Origin: Phenylobacterium sp.
Lineage (GTDB): Bacteria; Pseudomonadota; Alphaproteobacteria; Caulobacterales; Caulobacteraceae
Length of the DNA stretch: 51,853 bases
Reading direction: 5' to 3'
Assembly (NCBI RefSeq): GCF_016793225.1
Contig: NZ_JAEUMN010000051.1
Location: 1-51,853, forward strand
In this document: one piece after another, positions 1 through 51,853 of the stretch
Layout: each line of letters begins with the position of its first letter
Position numbering within the stretch: position 1 is the stretch's first letter
The notes under the pieces: generated by a model
The model's input: the letters and a program-made list of their open reading frames with translations, nothing else
Told to the model about the DNA's origin: nothing
Databases searched by the model: none
Translations under genes and position numbers: made by a program

Positions 1-364
1 TGCCGTGGTCGAACGGATTGATGCCGCGCGCCTTGGCCTCGGGGTTCTGGTGGATCAGCAGATCCATGCCGCTCTCGCGGGCCATGCGCTCGCGCATCTC
101 GTACATCGCCCGGAACTTCCAGGTCGTGTCGACGTGCAGCAGCGGGAACGGCGGCTTGGACGGATAGAACGCCTTCTGGGCCAGGCGCAGCATCACCGCC
201 GAGTCCTTGCCGATCGAGTACAGCATCACCGGCCGCTCGCACTCGGCCACCACCTCGCGGAAGATGTGGATGCTCTCGGCCTCGAGCCGCTGCAGGTGGG
301 TCAGGGTCTGAGGGGTCAAGCCGGCTTCAAGCTTTTCTGAACGGGTGAGGACGGGCGCGCCCAT
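1..364 (-). CDS. cysD: Sulfate adenylyltransferase subunit 2 (partial)
   Basis: This is the N-terminal 121 residues of the small catalytic subunit of ATP sulfurylase, which with CysN converts sulfate and ATP to adenosine 5'-phosphosulfate in assimilatory sulfate reduction. The gene runs leftward off the window edge, so about 60% of a usual ~300-residue protein is missing. The translation starts [18 protein letters not shown] and carries the PP-loop motif [10 protein letters not shown] near residue 50, then [10 protein letters not shown] and ending at NPFDHG, all typical of CysD. The start is the ATG on the complement of 362-364. cysN would be expected further left. Confidence 0.93.
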
Positions 365-390
365 GGAAGGACCTTACGAAAACCGATGGC

Positions 391-419
391 AAGCCCGCGC
401 GCCGACACGGGCGGGCTTT
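391..419. terminator. Hairpin between GT2 gene and cysD
   Basis: AAGCCCGC (391-398) pairs perfectly with GCGGGCTT (411-418) across a 12-nt loop. Only three Ts follow on the plus strand and none on the minus strand, where both flanking genes are transcribed. It may be a weak terminator for the upstream GT2 gene or a leader hairpin for cysD. Confidence 0.3.
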
Positions 420-567
420 CAGGCCCGGCGTGAGTTAAGCGGGTGGCGGCGGGGCCACAAGGCGAAGCGTCCGCAGGAATTCTGTACGCGGGCACAGTGA
501 AGTTGGAGGCAGGCGCGCCCCGCGTGGAGCGCGAAGGGCCGGCGCGACGCTCGGCCCGCCAGGAAAG

Positions 568-1473
568 CTACGGCGCGCTTGAGCCCGGCCGCGTCTGCGC
601 CAGCAGGGAGATGGCGTCCGCGAGGCGCCAGAACCGCAGGCGATACAGCGTCCACAGCGCCGCGCCCCTTTGGGAGAACGTCGTGAGCTCGGGGCTCGTG
701 AACACCTTCGGCGTGTGGGCCACCGCCGACAGCGGCATCAGGATGTTGCGGGCGAGCCAGCGAAGCCGCTGGTGCGGACGGTCCGCCATCAGTCCGAAGG
801 TCTCGAGGTTCAGGCGCCGCCACTTGCCGGTGAGCTGCTCCCACGTCACGCGCGCCGGATGGCCGATGGCGGCCGCGGGGACGTAGCCGAGGCGCGCCCC
901 GCCCGCGACGGCCCGTCGGGACCAGTCCACATCCTCCGAAAGCCCGACGCCGAAGCCGCCGACCCGATCGAACAGCTCGCGGCGGCAGAACATGTTGCCG
1001 GCGCCGGTGAAGCCCTTCTTCTCGATGTAGGTCTTGAAGTCGAAGGCGAAGACCCGCTCGAAGGCCTCGGCCGGCGTCATGCGATCCACGTCGCCGACGA
1101 GCACGCGCACGCGGCCGCCCACCAGGTCGTAGCGTTCCAGGCCGGCCACGCCTTCGGCCAGCCACTGGGGCTCTGCGACGCAATCCGAGTCGATGAAGGC
1201 CAGGATGTCGCCCCGGGATGCGGCGACCGCGCCGTTCCGCGCGGGGCCCGCGCCCTTCTCCGTGACCACGACCAGGTTCGCCCGACCGGCGACGACCTCG
1301 CGGACCGCCTCGATGCCCACGGGCGAGTTGTTGTCGGCGATCACGATCTCGAAGCGATCGCGCGGATAGGTCTGCGCTTCCAGGGCCTCCAGGCAGATCC
1401 GCAGCCCGGCCAGGTCCTGGTAGTGGGGCATGATCACGCTGACGAACGGCCGGACCGGCTGTGCAGATGACAT
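568..1473 (-). CDS. Glycosyltransferase family 2 protein
   Basis: This 301-residue protein has a GT-A fold glycosyltransferase 2 domain over its first ~220 residues: VSVIMPHYQDLAGLR at the nucleotide-binding start, the DxD-like AFIDSDC, and the acceptor-side GLSEDVDW motif. It probably transfers a sugar from a nucleotide donor to a lipid-linked or surface glycan at the cytoplasmic membrane face; the sugar cannot be named from sequence. There is no membrane segment of note. It is transcribed leftward, divergently from the alkylation-repair genes, and stands apart from the main polysaccharide locus that begins 7 kb away. The start is the ATG at 1473. Confidence 0.85.
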   Translation of the reverse strand: MSSAQPVRPFVSVIMPHYQDLAGLRICLEALEAQTYPRDRFEIVIADNNSPVGIEAVREVVAGRANLVVVTEKGAGPARNGAVAASRGDILAFIDSDCVAEPQWLAEGVAGLERYDLVGGRVRVLVGDVDRMTPAEAFERVFAFDFKTYIEKKGFTGAGNMFCRRELFDRVGGFGVGLSEDVDWSRRAVAGGARLGYVPAAAIGHPARVTWEQLTGKWRRLNLETFGLMADRPHQRLRWLARNILMPLSAVAHTPKVFTSPELTTFSQRGAALWTLYRLRFWRLADAISLLAQTRPGSSAP

Positions 1474-1624
1474 TCAGACCTCGCGCGAACCGTCCCGCTC
1501 GTCCAACCGCCTAAGCGGAGACCGTGAGCGGACAGTAAATCGCGCCCGCGAGATTGGAAGGGAGCGGTATCCCGCGTGGCCATGGATGTCCGAAAACCGC
1601 GAGACGTGCGGTCGGGCAGGCGGC

Positions 1625-3157
1625 ATGCTGTCCGGCATGGACATGGACTTCGAGGCCTGCCGCCGCGCCTTCGTCACCCGCGACCCGCGGTTCGACGGGC
1701 GCATCTTCGGCGCCGTCAGGACGACAGGCATCTACTGCCGCCCGATCTGCCCGGCGCGCACGCCGAAGCCGCAGAACATGACCTTCTATCCCAGCGCCGC
1801 CGCCGCGCAGGAGGCGGGCTACCGGCCGTGCCTTCGTTGCCGGCCGGAGGCCTCGCCCGACCTCGGGGCGTGGCGCGGGACGTCCAACACCGTCTCGCGG
1901 GCGCTGGCTCTGATCGAGGGCGGCGCCATGGACTCCGGCGACGTCGACGCGCTGGCGTCCCGGCTGGGGGTGGGCGAACGTCAGCTGCGGCGCCTGTTCC
2001 GCCAGCATCTGGGCGCCTCGCCGGTCTCGGTGGCCCAGACCCGCCGGGTGCTGCTGGCCAAGCAGCTGATCCAGGAGACCCGCCTGCCGATGAGCGAAGT
2101 GGCGCTGGCCGCGGGCTTCGGCAGCGTGCGGCGGTTCAACGAGACGTTCCAGCAGCTCTTCGGCCGCCCGCCGGGAGCCCTCAGGCGGTCCCGGGCGGCC
2201 GAGGTCTCAGCCGCGGAGGGCATCGTGGTGCGCCTGCCGTACAAGCCGCCCTACGACTGGGACGCCATGATCGCCTTCCTCGCCGATCGGGCCATCCCCG
2301 GCGTGGAGCGCGTGGAGGCGCGTCGGTATGTCCGCACGCTCGCGGTCGACGGCGAACACGGCGTGGTCATCGTCACGCCCCGAAACGACGACGCGCTGCA
2401 GGCCGACATCCGCTTCCCCAGGCTGAAGAGCCTTCCGGCCGTGATCGCGCGCGTGCGCCGCGTCTTCGACCTCTCGGCCGACCCGGTGCTGATCGGCGCC
2501 CATTTGAGCCAGGACCCGGCGCTGGCCGGCCTGGTGGCGGCGCGGCCGGGTCTGCGCGCGCCCGGCGCCTGGGACGGCTTCGAGCTCGCGGTTCGCGCGA
2601 TCCTGGGCCAGCAGGTCAGCGTTTCGGCCGCGCGCAATCTCGCTGCGAAGCTCGTGGCCACGTACGGCGAGCCGGTCGACGACCCGATCGCGGCCGGGTT
2701 CGGGCTCACGCGCGTGTTCCCGAGCGCGGACCGGCTCGTGGGACAGCCGATCTCGCTGACGCTAAACATGCCGCGCGCGCGGGGCGCGGCCGTCGAGGCC
2801 CTGGCCCGCACCGTCGCCGAGGATCCCGCGATCTTCACGCCCCGCGCCGATCTCGAGAGCGCCGTGGCGGCCCTGAAGGCGCTGCCGGGCGTGGGGGAGT
2901 GGACCGCGCAGTACATCGCGCTTCGCGAACTTCGGGAGCCTGACGCGTTCCCCCAGGCCGACGTGGGCCTGATGCGCGCGATGGCGGACGCTGCGGGCGT
3001 GCGGCCGACGCCCGACCAGTTGCTGGCGCGCAGCCAGGCGTGGAAGCCGTGGCGCGCCTACGCCGCCCAGCACCTGTGGGCCGCCGACGCGAGCGTCGCC
3101 GCCCAGCCGAGGCCCCCCATTCGAAAGGACAGGGCCCATGCCCGCCGCGCCGCCTGA
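1625..3157 (+). CDS. alkA: Ada-type regulator fused to AlkA DNA-3-methyladenine glycosylase
   Basis: This is a three-part alkylation-repair protein. Residues ~10-80 form the Ada N-terminal zinc domain with four cysteines (C38, C42, C69, C72 counted from 1625), one of which would accept methyl from phosphotriesters. Residues ~90-185 are an AraC-type helix-turn-helix (SEVALAAGFGSVRRFNETF). The rest is an AlkA glycosylase with ILGQQVSV, the helix-hairpin-helix LPGVGEWTAQY and the catalytic Asp in FPQADVGLM. The family fusion is known; it replaces the Ada C-terminal methyltransferase, which here is encoded by the next gene, overlapping by 20 nt. The open frame extends to 1430, but 1625 gives the Ada cysteine numbering exactly. 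ATG codons at 1637 and 1643 are alternatives. Confidence 0.88.
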   Translation: MLSGMDMDFEACRRAFVTRDPRFDGRIFGAVRTTGIYCRPICPARTPKPQNMTFYPSAAAAQEAGYRPCLRCRPEASPDLGAWRGTSNTVSRALALIEGGAMDSGDVDALASRLGVGERQLRRLFRQHLGASPVSVAQTRRVLLAKQLIQETRLPMSEVALAAGFGSVRRFNETFQQLFGRPPGALRRSRAAEVSAAEGIVVRLPYKPPYDWDAMIAFLADRAIPGVERVEARRYVRTLAVDGEHGVVIVTPRNDDALQADIRFPRLKSLPAVIARVRRVFDLSADPVLIGAHLSQDPALAGLVAARPGLRAPGAWDGFELAVRAILGQQVSVSAARNLAAKLVATYGEPVDDPIAAGFGLTRVFPSADRLVGQPISLTLNMPRARGAAVEALARTVAEDPAIFTPRADLESAVAALKALPGVGEWTAQYIALRELREPDAFPQADVGLMRAMADAAGVRPTPDQLLARSQAWKPWRAYAAQHLWAADASVAAQPRPPIRKDRAHARRAA

Positions 3158-3671
3158 GACGCTTACCCTGGACCGCATGGCGACCCCGATCGGCGTCGCG
3201 CTCGTGGTGACCGACGCGCAGGGCGTCCTGCGCGCCTTCAACTGGGCGGACTACGAAGACGCCATGCGCAGGTGGATCGCACGGCGCTACCCCGGGGTCC
3301 CGTTGGCGGAAGGCGAGGGCCCGCTGCGTGCCGCCTTCGACAGGTATTTCGCCGGTGACGTGGACGCGCTGAGCGCCGTCCCCTGGGAGGGCGTCGGCAC
3401 GGCCTTCCAGCAGCAGGTCTGGCGGGCTCTGTGCGACATCCCTCCAGGCCAGACCATCAGCTACGCCGAGCTGGCCCGCCGCGTGGGGCGTCCCACGGCG
3501 GTGCGGGCGGTCGGGCTCGCCAACGGCTCCAACCCCGTGGCGCTGGTGGCGCCGTGTCATCGCGTGATCGGCTCGAACGGCGCGCTGACGGGCTATGGCG
3601 GCGGGCTGCCCAGAAAGCGGTGGCTGCTCGAGCACGAAGGCGCCGCGTTCAAGCGGCAGCGGGCGGCCTGA
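3138..3671 (+). CDS. ogt: Methylated-DNA--protein-cysteine methyltransferase
   Basis: This 177-residue suicide enzyme removes methyl from O6-methylguanine onto its own cysteine. The active-site motif PCHRVIG places the acceptor Cys at residue 140; the flanking VGLANGSNPVALVAP and the helix FQQQVWRAL..IPPGQTISY are canonical for the MGMT DNA-binding domain. It begins inside the end of the upstream ada-alkA gene (20-nt overlap), so the two are co-transcribed and probably translationally coupled, together supplying the functions that E. coli Ada and AlkA provide. Confidence 0.92.
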   Translation: MPAAPPETLTLDRMATPIGVALVVTDAQGVLRAFNWADYEDAMRRWIARRYPGVPLAEGEGPLRAAFDRYFAGDVDALSAVPWEGVGTAFQQQVWRALCDIPPGQTISYAELARRVGRPTAVRAVGLANGSNPVALVAPCHRVIGSNGALTGYGGGLPRKRWLLEHEGAAFKRQRAA

Positions 3672-3701
3672 ACGAATCCGGCGCGCGTGTTAGGGAGCCT
3701 C

Positions 3702-4667
3702 ATGGGTCTCCTGCAGCGCATTCTGGCGGTCATGCTGTGGCCGCTCGCCCTGGCCGTCATGGCGGTCTCGCTCGCCGCGCAGGGCGGGCGCGTCAGTCCG
3801 CACCTCGACGTGCTGACCCACTTTGCGCTGATCTACCTGTTCGTGGCGCTCGCCTGCCTGCTGGGCGCGGCCCTGACTCCGCGCCGCGGCCGTCTGGCGC
3901 TCGCGGGCGTCGCGCTCGTCGGCGCAGCGGCGTCGGGGGCGCTGGTCGCGCCCGAGTTCCTGCCCAATCCAGCCGAGCCCAGGGCCCCCCTCGACGCGCC
4001 CGGACAGATCAAGGTGATCGAGTTCAACGCGTGGAGCCGCAACGTCGCGCCTGAGCGGGCGTCCGCCTGGCTGCTGGAGCAGGCCCCGGACATCATCGTG
4101 ATGATCGAGAGCAAGCAGATCACCGACCGGTTGAAGGCGGCCGGCTACCAGGTCGCATGCCGGGGTTGCGGCGCGCTCATCTTCACGCGCCAGAAGGCGG
4201 TCTGGAGCGCCGGCCGCGATCCGCGCGACGACCGGACCCGCTTCCTGGCTGCGGCGACCTTTGCCGATCCCAACGGCGACTTCACCGTGGTGGGGGTGCA
4301 CCGGGCCTGGCCGCTGCGCTTCGAACGCGATCGCCGCGAGGCCCAGGCGCTCCGGGACTACATGGCGCCATTCCCCAAGGAGCGCCTGATCCTGGCCGGG
4401 GACTTCAACTCGACGAGCTGGTCGTTCGCCCGGCGGCGGGACGACCGCGACCTGGGCGTGATCCGCCGGACCCGGGGGCTGTCGACATGGCCGGCGGCCC
4501 AGCTCAGCCACAACAGGCTGCCGGCTCCGTTCCCCTATCTGCCGATCGACCATGTCTACGCCGGTCCCGGCTGGGCGACCGTCAGCGTCGAACGGGGTCC
4601 CGAGCTGGGCTCGGACCACTACCCCGTGATCGTCACGCTCGCGCCGGTCGATCCCGTCGCGGACTGA
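3702..4667 (+). CDS. Endonuclease/exonuclease/phosphatase family protein
   Basis: This 321-residue membrane protein has about three N-terminal hydrophobic helices (residues ~5-85) followed by an EEP-fold phosphodiesterase domain. Motifs visible are VIEFNAWSRN, MIESKQ, LAGDFNSTSWS and the C-terminal GSDHYPVIV, which supply the metal-binding Asp, Asn, Glu and His residues. Family members act on nucleic acid or phospholipid phosphodiesters; the substrate here is unknown and the catalytic domain is predicted periplasmic. I prefer the ATG at 3702, preceded by AGGGAG, over the in-frame GTG at 3687. It follows ogt by 30 nt on the same strand and may share its transcript. Confidence 0.78.
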   Translation: MGLLQRILAVMLWPLALAVMAVSLAAQGGRVSPHLDVLTHFALIYLFVALACLLGAALTPRRGRLALAGVALVGAAASGALVAPEFLPNPAEPRAPLDAPGQIKVIEFNAWSRNVAPERASAWLLEQAPDIIVMIESKQITDRLKAAGYQVACRGCGALIFTRQKAVWSAGRDPRDDRTRFLAAATFADPNGDFTVVGVHRAWPLRFERDRREAQALRDYMAPFPKERLILAGDFNSTSWSFARRRDDRDLGVIRRTRGLSTWPAAQLSHNRLPAPFPYLPIDHVYAGPGWATVSVERGPELGSDHYPVIVTLAPVDPVAD

Positions 4668-4763
4668 ACGAACATTGCGAAAATTTAAGCCGTCGGCCCC
4701 GGTGCGGATGGCGAAGCTGCGTGGCATACCTTGGGTAGGCAGGAATCGTCCGGGGGCGAACCC

Positions 4764-4997
4764 ATGGCGACATTGACGGAAATGGTGGCCGCGGTGGTCG
4801 TTCATTCCTCTGCCGCCGCCTTCTCGCACTTCGGGGTGACCTTCGACCTGCCCAAGGTCGAGCAACGCAACGTCGCCGCCGAGCGCGTCGTGGCCCGTAC
4901 GCCGCGCCAGGCTGCGGCGCGGCCTGCGCGCGTGGAGCCGGCCGGCCTGCAGAAGGCCGGGATCTGCCCCGACAAGACGCCGCTCGTCCGCGCCTGA
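4764..4997 (+). CDS. Small hypothetical protein
   Basis: This 77-residue frame starts at an ATG with CGGGGGCGAA just upstream. The N-terminus is mildly hydrophobic (MVAAVVVHSSAAAF) and the C-terminal half is basic and Ala/Pro rich with one Cys (KAGICPDKTP). I recognise no family. It sits alone between the phosphodiesterase gene and the TipN-like gene. Codon use is GC-rich as in neighbours, so it could be real, but a chance frame is not excluded. Confidence 0.4.
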   Translation: MATLTEMVAAVVVHSSAAAFSHFGVTFDLPKVEQRNVAAERVVARTPRQAAARPARVEPAGLQKAGICPDKTPLVRA

Positions 4998-5172
4998 TCC
5001 GGGCCTGACGTCGCGCCGCGACATTCCGGCGTCCCACCGGTGTTTGTGCAGCCCGCCTGTTTGCGTACGCCACCGCCGCGGGTAATCCTGCGAACCTGAC
5101 GTCTTGCCGGCTGTCGGCTGGCGTCAGGCCCGGTGCGACGGATCCGCCGGCTCGAGTGGAAGGGACGAGGCG

Positions 5173-7680
5173 TTGTTCTCGAAGCGGCGGCAGCCCATGG
5201 ATTTCGGAACGTCCGAGCCCGCGGCCGAAGCGCCGTCGGAGGCCGATCCGGGCGTGGCCGACGTCGGGCCGGCCGAGCCCGTGGGCTTTCGTCCCATCGA
5301 TCGCGACAGCGAGCAGTCGGTCACGGTGCCCAGCGGCCGCGGCGCCCTCGCCGAAACCGTCGCCGATCCTCGGTCCACCGCCGTACTCGTCGACCTGGAG
5401 GACGGCGCGCCCGCGGGATGGCCGATCTGGCTGACGGCGTTCGCGGTGGCCGTGCTCTGGGCGCTGGCGCCCATCGCGTTCGCGCTCGGTTACCGGTCGA
5501 ACGTCGCCCCGCTGCAGGATGACGCGTTCGCCCTCGCGGTCTTCGCGCTCCTGGCGATCGGGCCTGCGGCGTTCGTCTTCGGCGCCGCGTTCATGATCCG
5601 CCAGGGGCAGAAGCTCGCCTGGGAGAACCGCCGGGCCAAGGCGGCGAGCGAGGACATGCTCGGCCCCGCCCTCGTCGCGGCCGCCCGCGCCGGCGACGTG
5701 ACGCGCGCCGTGCGTGACGAGATCGCCCGCGCCAGCCAGGCGGCCGAGGAGGCCCGCGAAACCCTGCTGGCCATGCGCGACGCCCTGGCGTTCGAGACGG
5801 ACAAGCTGACCGGGGCCGCCGCCCATTCGGCCCGCACGGCGCAGGAACTGGCCGCCACGCTGGGCCGCGAGCGCTCCGAGATGAGCGTCCTGGCGCAGAC
5901 CCTCGACGCCCAGGCGATGAAGGTCAGCGACGCCATCGTCCAGCAGGCCCGCATGGTGGGCGAGGCGGCCGGTGTGGCCGAGACGCAGATCCGCGAGGCG
6001 GAGACGGCGCTGGCGGCCCGCGCCGCCGACCTGGCCGCCGCGGCCGGCGAGGTCTCGACCGCGGCCCGGACCGCCGGCGAGGACCTAACCCGCCACATCG
6101 CCCGCCTCGAGACCGCCGGGACGGGCGTGGCCGAGCAGGTGAGGGCCGTGGAGGCGGGGCTTTCCGAGCAGCGGACGGCGCTGGTCTCGCTGAGCCAGGC
6201 GCTGCAGGCGGACCACGGGGGCTTCGCCGCGGAGGCCGCCGCCCATGCCGAGAAGCTGGGCGAGTTCATCGAGTCGGCGCGCGCCTCCGCAGCCGCCATG
6301 GCCGAGCGGGCCACCAGCGGCGGCGAGCAGCTTCGGCGCCTGATGGCCGACGCGGCCCTGCAGTTCCGCGACCTGGCCGAGACCGCCCGCGCGGAGCGCG
6401 AGGAGTTCGGGCAGTCGACGCTGCATTCGCTGGAGGCGGTCTCGCGCGCGGCCGCCGAGCAGCGCGCGCAGCTCGAATCCCAGACGCGCGCGGCGATCGA
6501 GGCGCTGTCCAAGGCGGCCGAGGAGACTCGGGAGGCTGCGGCCCGTCATGCCGCCGCCGCGCGCGAGCAGGTGGACAACCTCTCCGAAGCCGCCTTCGGC
6601 GCCGGCCAGAAGGCCAATCAGGTCTTCGAGGCGCGCCTCGAGGAGGCGAAGGCGCTGATCGAGCAGTCCTCCCGCATGGTCGAGGACGCCGGGGCCCTCA
6701 CCGCCCGCAAGCTGGCCGACGGGGCGGCCTCGGCGCGCGCGACGCTGGACGAACTCGCCGCCATGCTGGGCGACATCGAAGCTCGCGCCGCGCAGCTCCC
6801 GGCCACTGCGGCGGCACAGGCAGAGCAGGCCCGCGCCGTGGTCGCCGAGGGCATGGATGAGCTGATGGCCCAGGCGCGCAGAACCGCCGAGGAGGCGCAG
6901 GCGATCGACGCGGCGTTCCAGGAGCGTGTCCGCAAGAACTTCGAGATGCTCTCCGAGGCCGTTCGCCTGATGGGCGTCGCCGCGGCGTCGCCGCAGCCGC
7001 TGCCGGCGCCGACACCCCGGCCGCCGCGGCGCGAGGCGGGGACCGGCGGTGCGTCGGCCGCCGCGCCGCCGCCGGAGACCGCGACGCCCCTGGCCGAGCC
7101 GCCGGCCGAAGACCCCGGCGCGCTCGCCGACCGTCTGGGCCTGAAGAACCGGATACGCTTCACGCCCACCGCCACCGACCGGGAGTTCTCCGCCGTCTTC
7201 CAGGCCGCCGGCGGCCATCCGACCGGCTCCGACGACGACGAGGACGCCGACGAGGCCCCGGGCGACGACACCTGGACGTGGAAGGACCTGCTCGCGTCCC
7301 TCGACGGCGCCGAGGGCGAGGGCGAGCGGCTGGAAGAGACGCTGGCGACAGAACTCGCCAACATGGGGGTGGACGCGGAGAAGCTCCTGCCGCTGGGGCG
7401 GGTCGAGGAGATCGCCGCCGCCATGCAGACGGGCGACGCCGAGGGCGCGCGGGCGGTGGTCAAGCGCCTGGCGCCGGCGGCCACGCGCCGGATCGGCCGG
7501 CGCCTGTTCACCGACGAGGCGATCCGGCGGAAGGCCGAGGTCTACGTCCGCCGCTACAAGACGCTGGTGGACGACGCCGTTGGCCGCGACCCTGAGGGCT
7601 TCGTCCTGGCGAACATGCTGGCCGCAGATTCCGGGCGCATCTTCCTGCTGCTCGACGCGGCCGGCGGCGACATGATCTGA
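5173..7680 (+). CDS. tipN: TipN-like polar localization coiled-coil protein
   Basis: This is an ~835-residue protein with two adjacent transmembrane helices (from PIWLTAFAVAVLWALAPIAF and from ALAVFALLAIGPAAFVFGAA), then ~480 residues of Ala/Glu/Arg-rich coiled coil, a Pro-rich hinge (QPLPAPTPRPPRR) and a conserved C-terminal region (WTWKDLLASLDG to the end). That architecture and length match TipN of Caulobacterales, which marks the new pole after division, orients flagellum placement and helps ParA-driven chromosome segregation. I assign it by architecture and general resemblance, not by alignment. The start is probably TTG 5173, preceded by AGGGACGAGG; ATG 5197 is the alternative, and the frame stays open to 5104. 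Confidence 0.75.
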   Translation: MFSKRRQPMDFGTSEPAAEAPSEADPGVADVGPAEPVGFRPIDRDSEQSVTVPSGRGALAETVADPRSTAVLVDLEDGAPAGWPIWLTAFAVAVLWALAPIAFALGYRSNVAPLQDDAFALAVFALLAIGPAAFVFGAAFMIRQGQKLAWENRRAKAASEDMLGPALVAAARAGDVTRAVRDEIARASQAAEEARETLLAMRDALAFETDKLTGAAAHSARTAQELAATLGRERSEMSVLAQTLDAQAMKVSDAIVQQARMVGEAAGVAETQIREAETALAARAADLAAAAGEVSTAARTAGEDLTRHIARLETAGTGVAEQVRAVEAGLSEQRTALVSLSQALQADHGGFAAEAAAHAEKLGEFIESARASAAAMAERATSGGEQLRRLMADAALQFRDLAETARAEREEFGQSTLHSLEAVSRAAAEQRAQLESQTRAAIEALSKAAEETREAAARHAAAAREQVDNLSEAAFGAGQKANQVFEARLEEAKALIEQSSRMVEDAGALTARKLADGAASARATLDELAAMLGDIEARAAQLPATAAAQAEQARAVVAEGMDELMAQARRTAEEAQAIDAAFQERVRKNFEMLSEAVRLMGVAAASPQPLPAPTPRPPRREAGTGGASAAAPPPETATPLAEPPAEDPGALADRLGLKNRIRFTPTATDREFSAVFQAAGGHPTGSDDDEDADEAPGDDTWTWKDLLASLDGAEGEGERLEETLATELANMGVDAEKLLPLGRVEEIAAAMQTGDAEGARAVVKRLAPAATRRIGRRLFTDEAIRRKAEVYVRRYKTLVDDAVGRDPEGFVLANMLAADSGRIFLLLDAAGGDMI

Positions 7681-7721
7681 ATCATGGAACCGCCGCCCTG
7701 GCGGCCGGCGTTTGAGCGACC

Positions 7722-8132
7722 ATGACCAGTGATATCGAACGCGCCCACAAGGCGTGGCGGCGGGCCGAGCGCGTGAAGCAGCTGTCGGATCGCGTGATCG
7801 GCATCGGGCGCTGGGGCCTGGGCATCGACGGCGTCGTGGCGTGGATTCCGGTCGCCGGCACGGCCTATTCGCTCGGCGCTGCGGCGCTCCTCCTGTCGGA
7901 AGCCGTCCAGGCGGGGGCGTCGAAGGCGACGATCGCGCGGATGGCCGCCTACCTGGGCCTCGACAGCGTGGCGTCCGGCGTCCCCATCGTGGGCTGGGCC
8001 CTCGACACGCTCTTCACCGGCCACGCCTTCGCCGCACGCGCACTGCAGCGCGATATCGAGAAGCGCTTCGGCCGTCCGGCGGGCGCCGTCGCCGAGGCGC
8101 CGCTCCAGGGCCGCGCCGTCGCGGGGCGCTGA
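7722..8132 (+). CDS. DUF4112 domain-containing protein
   Basis: This 136-residue protein matches the DUF4112 family: an amphipathic N-terminus ([19 protein letters not shown]), the pair of hydrophobic segments around [19 protein letters not shown] and [18 protein letters not shown], and a basic tail. Members are small inner-membrane proteins of unknown function. It lies 41 nt after the TipN-like gene on the same strand, so the two may be co-transcribed. Confidence 0.85.
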
Positions 8133-8227
8133 GAGGCGGGGCATCTGAAACGACCCGTAAACCCGAGGTGGTCCAGGTTGCCGTCCGGGAGTTGACGGCG
8201 GGCGGCGTCCCGCACAGGAAGGCGTGC

Positions 8228-9277
<1,050 letters not shown>

Positions 9278-9287
9278 GGGCGCGGCC

Positions 9288-10160
9288 ATGAGGAAAGGGC
9301 TCGTTCTCGCCGGCGGCGCCGGCACCCGCCTTCACCCGCTGACCATGGCGACGTCGAAGCAGCTGCTGCCGGTCTACGACAAGCCGATGATCTACTATCC
9401 GCTGTCGGTGCTGTTCCTGGCCGGCATCCGGGAAATCCTGATCATCACGACCGAAGAGGATCAGGCCGGCTTCAAGCGCCTGCTGGGCGACGGCTCGCGT
9501 TTCGGCGTCCGGTTCGAATATGTGATCCAGCCGCATCCGGGCGGCCTGGCCGAGGCGTACCTGCTGGGCGAGGACTTCGTCGGCGGCCAGCCGTCCACCC
9601 TGATCCTGGGCGACAACATCTTCTTCGGGCAGAACTTCGTGCAGATGCTGAAGAACGCCGACGCCCGGACCGAGGGCGCCACGGTGTTCGGCTATCCGGT
9701 GCACGACCCCGAGCGCTACGGCGTGGTCGAGCTTTCGGCGGACGGCCGGGCGCTCTCCATCGAGGAAAAGCCCGCGAACCCCAAGTCCAACTACGCGGTG
9801 ACGGGGCTCTACTTCTACGATGGCCGCGCCAGCGAGATCGCCAAGACCCTGACCCGCTCGGCCCGCGGCGAACTCGAGATCACGGCGCTGAACGACGTCT
9901 ACCTGCAGGAAGGCCGGCTGCACGTCGAGCTGCTGGGTCGCGGCTTCGCCTGGGAGGACGCCGGTACGCATGACAGCCTGATCGGCGCCGGCGAGCTGAT
10001 CCGCGTCTTCGAACAGCGCCAGGGCCTGCGCATCGGCTGCCTCGAAGAGATCGCCTTCGAGAACGGCTGGATCGACCGATCCGAACTGCTCAAGTCCGCC
10101 GAAGTCCAGGGCAAGAGCGAGTACGGCCGTTACCTGCGTGAACTGGCGGGGAGGGGCTGA
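9288..10160 (+). CDS. rfbA: Glucose-1-phosphate thymidylyltransferase
   Basis: This 290-residue enzyme makes dTDP-glucose from dTTP and glucose 1-phosphate, supplying RfbB just upstream. It shows the nucleotidyltransferase signature [11 protein letters not shown] with [18 protein letters not shown], the metal-site LGDNIFFG and the [20 protein letters not shown] segment. Length and motifs are those of the long RmlA form. It opens the exopolysaccharide locus. Confidence 0.95.
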
Positions 10161-10224
10161 GAACTGAATGCCGCAGCACTCGCCATGCGAGCAGGACGCT
10201 GTTAGGCATGAGCATACGAACCTT

Positions 10225-10250
10225 GCTTCGAAGCGCGGGCGATCGCCTGC
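10225..10250. promoter_or_regulatory. Tandem palindromes upstream of sigma-54 promoter
   Basis: A perfect 10-bp palindrome GCTTCGAAGC (10225-10234) is followed directly by a second perfect 10-bp palindrome GGCGATCGCC (10238-10247), itself inside a wider imperfect one. They lie about 40 and 25 nt upstream of the -24/-12 element at 10265. They could bind an enhancer-binding protein or repressor, though such enhancer sites usually lie further upstream. Palindromes of this length are not rare in GC-rich DNA. Confidence 0.25.
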
Positions 10251-10264
10251 GCCCACGGCCAAGG

Positions 10265-10281
10265 CTGGAACGGAATTTGCA
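10265..10281 (+). promoter_or_regulatory. Sigma-54 (RpoN) promoter for the EpsD-family gene
   Basis: The sequence CTGGAACGGAATTTGCA matches the RpoN consensus YTGGCACGRNNNTTGCW with a single mismatch (C to A inside the -24 element). The GG and GC dinucleotides have the required 10-nt spacing. Transcription would begin near 10292, giving a ~25-37 nt leader before the gene starting at 10317 or 10329. In other PEP-CTERM bacteria, sorting genes are under RpoN and the PrsK/PrsR system, which fits. Confidence 0.72.
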
Positions 10282-10316
10282 GCAGATCGCCCGGGGCCCG
10301 TAGGCTGGTCCTGATC

Positions 10317-11267
10317 ATGGAGGGGCGCTTGAAGACTAGAGCACTAATCGTGGTGGCTGCAGTCAGCGTGGGACTCACGCTTTCGGGTTGCGACCAGGTG
10401 CGCCGCCTGGCGGGCGGGGGCAAGGCCGAGGGCCAGGTCGTCGCCACCGTCGACGGCCAGGAGATCACCAGCCTAGAGCTGCGCACCGAACTCGGTAACT
10501 TCGCGTCTCGCGACCCCAACGTGATGAAGGCGGCGCAGCAGCAGGCGTTGCAGCGGATCATCATGCGCAAGCTGATGGCCGCCGAGGCGCGCGAACAGAA
10601 GCTGGACAAGAGCGCCGAGTACAACCTGCAGGTCGCCCGGGGCGAAGAGGCGCTGCTGGGGTCCCTCCTGCAGCGCAAGATGGCCAGCAAGGCCGCCCAG
10701 CCGACCAAGGCTCAGGCTCAGGCCTACGTCGCCGCGCACCCCGAGAAGTTCGGCGAGCGGAAGGTGATGTTCGTCGACCAGATCATCGCGGCGCCGAACA
10801 AGATCTCGCCTGACCGGTTCCAGCCGCTCAAGACCATGGACGAGGTCAAGGCGCTGCTGAACAGCGAAGGCGTCCAGTACCAGGAGAATGCGGTGGTGCT
10901 CGACACCCTGTCGGCCAATCCGCGGCTCGTGCAGGGCGTGAACAACCTGCCGCCGGGCGAGATCTTCGTGATCCCGCAGGGCGGCGCGATCCTCTTCAAC
11001 CGCGTGACCGCCTCGCGGGCGGTGCCGTTCGGCGGCGACGCCTCCGTGGCCTACGCCATGAACGCGTTGCGGCAGGAGCGCGCGCAGGAGCTGGTCGGCA
11101 AGCAGCTGGCCGACATGCGCAAGGCGGCGGAGCCGAAGATCACCTACAATGCGGCGTTCAAGCCGCCGCCGGAGAAGAAGCCGGGCGCCGCCCCGGCCGC
11201 CAAGCCGGCCGCCGCCCCGGCGGCGCCGGCGCCGGCGGCTCCGGCCGCGGAACCGGCCGCCAAGTAG
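10317..11267 (+). CDS. epsD: EpsD-family peptidyl-prolyl isomerase-like lipoprotein
   Basis: This 316-residue exported protein has a lipoprotein signal (ALIVVAAVSVGLTLSGC) followed by a SurA-like N-terminal chaperone domain (VVATVDGQEITSLELR) and a parvulin-like region, then an Ala/Pro/Lys tail of ~45 residues. It resembles the EpsD family of foldases that accompany exosortase and exopolysaccharide loci; the role would be folding or delivery of exported proteins in the periplasm. TTG 10329, with GGAGGGG just upstream, is a credible alternative start and gives a tighter signal peptide. A sigma-54 promoter lies in front, and a strong terminator follows. Confidence 0.8.
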   Translation: MEGRLKTRALIVVAAVSVGLTLSGCDQVRRLAGGGKAEGQVVATVDGQEITSLELRTELGNFASRDPNVMKAAQQQALQRIIMRKLMAAEAREQKLDKSAEYNLQVARGEEALLGSLLQRKMASKAAQPTKAQAQAYVAAHPEKFGERKVMFVDQIIAAPNKISPDRFQPLKTMDEVKALLNSEGVQYQENAVVLDTLSANPRLVQGVNNLPPGEIFVIPQGGAILFNRVTASRAVPFGGDASVAYAMNALRQERAQELVGKQLADMRKAAEPKITYNAAFKPPPEKKPGAAPAAKPAAAPAAPAPAAPAAEPAAK

Positions 11268-11287
11268 CGAGCCGCTCAGTCACGAAA

Positions 11288-11317
11288 AAGGGCCGGCGGG
11301 GAGACCCGCCGGCCCTT
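11288..11317. terminator. Bidirectional intrinsic terminator
   Basis: A perfect 13-bp stem (AAGGGCCGGCGGG at 11288-11300 with its complement at 11305-11317) closes a GAGA tetraloop. It is flanked by an A-run on the left and TTGTCTTTT on the right, so it can terminate both the EpsD-family gene (plus) and the converging ATPase gene (minus). Confidence 0.9.
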
Positions 11318-11343
11318 GTCTTTTGGCGTTGCCGCGACCCGAA

Positions 11344-12738
11344 CTAAGAGACCGCCGTCGCGGTGCGGGCCGGCGCCGCCGGCGGCGCCTCGCGGTTCAG
11401 GTTCCGCTGGGCCCACATCATCCAGATGAGCGTCGGGAGCCCTTCCTCCACGAAGGCGTAGCGCTGGTTCACGTCCTCGCCCTGCACCGGCCGGAGCAGG
11501 CGCTCGCCCACCAGCACCTCGATCGCATCCTGCGCCTTGCGCGCGGTGATCTCGTTCGCGGTCTCGATATCTCGACCGTCGAAGACGCCGTCCGCGGCCA
11601 GGGCGGCTCGCGCCGACATCGCCAGCGCATCCTGCCGCCCCTGGTCGAACAGCCGCCGGACCTGGGTTTGCGCCGGCGTGGGGATGCGGCCCTGGAACTC
11701 AAGGATCGCGCGGTCGACGGCGCTCGCGACGTCCACGGGCGACACGGTCGCGCGGCCCTGGTCGAGCGCCGCGTGGCCGGCGTGGTGGCAGATCAGGTTC
11801 GCGATGTACGGAGAGCCCCGCGCGACCTCGACCACGAAGGCTCCGGCCTGGCTGTCGAACTTCAGGTCGGCCTCACGTTCGCCGTTGGCGACGATCTGCA
11901 TGACCTCGCCCTCGCTCATCTTCGGCACGCGCAGGGCGAAGATGTTGCGGCGGATCGAGGGGATGTGTTCGACGAGCTCGGTCAGGTCGGCGGCGACGCC
12001 GGCCAGCACCAGCTGCACCCGGCCCAGACGGTCCGAGAGGTTCTTGATCAGCTCGGCCACGTCGCGGCGGAATGACCCGGACTCCGCCCGGTCGAACTCG
12101 TCCAGGATGATGAGCACCCGCGTGCCGGTCAGCTTGGCGCACAGGTCGCCGAACTTGCGCGGCGACAGCGGTTCGCTGGGCAGGAGGTCGGCGAGGGTCG
12201 AGCCCTTCTCCGTCTCGGCCGCGGTCGGCGAGAACCCGGAGTGGAACAGCAGCGGAATCTCGGCCGCCGCGGCGCGGAAGGTCTCGTCGAAGTTCGAGTT
12301 CGCGCCGCACGACGTATAGACGACGATGTATCGCGCCTCGTTGGCGGCCTGGCTCAGCACATGCAGCAGCGAGGTCTTGCCGATCCCGCGCTCGCCGTAG
12401 AGCACCACGTGCAGCCGCTGGTCCTCGATGGCGCGGATCACGGTCTTCAGCACGTCGTCGCGGCCGGCGAACAGCCGTCGATCGGCCACGGGCTGAGACG
12501 GCGTGAACGCATGGCGCAGCTTGGCCCGGACGGCGCTGAAGCGATCACCGCCGCGCCCGCTCATCTGGTCGCTGGCGGTAGTGTTGAAGCGGGGAAGGCC
12601 GCCGGCGTCGTTCGCCCGACGGTGGGCCTCGCGGATCAAGGGCTTCACGATCGACGGCTGCGCCTGCGTCTCGGCGCGCGCGGCCTTCGTCGGGGCTTTC
12701 CGCTTGAAGGGATTCCAGCCTGCCAAGTCGATCTCCAT
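11344..12738 (-). CDS. AAA family ATPase (AAA_16/Orc1-like)
   Basis: This 464-residue cytoplasmic protein has a basic, low-complexity N-terminus (~70 residues), then an AAA ATPase module: FAGRDDVL entry, Walker A GERGIGKTS (Lys121), Walker B VLIILDEFD, and a helical lid. The C-terminal part (~350-450) looks like a winged-helix region (DAIEVLVGERLLRPV). It resembles regulatory or loader ATPases of the AAA_16 group more than transporters; no membrane segment is seen. It sits between the EpsD-family gene and the PEP-CTERM gene but points the other way, away from both sigma-54 promoters. A role in the sorting system is inferred from position only. Confidence 0.75.
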   Translation of the reverse strand: MEIDLAGWNPFKRKAPTKAARAETQAQPSIVKPLIREAHRRANDAGGLPRFNTTASDQMSGRGGDRFSAVRAKLRHAFTPSQPVADRRLFAGRDDVLKTVIRAIEDQRLHVVLYGERGIGKTSLLHVLSQAANEARYIVVYTSCGANSNFDETFRAAAAEIPLLFHSGFSPTAAETEKGSTLADLLPSEPLSPRKFGDLCAKLTGTRVLIILDEFDRAESGSFRRDVAELIKNLSDRLGRVQLVLAGVAADLTELVEHIPSIRRNIFALRVPKMSEGEVMQIVANGEREADLKFDSQAGAFVVEVARGSPYIANLICHHAGHAALDQGRATVSPVDVASAVDRAILEFQGRIPTPAQTQVRRLFDQGRQDALAMSARAALAADGVFDGRDIETANEITARKAQDAIEVLVGERLLRPVQGEDVNQRYAFVEEGLPTLIWMMWAQRNLNREAPPAAPARTATAVS

Positions 12739-12922
12739 CTCCGCGCGCGAGGGCCCACAGGGAACGCCTACGCGCGCGCCCAGCGCACGGATGCCTTTTC
12801 GCCCGGCGCTGCCTTCTGTTTACTTAATGGCATTCCGAAGGCGAATCGGCGACTCCGGGCGCGCCCCCGTGCGCCGCGATTCGCTCAAGCTTCTCGCCAG
12901 TGAGACTTGGTCGTGATAATTT

Positions 12923-12938
12923 GTGGTACGGATCTTGC
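12923..12938 (+). promoter_or_regulatory. Sigma-54 (RpoN) promoter for the PEP-CTERM gene
   Basis: TGGTACG-GATC-TTGC (12924-12938) fits the -24/-12 consensus TGGCACG-N4-TTGC with one C-to-T change, and GG and GC are 10 nt apart. Transcription would start near 12950, leaving a ~158-nt leader before the ATG at 13108. The similarity to the element at 10265 supports common RpoN control. Confidence 0.72.
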
Positions 12939-12951
12939 GTCCAACCGCACG

Positions 12952-12976
12952 GCTGGTGCGAATATGCATCACCAGC
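12952..12976 (+). promoter_or_regulatory. Inverted repeat at predicted transcript start
   Basis: GCTGGTG (12952-12958) and CACCAGC (12970-12976) form 7-bp arms around an 11-nt spacer. Because the predicted RpoN start is ~12950, this would fold at the very 5' end of the PEP-CTERM mRNA, where such hairpins protect from decay; it could instead be an operator. Confidence 0.35.
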
Positions 12977-13107
12977 GGCTCGGAAAGGGCAGCAGGATCG
13001 GGGCTTTTTCTGGCGACAGGGTCATTCGACTCGCCTGCTAGGGGAAGGGTGATGACAGGGTCTTCGCCCCCTCCTAGAGTGAACGATAAGTTAAATGGGG
13101 TGCTGAC

Positions 13108-13776
13108 ATGAAAACCATTACCAAGCTTCTGGCCGGCGCAGCGGTCGCTCTCTCGATGAGCGCGGCTTCGGCGCAAGCCGCTGTCTTCATCGGTCTCTCG
13201 ACCGATGGCGGCGCGACCATCACGCAGGTGTTCTCGGGCGGCGACGCCACCTTCGAGTACCTGACCACGAACCTCGGCGGCTTCGACACGATCAGCGTCG
13301 AAGGCGACCCGTCGATCCTGCCCGCTCTCCTCCACAGCGATGTGGTGAACGTGAACGCGAGCGGCGCGGCCAGCGTGTCGATCTTCGTCACGCGGACGGG
13401 CATCTCGGCGCCGACCTACGGCGGGTTCTTCTCGAGCTTCTCGAGCAACAACTCGAACAACCGCTTCACGGTCGTGACCTCCACCTACGTGGACGACGAC
13501 GACGACGTGTTCGGTCTGGACACGCTGCTCGCCAGCTCGACGTTCTCGGCGTCGGGTTCGCAGTCCTCGAACTTCATCTCTCCGGGCGCGGTTCCGGATG
13601 GCGTGTTCTCGGTGACCAACCGCTACGACATCTCCACGACGGGCGGCGGCACCACCTCGCCGACGATCATCCTCGGCGCGGTTCCGGAACCCGGCACCTG
13701 GGCCCTGATGATCATGGGCTTCGGCGGCGCCGGCGCCATGATCCGCAGCCGCCGTCGCCAGATGGCCGCTGCCTAA
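13108..13776 (+). CDS. PEPxxWA-CTERM sorting domain protein
   Basis: This 222-residue exported protein starts with a Sec signal peptide (KLLAGAAVALSMSAASAQA) and ends with the alphaproteobacterial sorting tail: VPEPGTWALMIMGFG, a short hydrophobic helix, then RSRRRQ. Proteins with this tail are cut and handed on by a cognate exosortase, here probably the one at 22767. The mature part is Ser/Thr/Asn-rich and acidic, with a run of six Asp after residue ~128, and has no domain I recognise; such proteins are usually surface or matrix components of exopolysaccharide-producing cells. It has its own sigma-54 promoter and terminator, so it is a single-gene unit. Confidence 0.93.
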   Translation: MKTITKLLAGAAVALSMSAASAQAAVFIGLSTDGGATITQVFSGGDATFEYLTTNLGGFDTISVEGDPSILPALLHSDVVNVNASGAASVSIFVTRTGISAPTYGGFFSSFSSNNSNNRFTVVTSTYVDDDDDVFGLDTLLASSTFSASGSQSSNFISPGAVPDGVFSVTNRYDISTTGGGTTSPTIILGAVPEPGTWALMIMGFGGAGAMIRSRRRQMAAA

Positions 13777-13806
13777 ATCCAGCCTTAACGGCTGACGAGA
13801 ATACTG

Positions 13807-13834
13807 AGCCGCCGCTCCTGCCGGAGCGGCGGCT
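13807..13834 (+). terminator. Intrinsic terminator after PEP-CTERM gene
   Basis: A perfect 12-bp stem (AGCCGCCGCTCC at 13807-13818 with its complement at 13823-13834) has a 4-nt loop and is followed by a short TTTCGT. It separates the PEP-CTERM gene from the Wzz-like gene downstream. Confidence 0.8.
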
Positions 13835-13914
13835 TTCGTATGTCGGGGCCGTTCGCCTGTTCACGGTGCGGGCGTCACCACGTATACAGCCCCGATGCCG
13901 ACGCGGAGTCCGTG

Positions 13915-15270
13915 ATGAAGTTGCCGCCGATCCTGTCCATCATCTGGGCGCGTCGGGCGGTGTTCGCGGTTCCGGTCGTGGGCGCCCTGATCGGCTCCAG
14001 CATCGCCATGGCGGTGACGCCCCCGCGCTACATGGCGTCGGCCCGCGTCGTCCTGAACTACATCAAGCCGGACGCTGAGACCGGCATCGTGGTGAACTCG
14101 AAGATGGTCGAGACCTACGAGAAGACTCAGATCGACTTTCTGCGCGAACCCGAGGTTTCCGCGCTGGCCGCCGAGGCCATGGGGTGGCTCGACCTTCCCG
14201 AGATGCAGGAAGCCTATGCGCTTCGCGACCCGCAGGACACGCGGGACATGGCGACCTGGGCCGCGGCGCGCCTGATGGGCGGCATCAGCGCGGTCATGGT
14301 CGAAGACAGCAACATCCTCGAGGTGCGCTACACGGCGGCGAGTCCCGAAATGGCGACGGCCATGGTGGGCGCCATTCGCGACGCCTACCTGCAGGCGAGC
14401 ACCAATCAGCTGCGCCGGTCCGCCGAGGAACGCGCCAATGCGAACGCACTCCGGCTGCGGGAATCCAACAAGCGCCTCGCGGAGTTGGAAGCGCAGAAGA
14501 CGCGCGTCGAGCGCGCCACGGGCCTGATCCTCGACGCCAGCAGGCGAGAGCTGGACGCGGCGAAGCTCGCCAACCTGGCATCAGCCAGGCCTCGGGCGCC
14601 CGTGGTCGATCCCGGGCAGGGCAGGCCGAGCGTCCAGGCCAACAACCTCGCGGCCGTGGACGCGGCGATCGCATCGCGCGCAGGGGGCCTCGGCCCCAAC
14701 CACCCGCAGTACCAGGCCATGCTGAGGCAACGCGAGCAGGCCAAGGCCATGGCCGAGCAGGCCGGCCAGCGTGAGAACGCGTTCAGCTCGTTCTTCCAGA
14801 GCCAGGCCCGCGCCGAGGCGGCCCTGTTCGAGGCGCTCAAGGCCAAGGTGCTCTCCCAGCGGCCGGACGCCCTGCAGTTGAAGCTGCTGCAGGATCAGAT
14901 CGACAGGGAACGCGAGATTGCGACGAGCCTTGCCGAGAGCACGGCCGAGGAACGTCAGGGTTCCACGGGCGAGCAGTCCGGACTGATTCCGATCGGCGAG
15001 CCGTCGGAAGCCAGGGAGTCGATCCGCAGCAATTCCACGTTGATCATATCGACGGCCGTCGCGATGGGCGTCCTCTACGGAGCCCTGCTGGCGCTGCTCG
15101 TCGAGTTCCTCGCGCGGCAGGTCCGGTCCGCCGAGGCGCTGCAGGCGGCGGCGAGCGCGCCGGTGCTCGGTGTCGTGCCGCGCAATCGTCGTCGAGGTCC
15201 GCCTCGTCGCGGCCGCTGGCCGAAGCCGCGACGCCTGCCGGCAGGCCGGGCTGCGGCTGTCCAGGCATGA
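13915..15270 (+). CDS. Wzz/GumC-family polysaccharide chain length determinant (copy 1)
   Basis: This 451-residue inner-membrane protein has one N-terminal transmembrane helix (VFAVPVVGALIGSSIAMAV), a periplasmic Wzz domain with a long coiled coil (~170-370), and a C-terminal helix (LIISTAVAMGVLYGALLALL) just before the basic cytoplasmic end. Such proteins set polymer length and couple to a BY-kinase. It is clearly paralogous to the protein at 20690: IKPD, KTQI and the SNILEVRY/SNILEITY segment align. The start is ATG 13915, preceded by GCGGAG; the frame is open to 13840. It overlaps the next gene by 4 nt. Confidence 0.87.
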   Translation: MKLPPILSIIWARRAVFAVPVVGALIGSSIAMAVTPPRYMASARVVLNYIKPDAETGIVVNSKMVETYEKTQIDFLREPEVSALAAEAMGWLDLPEMQEAYALRDPQDTRDMATWAAARLMGGISAVMVEDSNILEVRYTAASPEMATAMVGAIRDAYLQASTNQLRRSAEERANANALRLRESNKRLAELEAQKTRVERATGLILDASRRELDAAKLANLASARPRAPVVDPGQGRPSVQANNLAAVDAAIASRAGGLGPNHPQYQAMLRQREQAKAMAEQAGQRENAFSSFFQSQARAEAALFEALKAKVLSQRPDALQLKLLQDQIDREREIATSLAESTAEERQGSTGEQSGLIPIGEPSEARESIRSNSTLIISTAVAMGVLYGALLALLVEFLARQVRSAEALQAAASAPVLGVVPRNRRRGPPRRGRWPKPRRLPAGRAAAVQA

Positions 15271-16031
15271 GGCTGTTCCGGAAGCGTAGATCCGCCGACG
15301 CTCAGAAGGTCACGGACAACCGCACGCCGGCGCGCCCCAGCGTTTCCCCGCCGCCGCCGGCCGCTGTCGCATCGGCGGATGCGCTGCCGATTTCGTACAC
15401 CTACGGACCCGACCTCCTGCTCCTGAGCTCGGCGTCGAGCCGCGCCGCCGTCGCCATCCGCCAGACCGCGCTCGAGCTGATAGCGCACCACGTCAGCCGC
15501 GGTCGCCGCTCCCTGGCGCTCTGTGGCGTTGCGCGCGGGGCCGGCGTCAGCTTCCTCTCGATCAACCTGGCCCTCGCGCTGGCGATGGACGGCGTCTCGA
15601 CGCTGGTGATCGACGCCGACCTGGATCAGCCCTCGCTCGAGACCTTCATCCAGCCGAGCCACGAGACGGCGGGCCTGCGCGAGTACCTTCTCGACCCCGA
15701 GGTGACCTCATCGGACGTGATCCACCGCGATGTCGTCGCGAACCTCTCGGTGATCTATGCGGGTGGGCCCAGCGAGATCGCCTCCGAACTGATCGGGCAG
15801 GCGCGATTTGCGGACCTGGTCCGCGCCTGCATGCGCGACCATGACCTTGTGATCATCGACACGCCGCCCGCCAGCCTTTCGGCCAGCACGAGGCGCATCG
15901 CGGCGGTCGCGCACTACGCCCTGGTCGTGGCGCGGTCGGGCGCAAGCCACGTGGACGGGGTGGAGGTCCTCTCCCGGTCCCTGAAGGAGGACGGTGTCGA
16001 AATCGTAGGGTCGGTGCTGAACGCCGTCTGA
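15267..16031 (+). CDS. BY-kinase-like P-loop protein lacking Walker A lysine (copy 1)
   Basis: This 254-residue protein has the fold signature of CpsD/CapB/Wzc kinase domains: the P-loop position GVARGAGVSFLSINLA, Walker A' TLVIDADLDQP, and Walker B LVIIDTPPA. In active BY-kinases the P-loop reads GxGK(S/T); here the lysine is Val94. There is also no C-terminal tyrosine cluster. It is therefore probably a non-catalytic partner of the Wzz protein encoded immediately upstream (4-nt overlap). It is paralogous to the protein at 22039, which has its own different loss of the lysine. Confidence 0.85.
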   Translation: MRLFRKRRSADAQKVTDNRTPARPSVSPPPPAAVASADALPISYTYGPDLLLLSSASSRAAVAIRQTALELIAHHVSRGRRSLALCGVARGAGVSFLSINLALALAMDGVSTLVIDADLDQPSLETFIQPSHETAGLREYLLDPEVTSSDVIHRDVVANLSVIYAGGPSEIASELIGQARFADLVRACMRDHDLVIIDTPPASLSASTRRIAAVAHYALVVARSGASHVDGVEVLSRSLKEDGVEIVGSVLNAV

Positions 16032-16048
16032 GATCGTGGACCCGGCGC

Positions 16049-17122
16049 TCAGCGCGCCGCGGACCGCGCCGCCCGGCCGCGCAGCGAGGCCAGGACCTCG
16101 TCGAGGAAGGCGATCAGTTCGCGCGGGTCGGTGGTGGCCGGGGTCGCCGTTCGCGTGCGCGCGCGCTCGAGGGCCTGCTCGAATTCCTCTTGCGTGTTCG
16201 CCACCTGCACCAGACCCCTGGCTTCGAACGCGCTCGTGATCTCCGACTGGTGATCGTCGTAGTGTTCGCCAAGCCGGGAGAGGCGGGGGATCGCGATCAC
16301 CTGGCAGCCCTGGCGCAGCGCCGTGATGAGCGATCCCGTGCCGCCATGGCAGACCACGATGGAGCAGTCGCCGAGGATCTCCTGCACCCTGTCGAACGAG
16401 AGGGTCTCGTGCGTCTCCAGCCCCTCGGGCTTCAGGCCGCCAATCCCTGTCTGGACGGTGATCCGTTCTGGGACGAGACCCTTCTCGGCGGCCGTTGCCA
16501 CGGTGGCGACCAGCCGATCGAAGGGGAGGGTGGCGCCGACGGTCGCGAACAGCCACGGCTGCTTGTCACGCTGGGCCGGTGGCAGGACCCGGAAGGGGTC
16601 GAAGACCTTGGCCCTGGGATAGTAGGGCGCGAGCTTCGCGGACTGCACCACGAGATCGTGCGCCAGAGGCGAGGCCAGCCGGCCGAACAGCGAGGGCTGT
16701 TCGAAGCGGGCGAACGACTCGATGACGACGACGTGGGCGCCCAGCAAGCGGCCCAGCAGCACCGGAAAGTAGACCGCGCCCGCGCCGGTGCTGATGATCA
16801 CGTCCGGCCGCTCGCGGAGCATGATGCCCACCGAACGCGCCAGACTGCGCGCCGCGCCGGCCAGCATGCGGAAGGGGGCTCCCAGCTTCGCCTGGCCCCA
16901 GGCGAAGTGGGGCAGGAAGTGCGTCCGGTGGCGCTCGCTCAGGGTGCGTCCGAGCGCCGTATCCTCGGTCACGAAGAAGTGGTCGAAGCGCGACCAGACA
17001 GGCTCGAGATCGAGCAGCTGCCGCACGTGGCCGCCGCCCGAGGCTGCGAGGCAGACCCTTAGGCCGGCGCGGTCGCGCGTCGGGTTCTGAGGTTCGGAGT
17101 CGGCAGTCTGTCCGGCGGCCAT
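16049..17122 (-). CDS. PssD-PssE (Alg14-Alg13-like) fused glycosyltransferase
   Basis: This 357-residue protein joins two halves usually made separately in bacteria. Residues ~20-170 match PssD/Alg14 (ASGGGHVRQLLDL, PDVIISTGAGAVYFPVLLG, VIESFARFEQPS), the membrane-anchoring partner. Residues ~190-340 match PssE/Alg13, the GT28 C-terminal donor-binding half (FATVGATLPFDRLV, VCHGGTGSLITALRQG, HYDDHQSEI). PssDE-type enzymes add a sugar, often glucuronate, to a lipid-linked intermediate during exopolysaccharide assembly. The gene converges with the kinase-like gene (17-nt gap) and is divergent from the FrhB-like gene. Confidence 0.85.
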   Translation of the reverse strand: MAAGQTADSEPQNPTRDRAGLRVCLAASGGGHVRQLLDLEPVWSRFDHFFVTEDTALGRTLSERHRTHFLPHFAWGQAKLGAPFRMLAGAARSLARSVGIMLRERPDVIISTGAGAVYFPVLLGRLLGAHVVVIESFARFEQPSLFGRLASPLAHDLVVQSAKLAPYYPRAKVFDPFRVLPPAQRDKQPWLFATVGATLPFDRLVATVATAAEKGLVPERITVQTGIGGLKPEGLETHETLSFDRVQEILGDCSIVVCHGGTGSLITALRQGCQVIAIPRLSRLGEHYDDHQSEITSAFEARGLVQVANTQEEFEQALERARTRTATPATTDPRELIAFLDEVLASLRGRAARSAAR

Positions 17123-17271
17123 GTGTAGATCGCTCCCGCGGTATCCTTGCGCCGAAGCGTCGTAAAGGACTGGTGAACATCCATCGCGGATTGTCGCGTC
17201 GCCAAGGCTTCGGCTGACATCGGGCCCTGGCGGCGGTACGGCGGCGCAGCCAATCGAGCTCCGGGAGATTC

Positions 17272-18498
17272 ATGCCAGACGTTCTCGACACCTCCCCCAC
17301 GGTTTCCCGCGTCCTGAAGGGAGAACTCTGCTCTGGCTGTGGGCTCTGCGCCGCCGTCTCGGACGGCGCGATCGAGATGCAGTCCACGCCGCCGGGCTAC
17401 AACCGTCCGGTGGTGCGCGCGCCTGTGAGCTCCGCCGCCGAGGCCCTGATCGCCCAGTCCTGCCCGGGCGCCGTCGTCGCCTCCTGGCCGGGCGAGGCCC
17501 ACCCGTACTGGGGGCCGCTGCGGAGGACCGCCACCGGGGCGGCCGGCGACGAGCACACCCGGTTCGAGGGCTCCTCCGGCGGAGCCATATCCGGCCTGCT
17601 CGTGCACGCCCTGGAGACCGGTGTGGTCGACCGGGTCCTGCATATCGCTCCGGACCCCCGCGATCCGACACGCAACGCGACCGTGGTGTCCCGCTCGGCG
17701 GCGGAGATCATTGCCCGGGCGGGGTCACGCTACACGGCCTCGTCGCCCCTGGCGGAGATTTCGGCCGCGCTCGCGGAGGGAGGCCGCATGGCCGTCGTCT
17801 GCAAGCCCTGCGACGCCTCGGCGCTGCGGCGGCTTGCGGCTCGTGACGAGCGGGTCGGCCGGCACGTGCCGCTGATCGTCTCCTTCTTCTGCGGCGGCAT
17901 CCCCAGCCATGCAGGCGTCGGTCGCATCCTGGCCGCGATGGGGGTGGAGCCCGCCGCGGTGACCGACTTCCGGTTCCGCGGCCGCGGCTGGCCCGGCGAC
18001 TGCGTGGCCACGACGCCCGCGGGCGAGGCCCGGATGAGCTACGCCCAGTCGTGGGGCGGGCACCTGTCCCGCGAGGTGCAGTTCCGCTGCAAGATCTGCC
18101 CCGACGCGGTCGGGGGCGTCGCCGACATCGCGTGCGCCGACGCCTGGTACGGCGACGATGACGGCTACCCGAGCTTCGACGAGGAGGAAGGGCGCAGCCT
18201 GATCATCGCGCGGACGGAGGCCGGGGCGGCGCTCCTGGACGCCGCCGTCGCCGCCGGCGCCGTGAGCGTGGATGCGTTGGACCCCGGCGAGATCGAAAAG
18301 ATGCAGCCGTCTCAAGCCCGCCGCAAACGTCTCATACTGGCGCGGGTCGCAGCCCTGCCGCTGACGCTCCAGCCGCGTCCGCGGATGTCGGGCCTGAAAG
18401 TGCTTGCGGCCGCGAGGCTGGCTCCGCCGATGGAAGCGCTGCGCAATCTCGTCGGGACGGTGCGGCGAACCTTGCAGGGGCGTCGGAGCCGTCTCTAA
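17272..18498 (+). CDS. FrhB-like iron-sulfur protein (F420 hydrogenase/dehydrogenase beta family)
   Basis: This 408-residue cytoplasmic protein has a ferredoxin-like N-terminal cluster site (C20, C23, C26 in CSGCGLC, and C64 in SCPG), then the FrhB/FdhB N- and C-terminal domains with KPCDASAL, FFCGGIPS and CKICPD cysteine motifs. Members in polysaccharide loci are often found with a polysaccharide pyruvyl transferase, as here (26271). They are thought to be flavin/Fe-S oxidoreductases, but their reaction in glycan synthesis is not established. It is not evidence for F420 or methanogenesis. Confidence 0.85.
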   Translation: MPDVLDTSPTVSRVLKGELCSGCGLCAAVSDGAIEMQSTPPGYNRPVVRAPVSSAAEALIAQSCPGAVVASWPGEAHPYWGPLRRTATGAAGDEHTRFEGSSGGAISGLLVHALETGVVDRVLHIAPDPRDPTRNATVVSRSAAEIIARAGSRYTASSPLAEISAALAEGGRMAVVCKPCDASALRRLAARDERVGRHVPLIVSFFCGGIPSHAGVGRILAAMGVEPAAVTDFRFRGRGWPGDCVATTPAGEARMSYAQSWGGHLSREVQFRCKICPDAVGGVADIACADAWYGDDDGYPSFDEEEGRSLIIARTEAGAALLDAAVAAGAVSVDALDPGEIEKMQPSQARRKRLILARVAALPLTLQPRPRMSGLKVLAAARLAPPMEALRNLVGTVRRTLQGRRSRL

Positions 18499-18531
18499 AA
18501 CCCGACGGGCCTATACTCTTTTCGGCCTTAG

Positions 18532-18559
18532 TTGATAGTTAGTGACTGACCTCTATGAA
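18532..18559 (+). promoter_or_regulatory. Possible housekeeping promoter for the export genes
   Basis: TTGATA (18532-18537) and TATGAA (18554-18559) are separated by 16 nt in a locally AT-rich stretch upstream of the beta-barrel gene. The -10 match is only four of six, so this is a weak candidate. Confidence 0.25.
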
Positions 18560-18582
18560 ACCGGCTTTTCGGGGGCGTGTGG

Positions 18583-19806
18583 ATGCGACTGAGGCCGCTG
18601 ATCTTTGTAGCGGTTGCGACGGCGGGCGCCTCGTTCCAGGCGGCCGCCCAAGTGATGCCGACCGTGCCGGCTGCGGCTGCGCAGCGGGAGGTCAAGATCG
18701 GCGTGCGCGCCGGGGTCACGTATGACTCCAACGTCGCGCGCGCGGACAGGGCGACCGCCATCGCGCGCGACATCAAGGCCGAGGACTACACGTTCCGCCC
18801 GCAGGCCGTGGTCTCCATCACCCAGCCCGTCGGACAGCAGATGCTGGTGCTGCAAGGGGCTGGAGGCTACGACTTCTACCGCCACAACACGCGGCTGAAC
18901 CGGCAGCGGGTCGACGTGACCGGGGCCGGCGTCTCGCGCGTGCTGGGGTGCCAGGAGACCGTCTTCGCAAGCTACCGGGCCTCGCAGTCCGAACTGCAGG
19001 ACCTGGACCTCGGGACCTCCAAGAACCTGTTGAAGACGAACGGCGTCGGCGTTGGGATCGCCTGTGGACGTCCCGACAGCCTTCAGGGGAACATCGTCGT
19101 CCAGAAGACGCAGGCGAAGAACTCGGCCGGGACGCGCAAGCTGTCGGATTCCGACGGCAAGGTGCTGGCCATGACGCTGGCCTACGGCCGCCCGTCGCTG
19201 GGTACGGCGACCGTGCTCTACACCTACTCGGACGCCCAGTTCCCCAACCGCATCATCCCCGGACGGCCCGTGGGCGACGGCTTCTTCACCGAGACCTTGG
19301 GGCTGGGCTACGAGCGCCAGTTCGGGCAGCGGATCCTCGTGAGCGGGATGGTCTCCCGCACGGAGCTCAAGCGCGAGTTCGCCCCGCCAGGCCTGCCCCT
19401 GAAGCTGACCACGACCACCTATGTCGGGTCGGCCGAGTATCGGCCCAGCAACCGCCTGACGATCTCGGCTGACGTCGCGCGCCAGATCGTGCCGTCGCAG
19501 CGGACCGGCAAGCTCTACGACATCACGACGGCCTACAACGGTGTGATCCGGTACGAACTGGGCACGCGTTTCACCATTTCGGCCGGCGACAGCTATCTTC
19601 GGTCGACCTCGAACACCGATACGATCAGCGCCATGAGCGTGATCACGAGGTCTCGTGCGAACACAATCTTCGGCTCGATCGCCTATCGGCAGAGCGAGCG
19701 CACGTCCTTCCTGTTCGACGTCCGACAGGAGGACAGGAAGACCAATCTTGTGAACTTCAACTACAATGACACGCGTGTAGGCCTGTCGGCCGAAGTCAGT
19801 TTCTGA
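18583..19806 (+). CDS. Outer membrane beta-barrel protein of exopolysaccharide locus
   Basis: This ~407-residue protein has a signal peptide (PLIFVAVATAGASFQAAAQ), then repeated amphipathic strands with aromatic ends and a C-terminal Phe (SAEVSF), the mark of Bam-inserted beta-barrels. It fits the group of barrel proteins encoded with exosortase-linked polysaccharide genes. It probably forms, with the Wza-like protein next door, the outer-membrane exit or an anchor for the polymer. I prefer ATG 18583, with GGGGG seven nt upstream, over the in-frame GTG 18577. It begins an apparently continuous run of plus-strand genes to 27452. Confidence 0.78.
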   Translation: MRLRPLIFVAVATAGASFQAAAQVMPTVPAAAAQREVKIGVRAGVTYDSNVARADRATAIARDIKAEDYTFRPQAVVSITQPVGQQMLVLQGAGGYDFYRHNTRLNRQRVDVTGAGVSRVLGCQETVFASYRASQSELQDLDLGTSKNLLKTNGVGVGIACGRPDSLQGNIVVQKTQAKNSAGTRKLSDSDGKVLAMTLAYGRPSLGTATVLYTYSDAQFPNRIIPGRPVGDGFFTETLGLGYERQFGQRILVSGMVSRTELKREFAPPGLPLKLTTTTYVGSAEYRPSNRLTISADVARQIVPSQRTGKLYDITTAYNGVIRYELGTRFTISAGDSYLRSTSNTDTISAMSVITRSRANTIFGSIAYRQSERTSFLFDVRQEDRKTNLVNFNYNDTRVGLSAEVSF

Positions 19807-19820
19807 GTGGGAAGACCGGA

Positions 19821-20666
19821 ATGAAGATCAAGACGCTGCTCATCGCGCTGTTGGCTTCGGTCGTCACCGTCTTCGGCGGCGCCTCCTTTGCCCAGACCCC
19901 GGCGGCCGCCTCCCAGCCCGAGGCCGCCCAGGCGGCCCAGGCCGCGCCCGGCCTCGGCGACAGCGCCTCGTCCGACTACGTGCTGGGTCGCGACGACAGG
20001 CTCGTGGTTGGACTTCTCGGGAGGACCGACTTCGGCGGCACCGCCCGCGTCCAGGCCGACGGGACCATCCAGCTTCCCCTGATCGGGAAGGTGCAGGCGG
20101 CCGACCGGACCACGGCCGAGCTGGCGGAAGCCGTCCGCAAGGCGCTCCAGGCGGGTCAGTACTTCGCCGATCCCATCGTGACGGTGGAGGTCGTGGGGTA
20201 TGCGAGCCGCTATGTCACCGTGCTCGGATCGGTCGGGGCCCCCGGCCTCATCCCCATGAACCGTCCCTATCGCCTTTCGGAGATCCTCGCCCGGGTCGGC
20301 GGGATCCGCGACGGCGGCGCGGACTTCATCGTCGTGCGCTCTGCGAGCGGCGAGGAAAAGCGGTACAGCGTGCGCGACCTGTCCATGGGCGGCGCCGAGC
20401 AGGATCCGTATGTCGTCTCGGGTGACAAGATCTTCGCGCCGCCCGCCGAGCAGTTCTACATCTACGGCCAGGTGAACTCGCCCGGCGCCTACGCGCTCGC
20501 GACGGGCATGACGGTCCGGATGGCCATCGCGAAGGCCGGCGGCCTGACCCCCTCGGGGTCGGACAAGAAGATCGACGCGACCCGCAGTGGCAAGAAGACC
20601 AAGCTCGACATGGCCGCCGAGATCCAGCCCGGCGACGTCCTCGTCGTCGGCGAGCGGATGTTCTAG
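19821..20666 (+). CDS. Wza-like polysaccharide export protein with SLBB domains
   Basis: This 281-residue exported protein has a signal peptide (LLIALLASVVTVFGGASFAQ), a Poly_export domain starting at SSDYVLGRDDRLVV, and two SLBB domains (around RYVTVLGSVGAPG and FYIYGQVNSPGAYAL). It is the periplasmic or outer-membrane channel component that passes polysaccharide through the envelope. Unlike E. coli Wza it has no lipobox cysteine and lacks an obvious C-terminal barrel helix. The preceding barrel protein, only 14 nt upstream, may supply the outer-membrane part. Confidence 0.9.
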   Translation: MKIKTLLIALLASVVTVFGGASFAQTPAAASQPEAAQAAQAAPGLGDSASSDYVLGRDDRLVVGLLGRTDFGGTARVQADGTIQLPLIGKVQAADRTTAELAEAVRKALQAGQYFADPIVTVEVVGYASRYVTVLGSVGAPGLIPMNRPYRLSEILARVGGIRDGGADFIVVRSASGEEKRYSVRDLSMGGAEQDPYVVSGDKIFAPPAEQFYIYGQVNSPGAYALATGMTVRMAIAKAGGLTPSGSDKKIDATRSGKKTKLDMAAEIQPGDVLVVGERMF

Positions 20667-20689
20667 GCAGAGGTTCCCGGAGCTAAAGC

Positions 20690-22042
20690 ATGAGCATCCT
20701 GCAATTTCTTAGGATCGTCTGGGCCAACCGGATGCTCATCCTGGGCAGCACGATCGTTTGCTTCGCGCTGGCGTTCCTGACGGTCCAGCTGGTGCCGCCG
20801 CGGTACGAGGCTCGCTCGCGGGTGATGCTGGATGTCATCAAGCCGGACCCTGTGACTGGTCAGGTGATGGCGACGGCGTTCCTGCGCGCGTACACCAAGA
20901 CGCAGATCGAGCTGGTCAAGGACCAGCAGGTCGCGCGCCGGGTCGTCGAGGACCTGAACTGGGCCAACGACCCCAATTTCCAACGCCGCTACCGCGAGCG
21001 CCGCGGCGACGAGGATCTCGACTTCCAGCGCTGGGCCGCTCAGCAGGTCGTCAAGGGCGCCGATGCGAGCCTCATCCAGGGCAGCAACATCCTCGAGATC
21101 ACGTATTCCTCGTCCTCGGCCGCCGAGACCAAGATCGTGGCCGACGCGCTGCGCAAGGCCTACATGGACATGACCCTGCAGTCGCGTCGGGAAACCGCGC
21201 GGCGGAATGCGGAGTGGTACGAGAACCAGGCCGAGAAGGCGAAGTCGGTCCTGTTCCAGGCCGAGGCCGCCAAGTCGGACTACGAGCGCCAGAACGGCGT
21301 CTTCCTGCAGGACGACAAGGTCGACATCGACAGCGCCCGACTGGCCGCCCTGGCCTCCCAGGGCTCGACGCCGATGGTCGCGCCTTCCGCAGGCGTGGAT
21401 ATCCAGAGCGCCACGCAGCTCGCGGCGCTGGACGCCGAGATCACCGAGGCGTCGAAGTCGATGGGCCCCAACCACCCCACGCTGCAGGCGCTGAAGCGGC
21501 GCCGCGAGGTGCTGGCGCAGCAGGTGGCCCAGTCGCGTAACGCCTCCTCGGCCGCAGCCAGCGCCGCGCTCAGCGCCGCGCGCGCCACCAGCGGAATGCT
21601 CGAGGCCCAGAAGGCCAAGGTCATGGCGCAGCGCGACAAGGTCGAGCGCTTGCGGGTCATGCAGGCCGAGATCGACCTCCGCCGCGACCAGTACAACAAG
21701 GCGATGATCCGCGCCGCCCAGCTGCGGCAGGAAGCGGACGTGACCGAGTCGGGCGTGATCCCGCTGGGCAGCGCCATCACGCCTCAGCAGCCCGAGTTCC
21801 CCAAGAAGGGCCTCATCATGGGCGCGGCCCTTGCCGGGGGCGCCGGGCTCGGCGCGTTCATCGGCCTCCTGGCCGAGCTGTTCGGCCGCAGGGTGCGAAG
21901 CGCGGAGGACCTCGCGCTCGCGATCGACGCGCCCGTGCTCGCCATCATCCGCAACCCGGCCAAGACGCCGAAGCGGAAGTCGATGTTCGCGCTGCCGTCG
22001 CTCGCAGCGCCGCTGCTGCGCCGCAGGGTGGTGCGTGCATGA
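20690..22042 (+). CDS. Wzz/GumC-family polysaccharide chain length determinant (copy 2)
   Basis: This 450-residue protein has an N-terminal transmembrane helix (MLILGSTIVCFALAFLTVQLV), a Wzz periplasmic domain (YEARSRVMLDVIKPDP), a long coiled coil (~160-340), and a C-terminal helix (GLIMGAALAGGAGLGAFIGLL) with a basic tail. The PQQPEFPKKG motif just before the last helix is typical of the GumC group and is missing from copy 1. It overlaps the kinase-like gene by 4 nt, as copy 1 does. Confidence 0.9.
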   Translation: MSILQFLRIVWANRMLILGSTIVCFALAFLTVQLVPPRYEARSRVMLDVIKPDPVTGQVMATAFLRAYTKTQIELVKDQQVARRVVEDLNWANDPNFQRRYRERRGDEDLDFQRWAAQQVVKGADASLIQGSNILEITYSSSSAAETKIVADALRKAYMDMTLQSRRETARRNAEWYENQAEKAKSVLFQAEAAKSDYERQNGVFLQDDKVDIDSARLAALASQGSTPMVAPSAGVDIQSATQLAALDAEITEASKSMGPNHPTLQALKRRREVLAQQVAQSRNASSAAASAALSAARATSGMLEAQKAKVMAQRDKVERLRVMQAEIDLRRDQYNKAMIRAAQLRQEADVTESGVIPLGSAITPQQPEFPKKGLIMGAALAGGAGLGAFIGLLAELFGRRVRSAEDLALAIDAPVLAIIRNPAKTPKRKSMFALPSLAAPLLRRRVVRA

Positions 22043-22761
22043 GTTCGTCGCCGCGTCCGCAGCCGGTCCAGCCGCCGGAGAACCCGATCGAACGTCAGCT
22101 TCCCGATGACGAAACGCGGCAGCGTTACGAGCTGTCCGCCGATCTCGTGACCATTTCGGACTCTCGCCCCACCGAGGCCGAGGCGATCCGCACCGTGCGC
22201 ACCCACATGGTCGCCCGGCACCTGGAAGACGGCCGCCGCGGCCTTTCCGTGGCCGCGCCGACGTCGGGCGTCGGCTGCACCTATACGGCGGTGAACTTGG
22301 CGGTGGCGCTGTCCCAAGTTGGGATTTCGACGCTCCTTATCGACGCGGATCTTCGTGCGCCGCGGGTCGAGGAGTTCATCCGGCCGGAAATCCCCACCCA
22401 GGGATTGCGACAGTTCCTGGCGGAGGAGGACGGGCGCCTGCACGCCTATGTCCATTCGGACGTCCTGCCGAACCTTTCGGTCCTGTATGCCGGCGGGACG
22501 GCGGAATATCCTCAGGAACTGCTGTCGGGGGAGCCTTTCAAGCGCCTCGTCGACCGTTGCCTTCGTGATTTCCAGTTCACGGTCATCGACACGCCTGCCG
22601 CCGACCTCGGCGCAGACGCCGTCCAGGTCGCTTCGATCGTCGGCTATACCCTCGTGGTCGCGCGCGCCAACGTCACCTTGCTCAGTCAGCTCAGCGACTT
22701 GGCGAGCCAATTGCATGAAGACGGCGCCCGGGTTGTGGGCACGGTGTTGAGCGAGATCTGA
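22039..22761 (+). CDS. BY-kinase-like P-loop protein lacking Walker A lysine (copy 2)
   Basis: This 240-residue protein aligns with BY-kinase catalytic domains: P-loop position APTSGVGCTYTAVNLA, Walker A' TLLIDADLRAP, Walker B FTVIDTPAADL, and the C-terminal VVGTVLSEI. The Walker A lysine is replaced by Cys80 and no terminal tyrosine cluster is present, so ATP-dependent tyrosine phosphorylation is doubtful. It is co-translated with the Wzz copy 2 gene and followed 5 nt later by the exosortase gene. It probably acts as a structural partner that gates the Wzz ring. Confidence 0.87.
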   Translation: MSSSPRPQPVQPPENPIERQLPDDETRQRYELSADLVTISDSRPTEAEAIRTVRTHMVARHLEDGRRGLSVAAPTSGVGCTYTAVNLAVALSQVGISTLLIDADLRAPRVEEFIRPEIPTQGLRQFLAEEDGRLHAYVHSDVLPNLSVLYAGGTAEYPQELLSGEPFKRLVDRCLRDFQFTVIDTPAADLGADAVQVASIVGYTLVVARANVTLLSQLSDLASQLHEDGARVVGTVLSEI

Positions 22762-22766
22762 GGGGC

Positions 22767-23648
22767 ATGAACGCGGCAATAGAGGAACGTGCGCCGGTAG
22801 ACCCGCCGTACGGCCCAATCCTGCGAAACTGGGCGCCCTTGGCGGCCCTCCTGATCATCGGCATTCCGACGATCATCAGGCTTGGCGCGCAGGTCTGGTC
22901 CCAGGAGTTCGGCGCCCATGGGCCGATCGTGCTGGCGACCGGCGCGTGGCTCCTGTGGCGTCAGATTCCGGCCATGTCCGAGACCGGGCGGCCAGGCCAC
23001 ATGGGGCTGACGCTCCTGGCCGTGGCGTTGTCGTTGCCGGTCTATGTGTTCGGCCGCGCGTACGACCTGATCAGCCTCGAGACGGCCGGCGTCTACGGCT
23101 TCGGCGTCGCCCTTCTGCATCAGCGCTTCGGCGTCATGACGCTCCTGAAGAACTGGTTTCCGATCTTCTACCTGGCCCTGCTGCTGCCCATGCCCGGGTG
23201 GTTCTTGGACGAATTCACCGCGCCGCTGAAGCTTCTTGTGTCGGTGATGTCGGCGAGCGTCGTCGAGTTGATGGGAATCCCCCTCGTGCGCGAGGGCGTC
23301 ACCATGACCGTCGGTCCGTACCAGTTGCTGGTGGAAGACGCGTGCTCGGGCCTGAACTCGCTGGTCGGCCTGATCGCCATCACGCTCTTCTACATCTACC
23401 TCCTGCGCAACGCGACGTGGCAGTACTCGCTGTTCCTGGTGTGCATGATCATTCCCATCGCGATCATCGCGAACGCGATCCGCATCGTAATCCTCATTCT
23501 GCTCACCTATTTCTATGGCGACGCCGTCGGCCAAGGCTTCCTGCATGTCACGGCCGGCTTGTTCCTCTTCGCGCTCTCGCTGGTGCTGATGTTCGCGCTC
23601 GACAGCCTGGTTTCGCGCTTCTGGCGGAATGGAAAGGTCGCGGCATGA
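22767..23648 (+). CDS. Exosortase (XrtV-like)
   Basis: This 293-residue inner-membrane protein with about eight hydrophobic helices carries the exosortase catalytic set: Cys193 in EDACSGLNSLVGL, Arg239 in ANAIRIVIL, and His260 in FLHVTAG. Exosortases are transpeptidase-like enzymes that recognise PEP-CTERM tails at the periplasmic membrane face and process the protein for export. The likely substrate is the PEPxxWA protein at 13108. The subtype is inferred from the PEPxxWA tail and the separate EpsI gene that follows with a 4-nt overlap. Confidence 0.92.
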   Translation: MNAAIEERAPVDPPYGPILRNWAPLAALLIIGIPTIIRLGAQVWSQEFGAHGPIVLATGAWLLWRQIPAMSETGRPGHMGLTLLAVALSLPVYVFGRAYDLISLETAGVYGFGVALLHQRFGVMTLLKNWFPIFYLALLLPMPGWFLDEFTAPLKLLVSVMSASVVELMGIPLVREGVTMTVGPYQLLVEDACSGLNSLVGLIAITLFYIYLLRNATWQYSLFLVCMIIPIAIIANAIRIVILILLTYFYGDAVGQGFLHVTAGLFLFALSLVLMFALDSLVSRFWRNGKVAA

Positions 23649-24337
23649 TGCCAAGACGCAGAGACCTGCTGATCGCCGGCCTCGGGGTCGGCGCGCTCGC
23701 CGCGGCCGAGGGCCTGCGGCCGCGGCGGCGCCTTGTGCTGCTCAAGAGCAACGCCAAGATCGAGGACGTCCTCCCGCAGAGCTTCGGCGCCTGGCAGGCC
23801 CACCCCTCGTCAGGCCTCGTCGGCCCCGAAATGGCCGGCCGCCTTGCCAAGACGCTCTACAGCGAGACCGTTCAGCGCACCTACGACGACAAGGTCACCG
23901 GCGCGACGGTCATGCTGCTGGCCGCCTATGGAGACACGCAGAGCGACCTCCTGCAGCTGCACCGCCCCGAGAGCTGCTACCCCGCCGTGGGCTTCACGGT
24001 GACGCTGACCCAGCCCGACAACGTTCGCGTGGGGCAGGGGGTGTTGCCGGCGCGGCGGGTGATCGCACAGACCAGCGAGCGCACCGAGAACATCCTCTAC
24101 TGGACGCGGCTGGGCGAACGGATCCCGCAGAGCGGCGGCCAGCAGCGTGACGCACGGCTGCAGAACGCCATGGAAGGCTACGTCGCCGACGGCATTCTGG
24201 TGCGCTGCTCGGTGGTGGGCGAGCCGGAGGAATCCTTCAAGGTCCTTCGCCGTTTCGTCCCCGAGATGCTCGCCGCGTCGCGCAAGGACGGGCGGCCCGC
24301 CCTGATCGGGACGAAGCTCTCGAGCCAGATCGCCTGA
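23645..24337 (+). CDS. epsI: EpsI-family exosortase-associated protein
   Basis: This 230-residue protein starts with a twin-arginine-like leader (MMPRRRDLLIAGLGVGALAAA) and has the EpsI signature HRPESCYPAVGF near residue 110. In many genomes EpsI is fused to the C-terminus of the exosortase; here it is a separate frame whose ATG overlaps the exosortase stop. The protein is predicted periplasmic or membrane-anchored, and its biochemical role is not established beyond its constant association with exosortase and exopolysaccharide. Frames reaching back to 22946 are read-through shadows of the exosortase gene. Confidence 0.9.
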   Translation: MMPRRRDLLIAGLGVGALAAAEGLRPRRRLVLLKSNAKIEDVLPQSFGAWQAHPSSGLVGPEMAGRLAKTLYSETVQRTYDDKVTGATVMLLAAYGDTQSDLLQLHRPESCYPAVGFTVTLTQPDNVRVGQGVLPARRVIAQTSERTENILYWTRLGERIPQSGGQQRDARLQNAMEGYVADGILVRCSVVGEPEESFKVLRRFVPEMLAASRKDGRPALIGTKLSSQIA

Positions 24338-24382
24338 CATTTGGACTGAGGCCGACATGCCGCGCGGAAGCGCCTCGTTCCG

Positions 24383-25345
24383 ATGCAGGCCCGCGGCCTC
24401 GTCCCGCCGGGGACTCTGACCGTGCGCGTCGCTGTCGCCATCGTCGGGTTCCGCAACCCTGGAGACATCGTCCGCTGTCTCGACGCGTTGAGCCGCTCCA
24501 CGTGGCGCGAGTTCGAGGTCGTCGTCTGCGAGAACGGCGGCGCGGAGTGGGCCGCGCGGCTGTCTTCGGAGGTGCCGGCGCGCCTGCCTGCCGGTCAGCC
24601 CGTGCGCGTGATCGATGCGGGCGCGAACCTTGGGTATGCGGGCGGGGTCAACCGCGCGATGGCCGCGGCGCCGGACGCGGACGCCTGGTGGATCCTGAAC
24701 CCCGATACCGAGCCGCAGGCCGGAGCGCTCGAGGCTCTCGTGAACCGCCTGCAGTCCGGCGACTGCGACGCCGTCGGCGGGACGATCTACCTGCCGGGCC
24801 AGACGGTGCAGGCCCACGGTGGCCGTTGGCGCAGGTGGCTGGCGCGCGCCGTGTCCATGGGCTACGGCGCCAGCCTGGCGGATCACGTGGACTCCCGGGC
24901 CGTCGAGCGGTCGCTCTCCTACCTCAGCGGCGCCTGCATGCTCGTGAGCCGACGGTTCCTCGAGACGACGGGTCCGATGCGGGAGGAGTACTTCCTGTAC
25001 TGCGAGGAGGTGGAGTGGTGTCTGCGGGCCACCGGGCGTGGGATGCGGCTCGGTTTTGCGCCCGATGCGCAGGTGCTGCATCGGTCGGGTGCGACGACGG
25101 GCGCGCACGAAGCCGTCCGCTTGCGTCCGAAGACACCGATCTACCTCGACGAGAGAAACAAGATGCTTGTGACGCGGGACTGTTTCCCGGCGTTGCTGCC
25201 GGTGGCTGCAGCCTCGGCCTTCGCGCTCGCGCTCCTCCGGTTCGCGCGCAAGGGGGCCTGGCGGCAGCTCGGCTACGCGTTGGAGGGGTGGCGGGACGGT
25301 CTCTTGAACCGACGCGGTCCGCCCTCGTGGATATCCGTCGCATGA
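24383..25345 (+). CDS. Glycosyltransferase family 2 (rhamnosyltransferase-like)
   Basis: This 320-residue GT2 protein has AVAIVGFRNPGDIVRCL at the start of the fold, NLGYAGGVNRAM, the DxD-equivalent ILNPDTEP, and EEYFLYCEEVEWCLR, a set typical of rhamnosyltransferase-like enzymes that extend lipid-linked repeat units. A hydrophobic segment near the end (ALLPVAAASAFALALLRF) may touch the membrane. GTG 24422, with GGGGA eight nt before it, is a credible alternative start and gives the usual short N-terminus. The dTDP-sugar from RfbBA is a plausible donor. Confidence 0.85.
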   Translation: MQARGLVPPGTLTVRVAVAIVGFRNPGDIVRCLDALSRSTWREFEVVVCENGGAEWAARLSSEVPARLPAGQPVRVIDAGANLGYAGGVNRAMAAAPDADAWWILNPDTEPQAGALEALVNRLQSGDCDAVGGTIYLPGQTVQAHGGRWRRWLARAVSMGYGASLADHVDSRAVERSLSYLSGACMLVSRRFLETTGPMREEYFLYCEEVEWCLRATGRGMRLGFAPDAQVLHRSGATTGAHEAVRLRPKTPIYLDERNKMLVTRDCFPALLPVAAASAFALALLRFARKGAWRQLGYALEGWRDGLLNRRGPPSWISVA

Positions 25346-25458
25346 CGGCCGCAATCTCGTAAGGTTCGTTCAATCAGATCGGCTTAAGGCATTACGCGCG
25401 AAGGATGCGCCGGGCCCGCCCGCCGAGCTTCCAGTCCGAGGGGAATAGTGGGGATCAC

Positions 25459-26250
25459 ATGATCGGTCGCGCCAGGCAGATTCGTAAGCAGCTCGTGAGG
25501 GCTTTCGTCGGCGAGGACTATCCCCGTCTGATCCGCCACAACGCCGTGGAGCGGCCCCACTACGGGTACATCGTCTTCCACGCCGCGGACCTCGCCAGGC
25601 GTCTGGGACTACAGAAGATCAGCGTGCTGGAGTTCGGCGTCGCCGGCGGCCGCGGCCTGCTGAACCTCGAACACCATGCCGACCGCGTGTCGAAGATCAC
25701 CGGCGTGGGCATCGAGGTCTACGGCTTCGACACGGGCATGGGGCTTCCCCCGCCCGAAGACTACCGCGACCTGCCGTACATCTGGCAGGAGAGCAACTTC
25801 AAGATGGATCAGGAGGCGCTCAAGAAGCGCCTCACCCACGCCAAGCTGGTGCTGGGGCTCGTGAAGGAAACGGTCCGCGATTTCGTCGCCAAGCACGATC
25901 CGGCGCCGATCGGCGCTGTCTCCTTCGACCTGGACTACTATTCCTCGACCCGCGACGCCCTGGAGATCCTGCTGGTCGAGCCCGAGCGGCGGCTGCCCCG
26001 GATCTTCGCCTACCTCGACGACATCTACAGCAGCGACCTGGGCCACGTGACCCCGCGCACCGGCGTCCCCCTCGCGCTGAGCGAGTTCAACGCGGCGCAT
26101 CCGGATCACGAGGTCGCGCAACTGACCCACCTGGAGTTCGCCTACGGGCCCTACCGGATGTGGCAGCGCCAGATCTACAGCTGCTCCAGCTTCGCGCACC
26201 CCCGCTACAACCAGGATGTCGTGAAGGCCGACAGGCAGCTTCGGCTCTAA
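25459..26250 (+). CDS. Class I SAM methyltransferase-like protein
   Basis: This 263-residue protein has VLEFGVAGGRGLLNL near residue 53, which resembles the glycine-rich SAM-binding motif, and acidic segments (YGFDTGMGLP, SFDLDYYSST, FAYLDDIYSS) that recall TylF/MacroCin-type sugar O-methyltransferases with metal-binding Asp residues. It could methylate a sugar of the exopolysaccharide. No membrane segments are seen. The start is ATG 25459 with GTGGGGA just upstream; the frame is open to 25405. The assignment is by motif only. Confidence 0.62.
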   Translation: MIGRARQIRKQLVRAFVGEDYPRLIRHNAVERPHYGYIVFHAADLARRLGLQKISVLEFGVAGGRGLLNLEHHADRVSKITGVGIEVYGFDTGMGLPPPEDYRDLPYIWQESNFKMDQEALKKRLTHAKLVLGLVKETVRDFVAKHDPAPIGAVSFDLDYYSSTRDALEILLVEPERRLPRIFAYLDDIYSSDLGHVTPRTGVPLALSEFNAAHPDHEVAQLTHLEFAYGPYRMWQRQIYSCSSFAHPRYNQDVVKADRQLRL

Positions 26251-26270
26251 TCCGTCCAGGACGTATCAAG

Positions 26271-27452
26271 ATGGCGCGCGCCAAGCTGAAAGTCGGGCTG
26301 CTCTGGCACTCGGCGAGTTCCGGCAACCTCGGGGTGGCTGCGCTCACGGTCGCGAACATGGCGATCGCGAAGCAGGCCGCCAAGGACGTCGGCGTAGAAT
26401 GCGAGTTCGTGATCCTGGGCATGCGCGACGGGATCTGCAGCTATGTGCGGCCCGAAGAGGCCGAGGTCTTCATCCTGAACACGCGGTCCCTCCTGGGGCC
26501 CGGCGGGTTCCTGCGTGAGGTCGGACGGCTCGACTGTGTGCTGGATATCGGCGGCGGCGACAGCTTCACCGACATCTACTCCGACCTTCGGTATGCCTAT
26601 ATCTCGCTGACGAAGGGCATGACCCACCTGCGTGGCGTCCCGCTGCTGCTGAGCCCGCAGACCATCGGGCCGTTCACGAAGCCCCTGCATACGGCCTTCG
26701 CGCGCTGGTCGCTGAAGCGGTCCCACCCCGTCGTGGCTCGCGACATCCCTTCGTATGAACTCGCGCGCAAGCTGGCGCCCCGGGCCAAGGTCGTGCAGTC
26801 CACCGACGTGGCCTTCGCCCTTCCGTTCGACGACCGGGGGCGCGAGCGAAATGGCGCCAAGCTCCGCGTGGGCGTCAATGTGTCGGGTCTGCTCTCATCC
26901 TGGGATGAGCAGGGGCAGAACCACTTCGGACTTTCGTTCCACTACGGCGACCTGACGCGCCGCTTCCTGGCCGAGCTCTCCCGACGCCCGGATGTCGAGA
27001 TCCACCTCATCACCCACGCGACCGCCGACTACCACAAGGATGACGACGGGTGGGCCGTGGACCAGATGGCCCAGGAATTCCCGGACGCCATCCGCGTGCC
27101 GGACTTCGCCGGCCCGTCCGAGGCCAAGAGCTACATCTCGAGCCTGGACTTCCTGACCGCCGCGCGCATGCACGCCTGCATCGGGGCCTTCTCCGCGCTG
27201 ACGCCGGTCGTTCCGGTGGCGTACAGCCGGAAGTTCCGGGGCGTCTTCGGACAGCTCAACTACCCCTGGTACGTCGACACACAGGGCCGGGACACGGATC
27301 AGGCGCTGGCCTTCCTGCTGGACTGCCTCGACCGGCGGCACGAACTTGGGGCCGCGGCCGCCAAGGGCATGCAGCAGGTCGAACCGCTCCTCAGCGCCTA
27401 TTCAGCCGAACTGCGGGCGCTGTTCTCGGACGTCGCCGCGAAGGCGGCTTGA
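26271..27452 (+). CDS. Polysaccharide pyruvyl transferase family protein
   Basis: This 393-residue protein fits the WcaK/CsaB family: GLLWHSASSGNLGVAALT at the N-terminus, VLDIGGGDSFTDIY, LLLSPQTIGPF, VGVNVSGLL, and the C-terminal FLTAARMHACIGAFS with GxFGQLNY. Such enzymes add pyruvate from phosphoenolpyruvate as a ketal onto a sugar, adding negative charge to the polymer. The FrhB-like protein at 17272 is a common companion. The start is ATG 26271. Its last 62 nt overlap the end of the converging polymerase/ligase gene. Confidence 0.88.
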   Translation: MARAKLKVGLLWHSASSGNLGVAALTVANMAIAKQAAKDVGVECEFVILGMRDGICSYVRPEEAEVFILNTRSLLGPGGFLREVGRLDCVLDIGGGDSFTDIYSDLRYAYISLTKGMTHLRGVPLLLSPQTIGPFTKPLHTAFARWSLKRSHPVVARDIPSYELARKLAPRAKVVQSTDVAFALPFDDRGRERNGAKLRVGVNVSGLLSSWDEQGQNHFGLSFHYGDLTRRFLAELSRRPDVEIHLITHATADYHKDDDGWAVDQMAQEFPDAIRVPDFAGPSEAKSYISSLDFLTAARMHACIGAFSALTPVVPVAYSRKFRGVFGQLNYPWYVDTQGRDTDQALAFLLDCLDRRHELGAAAAKGMQQVEPLLSAYSAELRALFSDVAAKAA

Positions 27453-29052
27453 CCTCGCGGTCGCCGGACTCGGCCAGCGCTTCCTTTTCCGCGGCCCGCA
27501 CGCGAGCGGTGAGCGCCAGCGTGGCGGCGAGCATCATGAAGACCAGCGGGTGATTGGACTCCGACGCCATCACCGACTTGATGATGATGAAGTTCATCAG
27601 CGCGATGGAGATCGGAATCAGGAGCAGCAGCTCGTCGGTGGCCTTCGACGAGATGCCGGCCCGGCCGGAGACCCAGACGCCTCGGGCGAACAGGCACGCG
27701 TACACCGCGAAGCCGAGCACGCCGTACTCGAGGAGCAGGTTTAGGTAGTAGGTGTCGATGGTCAGGGTGCCGGCGCCGTTCACAAAGCCCAGCACGTCGC
27801 CGCCTCGGCCAATGCCGTGGCCCCAGGGCGCGGCGAAGACCTTCGGGAGCCCGCTGTTCCACTGATCGATGCGCGCCTGCGTGCTGGGCTGCGCCGCGCC
27901 GCCTCCCCAGACCTCGGCGCGGAGGCGTCCGATGGCGAAGGTCGCGACGATGAACAGTGAGAAGATCACCGGGTACGCCAGCACCAGGGCCGGCGCGAAG
28001 ATGCTGGAGCGGGTCCTGGCCCACCGCAGCGCGCCCCACATGAACAGGTAGATCACGATCGACAGCAGCTCCGCGCCGACGCCCAGGCGGGAGTCGGTGA
28101 GCATGATGGCGTAGGCGATCAGGGGCAGGGACAGCGCCGCGGCCACGCGCAGCCACAGGGCGTAGTTCTGCATCACGTAGTGCACGGCGAACGGCACGAT
28201 GAGCCCCAGGAACTCCGCGAAGATCAGCGGGTGCGCCGTCGTCGCGGCGACTCTTCGGGCGGTCAGGCCGCCGCGCGCGGAGCCGGCGAGGGTTCGCTGG
28301 ACGGCGGGATCGTCGACCCTGAGGAAGGACGGGATGTAGCCCGCCCACGGCGGACGCCCCAGGCGCGCTTCCCAGATGGCGATGAAGCACAGGATGACGG
28401 CGCACACCCAGAGCAGGAACACCCATCGCGCCGCTGCTCCAGGCCGGCTGAACACGTAGCAGCCGACGAAGAACGCCGCGTACCAGTTGGTGAGCGTGAT
28501 GGTGAAACGGGCGAAGGAGCCGCCGAGCTCCGGAGAGAAGGCGATCGTCAGGAACTGAATGGCGAGGAACCCGACCAGCAGCCGCCAGATCAGCGCGTCG
28601 GTGGACAGGACCCCGCCGAGCTGCTTGCGGAAGTCGGTCGAGGTCGAGACGCAGATCAGCAGCAGAAGCGCCATGGGGACGCCGAGGATGCGCAGGAGCG
28701 TCAGCCAGGGCAGACCGGGCAGCGCGATCGCCAGGTAGTTCGGCCACAGGTACATCGCCGCGGTGAAGGCGAAGAGGAGTGGCGAGAGGCCGCCGACGGG
28801 CGGGTTGCTGCTCTCTGGGAGGGCCCATATGACCATGGCCGCCACGGCGACAGCGGGCACCGCCAGCGGAACCAGGAGATAGGGGAACGTGAGGGCGTAG
28901 GTCATGCCCCAGGCGATCATCGCCGTGAGCAACAGCCCGGCGCAAAGGATGCGCAGCGGCCAGCGGGGGCTGAAGCGCCGGTAGGGCGCCAGGACGCCGG
29001 ATGCGGGCTGTCCGCGGGCGGGAAGGCCGGGAAGACGAAACCGGAATCTCAT
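27391..29052 (-). CDS. O-antigen ligase/polymerase family membrane protein
   Basis: This 553-residue inner-membrane protein has 11 or more hydrophobic helices and the Wzy_C/WaaL-type periplasmic loop with the segments RVAATTAHPLIFAEFLGL and GHGIGRGGD. It would polymerise repeat units or ligate the polymer. The C-terminus is Arg/Pro-rich and cytoplasmic, encoded in the region overlapping the pyruvyl transferase gene. It begins 4 nt inside the end of the flippase gene, so the two form a minus-strand operon that converges on the plus-strand locus. Confidence 0.85.
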   Translation of the reverse strand: MRFRFRLPGLPARGQPASGVLAPYRRFSPRWPLRILCAGLLLTAMIAWGMTYALTFPYLLVPLAVPAVAVAAMVIWALPESSNPPVGGLSPLLFAFTAAMYLWPNYLAIALPGLPWLTLLRILGVPMALLLLICVSTSTDFRKQLGGVLSTDALIWRLLVGFLAIQFLTIAFSPELGGSFARFTITLTNWYAAFFVGCYVFSRPGAAARWVFLLWVCAVILCFIAIWEARLGRPPWAGYIPSFLRVDDPAVQRTLAGSARGGLTARRVAATTAHPLIFAEFLGLIVPFAVHYVMQNYALWLRVAAALSLPLIAYAIMLTDSRLGVGAELLSIVIYLFMWGALRWARTRSSIFAPALVLAYPVIFSLFIVATFAIGRLRAEVWGGGAAQPSTQARIDQWNSGLPKVFAAPWGHGIGRGGDVLGFVNGAGTLTIDTYYLNLLLEYGVLGFAVYACLFARGVWVSGRAGISSKATDELLLLIPISIALMNFIIIKSVMASESNHPLVFMMLAATLALTARVRAAEKEALAESGDREVKPPSRRRPRTAPAVRLNRR

Positions 29053-30590
29053 CGTCTGCGTCCCAATCTCCGCCTTGCCATTTCGAACGCCTCAAGGAGG
29101 ACCGGCCGCTCGCGCGTCGCCATCTCGGCGGCCGTCGCGACGGTCATGAAGGCTAGCACGGGGAAGGTCCACACGACGCCGGCCTGAATGGCCAGTCCCC
29201 AACCGCAGATGGTGACCAGGAAGACACAGAACATGGCCGTTCGCTTCAGCTCGCGGCGAACGTTGATCGCCCGGCGCCGCGCCAGCTGCGCAAGCGCAGC
29301 CAGCAGGGCGATCACCTCGCCCGCGATATAGGCCGCGACGATCCCTTCGAGCCCCCACCCCGCCATGGCGGCCAGAAGAGCGGCCGGCAGGGCCACAAGG
29401 CGCGCCAGGTTATTGACGGTGACCACCGAGCTCCTGCCGACCGCCACCGCGATGGTGTTGGGCCACACCCTCACGAACCGCAGCGCCTGAAGTGCGGCCA
29501 GGAGAGCGAAGACGAGCACCGGCTGAAGATAGTCCTTGCCGTAGAAGAGCCAGGTCATGCCTGGGCCGACCAGCGTGAACCCGGCGGCGGCAACGGCCGC
29601 CAGCACAATGGCGCGGCCGCCGAGCCGGTTGCTCGCCTGATCGAAGGCGGGCTGCTCGTCTCGCCTGGCCGAGAGCGTCGGCAGGTGCAGCGTCATCATG
29701 AACCGCGACATGGCCGCCATCGGGCTCAGGATCAGGAGCAGGATGGCGGAATAGTATCCGAGCGCCGTCGGGCCCACGGTGCTCCCGATCAGCAGACGGT
29801 CGCCCTGCGAGCCGACGAAGAGCAGGAAGCCGTTCAGGAAGAGCGGCGCCGCGAAGGCGCCGAAACGCACCGCCTCGTCCTTCGCATAGCCCCAGCGGTA
29901 GGCGCGCCGCGCTGTCACGTGCGATGCGACCACCATGGCGATCGCCCGCATGGCCAGGCCGTAGATGACCGCGGTGTGGTCGCGGACGATGTAGGCGGCT
30001 GCGGCGGTGCCCAAGAGGGCCGCCGACTCACCTGCGATGATGGTCGCGCTTTCGGGCCGGAAGTCGCGGGCGCGCTGCGCCTGCCTGATTCCATAGTGGA
30101 CGAACCCGGCGATGAAGGGGGTGATGGCCAGCCACATGATCGACGTGCCGATCTGAGGCGTGCCGTAGAGCTTGGCGACGGGACCTGCGAACAGAACCAA
30201 GGCCCCCGCGATCAGCACGCCGCGCAGCGTCATCGCCGAATGCACGACGCTGAGCAGCCGGGCCGAGTCCCCCTCGCGGTCCTGCACGATGAAGCGGTCG
30301 CTTCCTGTGTCGCTGACATTCTCGAGGAACTGCGCGGTCAGCATCAGGAACGCGGCCAGCCCGAGCTGCTCGGGGCCGATGATGCGGGCCAGGACGACGT
30401 AGCGCAGCAGGGCGCACAGTTGCCCGAACATGGAGGCGAAGAGGTAAGCCCGAGCGCCTTTGCGGCCCGGTCCCGCATCCTGCCGAGGTTCGTCCGTCAC
30501 GCTCACTGCCGCCTGCGACCCTGCTCTGAGTTCAACCGCCCCTCCGCGCAGCACCGGCTCAGCGCGGCGCGGCTCGTGGAAGGCTGACAC
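29049..30590 (-). CDS. Oligosaccharide flippase family protein (Wzx-like)
   Basis: This 513-residue protein has ~12-14 predicted membrane helices and the polysaccharide-synthase/MATE-type start ARAYLFASMFGQLCALLRYVV followed by ARIIGPEQLG. It would flip lipid-linked repeat units to the periplasm for the polymerase encoded next. The listed start is GTG at 30590; a second GTG at 30500, preceded by AGGCGG, would remove a 30-residue hydrophilic extension and gives the usual N-terminus. It is divergent from the RTX beta-helix gene across a short AT-rich region. Confidence 0.87.
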   Translation of the reverse strand: MSAFHEPRRAEPVLRGGAVELRAGSQAAVSVTDEPRQDAGPGRKGARAYLFASMFGQLCALLRYVVLARIIGPEQLGLAAFLMLTAQFLENVSDTGSDRFIVQDREGDSARLLSVVHSAMTLRGVLIAGALVLFAGPVAKLYGTPQIGTSIMWLAITPFIAGFVHYGIRQAQRARDFRPESATIIAGESAALLGTAAAAYIVRDHTAVIYGLAMRAIAMVVASHVTARRAYRWGYAKDEAVRFGAFAAPLFLNGFLLFVGSQGDRLLIGSTVGPTALGYYSAILLLILSPMAAMSRFMMTLHLPTLSARRDEQPAFDQASNRLGGRAIVLAAVAAAGFTLVGPGMTWLFYGKDYLQPVLVFALLAALQALRFVRVWPNTIAVAVGRSSVVTVNNLARLVALPAALLAAMAGWGLEGIVAAYIAGEVIALLAALAQLARRRAINVRRELKRTAMFCVFLVTICGWGLAIQAGVVWTFPVLAFMTVATAAEMATRERPVLLEAFEMARRRLGRRR

Positions 30591-30713
30591 TCCGTGGGCG
30601 GTCTACTCCAGCAATCGGCAAAGAACAATTAACCGTCCCGCTTAGCCAATTCCAAATTACCCCTCAGTACAAGTGCATCCAGTAACAACTTTAGTAGTAC
30701 TGGAGTCGGGGCA
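30591..30713. promoter_or_regulatory. AT-rich divergent promoter region
   Basis: This 123-nt gap between the flippase operon (minus) and the RTX beta-helix gene (plus) is far richer in A+T than its surroundings, which fits a pair of divergent promoters. I could not pick a convincing -35/-10 or -24/-12 pair on either strand. Confidence 0.4.
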
Positions 30714-32387
30714 GTGGCTGATATTCTCGTGAAGAACCCTGCGGGTTTGAACGCTGCGCTGCAGTCGGCCAAGGCGGGGGATACAATTCGCCTCGCTCCC
30801 GGCAACTACGGCGACGTCTCAATTCAGTCGAAGACCTACGCCACCGACCTCACCATCACGTCGGCCGACCCTTCGAACCCGGCCGTGATGCGCTCGCTGC
30901 TGGTCTACAAGAGCTCCGGCGTGAACGTCGACAACGTGGATGTCAGCTTCGTCCCCAACGAGACGACCTTCGCTCACCACTCGGCGGTGCGCATCAGCGG
31001 CTCCACCGACATCCAGTTCACGAACGGGAAGATCACAGGCGGGCCGGCGGTCACCGGCGTCGCGCAGAGCGCCACGGACCTCGATTCCACGGGCAACGTG
31101 ATCGGGCTGCCCACGGGGCGCGGCGTGACCGTGGAGTGGTCGAAGGACGTCACCATCCAGGCCAACGATGTCAGCAAGTTCCACAAGGGCATCGTGCTGC
31201 ACAGCTCGTCGGAGGTCACGATCCAGGGCAACACCGTCGGCGACGTCCGCACGGGCACGATCTCCGGCGCCAATGTCAGCAACATCAAGGTCGACGGCAA
31301 CACCCTGACGAACTCGCGTCCCTGGCAGTGGGGCAACAACGGCGATCATGCCGACTTCATCCACTTCTGGACCGACGCCAAGCAGACCGGCCCGAGCACC
31401 GGGATCTCCATCACGAACAATAAGATCCTGCAGGGCGATGGCACGGCCATCCTGGGCATCTACCTGGACGACAACGGCAACAATCTCGGGTTCTCGAAGG
31501 CGACCATCTCGAACAACGTCGTCGTCAACGGCAACGCCATCGGCGTGCGGCTGGAGAACACGTTCGACTCGAGCCTCCAGAACAACGTGTTCCTGCAAAG
31601 CAGCGGGACCAGCAAGAACGCGCCCGGCATCTACCTGACGGACAAGACGCACAGCGTCAGCATCACCGGCAATCTGACCGGCTACATCGACGATGTGCAG
31701 GGCACGAACACCAAGTTCATCCAGGACAACACCCAGGTCCAGCGCTTCGACCCCACCAGCGGCGGCTACTACACGTCGTCCCTGGTCGACAGCGTCCTGT
31801 CCACGACGACCGCGTCGCTGACGAAGAGCTCGCTGATGAGCGGCATTTCGGCGCCGACGTCCGAGGTCTCGAGCAAGGCCGTGAGCGCGATCACCCAGAC
31901 CGCCTCCAGCGATCTCGGCGTGAAGCTCACCGCGAAGTCCGCCGACACCAATATCCTCGTCGGTGGAAAAGGCGGGGACACGCTGACCGGCCTCGCCGGG
32001 AACGACTCGCTGTCGGGCGGCGACGGCAACGACCTTCTGAACGGGGGCGTGGGCGCCGACTCGTTACGGGGCGGAGCGGGCGCCGACACCTTCAACTTCG
32101 ACGCCAAGGCGCTCGGGTCGGCGGTCGACACCATCTTCGACTTCCGCGCGGCGGAGGGCGACAAGATCAAGGTCCACTCCATCGACGCGAACGCGACGAC
32201 GGCCGGAGACGACGCGTTCCGCTTCATCGGAACCACCGCCTTCAGCCGGTCGGCGGGCGAGCTGCGCTATGAGGTGAAGGCGGGCGACGCCTACCTGATG
32301 GGCGACGTCAATGGCGACGGCGCGGCCGACTTCTCCATCAAGCTCATCGGCGTTGGAACCCTGACGCGCGCAGACATCATCGGCTGA
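30714..32387 (+). CDS. Secreted beta-helix protein with C-terminal RTX repeats
   Basis: This 557-residue protein has no signal peptide. Residues ~1-330 are a right-handed parallel beta-helix (repeating Asn-rich turns such as ISGSTDIQF, VTIQGNTVGD, ISITNNKIL) with a conserved-looking NNGDHADFIHFW segment. Residues ~415-465 carry RTX nonapeptides (GGxGxDxLx), followed by a DFRAAEGDKI block typical of type I secretion substrates. The pairing recalls secreted lyases or epimerases with R-modules, so action on an extracellular polysaccharide is plausible, but no catalytic triad is certain. The start is GTG 30714 with GGAG ten nt upstream. No type I secretion genes are in the window. Confidence 0.85.
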   Translation: MADILVKNPAGLNAALQSAKAGDTIRLAPGNYGDVSIQSKTYATDLTITSADPSNPAVMRSLLVYKSSGVNVDNVDVSFVPNETTFAHHSAVRISGSTDIQFTNGKITGGPAVTGVAQSATDLDSTGNVIGLPTGRGVTVEWSKDVTIQANDVSKFHKGIVLHSSSEVTIQGNTVGDVRTGTISGANVSNIKVDGNTLTNSRPWQWGNNGDHADFIHFWTDAKQTGPSTGISITNNKILQGDGTAILGIYLDDNGNNLGFSKATISNNVVVNGNAIGVRLENTFDSSLQNNVFLQSSGTSKNAPGIYLTDKTHSVSITGNLTGYIDDVQGTNTKFIQDNTQVQRFDPTSGGYYTSSLVDSVLSTTTASLTKSSLMSGISAPTSEVSSKAVSAITQTASSDLGVKLTAKSADTNILVGGKGGDTLTGLAGNDSLSGGDGNDLLNGGVGADSLRGGAGADTFNFDAKALGSAVDTIFDFRAAEGDKIKVHSIDANATTAGDDAFRFIGTTAFSRSAGELRYEVKAGDAYLMGDVNGDGAADFSIKLIGVGTLTRADIIG

Positions 32388-32496
32388 GGCCTAGCTTCGG
32401 CGACCCGGGCGAACGTCGGAGCCGCGAGGTCTTGGCGTTTGCCCCGGACCGCCGGGCATAGGTACATGCGGGCTTGCCGCCTTCCGCGGAGGTCCG

Positions 32497-34224
32497 ATGA
32501 ACGTCAAACCGATACTCCTGGCCGCGCTCGCGCTTGGGCTGGGAGGCACGCTCCCGTTCTGCGCGCCGGCTCAGTCGCAGGGCGGACAGCTCACTCACTA
32601 CGTCGACTTCGAGAAGGGTGACGACAGCCGGGATGGCCTGACGCCGGCGACAGCCTGGCGGCGCGCCCCCGGCGATCCCGCCGCCCAGGGCGGCCCGGCC
32701 AGGCTGAAGCTGTCTGCCGGCCACCGCATCGTGTTCGCGGCCGGGGTGCGCTATCGCGGGTCGATCGTCGTGAACGGCAGCGGTGCGCCCGGAGCGCCCA
32801 TCATCTTCGAGAGCGCGCCAGGCAAGGTCCCCGCCATCATCGACGGGAGCGACGCCGCGACGGCGTTGCGGGCCTGCCGCAGCGCCGAGGATTGCGGCGG
32901 GGCGTCGAACTGGGCGCAGCTCACGCGCGCCGAGTTCGCGGCCGCCGTCCCGGCCGAGGCGGCGCTCTTCACGACGACCCAGCTCCTGACCGCCGCGCAG
33001 CACCCGAACATGCCGGACCCGTTCTACAGCGACGAGGTCGAGCACTTCCTCAAGGCGCCGGGCGAGGACCTGGCGCTGGGACGGGCCCCCTTGCCCGACG
33101 AGCTCATCCGTCGCGTTTCGTCGCCCGGGGAACGCCGCATCGCCGTATGGACGCGCGGCAATCAGGTTCGACTTCGCGACATCACGGGCTTCGCGGAGGG
33201 GGCGGCCCTGTTCAATCCGGAGGGCCTCAAGTTCTACACGGATCGTCCGGATCGCGTCGCGGTCGTGGGCCACCCCGCCTTGGTCGACCGGCCCGGCGAG
33301 TACGCCTTCATCGACGATCGGCGGGCCGCGGTGATCTGGCTGCCTGAAGGGGCAGGGGCGGTCTCGGTCGCCTCCGGACGCGGCGGCTTCGACCTCCGGG
33401 GGGCGTCCCACGTGACGATCCGGGGCCTGGGCTTCGAGAACATGATGGGCGTGGTCGGCAATGTCCGCACCGGCGTGCCCGTCCAGAACTTCCTCAACAA
33501 GGGCGAGGGCGTTGCGGTCGAGAACAACCGCTTCTCGCGGCTGTGGATGGGCAACGGGCAGGGGGCGATCACCCTGCGCGGCATCCGGGGCCTGACGATC
33601 ACGGGCAACGCGATCGATACCGTGGGCGTCGGCTCGGGCGTCCGGCTGTCCAACGTCTCGGACGTGAAGATGAGCGGGAACAGCGTCCGCCGGGTGGGCA
33701 GGACGGGCATGATGCTCATGAACGTGGTGGGCGCCGAGGTGGCGCAGAACACGATCACCGACGTCCAGGGCGTCCACGGCAACGGGCTCTCCGTCTACCT
33801 CGACAACCAGAATGTTCGGGTCGTCGGCAACACCATCGCGGGGGCGACGCGGCCTCTGACGTTCCACGGCGGCAAGGGCGTGGAGAACAGCCTTGTCTTC
33901 GCCTGCAACCTGCTGGTGGGGACAAAGGGCTCGGCGGCCGCCCTCACGAGCTGGAGCAGCGACAAGCCCGTACGCGGGGTGTCGATCGAACGGAACGTCC
34001 TCGTGGGCGGCAAGATGGGCGCGCAGCTCTCGGGCAAGGATCTCGCCGTCACGGTGCGCGGCAATGTGAGCAACGGCATCACCACGAGGGGGGCCGCGGG
34101 GTCCGACTGGACCATGGCCGACAACCGCAGCATCGGCGGACAGGCCCAGGCGCCGCCGGAGCGGCTGGAGGCGCTTCGCCGCGAGACCTGCGGCGATGCG
34201 GCCGGCGCCGCGCTCAGCCGATGA
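32497..34224 (+). CDS. Exported right-handed parallel beta-helix protein (lyase-like)
   Basis: This 575-residue protein has a signal peptide (ILLAALALGLGGTLPFCAPAQSQ), then HYVDFEKGDDSRDGLTPATAW, the entry block of Pel9/PL-type beta-helix proteins, and from ~300 to 520 regular beta-helix coils (VTIRGLGFENM, LTITGNAIDTV, VRVVGNTIAG). The fold is that of polysaccharide lyases and related enzymes, and neighbouring genes suggest an exopolysaccharide substrate. I cannot identify catalytic residues. The last codons overlap the end of the converging RTX gene by 11 nt. Confidence 0.82.
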   Translation: MNVKPILLAALALGLGGTLPFCAPAQSQGGQLTHYVDFEKGDDSRDGLTPATAWRRAPGDPAAQGGPARLKLSAGHRIVFAAGVRYRGSIVVNGSGAPGAPIIFESAPGKVPAIIDGSDAATALRACRSAEDCGGASNWAQLTRAEFAAAVPAEAALFTTTQLLTAAQHPNMPDPFYSDEVEHFLKAPGEDLALGRAPLPDELIRRVSSPGERRIAVWTRGNQVRLRDITGFAEGAALFNPEGLKFYTDRPDRVAVVGHPALVDRPGEYAFIDDRRAAVIWLPEGAGAVSVASGRGGFDLRGASHVTIRGLGFENMMGVVGNVRTGVPVQNFLNKGEGVAVENNRFSRLWMGNGQGAITLRGIRGLTITGNAIDTVGVGSGVRLSNVSDVKMSGNSVRRVGRTGMMLMNVVGAEVAQNTITDVQGVHGNGLSVYLDNQNVRVVGNTIAGATRPLTFHGGKGVENSLVFACNLLVGTKGSAAALTSWSSDKPVRGVSIERNVLVGGKMGAQLSGKDLAVTVRGNVSNGITTRGAAGSDWTMADNRSIGGQAQAPPERLEALRRETCGDAAGAALSR

Positions 34225-35233
34225 AGATGCTGCTGCTGAGAAGGCTCGACATCGACACGCCCACCAGCACCACCTGTCCGCCGGTGAGCTGAACGACCGT
34301 GTCGTCGCCGACCTGACTCACGGTGAAGGTCGTGCCGGCGTCCAGGATCACGCGGTCGCCCTGCGCGACGCTGAAGTCGAGGACGCGGTCGATGCCGGCG
34401 TCGGGCGAGGAGTGGAACAGGTCCGCGCCGGTTCCTCCGGTCATGGTGTCGTCGCCGCGGTCGCCTGACACGAAGTCGTTTCCCGCGCCCCCCGACAGGC
34501 TGTCGTTCGACTGCCCGCCCCGCAGCGTGTCCGCGCCGGCGCCGCCGTCGCAGGTGTCGTCGCCGAGATTGCCGTAGACGAGATCGGATCCGTCGTCGCC
34601 CACGACCAGGTCGTTGTCCTTGCCGCCGACCACCCAGTCGTCGCCGAACCCGCCCTGGACGGTGTCGTTGCCCATGTTGCCGTTGATGTCGTCGAAGCCG
34701 GCTCCGCCGATGACGAGGTCGTCGCCCTCGTCGCCGCGCAGGTAGTTTCCCCCGCCGGGATCGACGATCGTGTCCGAACCGACGCCGCCGAAGACGTCGT
34801 CATCGCCCTCGCCGCCGTCCAGGAAGTCCGCACCGCCGCCTCCCGTCATCGTGTCCGCGCCTGCGAACGCGCGCAGCCGGTCGTCGAACCCTGATCCGAT
34901 GAAGGTGTCGTCGGCTGCGAAGAGGCCGGCCTTGGCCGACGCGTTGTCGCCCGCGAGCACCCAGTTCCGAAACATCGCGGCCGACTGCTGCAGCCCGGTG
35001 ATGTCGTAGAACGTGCCCGCGTCGGCGCTGACGATGATCCGGTTGATGGTTCCCGTCGCGGGCGGGCCGCTGGATGCGAAGGTGAAGCCGGAGCCGAAGA
35101 TCTGGGTCGTGATCCCGCCGATGCTGAGACCCAGCGAGGTCGGAGTCGCGCCCGCGCCCGGGGCCAGTGCAAGTGGACCCAGGTCCAGAATGTCGACGTC
35201 GATGCCGACCACGCCGGCCGTGAAGGTCGCCAT
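34214..35233 (-). CDS. RTX calcium-binding repeat protein
   Basis: This 339-residue protein has a ~110-residue N-terminal domain of unknown type (ATFTAGVVGIDVDILDLG), then ~18 consecutive or slightly degenerate nonapeptide repeats (GGxGxDxxx) over residues ~110-290, and a C-terminal block (RVLDFSVAQGDRVILDAG) typical of type I secretion signals. It should fold on calcium outside the cell and is likely a surface or matrix protein. The first in-frame codon is TTG 35245, but ATG 35233 just after GGGGGAA is preferred. It is divergent from the DUF1800 gene. Confidence 0.85.
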   Translation of the reverse strand: MATFTAGVVGIDVDILDLGPLALAPGAGATPTSLGLSIGGITTQIFGSGFTFASSGPPATGTINRIIVSADAGTFYDITGLQQSAAMFRNWVLAGDNASAKAGLFAADDTFIGSGFDDRLRAFAGADTMTGGGGADFLDGGEGDDDVFGGVGSDTIVDPGGGNYLRGDEGDDLVIGGAGFDDINGNMGNDTVQGGFGDDWVVGGKDNDLVVGDDGSDLVYGNLGDDTCDGGAGADTLRGGQSNDSLSGGAGNDFVSGDRGDDTMTGGTGADLFHSSPDAGIDRVLDFSVAQGDRVILDAGTTFTVSQVGDDTVVQLTGGQVVLVGVSMSSLLSSSIFIG

Positions 35234-35285
35234 GTGTTCCCCCAAGACGCTCCTGCGCTCGCCTTTAACGGGCGGGAGCGGATTT

Positions 35286-35298
35286 TCCGTCCGACGGA
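35286..35298. promoter_or_regulatory. Palindrome between divergent RTX and DUF1800 genes
   Basis: TCCGTC and GACGGA form perfect 6-bp arms around one central base, within the 155-nt gap between divergent genes. It could be an operator for a dimeric regulator; the gap also has an AT-rich stretch near 35330-35355. Confidence 0.2.
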
Positions 35299-35388
35299 TC
35301 GGATATTTCGTCGCGTTTAAACCGTGCGAATGGTCAAGCCGTAGTATTCTTATTGCAGACTTTGAGTCCCGGACAGCGGGGCTCGGGC

Positions 35389-37077
35389 ATGGACGTGAGA
35401 TCGGGGGTTGGGATGCGGCGCGGAGGCGTACGCTGGTTGGCGATCATCGCCGCCCTGCTGGTCGCGGCCTGCAGCGGCGCCCGGAGCACGGGCGGCAACG
35501 ATGCGCCCCCGACTGCGGCCGAAGCTTCGCGCTTCCTGACCCAGGCGACGTATGGCCCGACCGAGGCGACCATCAGCCAGGTCCGGGCCAGCGGCTACGC
35601 CCAGTGGATCGATCAGCAGATCGTCATGCCGGCGCCGCGCGGCCATCTCGCCGAGGTCAGCGACATCAGCACCGACGTCGGCGGCCTCGCGCCGCCGGAC
35701 TTCTACGCGAGCTACTGGCGGCAGGCCATCTCCTCGCCGGATCAGCTGCGCCAGCGGATGAAGCTCGCGCTTTCCGAGATCTTCGTCATCTCGCTGGCCG
35801 ACAGCAACATCGACGTGCGGGGCGCGGCCTCGTACTACGACATGCTGGGCCAGAACGCCTTCGGCAACTTCCGCACCTTGCTCGAGCAGGTGAGCCTCCA
35901 TCCGATGATGGGGATCTACCTGACCTGGCTCGGCAATCAGAAGGAGGACCCTGCCACCGGGCGGAACCCTGACGAGAATTTCGCCCGCGAAGTCATGCAG
36001 CTGATGACCATCGGTCTCTATCAGCTGAACCAGGACGGCACGGTCCAGGTGGACATCTCCGGGCGCCCCCTGCCCACCTACACGGCGAACGACATCAGCG
36101 GCCTTGCGAAGGTGTTCACGGGCTACAGTTACTTTGCGCCGGCGCCGAGCACCGCCACCTTCCGCGGCGCCAGCCGCTTCACGAACGACGCCACGATCCG
36201 CTCGATGATCCCGTATGCGGCCTTCCACTCCACCAGTGCGAAGAGCTTCCTGGGCGTCACCATCCCGGCGAGCAACACGGCGGATCCGCAGGGCGACCTG
36301 AAGATCGCGCTCGACACGCTGTTCAATCACCCGAACGTGGGGCCGTTCATCGGCAAGCAGTTGATCCAGCGCCTGGTGACCAGCAATCCGAGCCCGGAGT
36401 ACGTCGCCCGCGTCGCTGCGGTGTTCAACAACAACGGCAAGGGCGTGCGGGGCGACATGGCGGCGGTCGTGCGCGCGATCCTGCTGGATCCGGAGGCGCG
36501 GAACGCGACGACGGCGGCCAGCCCCAACTACGGCAAGGTGCGCGAGCCCATGATCCGCCTGGCGAACTGGGCGCGGGCGTTCAACGCGACGTCCGCGAGC
36601 GGAGGCTGGCTGATCCCGTCGACCAGCGCGAACACCTCCCTGGGCCAGAGCCCGCTGACCTCGCCGTCCGTCTTCAACTTCTATCGGCCCGGCTACTCGC
36701 CGCCGAACACGCGGATCGGGAACGCGGGCCTGGTGGCCCCGGAATTCCAGATCGTCGATGAAGTCACGGTCGCCGGCTACCTGAACACCATGCAGTCAAC
36801 CATCGACGCGGGCATCGGAAGTTCTCGGGACGTGCGATCCAGCTACACGGCGGAGGTGGCCCTCGCGAACGACGTCAACGCCCTGGTCGATCGGGTGGAC
36901 CTGCTGCTGACGTACGGCCGCATGTCGAGCGCGACGCGCAGCCGGATCGTCGCGGCCGTGGGCGCGATCACCGTGCCGACTGCGGCCGGCACGGCGCAGA
37001 ACACGGCGCTGCTCAATCGCGTGAAGCTGGCGATCTTCATGACCATGGCCTCGTCCGACTATCTGGTGCAGCGATGA
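35389..37077 (+). CDS. DUF1800 family lipoprotein
   Basis: This ~562-residue protein has a lipobox (LLVAACSG) after a hydrophobic helix, then the DUF1800 domain: ASRFLTQATYGPTEATI, WRQAISSPDQLRQRM, NPDENFAREVMQLMTIGL, and the VFNFYRPGYSP segment near the end. DUF1800 and DUF1501 genes are paired in many bacteria, and the function of the pair is unknown. It probably acts in the periplasm or at the outer membrane. Start candidates are ATG 35389 and ATG 35413; the latter gives a compact lipoprotein signal. It overlaps the DUF1501 gene by 4 nt. Confidence 0.88.
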   Translation: MDVRSGVGMRRGGVRWLAIIAALLVAACSGARSTGGNDAPPTAAEASRFLTQATYGPTEATISQVRASGYAQWIDQQIVMPAPRGHLAEVSDISTDVGGLAPPDFYASYWRQAISSPDQLRQRMKLALSEIFVISLADSNIDVRGAASYYDMLGQNAFGNFRTLLEQVSLHPMMGIYLTWLGNQKEDPATGRNPDENFAREVMQLMTIGLYQLNQDGTVQVDISGRPLPTYTANDISGLAKVFTGYSYFAPAPSTATFRGASRFTNDATIRSMIPYAAFHSTSAKSFLGVTIPASNTADPQGDLKIALDTLFNHPNVGPFIGKQLIQRLVTSNPSPEYVARVAAVFNNNGKGVRGDMAAVVRAILLDPEARNATTAASPNYGKVREPMIRLANWARAFNATSASGGWLIPSTSANTSLGQSPLTSPSVFNFYRPGYSPPNTRIGNAGLVAPEFQIVDEVTVAGYLNTMQSTIDAGIGSSRDVRSSYTAEVALANDVNALVDRVDLLLTYGRMSSATRSRIVAAVGAITVPTAAGTAQNTALLNRVKLAIFMTMASSDYLVQR

Positions 37078-38621
37078 GCCGGGCCATGGACAGGCGCCGG
37101 TTCCTGCGGCTTTCCGGCGCCCTGGGCAGCCTGGGCGTGGGCGCGCCGTTCGCCCTGCAGCTGGCCGCGGCCGGTTCGGCGGCGGGGCAGTCGGCGCCCG
37201 ACTACAAGGCGCTGGTCTGCATCTTCCTCTTCGGCGGCAACGACGCCCACAACACGGTGCTGGCGACCGACCAGGACTCGTGGGGCCGCTACTTCGACAC
37301 CCGCAACACCGGGACGGACCCCATCGCGCTCATGCCCGTGGGCGCCGCCCCGACGCCCGTCGGCCAGACGAGCTCGGTCACGGGGCGGGTCTCGGACCTC
37401 GGCTCGCCCGAGGCCTGGGGCGGCGTCCTGCCGATCACGCCGCGGACGGCGCAGCGCGTTCCCGAAGGCACGAACGCCGCGTCGCGCACCTTTGCGCTGC
37501 ACCCGTTCCTGGCCCCCCTGCAGACGCTGTTCAACCAGGGCCGGCTGGCGGTGCTGGCCAACGTGGGCACGCTGATCCAGCCCACCACCAAGGCGCAGTA
37601 CCAGGCCCGCTCGGTGGCCATTCCCACCAGCCTCTTCTCGCACAACGACCAGCAGTCCACCTGGCAGGCGCTATCGCAGGAGGGCGCGCGCACCGGCTGG
37701 GGCGGCCGCATGGCCGACGTCGTCGCCGGCATGAACGGCCAGAACACGCTGTTCACCGCGATCTCCACGGCGGGCAATGCGGTGTTCCTGTCGGGACAGT
37801 CGGTGGTCCAGTACCAGCTCTCCACCGGCGCGCAGCCCGCGGTCGTCATCTCGGGCCAGCAGGGCTCGACCCTGTTCGGCTCGTCGCTGGGTCCGTCGAA
37901 CCTGCGCAGCCTGATCACCGACACGAACGTCGCCAGCAACTTCGCGGCGGACTACGCCACGACCGTCAGCCGCTCGATCTCGGCGGCGTCGACGGTCAAC
38001 AGCGCCTTCAGCCAGAGTCCCGTGACGGGCGTCGCGACGGCCCCGGCCTACACCAATCCGCTGACCCAGAGGGTCGAGGCCAACACGCTCGCCCTGCAAC
38101 TGCAGACGGTGGCCCGGATGATCGCGGCCAGTTCGGTGCTGGGCGTGCGGCGGCAGGTGTTCTTCGTCAGCCTGGGCGGCTGGGACACCCACGATTTCCA
38201 GAACGCCACCCAGCCCAACCTGCTGGCCAAGGTGGCCCACGCCATGAGCTACTTCGACACGGCGCTCTCCAACATCGGCGGCGTGGACCGGCGCGGGCAG
38301 GTGACCACCTTCACGGCTTCGGACTTCGGCCGCAGCTTCACCACCAACGGGGACGGCACCGACCACGCCTGGGGCGCGCACCACTTCATCATGGGCGGCG
38401 CGGTGAACGGCGGCGACATGTACGGCCAGTATCCGACCCTGGGCGCGGACGTGAACGGCTTCAACAACCCGGACAACGTGGGCGGCGCGCTGATCCCCAC
38501 CACGTCGGTCGATCAGTACGGGGCCACGCTCGGGCGGTGGTTCGGCGTGTCGGACAGCGACGTCGACCTGATCTTCCCGCGCGTGCGGAACTTCAGCACG
38601 CGCTACCTGGGCTTCGTCTGA
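37074..38621 (+). CDS. DUF1501 family protein (Tat-exported)
   Basis: This 515-residue protein begins with a twin-arginine signal (MDRRRFLRLSGALGSLGVG) and has the alkaline-phosphatase-like DUF1501 fold: LVCIFLFGGNDAHNT near the start, SLGGWDTHDFQ, FTASDFGRSF and DHAWGAHHFIMGG, whose Asp and His residues could bind metal. The Tat signal suggests folding in the cytoplasm, perhaps with a cofactor, before export. It is coupled to the DUF1800 gene by an ATGA overlap. No substrate is known. Confidence 0.9.
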   Translation: MSRAMDRRRFLRLSGALGSLGVGAPFALQLAAAGSAAGQSAPDYKALVCIFLFGGNDAHNTVLATDQDSWGRYFDTRNTGTDPIALMPVGAAPTPVGQTSSVTGRVSDLGSPEAWGGVLPITPRTAQRVPEGTNAASRTFALHPFLAPLQTLFNQGRLAVLANVGTLIQPTTKAQYQARSVAIPTSLFSHNDQQSTWQALSQEGARTGWGGRMADVVAGMNGQNTLFTAISTAGNAVFLSGQSVVQYQLSTGAQPAVVISGQQGSTLFGSSLGPSNLRSLITDTNVASNFAADYATTVSRSISAASTVNSAFSQSPVTGVATAPAYTNPLTQRVEANTLALQLQTVARMIAASSVLGVRRQVFFVSLGGWDTHDFQNATQPNLLAKVAHAMSYFDTALSNIGGVDRRGQVTTFTASDFGRSFTTNGDGTDHAWGAHHFIMGGAVNGGDMYGQYPTLGADVNGFNNPDNVGGALIPTTSVDQYGATLGRWFGVSDSDVDLIFPRVRNFSTRYLGFV

Positions 38622-38688
38622 AGCGCGCTCGAGATCTCGATCCGCCTTGCTCTTCCGGCCGGATGGCTCGGGGGGGAGCGGACTGGCT

Positions 38689-39060
38689 CTAGCGCAGGCC
38701 CAGGGCCGGCTTCAGGGCGATGTACTGGTCCTGCGCCGCCTTCATGTGCGCCGGGACCTCGCCCTTGAGGTCATGACGGCCCTCGAAAGCTGCGCCCGCC
38801 AGGTCGGCGCGGCGCCACTTCAGGACCACCTCGAACGCGACGCCGTCCTCGAAATGGAGCAGCACGAAGCGGGGCGGAAGCTTGTGGAAGTGGGACAGTT
38901 CGATCTTGGCGCCCGACGCGCTCAGGTCCCGGATCACGCAGTCGGCCCACATGGCGAGCCCCTGGCCGTGCAGCACGCGCGCGCGCAGGCTGACCGGCTC
39001 GCGAGGCTCGGCGCGGCGCTCGATCCACTGTCTGGCGGCACGATCCATGGCCGCCACCAT
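38689..39060 (-). CDS. PilZ domain protein
   Basis: This 123-residue single-domain protein carries both c-di-GMP binding motifs: RxxxR (RAEPR, residues 16-20) and DxSxxG (DLSASG, about residue 45). It should bind cyclic di-GMP and pass the signal to a partner by contact. Such regulators control exopolysaccharide, motility or adhesion. It lies 61 nt downstream of virB11 in the same direction and could be read through from the type IV secretion operon. A second in-frame ATG at 39048 is possible. Confidence 0.87.
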   Translation of the reverse strand: MVAAMDRAARQWIERRAEPREPVSLRARVLHGQGLAMWADCVIRDLSASGAKIELSHFHKLPPRFVLLHFEDGVAFEVVLKWRRADLAGAAFEGRHDLKGEVPAHMKAAQDQYIALKPALGLR

Positions 39061-39121
39061 GACCGACTATGCTTAAGAGAACGTCCCCATCGGGTCGAAA
39101 TTCTGCGGCGTTTTCGCGCGC

Positions 39122-40108
39122 CTAGGGGGCCGTGGGCTGGAATCGCACTTCGGTGACCCGCCGCGCACCGTCGACGCGGTCCACCTGCACGACGATATCG
39201 ATCACCCGGCTGACGTAGGTCTGGACCTTCTCCCAGCCCAGGTCGACCCCCGACGTCAGGGCCAGGAGGGCGATCTGGTCGAGGGCCCCGGCGGGACTGT
39301 CGGCGTGGACCGTGGTCAGCGAGCCCGGATGGCCGCTGTTGACCGCGCGAAGGAAGGCGAACGCCTCGCGCCCGCGCAGCTCGCCCAGCAGGATGCGATC
39401 TGGCCGCAGTCGCAGCGAGGCGGCCAGCAGCTGGTCGGCGTCCACCTTGGCTTCGCCGAGATCGCCCCGCACGGCGACGAGGCCCACGCTGTTGGGATGG
39501 TCGAGCCGGACCTCCGGGGCGTCCTCGATGACCACCAGCCGCTCGTCCCGGTCGATCTCCTTGACGAGCGCGTTGAGGAGGGTGGTCTTGCCGCTGCCGG
39601 TCCCGCCCGAGATCACGATGGTCTTGCGCCGCCGGACGGCCAGCTTGAGGAAGCCGGCATGGTCGCCGGCCGCGAGCAGGGCCTCGAGCTCGGCGTCGTC
39701 GCGCGCGTCGCGAGCGGGGTCCGAGCGCGTCGTGGCGTCGAAGAGACCGTCGCGCGCGAGGTCGGCGACCGTCAGGTCCGAGATCAGGTGCTTGCGCACC
39801 GCCAGCACCAGCCCCCCGCGGGTCGCAGGCGGCGCCACCACCTGCACGCGGGCGCCGTCCGGCAGGGTGGCCGACAGGAGGGGTTGCTCGCGGTTGACGC
39901 CCTGGTGGCTGGCGGCGGCGATCTGCCGGGCCAGGCGCTGCAGCGCCCTCTCGTCCAGCTGGTCGGCCGGCTCGCGCGTCATCCCGCCGCCCGTCGTCTC
40001 GACCCAGACTTCGCCTGCGCGGTTCACCAGGACGTCGGTCACGTCGGGTCGCGACAGCCAGGGCGACAGGGGCGCGAGATAGGCCGAGAGATAGACGTTG
40101 GCGGTCAT
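39122..40108 (-). CDS. virB11: Type IV secretion ATPase VirB11
   Basis: This 328-residue cytoplasmic hexameric ATPase has Walker A ISGGTGSGKTTLLN, the Asp box VVIEDAPEV, Walker B region RPDRILLGELRGREAF, and the His box SGHPGSLTTVHAD. It would drive pilus biogenesis and substrate transfer with VirB4. It is the last gene of the operon, 13 nt after virB10. Confidence 0.93.
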   Translation of the reverse strand: MTANVYLSAYLAPLSPWLSRPDVTDVLVNRAGEVWVETTGGGMTREPADQLDERALQRLARQIAAASHQGVNREQPLLSATLPDGARVQVVAPPATRGGLVLAVRKHLISDLTVADLARDGLFDATTRSDPARDARDDAELEALLAAGDHAGFLKLAVRRRKTIVISGGTGSGKTTLLNALVKEIDRDERLVVIEDAPEVRLDHPNSVGLVAVRGDLGEAKVDADQLLAASLRLRPDRILLGELRGREAFAFLRAVNSGHPGSLTTVHADSPAGALDQIALLALTSGVDLGWEKVQTYVSRVIDIVVQVDRVDGARRVTEVRFQPTAP

Positions 40109-40121
40109 GGCTCGGCCTCCC

Positions 40122-41201
40122 TCAGCGCGCGACGGCCGAGAAGTCCAGGTCGCGCGCGACGAACACCTGCACGGGCGCGCCCTGAGCCACCTTGATGGTG
40201 TCGGGGATGTCGATCTGCTTCTGCAGGGCGATGGAGGCGACCTGGTTGGCCTGGGCGGGCGAGCCGATCACGAACGTCGTGTTGTTGTTGTCGGCGACGC
40301 TGTTGGCCAGGGCCTGCGAGCCCGCGGACACCACCGACAGCAGGATCGAGGCGCCGAAGCGGCGGAAGAAGTGCGTGTCCACCTCGCCGTCCAGGCCCCC
40401 ACGGCCGAGGCGGTCGGTCGCGGGCGAGCCGACGTCGATGGTGACGCCGGTGGGACTGATGATGCGGGTCCAGACCACGAAGGCGCGGGTCTGGCCGACG
40501 GCGGCGGCCGACTTGTACTGCCCCACAAGGCGCGAGCCGCGCGGGATGAGCACGCGGCTTCCGTCGAAGCTGCGCACGTCGCGGCTGACGACGCCGCGCA
40601 CGGAGCCGGGCAGGTCGGAATTGATGGCGGTCTCCAGCACCGCGGCGATCACCGTGCCCTGCGGCACGGTGCGGCCAAGGTCGCGCATCTGGCTGGCGCG
40701 CGCGGAATCCGCGGTGTTGCCGATGACCCGGGCGGCGAAGCGCTCGTCCGAGCTCTCGCGGACGTCGTTCGCCGGGGGTGCGACCACCGCGACCGCGCCC
40801 GGGGTCGCCTGGGCGAGCTGGGCCGGCGCGGCGTCGCCCGCCGAGAAGTCCACGACCATCGCGGGCGCACGCCAGTGGGCCTGATTGGGATCGACGCCGG
40901 GGACCAGAGCCGGGGGCGGCAGCGCGGCCTGGGCGGGGGGCGGCGTCGGGGCCGGCTGGGGCGCGGGCACGGGAGCTGCGGGGGCCGGCGTCGCGGCCGG
41001 GCGCTCGGTCTGGGTCGGCGCCGCCTGGGCGTGCGCCTGCCGGCCGCTGCTCAGGCCGTTGAACACGATGAGACCCAGCACGGCTGCGCCGCCCAGGCCC
41101 GCCCACAGCGTCACGGGCGAATTCGGGGCGCGCACGCGCGGGGCTCGCGCCTCGCCGCGGGCGAACACCGGGCTCACGTCACGTGGGCTCTTGCCGCTCA
41201 T
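40122..41201 (-). CDS. virB10: Type IV secretion core protein VirB10
   Basis: This 359-residue protein spans the envelope: a short cytoplasmic N-terminus, one transmembrane helix (LGGAAVLGLIVFNGLS), a Pro/Ala-rich periplasmic arm, and the TrbI/VirB10 beta-barrel domain (TVIAAVLETAINSDLPG, IPRGSRLVGQYKSA, VDTHFFRRFGASIL), whose helix pair forms the outer-membrane pore. The start is ATG 41201, overlapping the virB9 stop by 4 nt; the frame extends to 41912 as a shadow of virB9. Confidence 0.93.
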   Translation of the reverse strand: MSGKSPRDVSPVFARGEARAPRVRAPNSPVTLWAGLGGAAVLGLIVFNGLSSGRQAHAQAAPTQTERPAATPAPAAPVPAPQPAPTPPPAQAALPPPALVPGVDPNQAHWRAPAMVVDFSAGDAAPAQLAQATPGAVAVVAPPANDVRESSDERFAARVIGNTADSARASQMRDLGRTVPQGTVIAAVLETAINSDLPGSVRGVVSRDVRSFDGSRVLIPRGSRLVGQYKSAAAVGQTRAFVVWTRIISPTGVTIDVGSPATDRLGRGGLDGEVDTHFFRRFGASILLSVVSAGSQALANSVADNNNTTFVIGSPAQANQVASIALQKQIDIPDTIKVAQGAPVQVFVARDLDFSAVAR

Positions 41202-41959
41202 CTGCGCCACCAGGGGTCCTTCTTGCGCTGCCGCAGCATGCTGGCCTCCTCCACGCGGAAGCCGTCGTTGTAGATGCGGGTGACCTCGGAGCCGCGGCGA
41301 AGCACGAAGCCACGCGCGATCCGGTCGACCACGACGTAGCCGTCCCGCAAGCGCGTGTTCACCACCGCCTCGCCGCCGTCGGCGTCCACCGCGAAGATGG
41401 CGGGCAGGTCCTCCTCGCCCCGGAACGTGAAGTAGGTGTCGCGGCCGTCGTCGAAGACCTTGATCGGCAGGGTCCGGGTCGAGCCGTCGTAGCTGTAGGC
41501 CGCATTCGCCTCGACGGGCGGTGGCGGAGGCGGCGGCGGCGCGATCACGGCCACTACCGGCGCGGCGTAGAGGAACCGGACCGAGAAGGGCAGGGCGGCC
41601 GACCGCTTCTGGACGCTGAGCTGGAAGTTGTAGCGCCGCAGGTTGGTGATGACCGTCATGTTGGTCGGCGGCCGCGTCGCCATGGGCTTCAGGAAGAGCA
41701 GATTGGCGCGGCGGTTCGGCGTCACCTGCCAGCCCAGCGAGTCCCCGATGGCCACGTTCTCGATCTTCTCGGCCGGGTCGAACTCGACGGAAAGCTGGTA
41801 GCCGAGGGCGGTACGGAGCTCGACCACCTCGGCGGGATCGTAGTCCACCACATGGATGCGGGGGTCGCCGGGGCCCGGCTGGGGCGTGACGGCGAACGCC
41901 GGCGCGGCGCACGCCAACAGGGCGGCCGCAAGGGCCAGGGAGGTCGCGGTTCGGGTCAT
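41198..41959 (-). CDS. virB9: Type IV secretion core protein VirB9
   Basis: This 253-residue periplasmic protein has a signal peptide (LALAAALLACAAPAFA) and the VirB9/CagX features DPRIHVVDYDPAEVVEL, IENVAIGDSLGW, MTVITNLRRYNFQL and the C-terminal FRVEEAS. A polyproline linker (eight Pro) joins its two domains. With VirB10 it would form the outer-membrane core. Canonical VirB7, the lipoprotein that caps this complex, is not encoded in the operon. Confidence 0.92.
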   Translation of the reverse strand: MTRTATSLALAAALLACAAPAFAVTPQPGPGDPRIHVVDYDPAEVVELRTALGYQLSVEFDPAEKIENVAIGDSLGWQVTPNRRANLLFLKPMATRPPTNMTVITNLRRYNFQLSVQKRSAALPFSVRFLYAAPVVAVIAPPPPPPPPVEANAAYSYDGSTRTLPIKVFDDGRDTYFTFRGEEDLPAIFAVDADGGEAVVNTRLRDGYVVVDRIARGFVLRRGSEVTRIYNDGFRVEEASMLRQRKKDPWWRR

Positions 41960-43125
41960 CGGGGCGCTCCCGCGGGTCGGGAGGTGACGGTGGGACGGCG
42001 GTAGGTCTCGCCCAGGCGGGCCGGCCTGTCGCCCAGCTGCACCGAGACGCCGCGCGGCGCGGCCGATGCGGCGGCGGCCGTCGAGGCCGCGCGCGACCGC
42101 TGCGCGGCGGCCTGGGCGCGGTCGCGCTGGAGGTCGAGGGCCAGGCGCTCGGCGCGCGAGGGCAGGATGTCGGCGGCCGCGATGGGCGCGCCGGAGCCGG
42201 AGGCGCGGGCGGGTTCGCCGAGGCCCGCCTCGCTGCGGGCCCGCGGCATCCGGAAGCCCAGCGCCATCACGCAGGCGCCCAGCACCAGCGCAGCCTGGCC
42301 GGCGGCGAACACGAAGATCAGCGCGGCGGTCGAGATCGCGGTCTGCGGCTGGAGCTGCAGGGCGACGCGCTGCTGCGCCAGCGCGCCCAGCCAGGGTTCG
42401 ATGACGGCCAGCATGAGGACCAGCAGCAGCCAGCCCACCATCGGGGTGAGCGCCGCTGCCAGCAGCGCCCGCAGCCAGCCCACGAAGATCCCGCGCGTCG
42501 CAGGCAACAGCGCCAGGGCGATGAAGACGGGCCCGACCGCCGTCAGGATGCCGATCGCCAGCGTGGCCGCCGAGATCACCCCCACGCTGGAGAAGAAGAG
42601 CGCGCCGCTGGCCAGCGACACCGCCTCGGCAGCGGCCGCCTGCGGGCTGGCGTAGGGCTTGGCGTCGACGCCGGCCACCTTGCCGAAGGCCGCCGCGGTC
42701 TGGGTCAGCTCGTCATAGGCGGCCTCCAGCCCGGCGATCGGGTCCGCGGCCAGCGAGGAGCGGCTCGCCTCGGTCCACGGCGAGGAGGCGATGGCGGCGA
42801 TCTGCAGGGGCGCTCGGCCGGCCATGTCGAACACCAGCGTCTGGAAGGTCGACCAGCTGGTCACGAGCGCGAGGATCACCCCGACCATGACGGCGATGCC
42901 GGTGGCGTCGGTGAGGCGGATGCCGCCCTGTGCGAAGAGCAGCCTCCAGCCGATCCACGCCACATAGATGGTGAGGAGCGCCGTCAGCGCGGCCTGGAAC
43001 ACCGGCGAGCCCTGGGTCAGCGCGAGGTATCCGCCCTGGGCGTACGCCTGGGTCTGGCAGTCGATCGTGGCGAGGACGCCCCGGATCACGCCGTCGTCGA
43101 CGACACTGGCGCAGGCTCCGCTCAT
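41956..43125 (-). CDS. virB6: Type IV secretion inner-membrane protein VirB6
   Basis: This 389-residue protein has about six transmembrane helices (such as FQAALTALLTIYVAWIGW and AIGILTAVGPVFIALALL) and the TrbL/VirB6 GFRMPR-like end of the membrane domain, then a ~100-residue Ala/Arg-rich cytoplasmic tail. VirB6 forms part of the inner-membrane channel. The start is ATG 43125, 4 nt inside the virB4 end. Confidence 0.88.
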   Translation of the reverse strand: MSGACASVVDDGVIRGVLATIDCQTQAYAQGGYLALTQGSPVFQAALTALLTIYVAWIGWRLLFAQGGIRLTDATGIAVMVGVILALVTSWSTFQTLVFDMAGRAPLQIAAIASSPWTEASRSSLAADPIAGLEAAYDELTQTAAAFGKVAGVDAKPYASPQAAAAEAVSLASGALFFSSVGVISAATLAIGILTAVGPVFIALALLPATRGIFVGWLRALLAAALTPMVGWLLLVLMLAVIEPWLGALAQQRVALQLQPQTAISTAALIFVFAAGQAALVLGACVMALGFRMPRARSEAGLGEPARASGSGAPIAAADILPSRAERLALDLQRDRAQAAAQRSRAASTAAAASAAPRGVSVQLGDRPARLGETYRRPTVTSRPAGAPR

Positions 43126-45506
43126 GCCGCGTTCCGGCCTTCCATGAACGACGGCAGCCAGTCGGCCGGCGCATCGCCCACCTGCGCACGCAGCGCGTCC
43201 AGCCGGCGCACCGCCCGTTCGGTGCCCGCCAGCACCGCCAGCTCGCCCGACAGGCCCGAGAGGTCCAGGCGCGCGACCACCGAGTGATCGCCGCGCTTGA
43301 TGAGGAAGCAGCGGGACGTATCGGGCAGGTTCTTCACCAGGCCGAACTCGTGCTCGGAAAGGCCGAAGCCGTCGATGTAGTCGGCCGCCTTGGCGCGCGC
43401 GTTGGGGAAGAAGATCTGGGTCGCGGCCTGCTCGATGATCGCCGAGGCGATCCGGCTGTCGAGCGCGTCCGAGGCCGACTGGGTGCAGAAGCCCACGAGC
43501 CCGTTGCGCTTGCGGATGGTCTTTTCCCAGTCCTTGATCCGGCGGACGAACACCGGGTCGTCCAGGACCTTCCAGCCCTCGTCGACGATGAACATGGCCG
43601 GCTCGCCGTCCAGCCGCTGCTCGAGGCGGTGGAACAGGTACATCATCGCCGGGATGCGCACCGTGGGCGCGTCCAGAAGGCGGGTCATGTCGAACCCGAG
43701 GATGCGGGTCTCGAGGTCGAGCAGGTCGTCGGCGTTGTCGAACAGCCAGGCGTGGTCGCCGCCGTCGCACCACGCCGACAGGCGCGCCGCCAGGTCGCCG
43801 GCCTGTGGCCGCCGCGCGCCGCGGAACAGCTCGCGCAGATAGCGCAGCCGCCGGTGGCTGGGCGGCTGGGCGAAGTTGGCGTCGATCGCGTCGGCGATCA
43901 TCGCGCGGTCCTCGCTGTCGAGCGTGTCGCCTTCCGAGGTCAGGAGCTGGGCCACCCACTCGGACAGGAAGGCCCGGTTGGCGGGCGTGTCGGGCAGGGC
44001 CAGCGGGTTGAAGCCCGTGGGCTCGCCGGGCGACAGCACGTCGTAGCGGCCGCCGACGGCGCGGATGAACGGCTCTGCGCCGCGGTCCTTGTCGAAGTAG
44101 GCGATGCGCGGCTTCAGCCGCTCGGCCTGGGCGAGCAGGAAGGTCAGCAGGACCGTCTTCCCCGAGCCGGAAGGCCCGATCACCGTGAAGTTGCCGAGGT
44201 CGCCCTGGTGGAAGTTGAAATGGTAGGGCCCGAAGGCGGTGGTCTCGAGCACGGCGATGGCCGGTCCCCAGTGGTTGCCTTCCGCCGTGCCGCTCGGGTG
44301 GTTGTGGAAGCTCGCCAGCCCCGCGAAATTGCCGGCCGAGATCAGGCCCTTGCGGGCGATGTATTTGAAGTTGCCGGGGAACTGCGCCCAGAACGCGGGT
44401 TCGAGATTGACGTCCTCGCGCACGGCGACCGCGCCCGCCTCGGCCAGCGCCGACTGCACGTCGGCGACCGCGAAGTCGAGGTCTTCGAGCGTATCGGCCT
44501 TGGCCAGGATGGTCAGGTGGTGCTCGCCATAGGCGGCCCGCCCGGCGCCCACGTCGTCGCGGGCCTGGGCCAGTTCGGCGCGCAGGCTGTAGGCGTCGTC
44601 CTCGGCCGCCTTGAGCCGGCGCAGGGCCAGGCCCATCCGGTCGAGCGCCGCCTGGCGGTCGACGAAGGCGAAACTCTCGGTGAGCACCAACTCCATCGGC
44701 AGGCGCAGCACGCCATCGAGCAGGCCCGGGGCCGTCCGCGCCGGGTAGTCCTTCATCGAGATCATCGCGCCGAACGCGGGCTCGCCCGAGCCCCCGCCGA
44801 ACTCCATGGCCTCGAGCCCGAAGCTGAGGCGGCGGGCCGCGATGGCGTGGGACAGGTCGCCCGAGGGCGCCAGCACCGGTCGCACGTCGCCGTTCAGCAG
44901 CAGGCTCAGGAACTCCGCCGGCTCCGAGCGCCGCGCGCCGCCGGGGGCGTCGTACAGGCCGAGGGTCCGCGCGCCGTAGGGCGCCAGGGCGGCGGCGAAG
45001 GCCTCGCGGGTGGCGTGCAGCTCGCGCAGGTCGCGCGTGATGTCGGCGTCGCGGGCCCGGGGCCCCTTCAGGAGCCGCTCGATGAACCCGGCGCTGCCCT
45101 GCGTCGGCCGCAGGACCAGGGTCAGGAAGATCTCGTTCACGTACAGGCGGCGGCTGGCCAGCTGCTCGCGCCAGCGTCCGTCCAGCGCATTGCAGAACGG
45201 CTCCTCGGGCGGAGCCGGGAACTTCGGCGTCACGCGCCGGCGCACCACGTGGTGCCAGACCCCCAGGCGCGAACTGGCCGCGCCGCGCAGCACGGTCTCG
45301 CGGATCGCCTTGCGGTAGTTCAGCTCCTCGTCCGCCGCGGTCTCGAAGGGGAAGCCCGCCAGATGCAGCACCTGGACCAGCAGCCCGTCACGGGTGCGCA
45401 GCGTCACGTCGTCGACGTGGCCTTCGTAGGGCAGCCGGTCTCCCACCGCCGCCTCGCGCGGCGCCAGCACCTTGGCGGCGGCGGTGGTGATGAAGTGGTC
45501 GCTCAT
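43122..45506 (-). CDS. virB4: Type IV secretion ATPase VirB4
   Basis: This 794-residue inner-membrane-associated ATPase has the CagE/TrbE/VirB N-terminal domain and a RecA-like motor with Walker A GPSGSGKTVLLTF and Walker B AMFIVDEGWKVL. Length and motifs are standard. The start is ATG 45506 (MSDHFITTAAAKVL), overlapping virB3 by 4 nt; the frame continues back to 45659 in the virB3 region. Confidence 0.95.
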   Translation of the reverse strand: MSDHFITTAAAKVLAPREAAVGDRLPYEGHVDDVTLRTRDGLLVQVLHLAGFPFETAADEELNYRKAIRETVLRGAASSRLGVWHHVVRRRVTPKFPAPPEEPFCNALDGRWREQLASRRLYVNEIFLTLVLRPTQGSAGFIERLLKGPRARDADITRDLRELHATREAFAAALAPYGARTLGLYDAPGGARRSEPAEFLSLLLNGDVRPVLAPSGDLSHAIAARRLSFGLEAMEFGGGSGEPAFGAMISMKDYPARTAPGLLDGVLRLPMELVLTESFAFVDRQAALDRMGLALRRLKAAEDDAYSLRAELAQARDDVGAGRAAYGEHHLTILAKADTLEDLDFAVADVQSALAEAGAVAVREDVNLEPAFWAQFPGNFKYIARKGLISAGNFAGLASFHNHPSGTAEGNHWGPAIAVLETTAFGPYHFNFHQGDLGNFTVIGPSGSGKTVLLTFLLAQAERLKPRIAYFDKDRGAEPFIRAVGGRYDVLSPGEPTGFNPLALPDTPANRAFLSEWVAQLLTSEGDTLDSEDRAMIADAIDANFAQPPSHRRLRYLRELFRGARRPQAGDLAARLSAWCDGGDHAWLFDNADDLLDLETRILGFDMTRLLDAPTVRIPAMMYLFHRLEQRLDGEPAMFIVDEGWKVLDDPVFVRRIKDWEKTIRKRNGLVGFCTQSASDALDSRIASAIIEQAATQIFFPNARAKAADYIDGFGLSEHEFGLVKNLPDTSRCFLIKRGDHSVVARLDLSGLSGELAVLAGTERAVRRLDALRAQVGDAPADWLPSFMEGRNAA

Positions 45507-45787
45507 GGCCGGTACGAGTTCCCGCCCCAGAAGCTGAAGTTCCGCACGCGCGGGCAGGTCTGCAGACGGGTCATCCAGAGGTCGAAGAAGCGCGGCTCGC
45601 GCAGGGAGCCCACGTAGCCGATGGCGTGCACCACCACCGCGATGCCCAGCGACCACCACGACCGGGTGATCAGGAACACCTCCAGCGTCACGATCAGGTT
45701 CAGGACCATGTACGGGTAGGTGACGCCGCCGATCATCTGCGGCCGCGTCAGGGCGGCGAAGACGGGATCGGACGCGAGGCGGCTCAC
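45503..45787 (-). CDS. virB3: Type IV secretion protein VirB3
   Basis: This 94-residue membrane protein has the VirB3 start (LASDPVFAALTRPQMIGGV), two hydrophobic segments, and the C-terminal FFDLWMTRLQTCPRVRN. It helps assemble the inner-membrane part with VirB4. The start codon is GTG 45787. Confidence 0.9.
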   Translation of the reverse strand: MSRLASDPVFAALTRPQMIGGVTYPYMVLNLIVTLEVFLITRSWWSLGIAVVVHAIGYVGSLREPRFFDLWMTRLQTCPRVRNFSFWGGNSYRP

Positions 45788-45791
45788 GGGA

Positions 45792-46088
45792 TCAGCCTCC
45801 CGCCAGCGACCGGATGCCGGCCACGATCGAGACGGCCCCGAAGATGATGAAGGCGCCGACGATCACCGTCAGGCCCCGCTTCCATTCGATCCGGCCGGTC
45901 AGCATCAGGAAGCCGACGGCGGCCACGGCGATGACGGCCGCCGTGGTGGCGACATTGCCCAGCAGGGTGTTCTGGACCCAGTTGAGCGCGGCCAGGATCG
46001 GCGCCGATCCGGCGGGATCCTGGGCCTGGGCCTGCGCGGGCGCCGCGATCAGGGCCGCCAGGCCAGCCAGGGCGTAGGTCGTTCTCAT
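45792..46088 (-). CDS. virB2: Type IV secretion pilin VirB2
   Basis: This 98-residue pre-pilin has a signal peptide (YALAGLAALIAAPAQAQAQ) and two hydrophobic helices (NVATTAAVIAVAAVGFLML and GLTVIVGAFIIFGAVSIVAG) joined by a short basic loop (TGRIEWKR), as in TrbC/VirB2 major pilins. The start is ATG 46088; the longer frame to 46346 lies in the virB1 gene. Confidence 0.88.
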   Translation of the reverse strand: MRTTYALAGLAALIAAPAQAQAQDPAGSAPILAALNWVQNTLLGNVATTAAVIAVAAVGFLMLTGRIEWKRGLTVIVGAFIIFGAVSIVAGIRSLAGG

Positions 46089-46092
46089 CAGG

Positions 46093-46680
46093 TCACTCGG
46101 GTCGGGCGGCGGCGAGCCGCGCCAGGATCGCGCGGACATAGGCCTGGGTTTCGGCATAGGGCGGGATCCCGCCGTAGCGGCGCACGGCCTCCGGCCCGGC
46201 GTTGTAGGCCGCGAGCGCCAGCCGCACGTCGCCGAAACGGCGCAGCTGCTGGGCCAGATAGGCCGCGCCGCCTTCGATGTTGCCGCGGAGGTCGGAAGGA
46301 TCCACGCCGAGGTCGCTAGCCGTCTTGGGTAACAGTTGCATGACACCCAGCGCGCCCTTCGGTGACACCGCCCTGTTGTTGAACCGGGATTCCTGCCAGG
46401 CGACCGCCTCGACCAGATGCGCCGGCACCGCGTGCCGCGCGGAGGACTCGTGGATCAGCCGGACGACCTCCTGCGGCGGGGCGGTCTCGGGCGTCGCCGC
46501 CGGCGAGGGCCGCACGATCAGGGTCGCGCCGCTGTCGCTGTACACCATCGGGCCCGCGTAGGTGGTCACGGCGCCGTCGTCGCCGATGGAGAGCACCTGG
46601 GCCGAGGCCGCGCCGGCCGTCATGGCGGACAGGCAGAGCGCTGCCGCCAAGACCGTGCGATGTGCGTCGCCCCGCTTCAT
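46093..46680 (-). CDS. virB1: Lytic transglycosylase VirB1
   Basis: This 195-residue exported protein has a signal peptide (TVLAAALCLSAMTAGAASA), an extra ~45-residue segment, and an SLT/goose-lysozyme-type transglycosylase domain with the catalytic Glu in AVAWQESRFN, then GALGVMQLLP and LAAYNAGPEAV. It opens peptidoglycan for assembly of the secretion channel. The start is ATG 46680, with GTGGGG upstream; ATG 46695 is in frame but lacks a site. It is the first gene of the virB operon. Confidence 0.9.
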   Translation of the reverse strand: MKRGDAHRTVLAAALCLSAMTAGAASAQVLSIGDDGAVTTYAGPMVYSDSGATLIVRPSPAATPETAPPQEVVRLIHESSARHAVPAHLVEAVAWQESRFNNRAVSPKGALGVMQLLPKTASDLGVDPSDLRGNIEGGAAYLAQQLRRFGDVRLALAAYNAGPEAVRRYGGIPPYAETQAYVRAILARLAAARPE

Positions 46681-46984
46681 GTACGCCCCACCCATGAGGC
46701 CTTCACACTAGCCCAAGGGGGCGGCGCGCGGCCAGATCACTTTGTCGCGGCGGTTAGGGCCTCGATGCGACAGCATTGCGACGGTCTCAGAGCCCGGCCC
46801 CGGTCGCCGTGTCGCGCAGATGCAGCCCGGGCGCCGCGCCCAGCCCAGCGAATCCGAACCGTCACAAGAGCGCAGCCGAGCCGTCACGAAGGGCCCGTAA
46901 GTGTCCGGACTGGGCAGTGGGCTCGGGCGGGGACTCTCCGATGCGGCCGCTTGCCCGCGCGTCGTCGAACGGTGGGAGATCCCG
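46681..46984. other. Intergenic region, virB operon to lipoprotein gene
   Basis: This 304-nt region separates divergent units and has no convincing frame. It contains two copies of CCGTCAC at 46859-46865 and 46881-46887, exactly 22 nt apart on the plus strand, about 100 nt before the lipoprotein start. I see no clear promoter elements for either direction. Confidence 0.5.
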
Positions 46985-48499
46985 ATGCCAGCCTTGAACT
47001 CGCTGAAGCCATTCGCCCTGAGCGCGCTGGCTGCGCTGCTGCTGACGTCCTGCGGCGGCGGTGGTTCGTCCGTGTCCTCGCCCGGGGAAGGGCAGTTCGC
47101 GACCGGCGGCACGGGCGGGACCGGCGGCGGAACCGTCGGCAACGGCCAGGCGTCGGCCGACTGCCCCACCGGGTTCATCAACCTGGGCACGGTGGCCAAC
47201 GGGACGCTGCGGTCGTGCGGCATCCCGCGCACCGTCACCGGCAATCTCACGATCCCGTTCCGGCCGGGCACCGCCTACCGCATCGATGGCGTCGTGGCCG
47301 TCGGGCAGGACCAGGGGCCGGACGCCCAGGCGCCGCGCGCCGGGGCGGCGTCAGGCGTCCTCACCATCGAGCCCGGCGTGACGATCTTCGGCGGCATCGC
47401 CGAGTACCTGGTCGTCAATCGCGGCTCGCGCATCGTCGCCGACGGCACCGCCTCGCGGCCGATCATCTTCACCAGCCTGAACGACCTCAACGGCGGCCCT
47501 GACCTCTCGGGCCAGTGGGGGGGAATCGTCATTGCCGGCCGCGCGCCGATCAATCGCTGCCCGCCGACCGCCACCAGCTTCCCCGCCAATCCGTCGAACT
47601 GCGAGTTCCGGTTCGAGGCGATCCAGACCATCAACTGGGGCGGCAATGCGCCGACCGAGTCCAGCGGCGTCCTGCGCTACGTGCAGGTGAAGGAAGCGGG
47701 CTACGAGGTGGCGCCGAACGAGGAGCTGAACGGCATCACGTTCGGCGGCGTCGGCAGCGGCACCACGGTCGACTTCGTGCAGGTCCACAAGGGCGCCGAC
47801 GACGGCATCGAGCTCTTCGGCGGCACGGTCAACATGCGTCACGTGGTGATCGACCAGTACGACGACGACGGGCTCGACACCGACGAGGGCTACAGCGGCT
47901 CCATCCAGTTCCTGATGGTGTTCTCCGACAGCCCGACCGAGGAAAGCCGCTGCTTCGAGGCGTCCAGCGCCGGCTCGACCGCCAACGGCGCGCCGCTGCT
48001 GCGCTCGCGTCCGAAGGTGTCCAACTTCGTCTGCCGCCAGGGCCTTCAGAACACCGTGTTCGACAGTCGTCAGCACCAGGGCATGGTCCTGAACAGCGGC
48101 ACCGGCTTCGATCTGCTCAACGGGGTGATCTACTCGGCCAACCCCGCCATCCCGTGCCTGGACATCGACGACGCCGCGACACTCGCGGCGCCGGCCCCGA
48201 ACTTCGCCTCCGTGGCCCTGTCCTGCGGCGCCGGTCCCTTCCGGACCACCGACAACAACCAGAACGACGGTCCTGCACAGCGCTTCACCGCCGGGACGAA
48301 CAACATCTCGACCGGCTTCACGCCGACCTTCAGCCAGGTGTTCATCAACGGAAGCAACGAGAGCGGCCGCGTGGCGACCAACCCGACGCCGACCTCCGCC
48401 TTCTTCCTGGGCGTGAACTACATCGGCGCGGTCTCTGGCCCGAACGACAACTGGTACGTGGGCTGGACCTGCGGCCTCGCCGGCGCGGCCAGCTGCTGA
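46985..48499 (+). CDS. Predicted surface lipoprotein paired with TonB-dependent receptor
   Basis: This 504-residue protein has a lipoprotein signal (PFALSALAALLLTSC), a Gly-rich linker (GGTGGTGGGTVGNG), and a beta-helix-like body with INLGTVANGTLR, VLTIEPGVTIFGG, ADGTASRPIIFTS and HKGADDGIELFGGTVNM. Such proteins often stand next to large TonB-dependent receptors in this group, as here, and may capture or present the ligand at the cell surface. The ligand is unknown. The start is ATG 46985 with GGGAG upstream; the frame runs back to 46901. It has even Cys pairs that could form disulfides. Confidence 0.8.
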   Translation: MPALNSLKPFALSALAALLLTSCGGGGSSVSSPGEGQFATGGTGGTGGGTVGNGQASADCPTGFINLGTVANGTLRSCGIPRTVTGNLTIPFRPGTAYRIDGVVAVGQDQGPDAQAPRAGAASGVLTIEPGVTIFGGIAEYLVVNRGSRIVADGTASRPIIFTSLNDLNGGPDLSGQWGGIVIAGRAPINRCPPTATSFPANPSNCEFRFEAIQTINWGGNAPTESSGVLRYVQVKEAGYEVAPNEELNGITFGGVGSGTTVDFVQVHKGADDGIELFGGTVNMRHVVIDQYDDDGLDTDEGYSGSIQFLMVFSDSPTEESRCFEASSAGSTANGAPLLRSRPKVSNFVCRQGLQNTVFDSRQHQGMVLNSGTGFDLLNGVIYSANPAIPCLDIDDAATLAAPAPNFASVALSCGAGPFRTTDNNQNDGPAQRFTAGTNNISTGFTPTFSQVFINGSNESGRVATNPTPTSAFFLGVNYIGAVSGPNDNWYVGWTCGLAGAASC

Positions 48500-48510
48500 T
48501 CCCCGGAGCA

Positions 48511-48536
48511 CGGGCGGCGGCCTGAGCCGCCGCCCG
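48511..48536 (+). terminator. Hairpin between lipoprotein and receptor genes
   Basis: A perfect 11-bp stem (CGGGCGGCGGC at 48511-48521 with its complement at 48526-48536) closes a 4-nt loop and is followed by the pyrimidine-rich ATCCCTTTCCTTCC. It may terminate or attenuate transcription before the receptor gene, or protect the lipoprotein mRNA end. Confidence 0.6.
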
Positions 48537-48568
48537 ATCCCTTTCCTTCCGACGAAGGCCAGACATCG

Positions 48569-51214
48569 ATGCAAGCCAACCTTCGCAGCCTCCGGGCGAT
48601 GCTGTTCGCCAGCGCCGCGCTGACCGCGGCCGCTCCGGCCTGGGCCCAGGCCCCGGCCACGCCCGCGCCGGCCACCGACACCGAGGTCGAGGAGATCATC
48701 GTCCAGGGCAAGTTCATCCCGGACCAGATCCGCGACACGCCCGAGGTGGCGAACTTCCTGACCATCGAGGACGTCCAGCGCGCCGGCGACGACACCGCCG
48801 CCCAGGCCCTGACCCGGGTCACCGGTCTCTCGGTCGTCTCCGGCCGCTTCGTCTACGTCCGCGGGCTGGGCGAGCGCTATTCGCAGGCGCTGCTCAACGG
48901 CTCGCCGCTGCCCAGCCCCGAGCCGCTGCAGCGGGTCGTGCCGCTGGACCTGTTCCCGGCGTCGATCCTGGCCGGCACGGCCGTGCAGAAGACGTTCTCG
49001 GCCAACTACCCGGGCGAATTCGGCGGCGGGGTCATCGACCTGCAGACGATCGGCGTGCCGGACAAGGCCTATCTCAACGTCGGCGGCAGCGTCGGCTTCG
49101 ACACCCAGATCAGCGACGAGAAGGGCCTGACGTACTACGGCTCGAAGATCGACGAGACGGGCTTCGACGACGGCGCCCGCAAGCTGCCGGTGGGCGTGCG
49201 CCAGTTCGCCGCCACCCGTCCGGTCGTGTTCACGGGCTCGCAGGGCGGGCTCACCCTCGACGAGTTCAAGGCGGTCGGCCGCAGCTTCAACAATGCGCCG
49301 CTCAACCTGATCCAGCGCGACCGCATCCCGCTGAACGGAAGCCTCGACCTCGCCGGCGGCGCCGGCCTGGACACCGACTACGGCCGCGTCGGCGTCGTGG
49401 GCGTGCTCAGCTACCGCAACAGCTGGCTGGAGCGCGTCGGCGTGCGCCAGACGACGCTGCCCGACGTCGGCGGCATCGCGCTCGCCAGCGACGCGCAGTT
49501 CGAGTCGAACCAGAACGACATCAACTGGAGCGGCCTGGGCGGCCTGGCCTGGGAGTTCGGCGACAACGAGATCCGCTACACGGGCCTGTGGATCCGCTCG
49601 ACCTCGAAGCGCGCCCGCATCACCCAGAACTCCGCCGTCTCGTCGGGCAGCGCGAACGTCAATTCGTTCAACACCGAGTGGTTTCGGCGCGAGCTGCAGA
49701 TGAGCCAGCTGTCCGGCAAGCACAAGCTGGGCGACTTCGACGTGGACTGGCGCGGCACCTACGGCCGCACGACCCGCGAAGCGCCGTACGAGCGGCTCTA
49801 TCGCTATGGCCTCGGCGCCAACGGGACCCGCGTCGCGCTCCTGTCCGGCGCCAACCAGCTGGTCTCGTTCTCGGACCTGGACGAGAACATCGCCACCGCC
49901 AACCTCGACGTGCGCTACGACCTGCCCGTGGACTTCGTCCGGCAGGCCGAGCTGCGCATGGGCCTGGCCTGGCAGGAGAACGACCGGGTCTCCGTGCGTC
50001 GGGACTTCACCTACGACGCCGGCCGCAACTGGGACCCCGCGCGGTACGCGGGCGAGCGCATCGACTTCCTGGTCTCGGATCGCAACATCAACGACGACAT
50101 CATCGTCCTGCGCGAACTCACGGGCTCGGCCCTGACCGGCGACACCGCGCTCTACAACGCAGGACTGAAGACCTACGCGGGCTACGTCCAGATCGACTCC
50201 GAGATCCGGCCCCTCCTGCGGGGCAGCATCGGCGTGCGCTACGAGGATGCGGAGGAGACGATCTCGACCTTCGACATCTTCAACCGCGCGGCGGGCGCGC
50301 AGTTCAGCCGCCGCATCTCGAACGACTACATCCTGCCCGCGGCGACGCTGACCTGGAACTTCGCCGAGGACCAGCAGCTGCGCCTGGGCCTCTCCAAGAC
50401 GATCGGCCGGCCCCAGTTCCGCGAGCTTGCGCCGCAGCGCTATCGCGACAGCGAGACGGACAGGATCCTGACGGGCAACCCGTTCCTCGAGGACACGCGC
50501 TTCAAGAACGCCGACCTGCGCTACGAGTACTACTTCGCGCGCGGCCAGTACCTCACGCTCGGAGGCTTCTACAAGCGGCTCGACAAGCCGGTGGAGGTCC
50601 TGGCGGTCCTCGGTTCCGACGGCAACTTCCAGCAGACCTTCTTCAATGCGCCGTCGGCCGACCTCTACGGCCTCGAGGCCGAGGTGAAGAAGTACTTCGA
50701 GTTCGACACCGGCTATGGCTGGGTCGACGGCAAGCGCTGGCTGGTGGCGGTCAACTACACCTACACGAAGTCCGAGCTGAAGGCCGGTGCGGGCGACACG
50801 ATCGTGCTGAACACGACCGGCGTGCGGACCACGCCCGCGGCCACGGACTACATCGTGAGCGGAGAGCCGCTGCAGGGCCAGTCGGACCACCTCGCGAACC
50901 TGCAGCTTGGCTTCGAGGACGACGAGGCGGGCTCGCAGGCGACGTTCCTGGTGACCTACGCCAGCAAGCGCGTCTCGGCGCGGGCCAGCAGCATCGACCT
51001 GCCCGACCTGGTCCAGAACCCGGGCCTGCGGATCGACTTCGTCTACCGCCAGACCTTCACGATCATGGACCGCGAACTGTCCGCATCTTTCGAGGCGCGG
51101 AACCTGACCGGCCGGGACTCCTTCGAGTACCAGGCGCTGAACGGCCGGCGGTTCGAAACCAATTCCTACAAGATCGGCCAGAGCTACAGCGTCGGCCTGA
51201 CGGCCAAGTTCTAG
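48569..51214 (+). CDS. TonB-dependent receptor
   Basis: This 881-residue outer-membrane receptor has a signal peptide (LFASAALTAAAPAWAQ), a TonB box-like EEIIVQG, a plug domain with VYVRGLGERYSQALLNG and the end YPGEFGGGVIDLQT, then a 22-strand-type barrel ending in Phe (SVGLTAKF). It imports an unknown ligand using TonB energy. No cytoplasmic enzyme or transporter lies next to it to reveal the substrate. It follows the lipoprotein gene by 69 nt, with the hairpin in between. Confidence 0.93.
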   Translation: MQANLRSLRAMLFASAALTAAAPAWAQAPATPAPATDTEVEEIIVQGKFIPDQIRDTPEVANFLTIEDVQRAGDDTAAQALTRVTGLSVVSGRFVYVRGLGERYSQALLNGSPLPSPEPLQRVVPLDLFPASILAGTAVQKTFSANYPGEFGGGVIDLQTIGVPDKAYLNVGGSVGFDTQISDEKGLTYYGSKIDETGFDDGARKLPVGVRQFAATRPVVFTGSQGGLTLDEFKAVGRSFNNAPLNLIQRDRIPLNGSLDLAGGAGLDTDYGRVGVVGVLSYRNSWLERVGVRQTTLPDVGGIALASDAQFESNQNDINWSGLGGLAWEFGDNEIRYTGLWIRSTSKRARITQNSAVSSGSANVNSFNTEWFRRELQMSQLSGKHKLGDFDVDWRGTYGRTTREAPYERLYRYGLGANGTRVALLSGANQLVSFSDLDENIATANLDVRYDLPVDFVRQAELRMGLAWQENDRVSVRRDFTYDAGRNWDPARYAGERIDFLVSDRNINDDIIVLRELTGSALTGDTALYNAGLKTYAGYVQIDSEIRPLLRGSIGVRYEDAEETISTFDIFNRAAGAQFSRRISNDYILPAATLTWNFAEDQQLRLGLSKTIGRPQFRELAPQRYRDSETDRILTGNPFLEDTRFKNADLRYEYYFARGQYLTLGGFYKRLDKPVEVLAVLGSDGNFQQTFFNAPSADLYGLEAEVKKYFEFDTGYGWVDGKRWLVAVNYTYTKSELKAGAGDTIVLNTTGVRTTPAATDYIVSGEPLQGQSDHLANLQLGFEDDEAGSQATFLVTYASKRVSARASSIDLPDLVQNPGLRIDFVYRQTFTIMDRELSASFEARNLTGRDSFEYQALNGRRFETNSYKIGQSYSVGLTAKF

Positions 51215-51220
51215 GCAAGA

Positions 51221-51244
51221 CGGCGCGGGGCCTGCTCCGCGCCG
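51221..51244. terminator. Hairpin between converging genes
   Basis: CGGCGCGG (51221-51228) pairs with CCGCGCCG (51237-51244) across an 8-nt loop right after the receptor stop. There is no T-run, so it is at best a weak terminator for the receptor gene and the converging recombinase-like gene. Confidence 0.4.
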
Positions 51245-51264
51245 GATAGCCTCGCCGCGGGCCG

Positions 51265-51837
51265 CTACGGCGGTGTGGGCCCCGTCCGGGCGTCGGGCGG
51301 CTCGGGGAGGGCGCCGTCGTCCTCGCCCTCCTCCGCCGTCTCACGAAGCAGGGCGGCCATCTCGGTCGGCGATTGCTGGAAGATGAGGCCGATGGCGCGC
51401 ATCGAGTGTCCGCGCCGATGCATCTGCCGTGCGAACTTGAGCTGGTGCTGGGTGAGGGGCGAGCCCGTCGCCCGCCCGCGGCGGCGCTCGCCGACCGCGC
51501 GCGGATGCCGCGCCTCGTAGTCCGCCAGCAGCGCAAGGGCCCGCGGCACGCCGCCTTCCGGCGTCAGTGTCTCGCCCTGGGATCCCCCGACGATCCGCAG
51601 AGTCACGCCGATCTCGAGGAGGCGGCGGAGCAGCCGGGCGAGTTCCCCCGTGGTCAGGCCGAACGCTTCCAGCGCGTACACCAGGATCTCGTCGCCCGGC
51701 GCCAGCAGGGGGCGTGCGGCCCAAAGCCTGTGTGCGCCGTCGGCCACGATGACGTCGCTCCCGGCCATCTCGATGCGGCGGCGCTGGACACTCGCCGGCG
51801 GAAGGTCCGGCGAAGGACGGACAACGCCATAGCGCAC
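51265..51837 (-). CDS. Degenerate serine-recombinase-like protein
   Basis: This 190-residue protein follows the layout of a small resolvase: a YGVVRPSPD start where YARVS is expected, APGDEILVYALEAFGLTTGEL where the GDxLxVxxLDRLGR block falls, GVTLRIVGG, and a C-terminal Hin-like helix-turn-helix (LTQHQLKFARQMHRRGHSM). The two catalytic arginines of the DRLGR motif are absent, and the long helix before the DNA-binding domain is short. It is probably not an active recombinase and may bind DNA as a regulator. The start is GTG 51837 with AGGGGAG upstream. Confidence 0.68.
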   Translation of the reverse strand: MRYGVVRPSPDLPPASVQRRRIEMAGSDVIVADGAHRLWAARPLLAPGDEILVYALEAFGLTTGELARLLRRLLEIGVTLRIVGGSQGETLTPEGGVPRALALLADYEARHPRAVGERRRGRATGSPLTQHQLKFARQMHRRGHSMRAIGLIFQQSPTEMAALLRETAEEGEDDGALPEPPDARTGPTPP

Positions 51838-51853
51838 CGGCGAAGGCTCCCCT

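Follow-up and report, generated by a model that had tools for sequence, protein, structure and literature searches.

To our knowledge, little is understood of what triggers exosortase systems physiologically. The window analysed here, a stretch of 51,853 nucleotides, encodes such a system, and it raises the question of which promoters and which regulator control the gene of its EpsD-like lipoprotein (epsD) and its PEPxxWA-CTERM gene (the PEP gene in the following). The original prediction placed a sigma-54 promoter before each of the two genes in a Caulobacterales-like genome, and the host is indeed a Phenylobacterium. In the open-access literature nothing was found on exosortase/PEP-CTERM in Phenylobacterium, nor on PEPxxWA-CTERM.

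The locus and its two -24/-12 elements

XrtV and a type-V EpsI (235.3 bits, cut-off 228) both score over their cut-offs, identifying an exosortase V system, and the NF035944 match of the PEPxxWA-CTERM protein sits at its C-terminus (Table 1). With 94.2 bits against TIGR02925, under the equivalog cut-off of 108.9, the EpsD-like protein is on this score a relative of EpsD and no certified member, and it is likely the foldase or chaperone of the locus. Translation probably starts at the TTG at 10329, which has a conserved GGAGG...TTGAAG-type context, and not at the ATG at 10317 that opens the frame.

Table 1. Features of the locus in coordinates of the window
Feature	Position	Strand	Remarks
Motif A before epsD, CTCGCCA-N14-TGTTA, a candidate activator site	10179..10204	+	61 nt before -24 element
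Sigma-54 -24/-12 element of epsD, TGGAACGGAATTTGCA	10266..10281	+	site kept in 5/20 relatives
EpsD-like peptidyl-prolyl isomerase-like lipoprotein gene, lipobox LSGC	10329..11267	+	TIGR02925, SurA_N Pfam match
Terminator 3' of epsD	11288..11317	+	13-pair stem, z -5.2
Divergent AAA/STAND-type ATPase gene	11344..12738	-	PF13191; between epsD and PEP gene in 7 genomes
Block CCTTCYGTTTRCTTAA...GANTC upstream of P1	12812..12847		conserved
Motif A CTCGCCA-N14-TGATA before P1	12893..12918	+	5 nt upstream of -24 element
P1, sigma-54 -24/-12 element of PEP gene, TGGTACGGATCTTGCG	12924..12939	+	7/7 genomes with this gene order
Operator CTCGCC-N4-AGGGGAAG	13030..13047	+	starts 22 nt before P2 -35; 10/11 PEP genes
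P2, proximal sigma-70-type promoter ATGACA-N17-TAGAGT	13052..13080	+	layout with N17 in 10/11 PEP genes
PEPxxWA-CTERM protein gene, presumed exosortase substrate	13108..13776	+	NF035944 40.7 bits, over cut-off 35
Terminator-like hairpin 3' of PEP gene	13806..13835	+	13-pair stem, z -7.2; short T run
Exosortase V (XrtV) gene, presumed processing enzyme	22767..23648	+	NF035943 321.6 bits, over cut-off 313

The element of epsD, CTGGAACGGAATTTGCA, is found at 10265-10281 (core TGGAACGGAATTTGC at 10266-10280), and that of the PEP gene, GTGGTACGGATCTTGC, at 12923-12938 (core TGGTACGGATCTTGC at 12924-12938). Both show the layout and the positions that had been claimed for them, GG-N10-GC with ACGGA(A/T) in between, and each has one mismatch to TGGCACGN4TTGC, with GG and GC 10 nt apart. 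Transcription is predicted to start near 10292 and near 12950, respectively.

In the 4,599,220-base assembly the pattern TGGNACG-N4-TTGC (TGGNACGNNNNTTGC) has five copies (reversed-pattern control: two), two of which are the epsD and PEP sites, 2.66 kb apart on the same strand; this count alone is soft, because the two sites themselves served to define the pattern. Bare GG-N10-GC is uninformative, since the window contains 699 + 669 such sites. Over the export genes on the plus strand (13.8 to 27.5 kb) the scan gave only weaker sites with two mismatches (17989, 21820 and 22700), all within coding frames. The last of these (TGGCGAGCCAATTGC) lies 67 nt 5' of xrtV, and in all three relatives checked no site within three mismatches occurs in the 300 nt before xrtV. 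These observations agree with the suggestion that the export operon is under a different promoter.

Conservation of the elements among relatives

The main evidence for the two elements is footprinting among Phenylobacterium relatives, which confirms both as real at the sequence level and supports the claim of two sigma-54-type promoters before the EpsD-like lipoprotein gene and the PEP gene of the locus. In seven of seven genomes that share the gene order, the P1 site is located at -181 to -185 from the start codon (in G060, where the PEP gene starts at 8803 of its locus, at -182), and a 96-nt ungapped alignment around it has seven invariant columns (GG, A, TTGC), every one of them within the element. 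At most two mismatches are present in six of the seven, our own genome included, with a shuffle probability of at most 0.003 per sequence; the site of G031 has four mismatches to TGGCACGN4TTGCW and a shuffle probability of 0.021.

Conservation is weaker at epsD. Here the site is kept in five of 20 relatives, out of 34 genomes with an EpsD match, against a null mean of 0.30, and none of 500 shuffle sets reached five; the windows of the shuffle tests, -190 to -176 (PEP) and -85 to -36 (epsD), were picked after the sites had been seen. A good epsD site is absent in the other 15 relatives, so that joint control of epsD and the PEP gene is not generally conserved; among these 15 are G060, G031 and G002, which keep the PEP site. 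Phenylobacterium kunshanense BUT-10 (G057), in contrast, is a named strain that carries both. For 16 EpsD loci of more distant genomes, Sphingomonas included (L213-L228), which were left out of the shuffle test, a search over 300 nt upstream at up to three mismatches gave a single site, at -193 in L220. Two relatives outside the shuffle test carry possible epsD sites, CGGCAAGCTATTTGC in L151 and CGGCACGAAAATTGC in L154.

Taken as chance matches, the elements would be in keeping with the shortness of the motifs and with genome-wide counts that stay below reversed-pattern controls, namely 153 against 368 for the relaxed sigma-54 pattern (at most two mismatches to TGGCACGN4TTGCT), which is thus the rarer one, and 34 against 95 for motif A described below (at most one mismatch), but the positional conservation in 7/7 genomes (PEP) and in 5/20 against 0.3 expected (epsD) makes this very unlikely, and for the PEP site it is already contradicted. 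The relatives have likely kept the sigma-54 promoters at least in part.

RpoN, candidate activators and motif A

RpoN is encoded in the genome (PF04552, E 4.8e-69, in a 546-aa frame), and four enhancer-binding proteins were found: FlbD, NtrC, NtrX and a fourth one (gene at C106:14707-16185), which is called a TacA-like response regulator by elimination only. A GAFTGA-type loop is present in FlbD (GAFTGA) and in the fourth activator (GSFTGA) and in neither NtrC nor NtrX. For the use of sigma-54 in this genome the control is slight, because a gene family could be established downstream of just two of 18 inspected sites; these two precede Pfam-confirmed flagellar genes, a flagellin at 87 nt and a FlgF/G-type rod gene at 55 nt.

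It had been suggested that the sites follow the same logic as in the PrsK/PrsR-controlled PEP-CTERM regulon, for which Haft et al. 2006 (PMC1569441) report, in the part of the paper available, a site before 99 of 167 PEP-CTERM genes, consisting of a motif 2 that is a -24/-12 element and a motif 1 at 62.8 +/- 10.6 nt from it. The likeness extends to large intergenic regions before PEP-CTERM genes near exopolysaccharide genes and to a motif that precedes the epsD element by a comparable distance. In our genome, however, neither PrsR (TIGR02915, best 384 bits, cut-off 502.6) nor PrsK (TIGR02916, best 98.8 bits, cut-off 300) was found over its cut-off in an assembly that is 97.5 percent complete. 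In addition, TTTACA, the end of motif 1 with its published 17-nt logo, occurs on neither strand of 10161-10328 and 12739-13107; the closest sequence, TTTACT, lies at 12819, some 100 nt 5' of P1.

An enrichment of sites before the PEPxxWA genes, proposed as a check, was not obtained either. In detail, one of 70 genes has a site at up to one mismatch (shuffles 0.18), seven at up to two (null 3.0, sd 1.85, largest 8) and 14 at up to three (null 17.3), with start codons that were set automatically and are in some cases doubtful (L021, L109), and with less than 400 nt upstream for three genes (L008, L021, L032). A genome-wide PEPxxWA sigma-54 regulon was rejected on these counts. Control by PrsK/PrsR was rejected as well; despite the shared motif 2 and the fitting motif A spacing at epsD, we regard membership in that regulon as extremely improbable and as already contradicted, unless the two genes fall into the part that the assembly lacks. 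Compared with the available account of Haft et al. (PMC1569441), the present case further differs by including a foldase-like gene.

The general form of motif A, CTCGYCA-N14-TGNTA, occurs upstream of both sigma-54 sites. At epsD the motif is exact at the same place in five genomes including our own, in which CTCGCCA-N14-TGTTA has only three exact copies, and its distance from the element is 44-61 nt in five genomes and 68 nt in L207. Within two mismatches it is present before all six epsD genes with a sigma-54 site (our own and five others) versus four of 15 without, the motif having been derived by eye from the same relatives, with L207, L208 and L212 outside that alignment and G089 inside. 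It is the best candidate for a binding site of the activator at epsD. At the PEP gene it is exact in three of seven genomes (our own, G031, G002); three others show it with two to three mismatches, and G009 lacks it. The exact copies lie only 4-5 nt away from the -24 box, a distance that is unusually short for an enhancer site. A reading of motif A as a -35/-10 promoter was rejected, as no consistent -10 follows the motif by eye. The conserved block further upstream of P1 may be a second activator site or, alternatively, the divergent gene's promoter.

Which of the two loop-bearing activators would act here can be approached through Caulobacter, where the sigma-54 targets of TacA and FlbD are stalk, polarity and flagellar genes in the accessible parts of PMC10274813, PMC7010744 and PMC12421884, which also show the same inventory of four activators, FlbD and TacA alone having the GAFTGA loop; no exosortase locus is described there among these targets. 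The TacA target spmX of Caulobacter has a counterpart in our genome, an spmX-like gene with a GG-N10-GC, TTGC element. Motif A was not found within two mismatches before this gene (best three), nor was it found before the gene of the fourth activator itself. The contigs C144 and C12, which hold the two flagellar sigma-54 sites, contain none of the motif's 34 matches, so that neither FlbD nor the TacA-like protein is linked to the motif. By eye, the GTGAC-N4-GTCAC dyad upstream of the spmX-like gene is present at neither the epsD nor the PEP site.

FlbD, present over its cut-off with an intact loop and in a genome where such -24/-12 elements stand before two flagellar genes, could place the pair in the flagellar hierarchy and not in a TacA-type stalk or cyclic-di-GMP pathway. 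The lack of motif A at up to one mismatch on both flagellar-site contigs weakens this possibility, which we consider doubtful, although the activator may bind elsewhere than at motif A.

A probable second promoter of the PEP gene and the proposed model

Between P1 and the start codon, the PEP gene seems to have an ordinary, sigma-70-type promoter as well. The conserved leader points to a promoter, because constant boxes flank an unconserved spacer of 17 nt; as a known RNA the leader was rejected, since Rfam gave only sub-threshold matches for 10100-13200. This P2 and the adjacent operator form a pattern present in ten of eleven PEP genes, three of which have no sigma-54 site at -190 to -176; in our own genome the operator sequence has one exact copy and, at up to one mismatch, eight against seven in the control. 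Given the conserved P2 and operator, sigma-54 is probably not the sole control of the PEP gene. The idea that foldase and substrate are induced together thus holds insofar as sigma-54 sites precede both genes, and it is curtailed by P2, which makes sigma-54 at most a part of PEP control, and by the three relatives with a PEP site and no good epsD site.

With its hexamer-like boxes, constant spacing and operator at a constant 22 nt, also in the three genomes devoid of the upstream site, P2 could be sufficient to drive the PEP gene, the -24/-12 element upstream being weak or serving another purpose. This is unlikely in our judgement, as GG, A and TTGC of P1 are unchanged in seven of seven genomes despite diverged surroundings and such selection needs a cause; moreover, P2 is silent on epsD.

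We consider it probable instead that epsD and the PEP gene form two units, each with a sigma-54 promoter and a terminator-like hairpin at its 3' side. At the -24/-12 elements, RpoN-RNA polymerase would have to await promoter opening by an enhancer-binding protein that carries a GAFTGA-type loop, the activator being FlbD or the TacA-like response regulator, the sole loop-bearing ones of the four found. P2 and its dedicated operator would give the PEP gene sigma-54-independent control, P1 having been added on top in the lineage with the PEP gene downstream of the ATPase gene. The role may be to supply more foldase and anchored substrate while exopolysaccharide is made.

A PEP-CTERM gene behind such an element is also known from Aquincola tertiaricarbonis, where the mapped start of pepA lies behind TGGCAC...CTGCTT and transcription is RpoN1-dependent; that strain has PrsK/PrsR, and the available part of the report describes no second promoter for pepA (PMC9850573).

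In the present locus, conserved RpoN promoters precede the genes of one locus-encoded substrate of 70 and of a likely foldase, and no PrsK/PrsR pair is detectable in the genome. The substrate of the locus is thereby set apart from the bulk of the PEPxxWA proteins, which are mostly without a sigma-54 switch, and as the activators found include two named candidates, the trigger becomes testable. One quite speculative possibility is that a TacA-type regulator, in Caulobacter fired via the cyclic-di-GMP-stimulated kinase ShkA, uses RpoN in Phenylobacterium to drive the foldase together with one of the exosortase substrates, while a separate operator keeps the sigma-70 promoter available. If true, this would tie surface-protein anchoring to a surface-attachment or cell-cycle programme.

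Gene units and -24/-12 elements of the exosortase V locus

Profile searches place an exosortase V locus in the window, which is contig 97 (52 kb) of a 4.6-Mb assembly of 197 contigs. It comprises rmlB, rmlA, the EpsD-like lipoprotein gene (epsD) and a divergent ATPase gene; the remaining genes are the PEPxxWA-CTERM (PEP) gene, two chain-length sets, EpsL- and EpsE-like genes, exosortase V and a type-V EpsI. Both EpsF/EpsG-type pairs of the locus are also present in four relatives (genomes G057, G051, G066 and G045). The protein encoded at 30714-32387, beside the polysaccharide genes, matches parallel beta-helix and serralysin/RTX-type repeats, of which the beta-helix repeat alone reaches cut-off, and is perhaps a secreted polysaccharide-acting enzyme.

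The hairpins following epsD and the PEP gene suggest that each is a single-gene unit, which resembles the layout that Haft et al. (PMC1569441) described for most PEP-CTERM genes. The start codon of epsD is probably TTG 10329, judging from the conservation of a GGAGG-type ribosome site that precedes TTGAAG or a very similar sequence, and from the lipoprotein-type signal with which a protein starting there opens.

Checking the sequence confirmed both -24/-12 elements as originally described. Genome-wide there are five matches to TGGNACG-N4-TTGC, the two elements among them, against two for the reversed control. A relaxed pattern (up to two mismatches) occurs 153 times, below the 368 of its reversed control, so that lone lower-quality sites carry no weight. 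The + strand of the export region (13.8-27.5 kb) holds just three 2-mismatch sites, each inside a coding frame; the site upstream of xrtV sits within the last part of the kinase gene, and none of the three relatives examined has an equivalent.

Features of the locus discussed in the text
Feature	Positions	Strand	Remarks
Motif A (CTCGYCA-N14-TGNTA)	10179-10204		5' of epsD element
Sigma-54 element of epsD	10266-10281	+	TGGAACGGAATTTGCA
Terminator-like hairpin	11288-11317		3' of epsD; strong, T-rich tail
Conserved block	12812-12847		CCTTCYGTTTRCTTAA
Motif A	12893-12918		5' of PEP-gene element
Sigma-54 element of PEP gene (P1)	12924-12939	+	TGGTACGGATCTTGCG
Hairpin	13806-13835		3' of PEP gene; short T run
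EpsF/EpsG-type chain-length and kinase pair	13840-16031
EpsF/EpsG-type chain-length and kinase pair	20690-22761
Weaker -24/-12-like site	22700-22714	+	TGGCGAGCCAATTGC; 2 mismatches; 67 nt 5' of xrtV

Conservation of the two elements and of motif A

When the epsD neighbourhoods of 13 genomes (our own and 12 relatives) were compared, a PEP-CTERM protein match was found near epsD in 11. Seven share the order epsD, ATPase, PEP and chain-length gene, and all seven carry a GG-N10-GC element with TTGC 181-185 nt upstream of the PEP start codon (own TGGTACGGATCTTGCG, G060 TGGCCCGGAGTTTGCA, G031 CGGAATGAATTTTGCG, G002 CGGCACGAATTTTGCG, G039 TGGCGCCAACCTTGCA, G009 TGGCATGGAGGTTGCA, G057 TGGCGCCAAGTTTGCA). 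In a 96-nt ungapped alignment of these, anchored on the element itself, seven columns are invariant (GG, one A and TTGC), all within the element. Six of the seven sites have at most two mismatches (chance in dinucleotide shuffles, 15-nt window, <=0.003 per sequence) and that of G031 has four (0.021); G031 and G002 are closely related and therefore not independent. In G089, G066, G045 and G012 (loci L164-L167) rmlA and epsD flank the PEP gene, and all four lack a sigma-54 site at the usual PEP position; G045 has TGGCCCGATATGTGCA farther out, at -246.

For epsD, a site with up to three mismatches at -85 to -36 was found in five of 20 relatives (G039, G009, G057, G089 and locus L207); shuffles gave a mean of 0.30 and reached five in none of 500 sets. 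The other 15 have no such site; G060, G031 and G002 are among them, even though their PEP site is retained. By these comparisons both promoters are very likely real and under selection, the PEP-gene promoter more clearly than that of epsD.

Exact copies of motif A number three in the genome (epsD, the PEP gene and one on contig 195); with up to one mismatch it does not exceed its control (34 in all versus 95). At epsD it is exact in our genome, G060, G039, G009 and G057, and present with up to two mismatches in G089, G066, L207, L208 and L212, accompanying all six epsD genes with a sigma-54 site versus four of the 15 without. It lies 44-61 nt from the -24 element in five genomes and 68 nt at L207, a spacing similar to the 62.8 +/- 10.6 nt that Haft et al. 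(PMC1569441) give for their two motifs, and is a candidate activator site at this gene. At the PEP gene motif A is exact in our genome, G031 and G002 only, ending 4-5 nt upstream of the -24 element.

Sigma-54 machinery and extent of the regulon

Profile searches found one RpoN and, with a single profile genome-wide, four NtrC-type activators. FlbD, NtrC and NtrX exceed their cut-offs, and the fourth is below every curated cut-off among the families shown. The loop reads GAFTGA in FlbD and GSFTGA in the fourth activator; neither form occurs in NtrC or NtrX. Control by PrsK/PrsR, as originally suggested together with RpoN, is not supported, both proteins failing to exceed cut-off in the genome, and only the RpoN part of that proposal stands.

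As a light control, two of 18 genome sites inspected precede flagellar genes (87 nt upstream of a flagellin gene and 55 nt upstream of a FlgF/G-type rod gene), no gene family being established downstream of the other 16. A GG-N10-GC element with TTGC also lies 69 nt upstream of a probable spmX gene, so assigned from its length, a lysozyme domain and membrane segments at the C-terminus. Upstream of that element (locus L230, contig 49) is a perfect dyad, GTGAC-N4-GTCAC, possibly a TacA site in Phenylobacterium.

The genome holds 70 PEPxxWA-CTERM genes over cut-off (NF035944), a large exosortase substrate set, and the upstream regions of all 70 (30 loci, 39 loci and the window gene) were tested. 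Sites with at most one mismatch precede one gene (0.18 in shuffles), with at most two, seven (shuffle 3.0, largest value 8), and with at most three, 14, below the shuffle value of 17.3. The predicted enrichment was not found, and sigma-54 control of the set as a whole was not borne out. Clear sigma-54 control is seen, as far as upstream sequences indicate, only for the locus gene, and the small 2-mismatch excess leaves room for a few more members.

A probable second promoter of the PEP gene

The block CCTTCYGTTTRCTTAA, in the interval that separates the PEP gene from the divergent ATPase gene, is conserved in all seven genomes and followed in six by GANTC, the CcrM methylation motif; the block is possibly a cell-cycle-controlled promoter of the ATPase gene.

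Ten of 11 PEP genes have, at -56 to -59, a TGAC(A/C) box separated by 17 nt from a TA(G/C)GGT-like box, which reads TAGAGT in our genome and TTAAGT in G057; the pair is here called P2. In all ten, CTCGC(C/T)-N4-AGG(G/C)GAA begins 22 nt upstream of the P2 -35 box; P2 and this operator are missing in G012. The conserved boxes, constant spacing and free spacer suggest a promoter, and P2 looks like a regulated sigma-70-type one. It is more widely distributed than P1, since G089, G066 and G045 have P2 without P1. With P2 present, sigma-54 is probably not the only control of the PEP gene.
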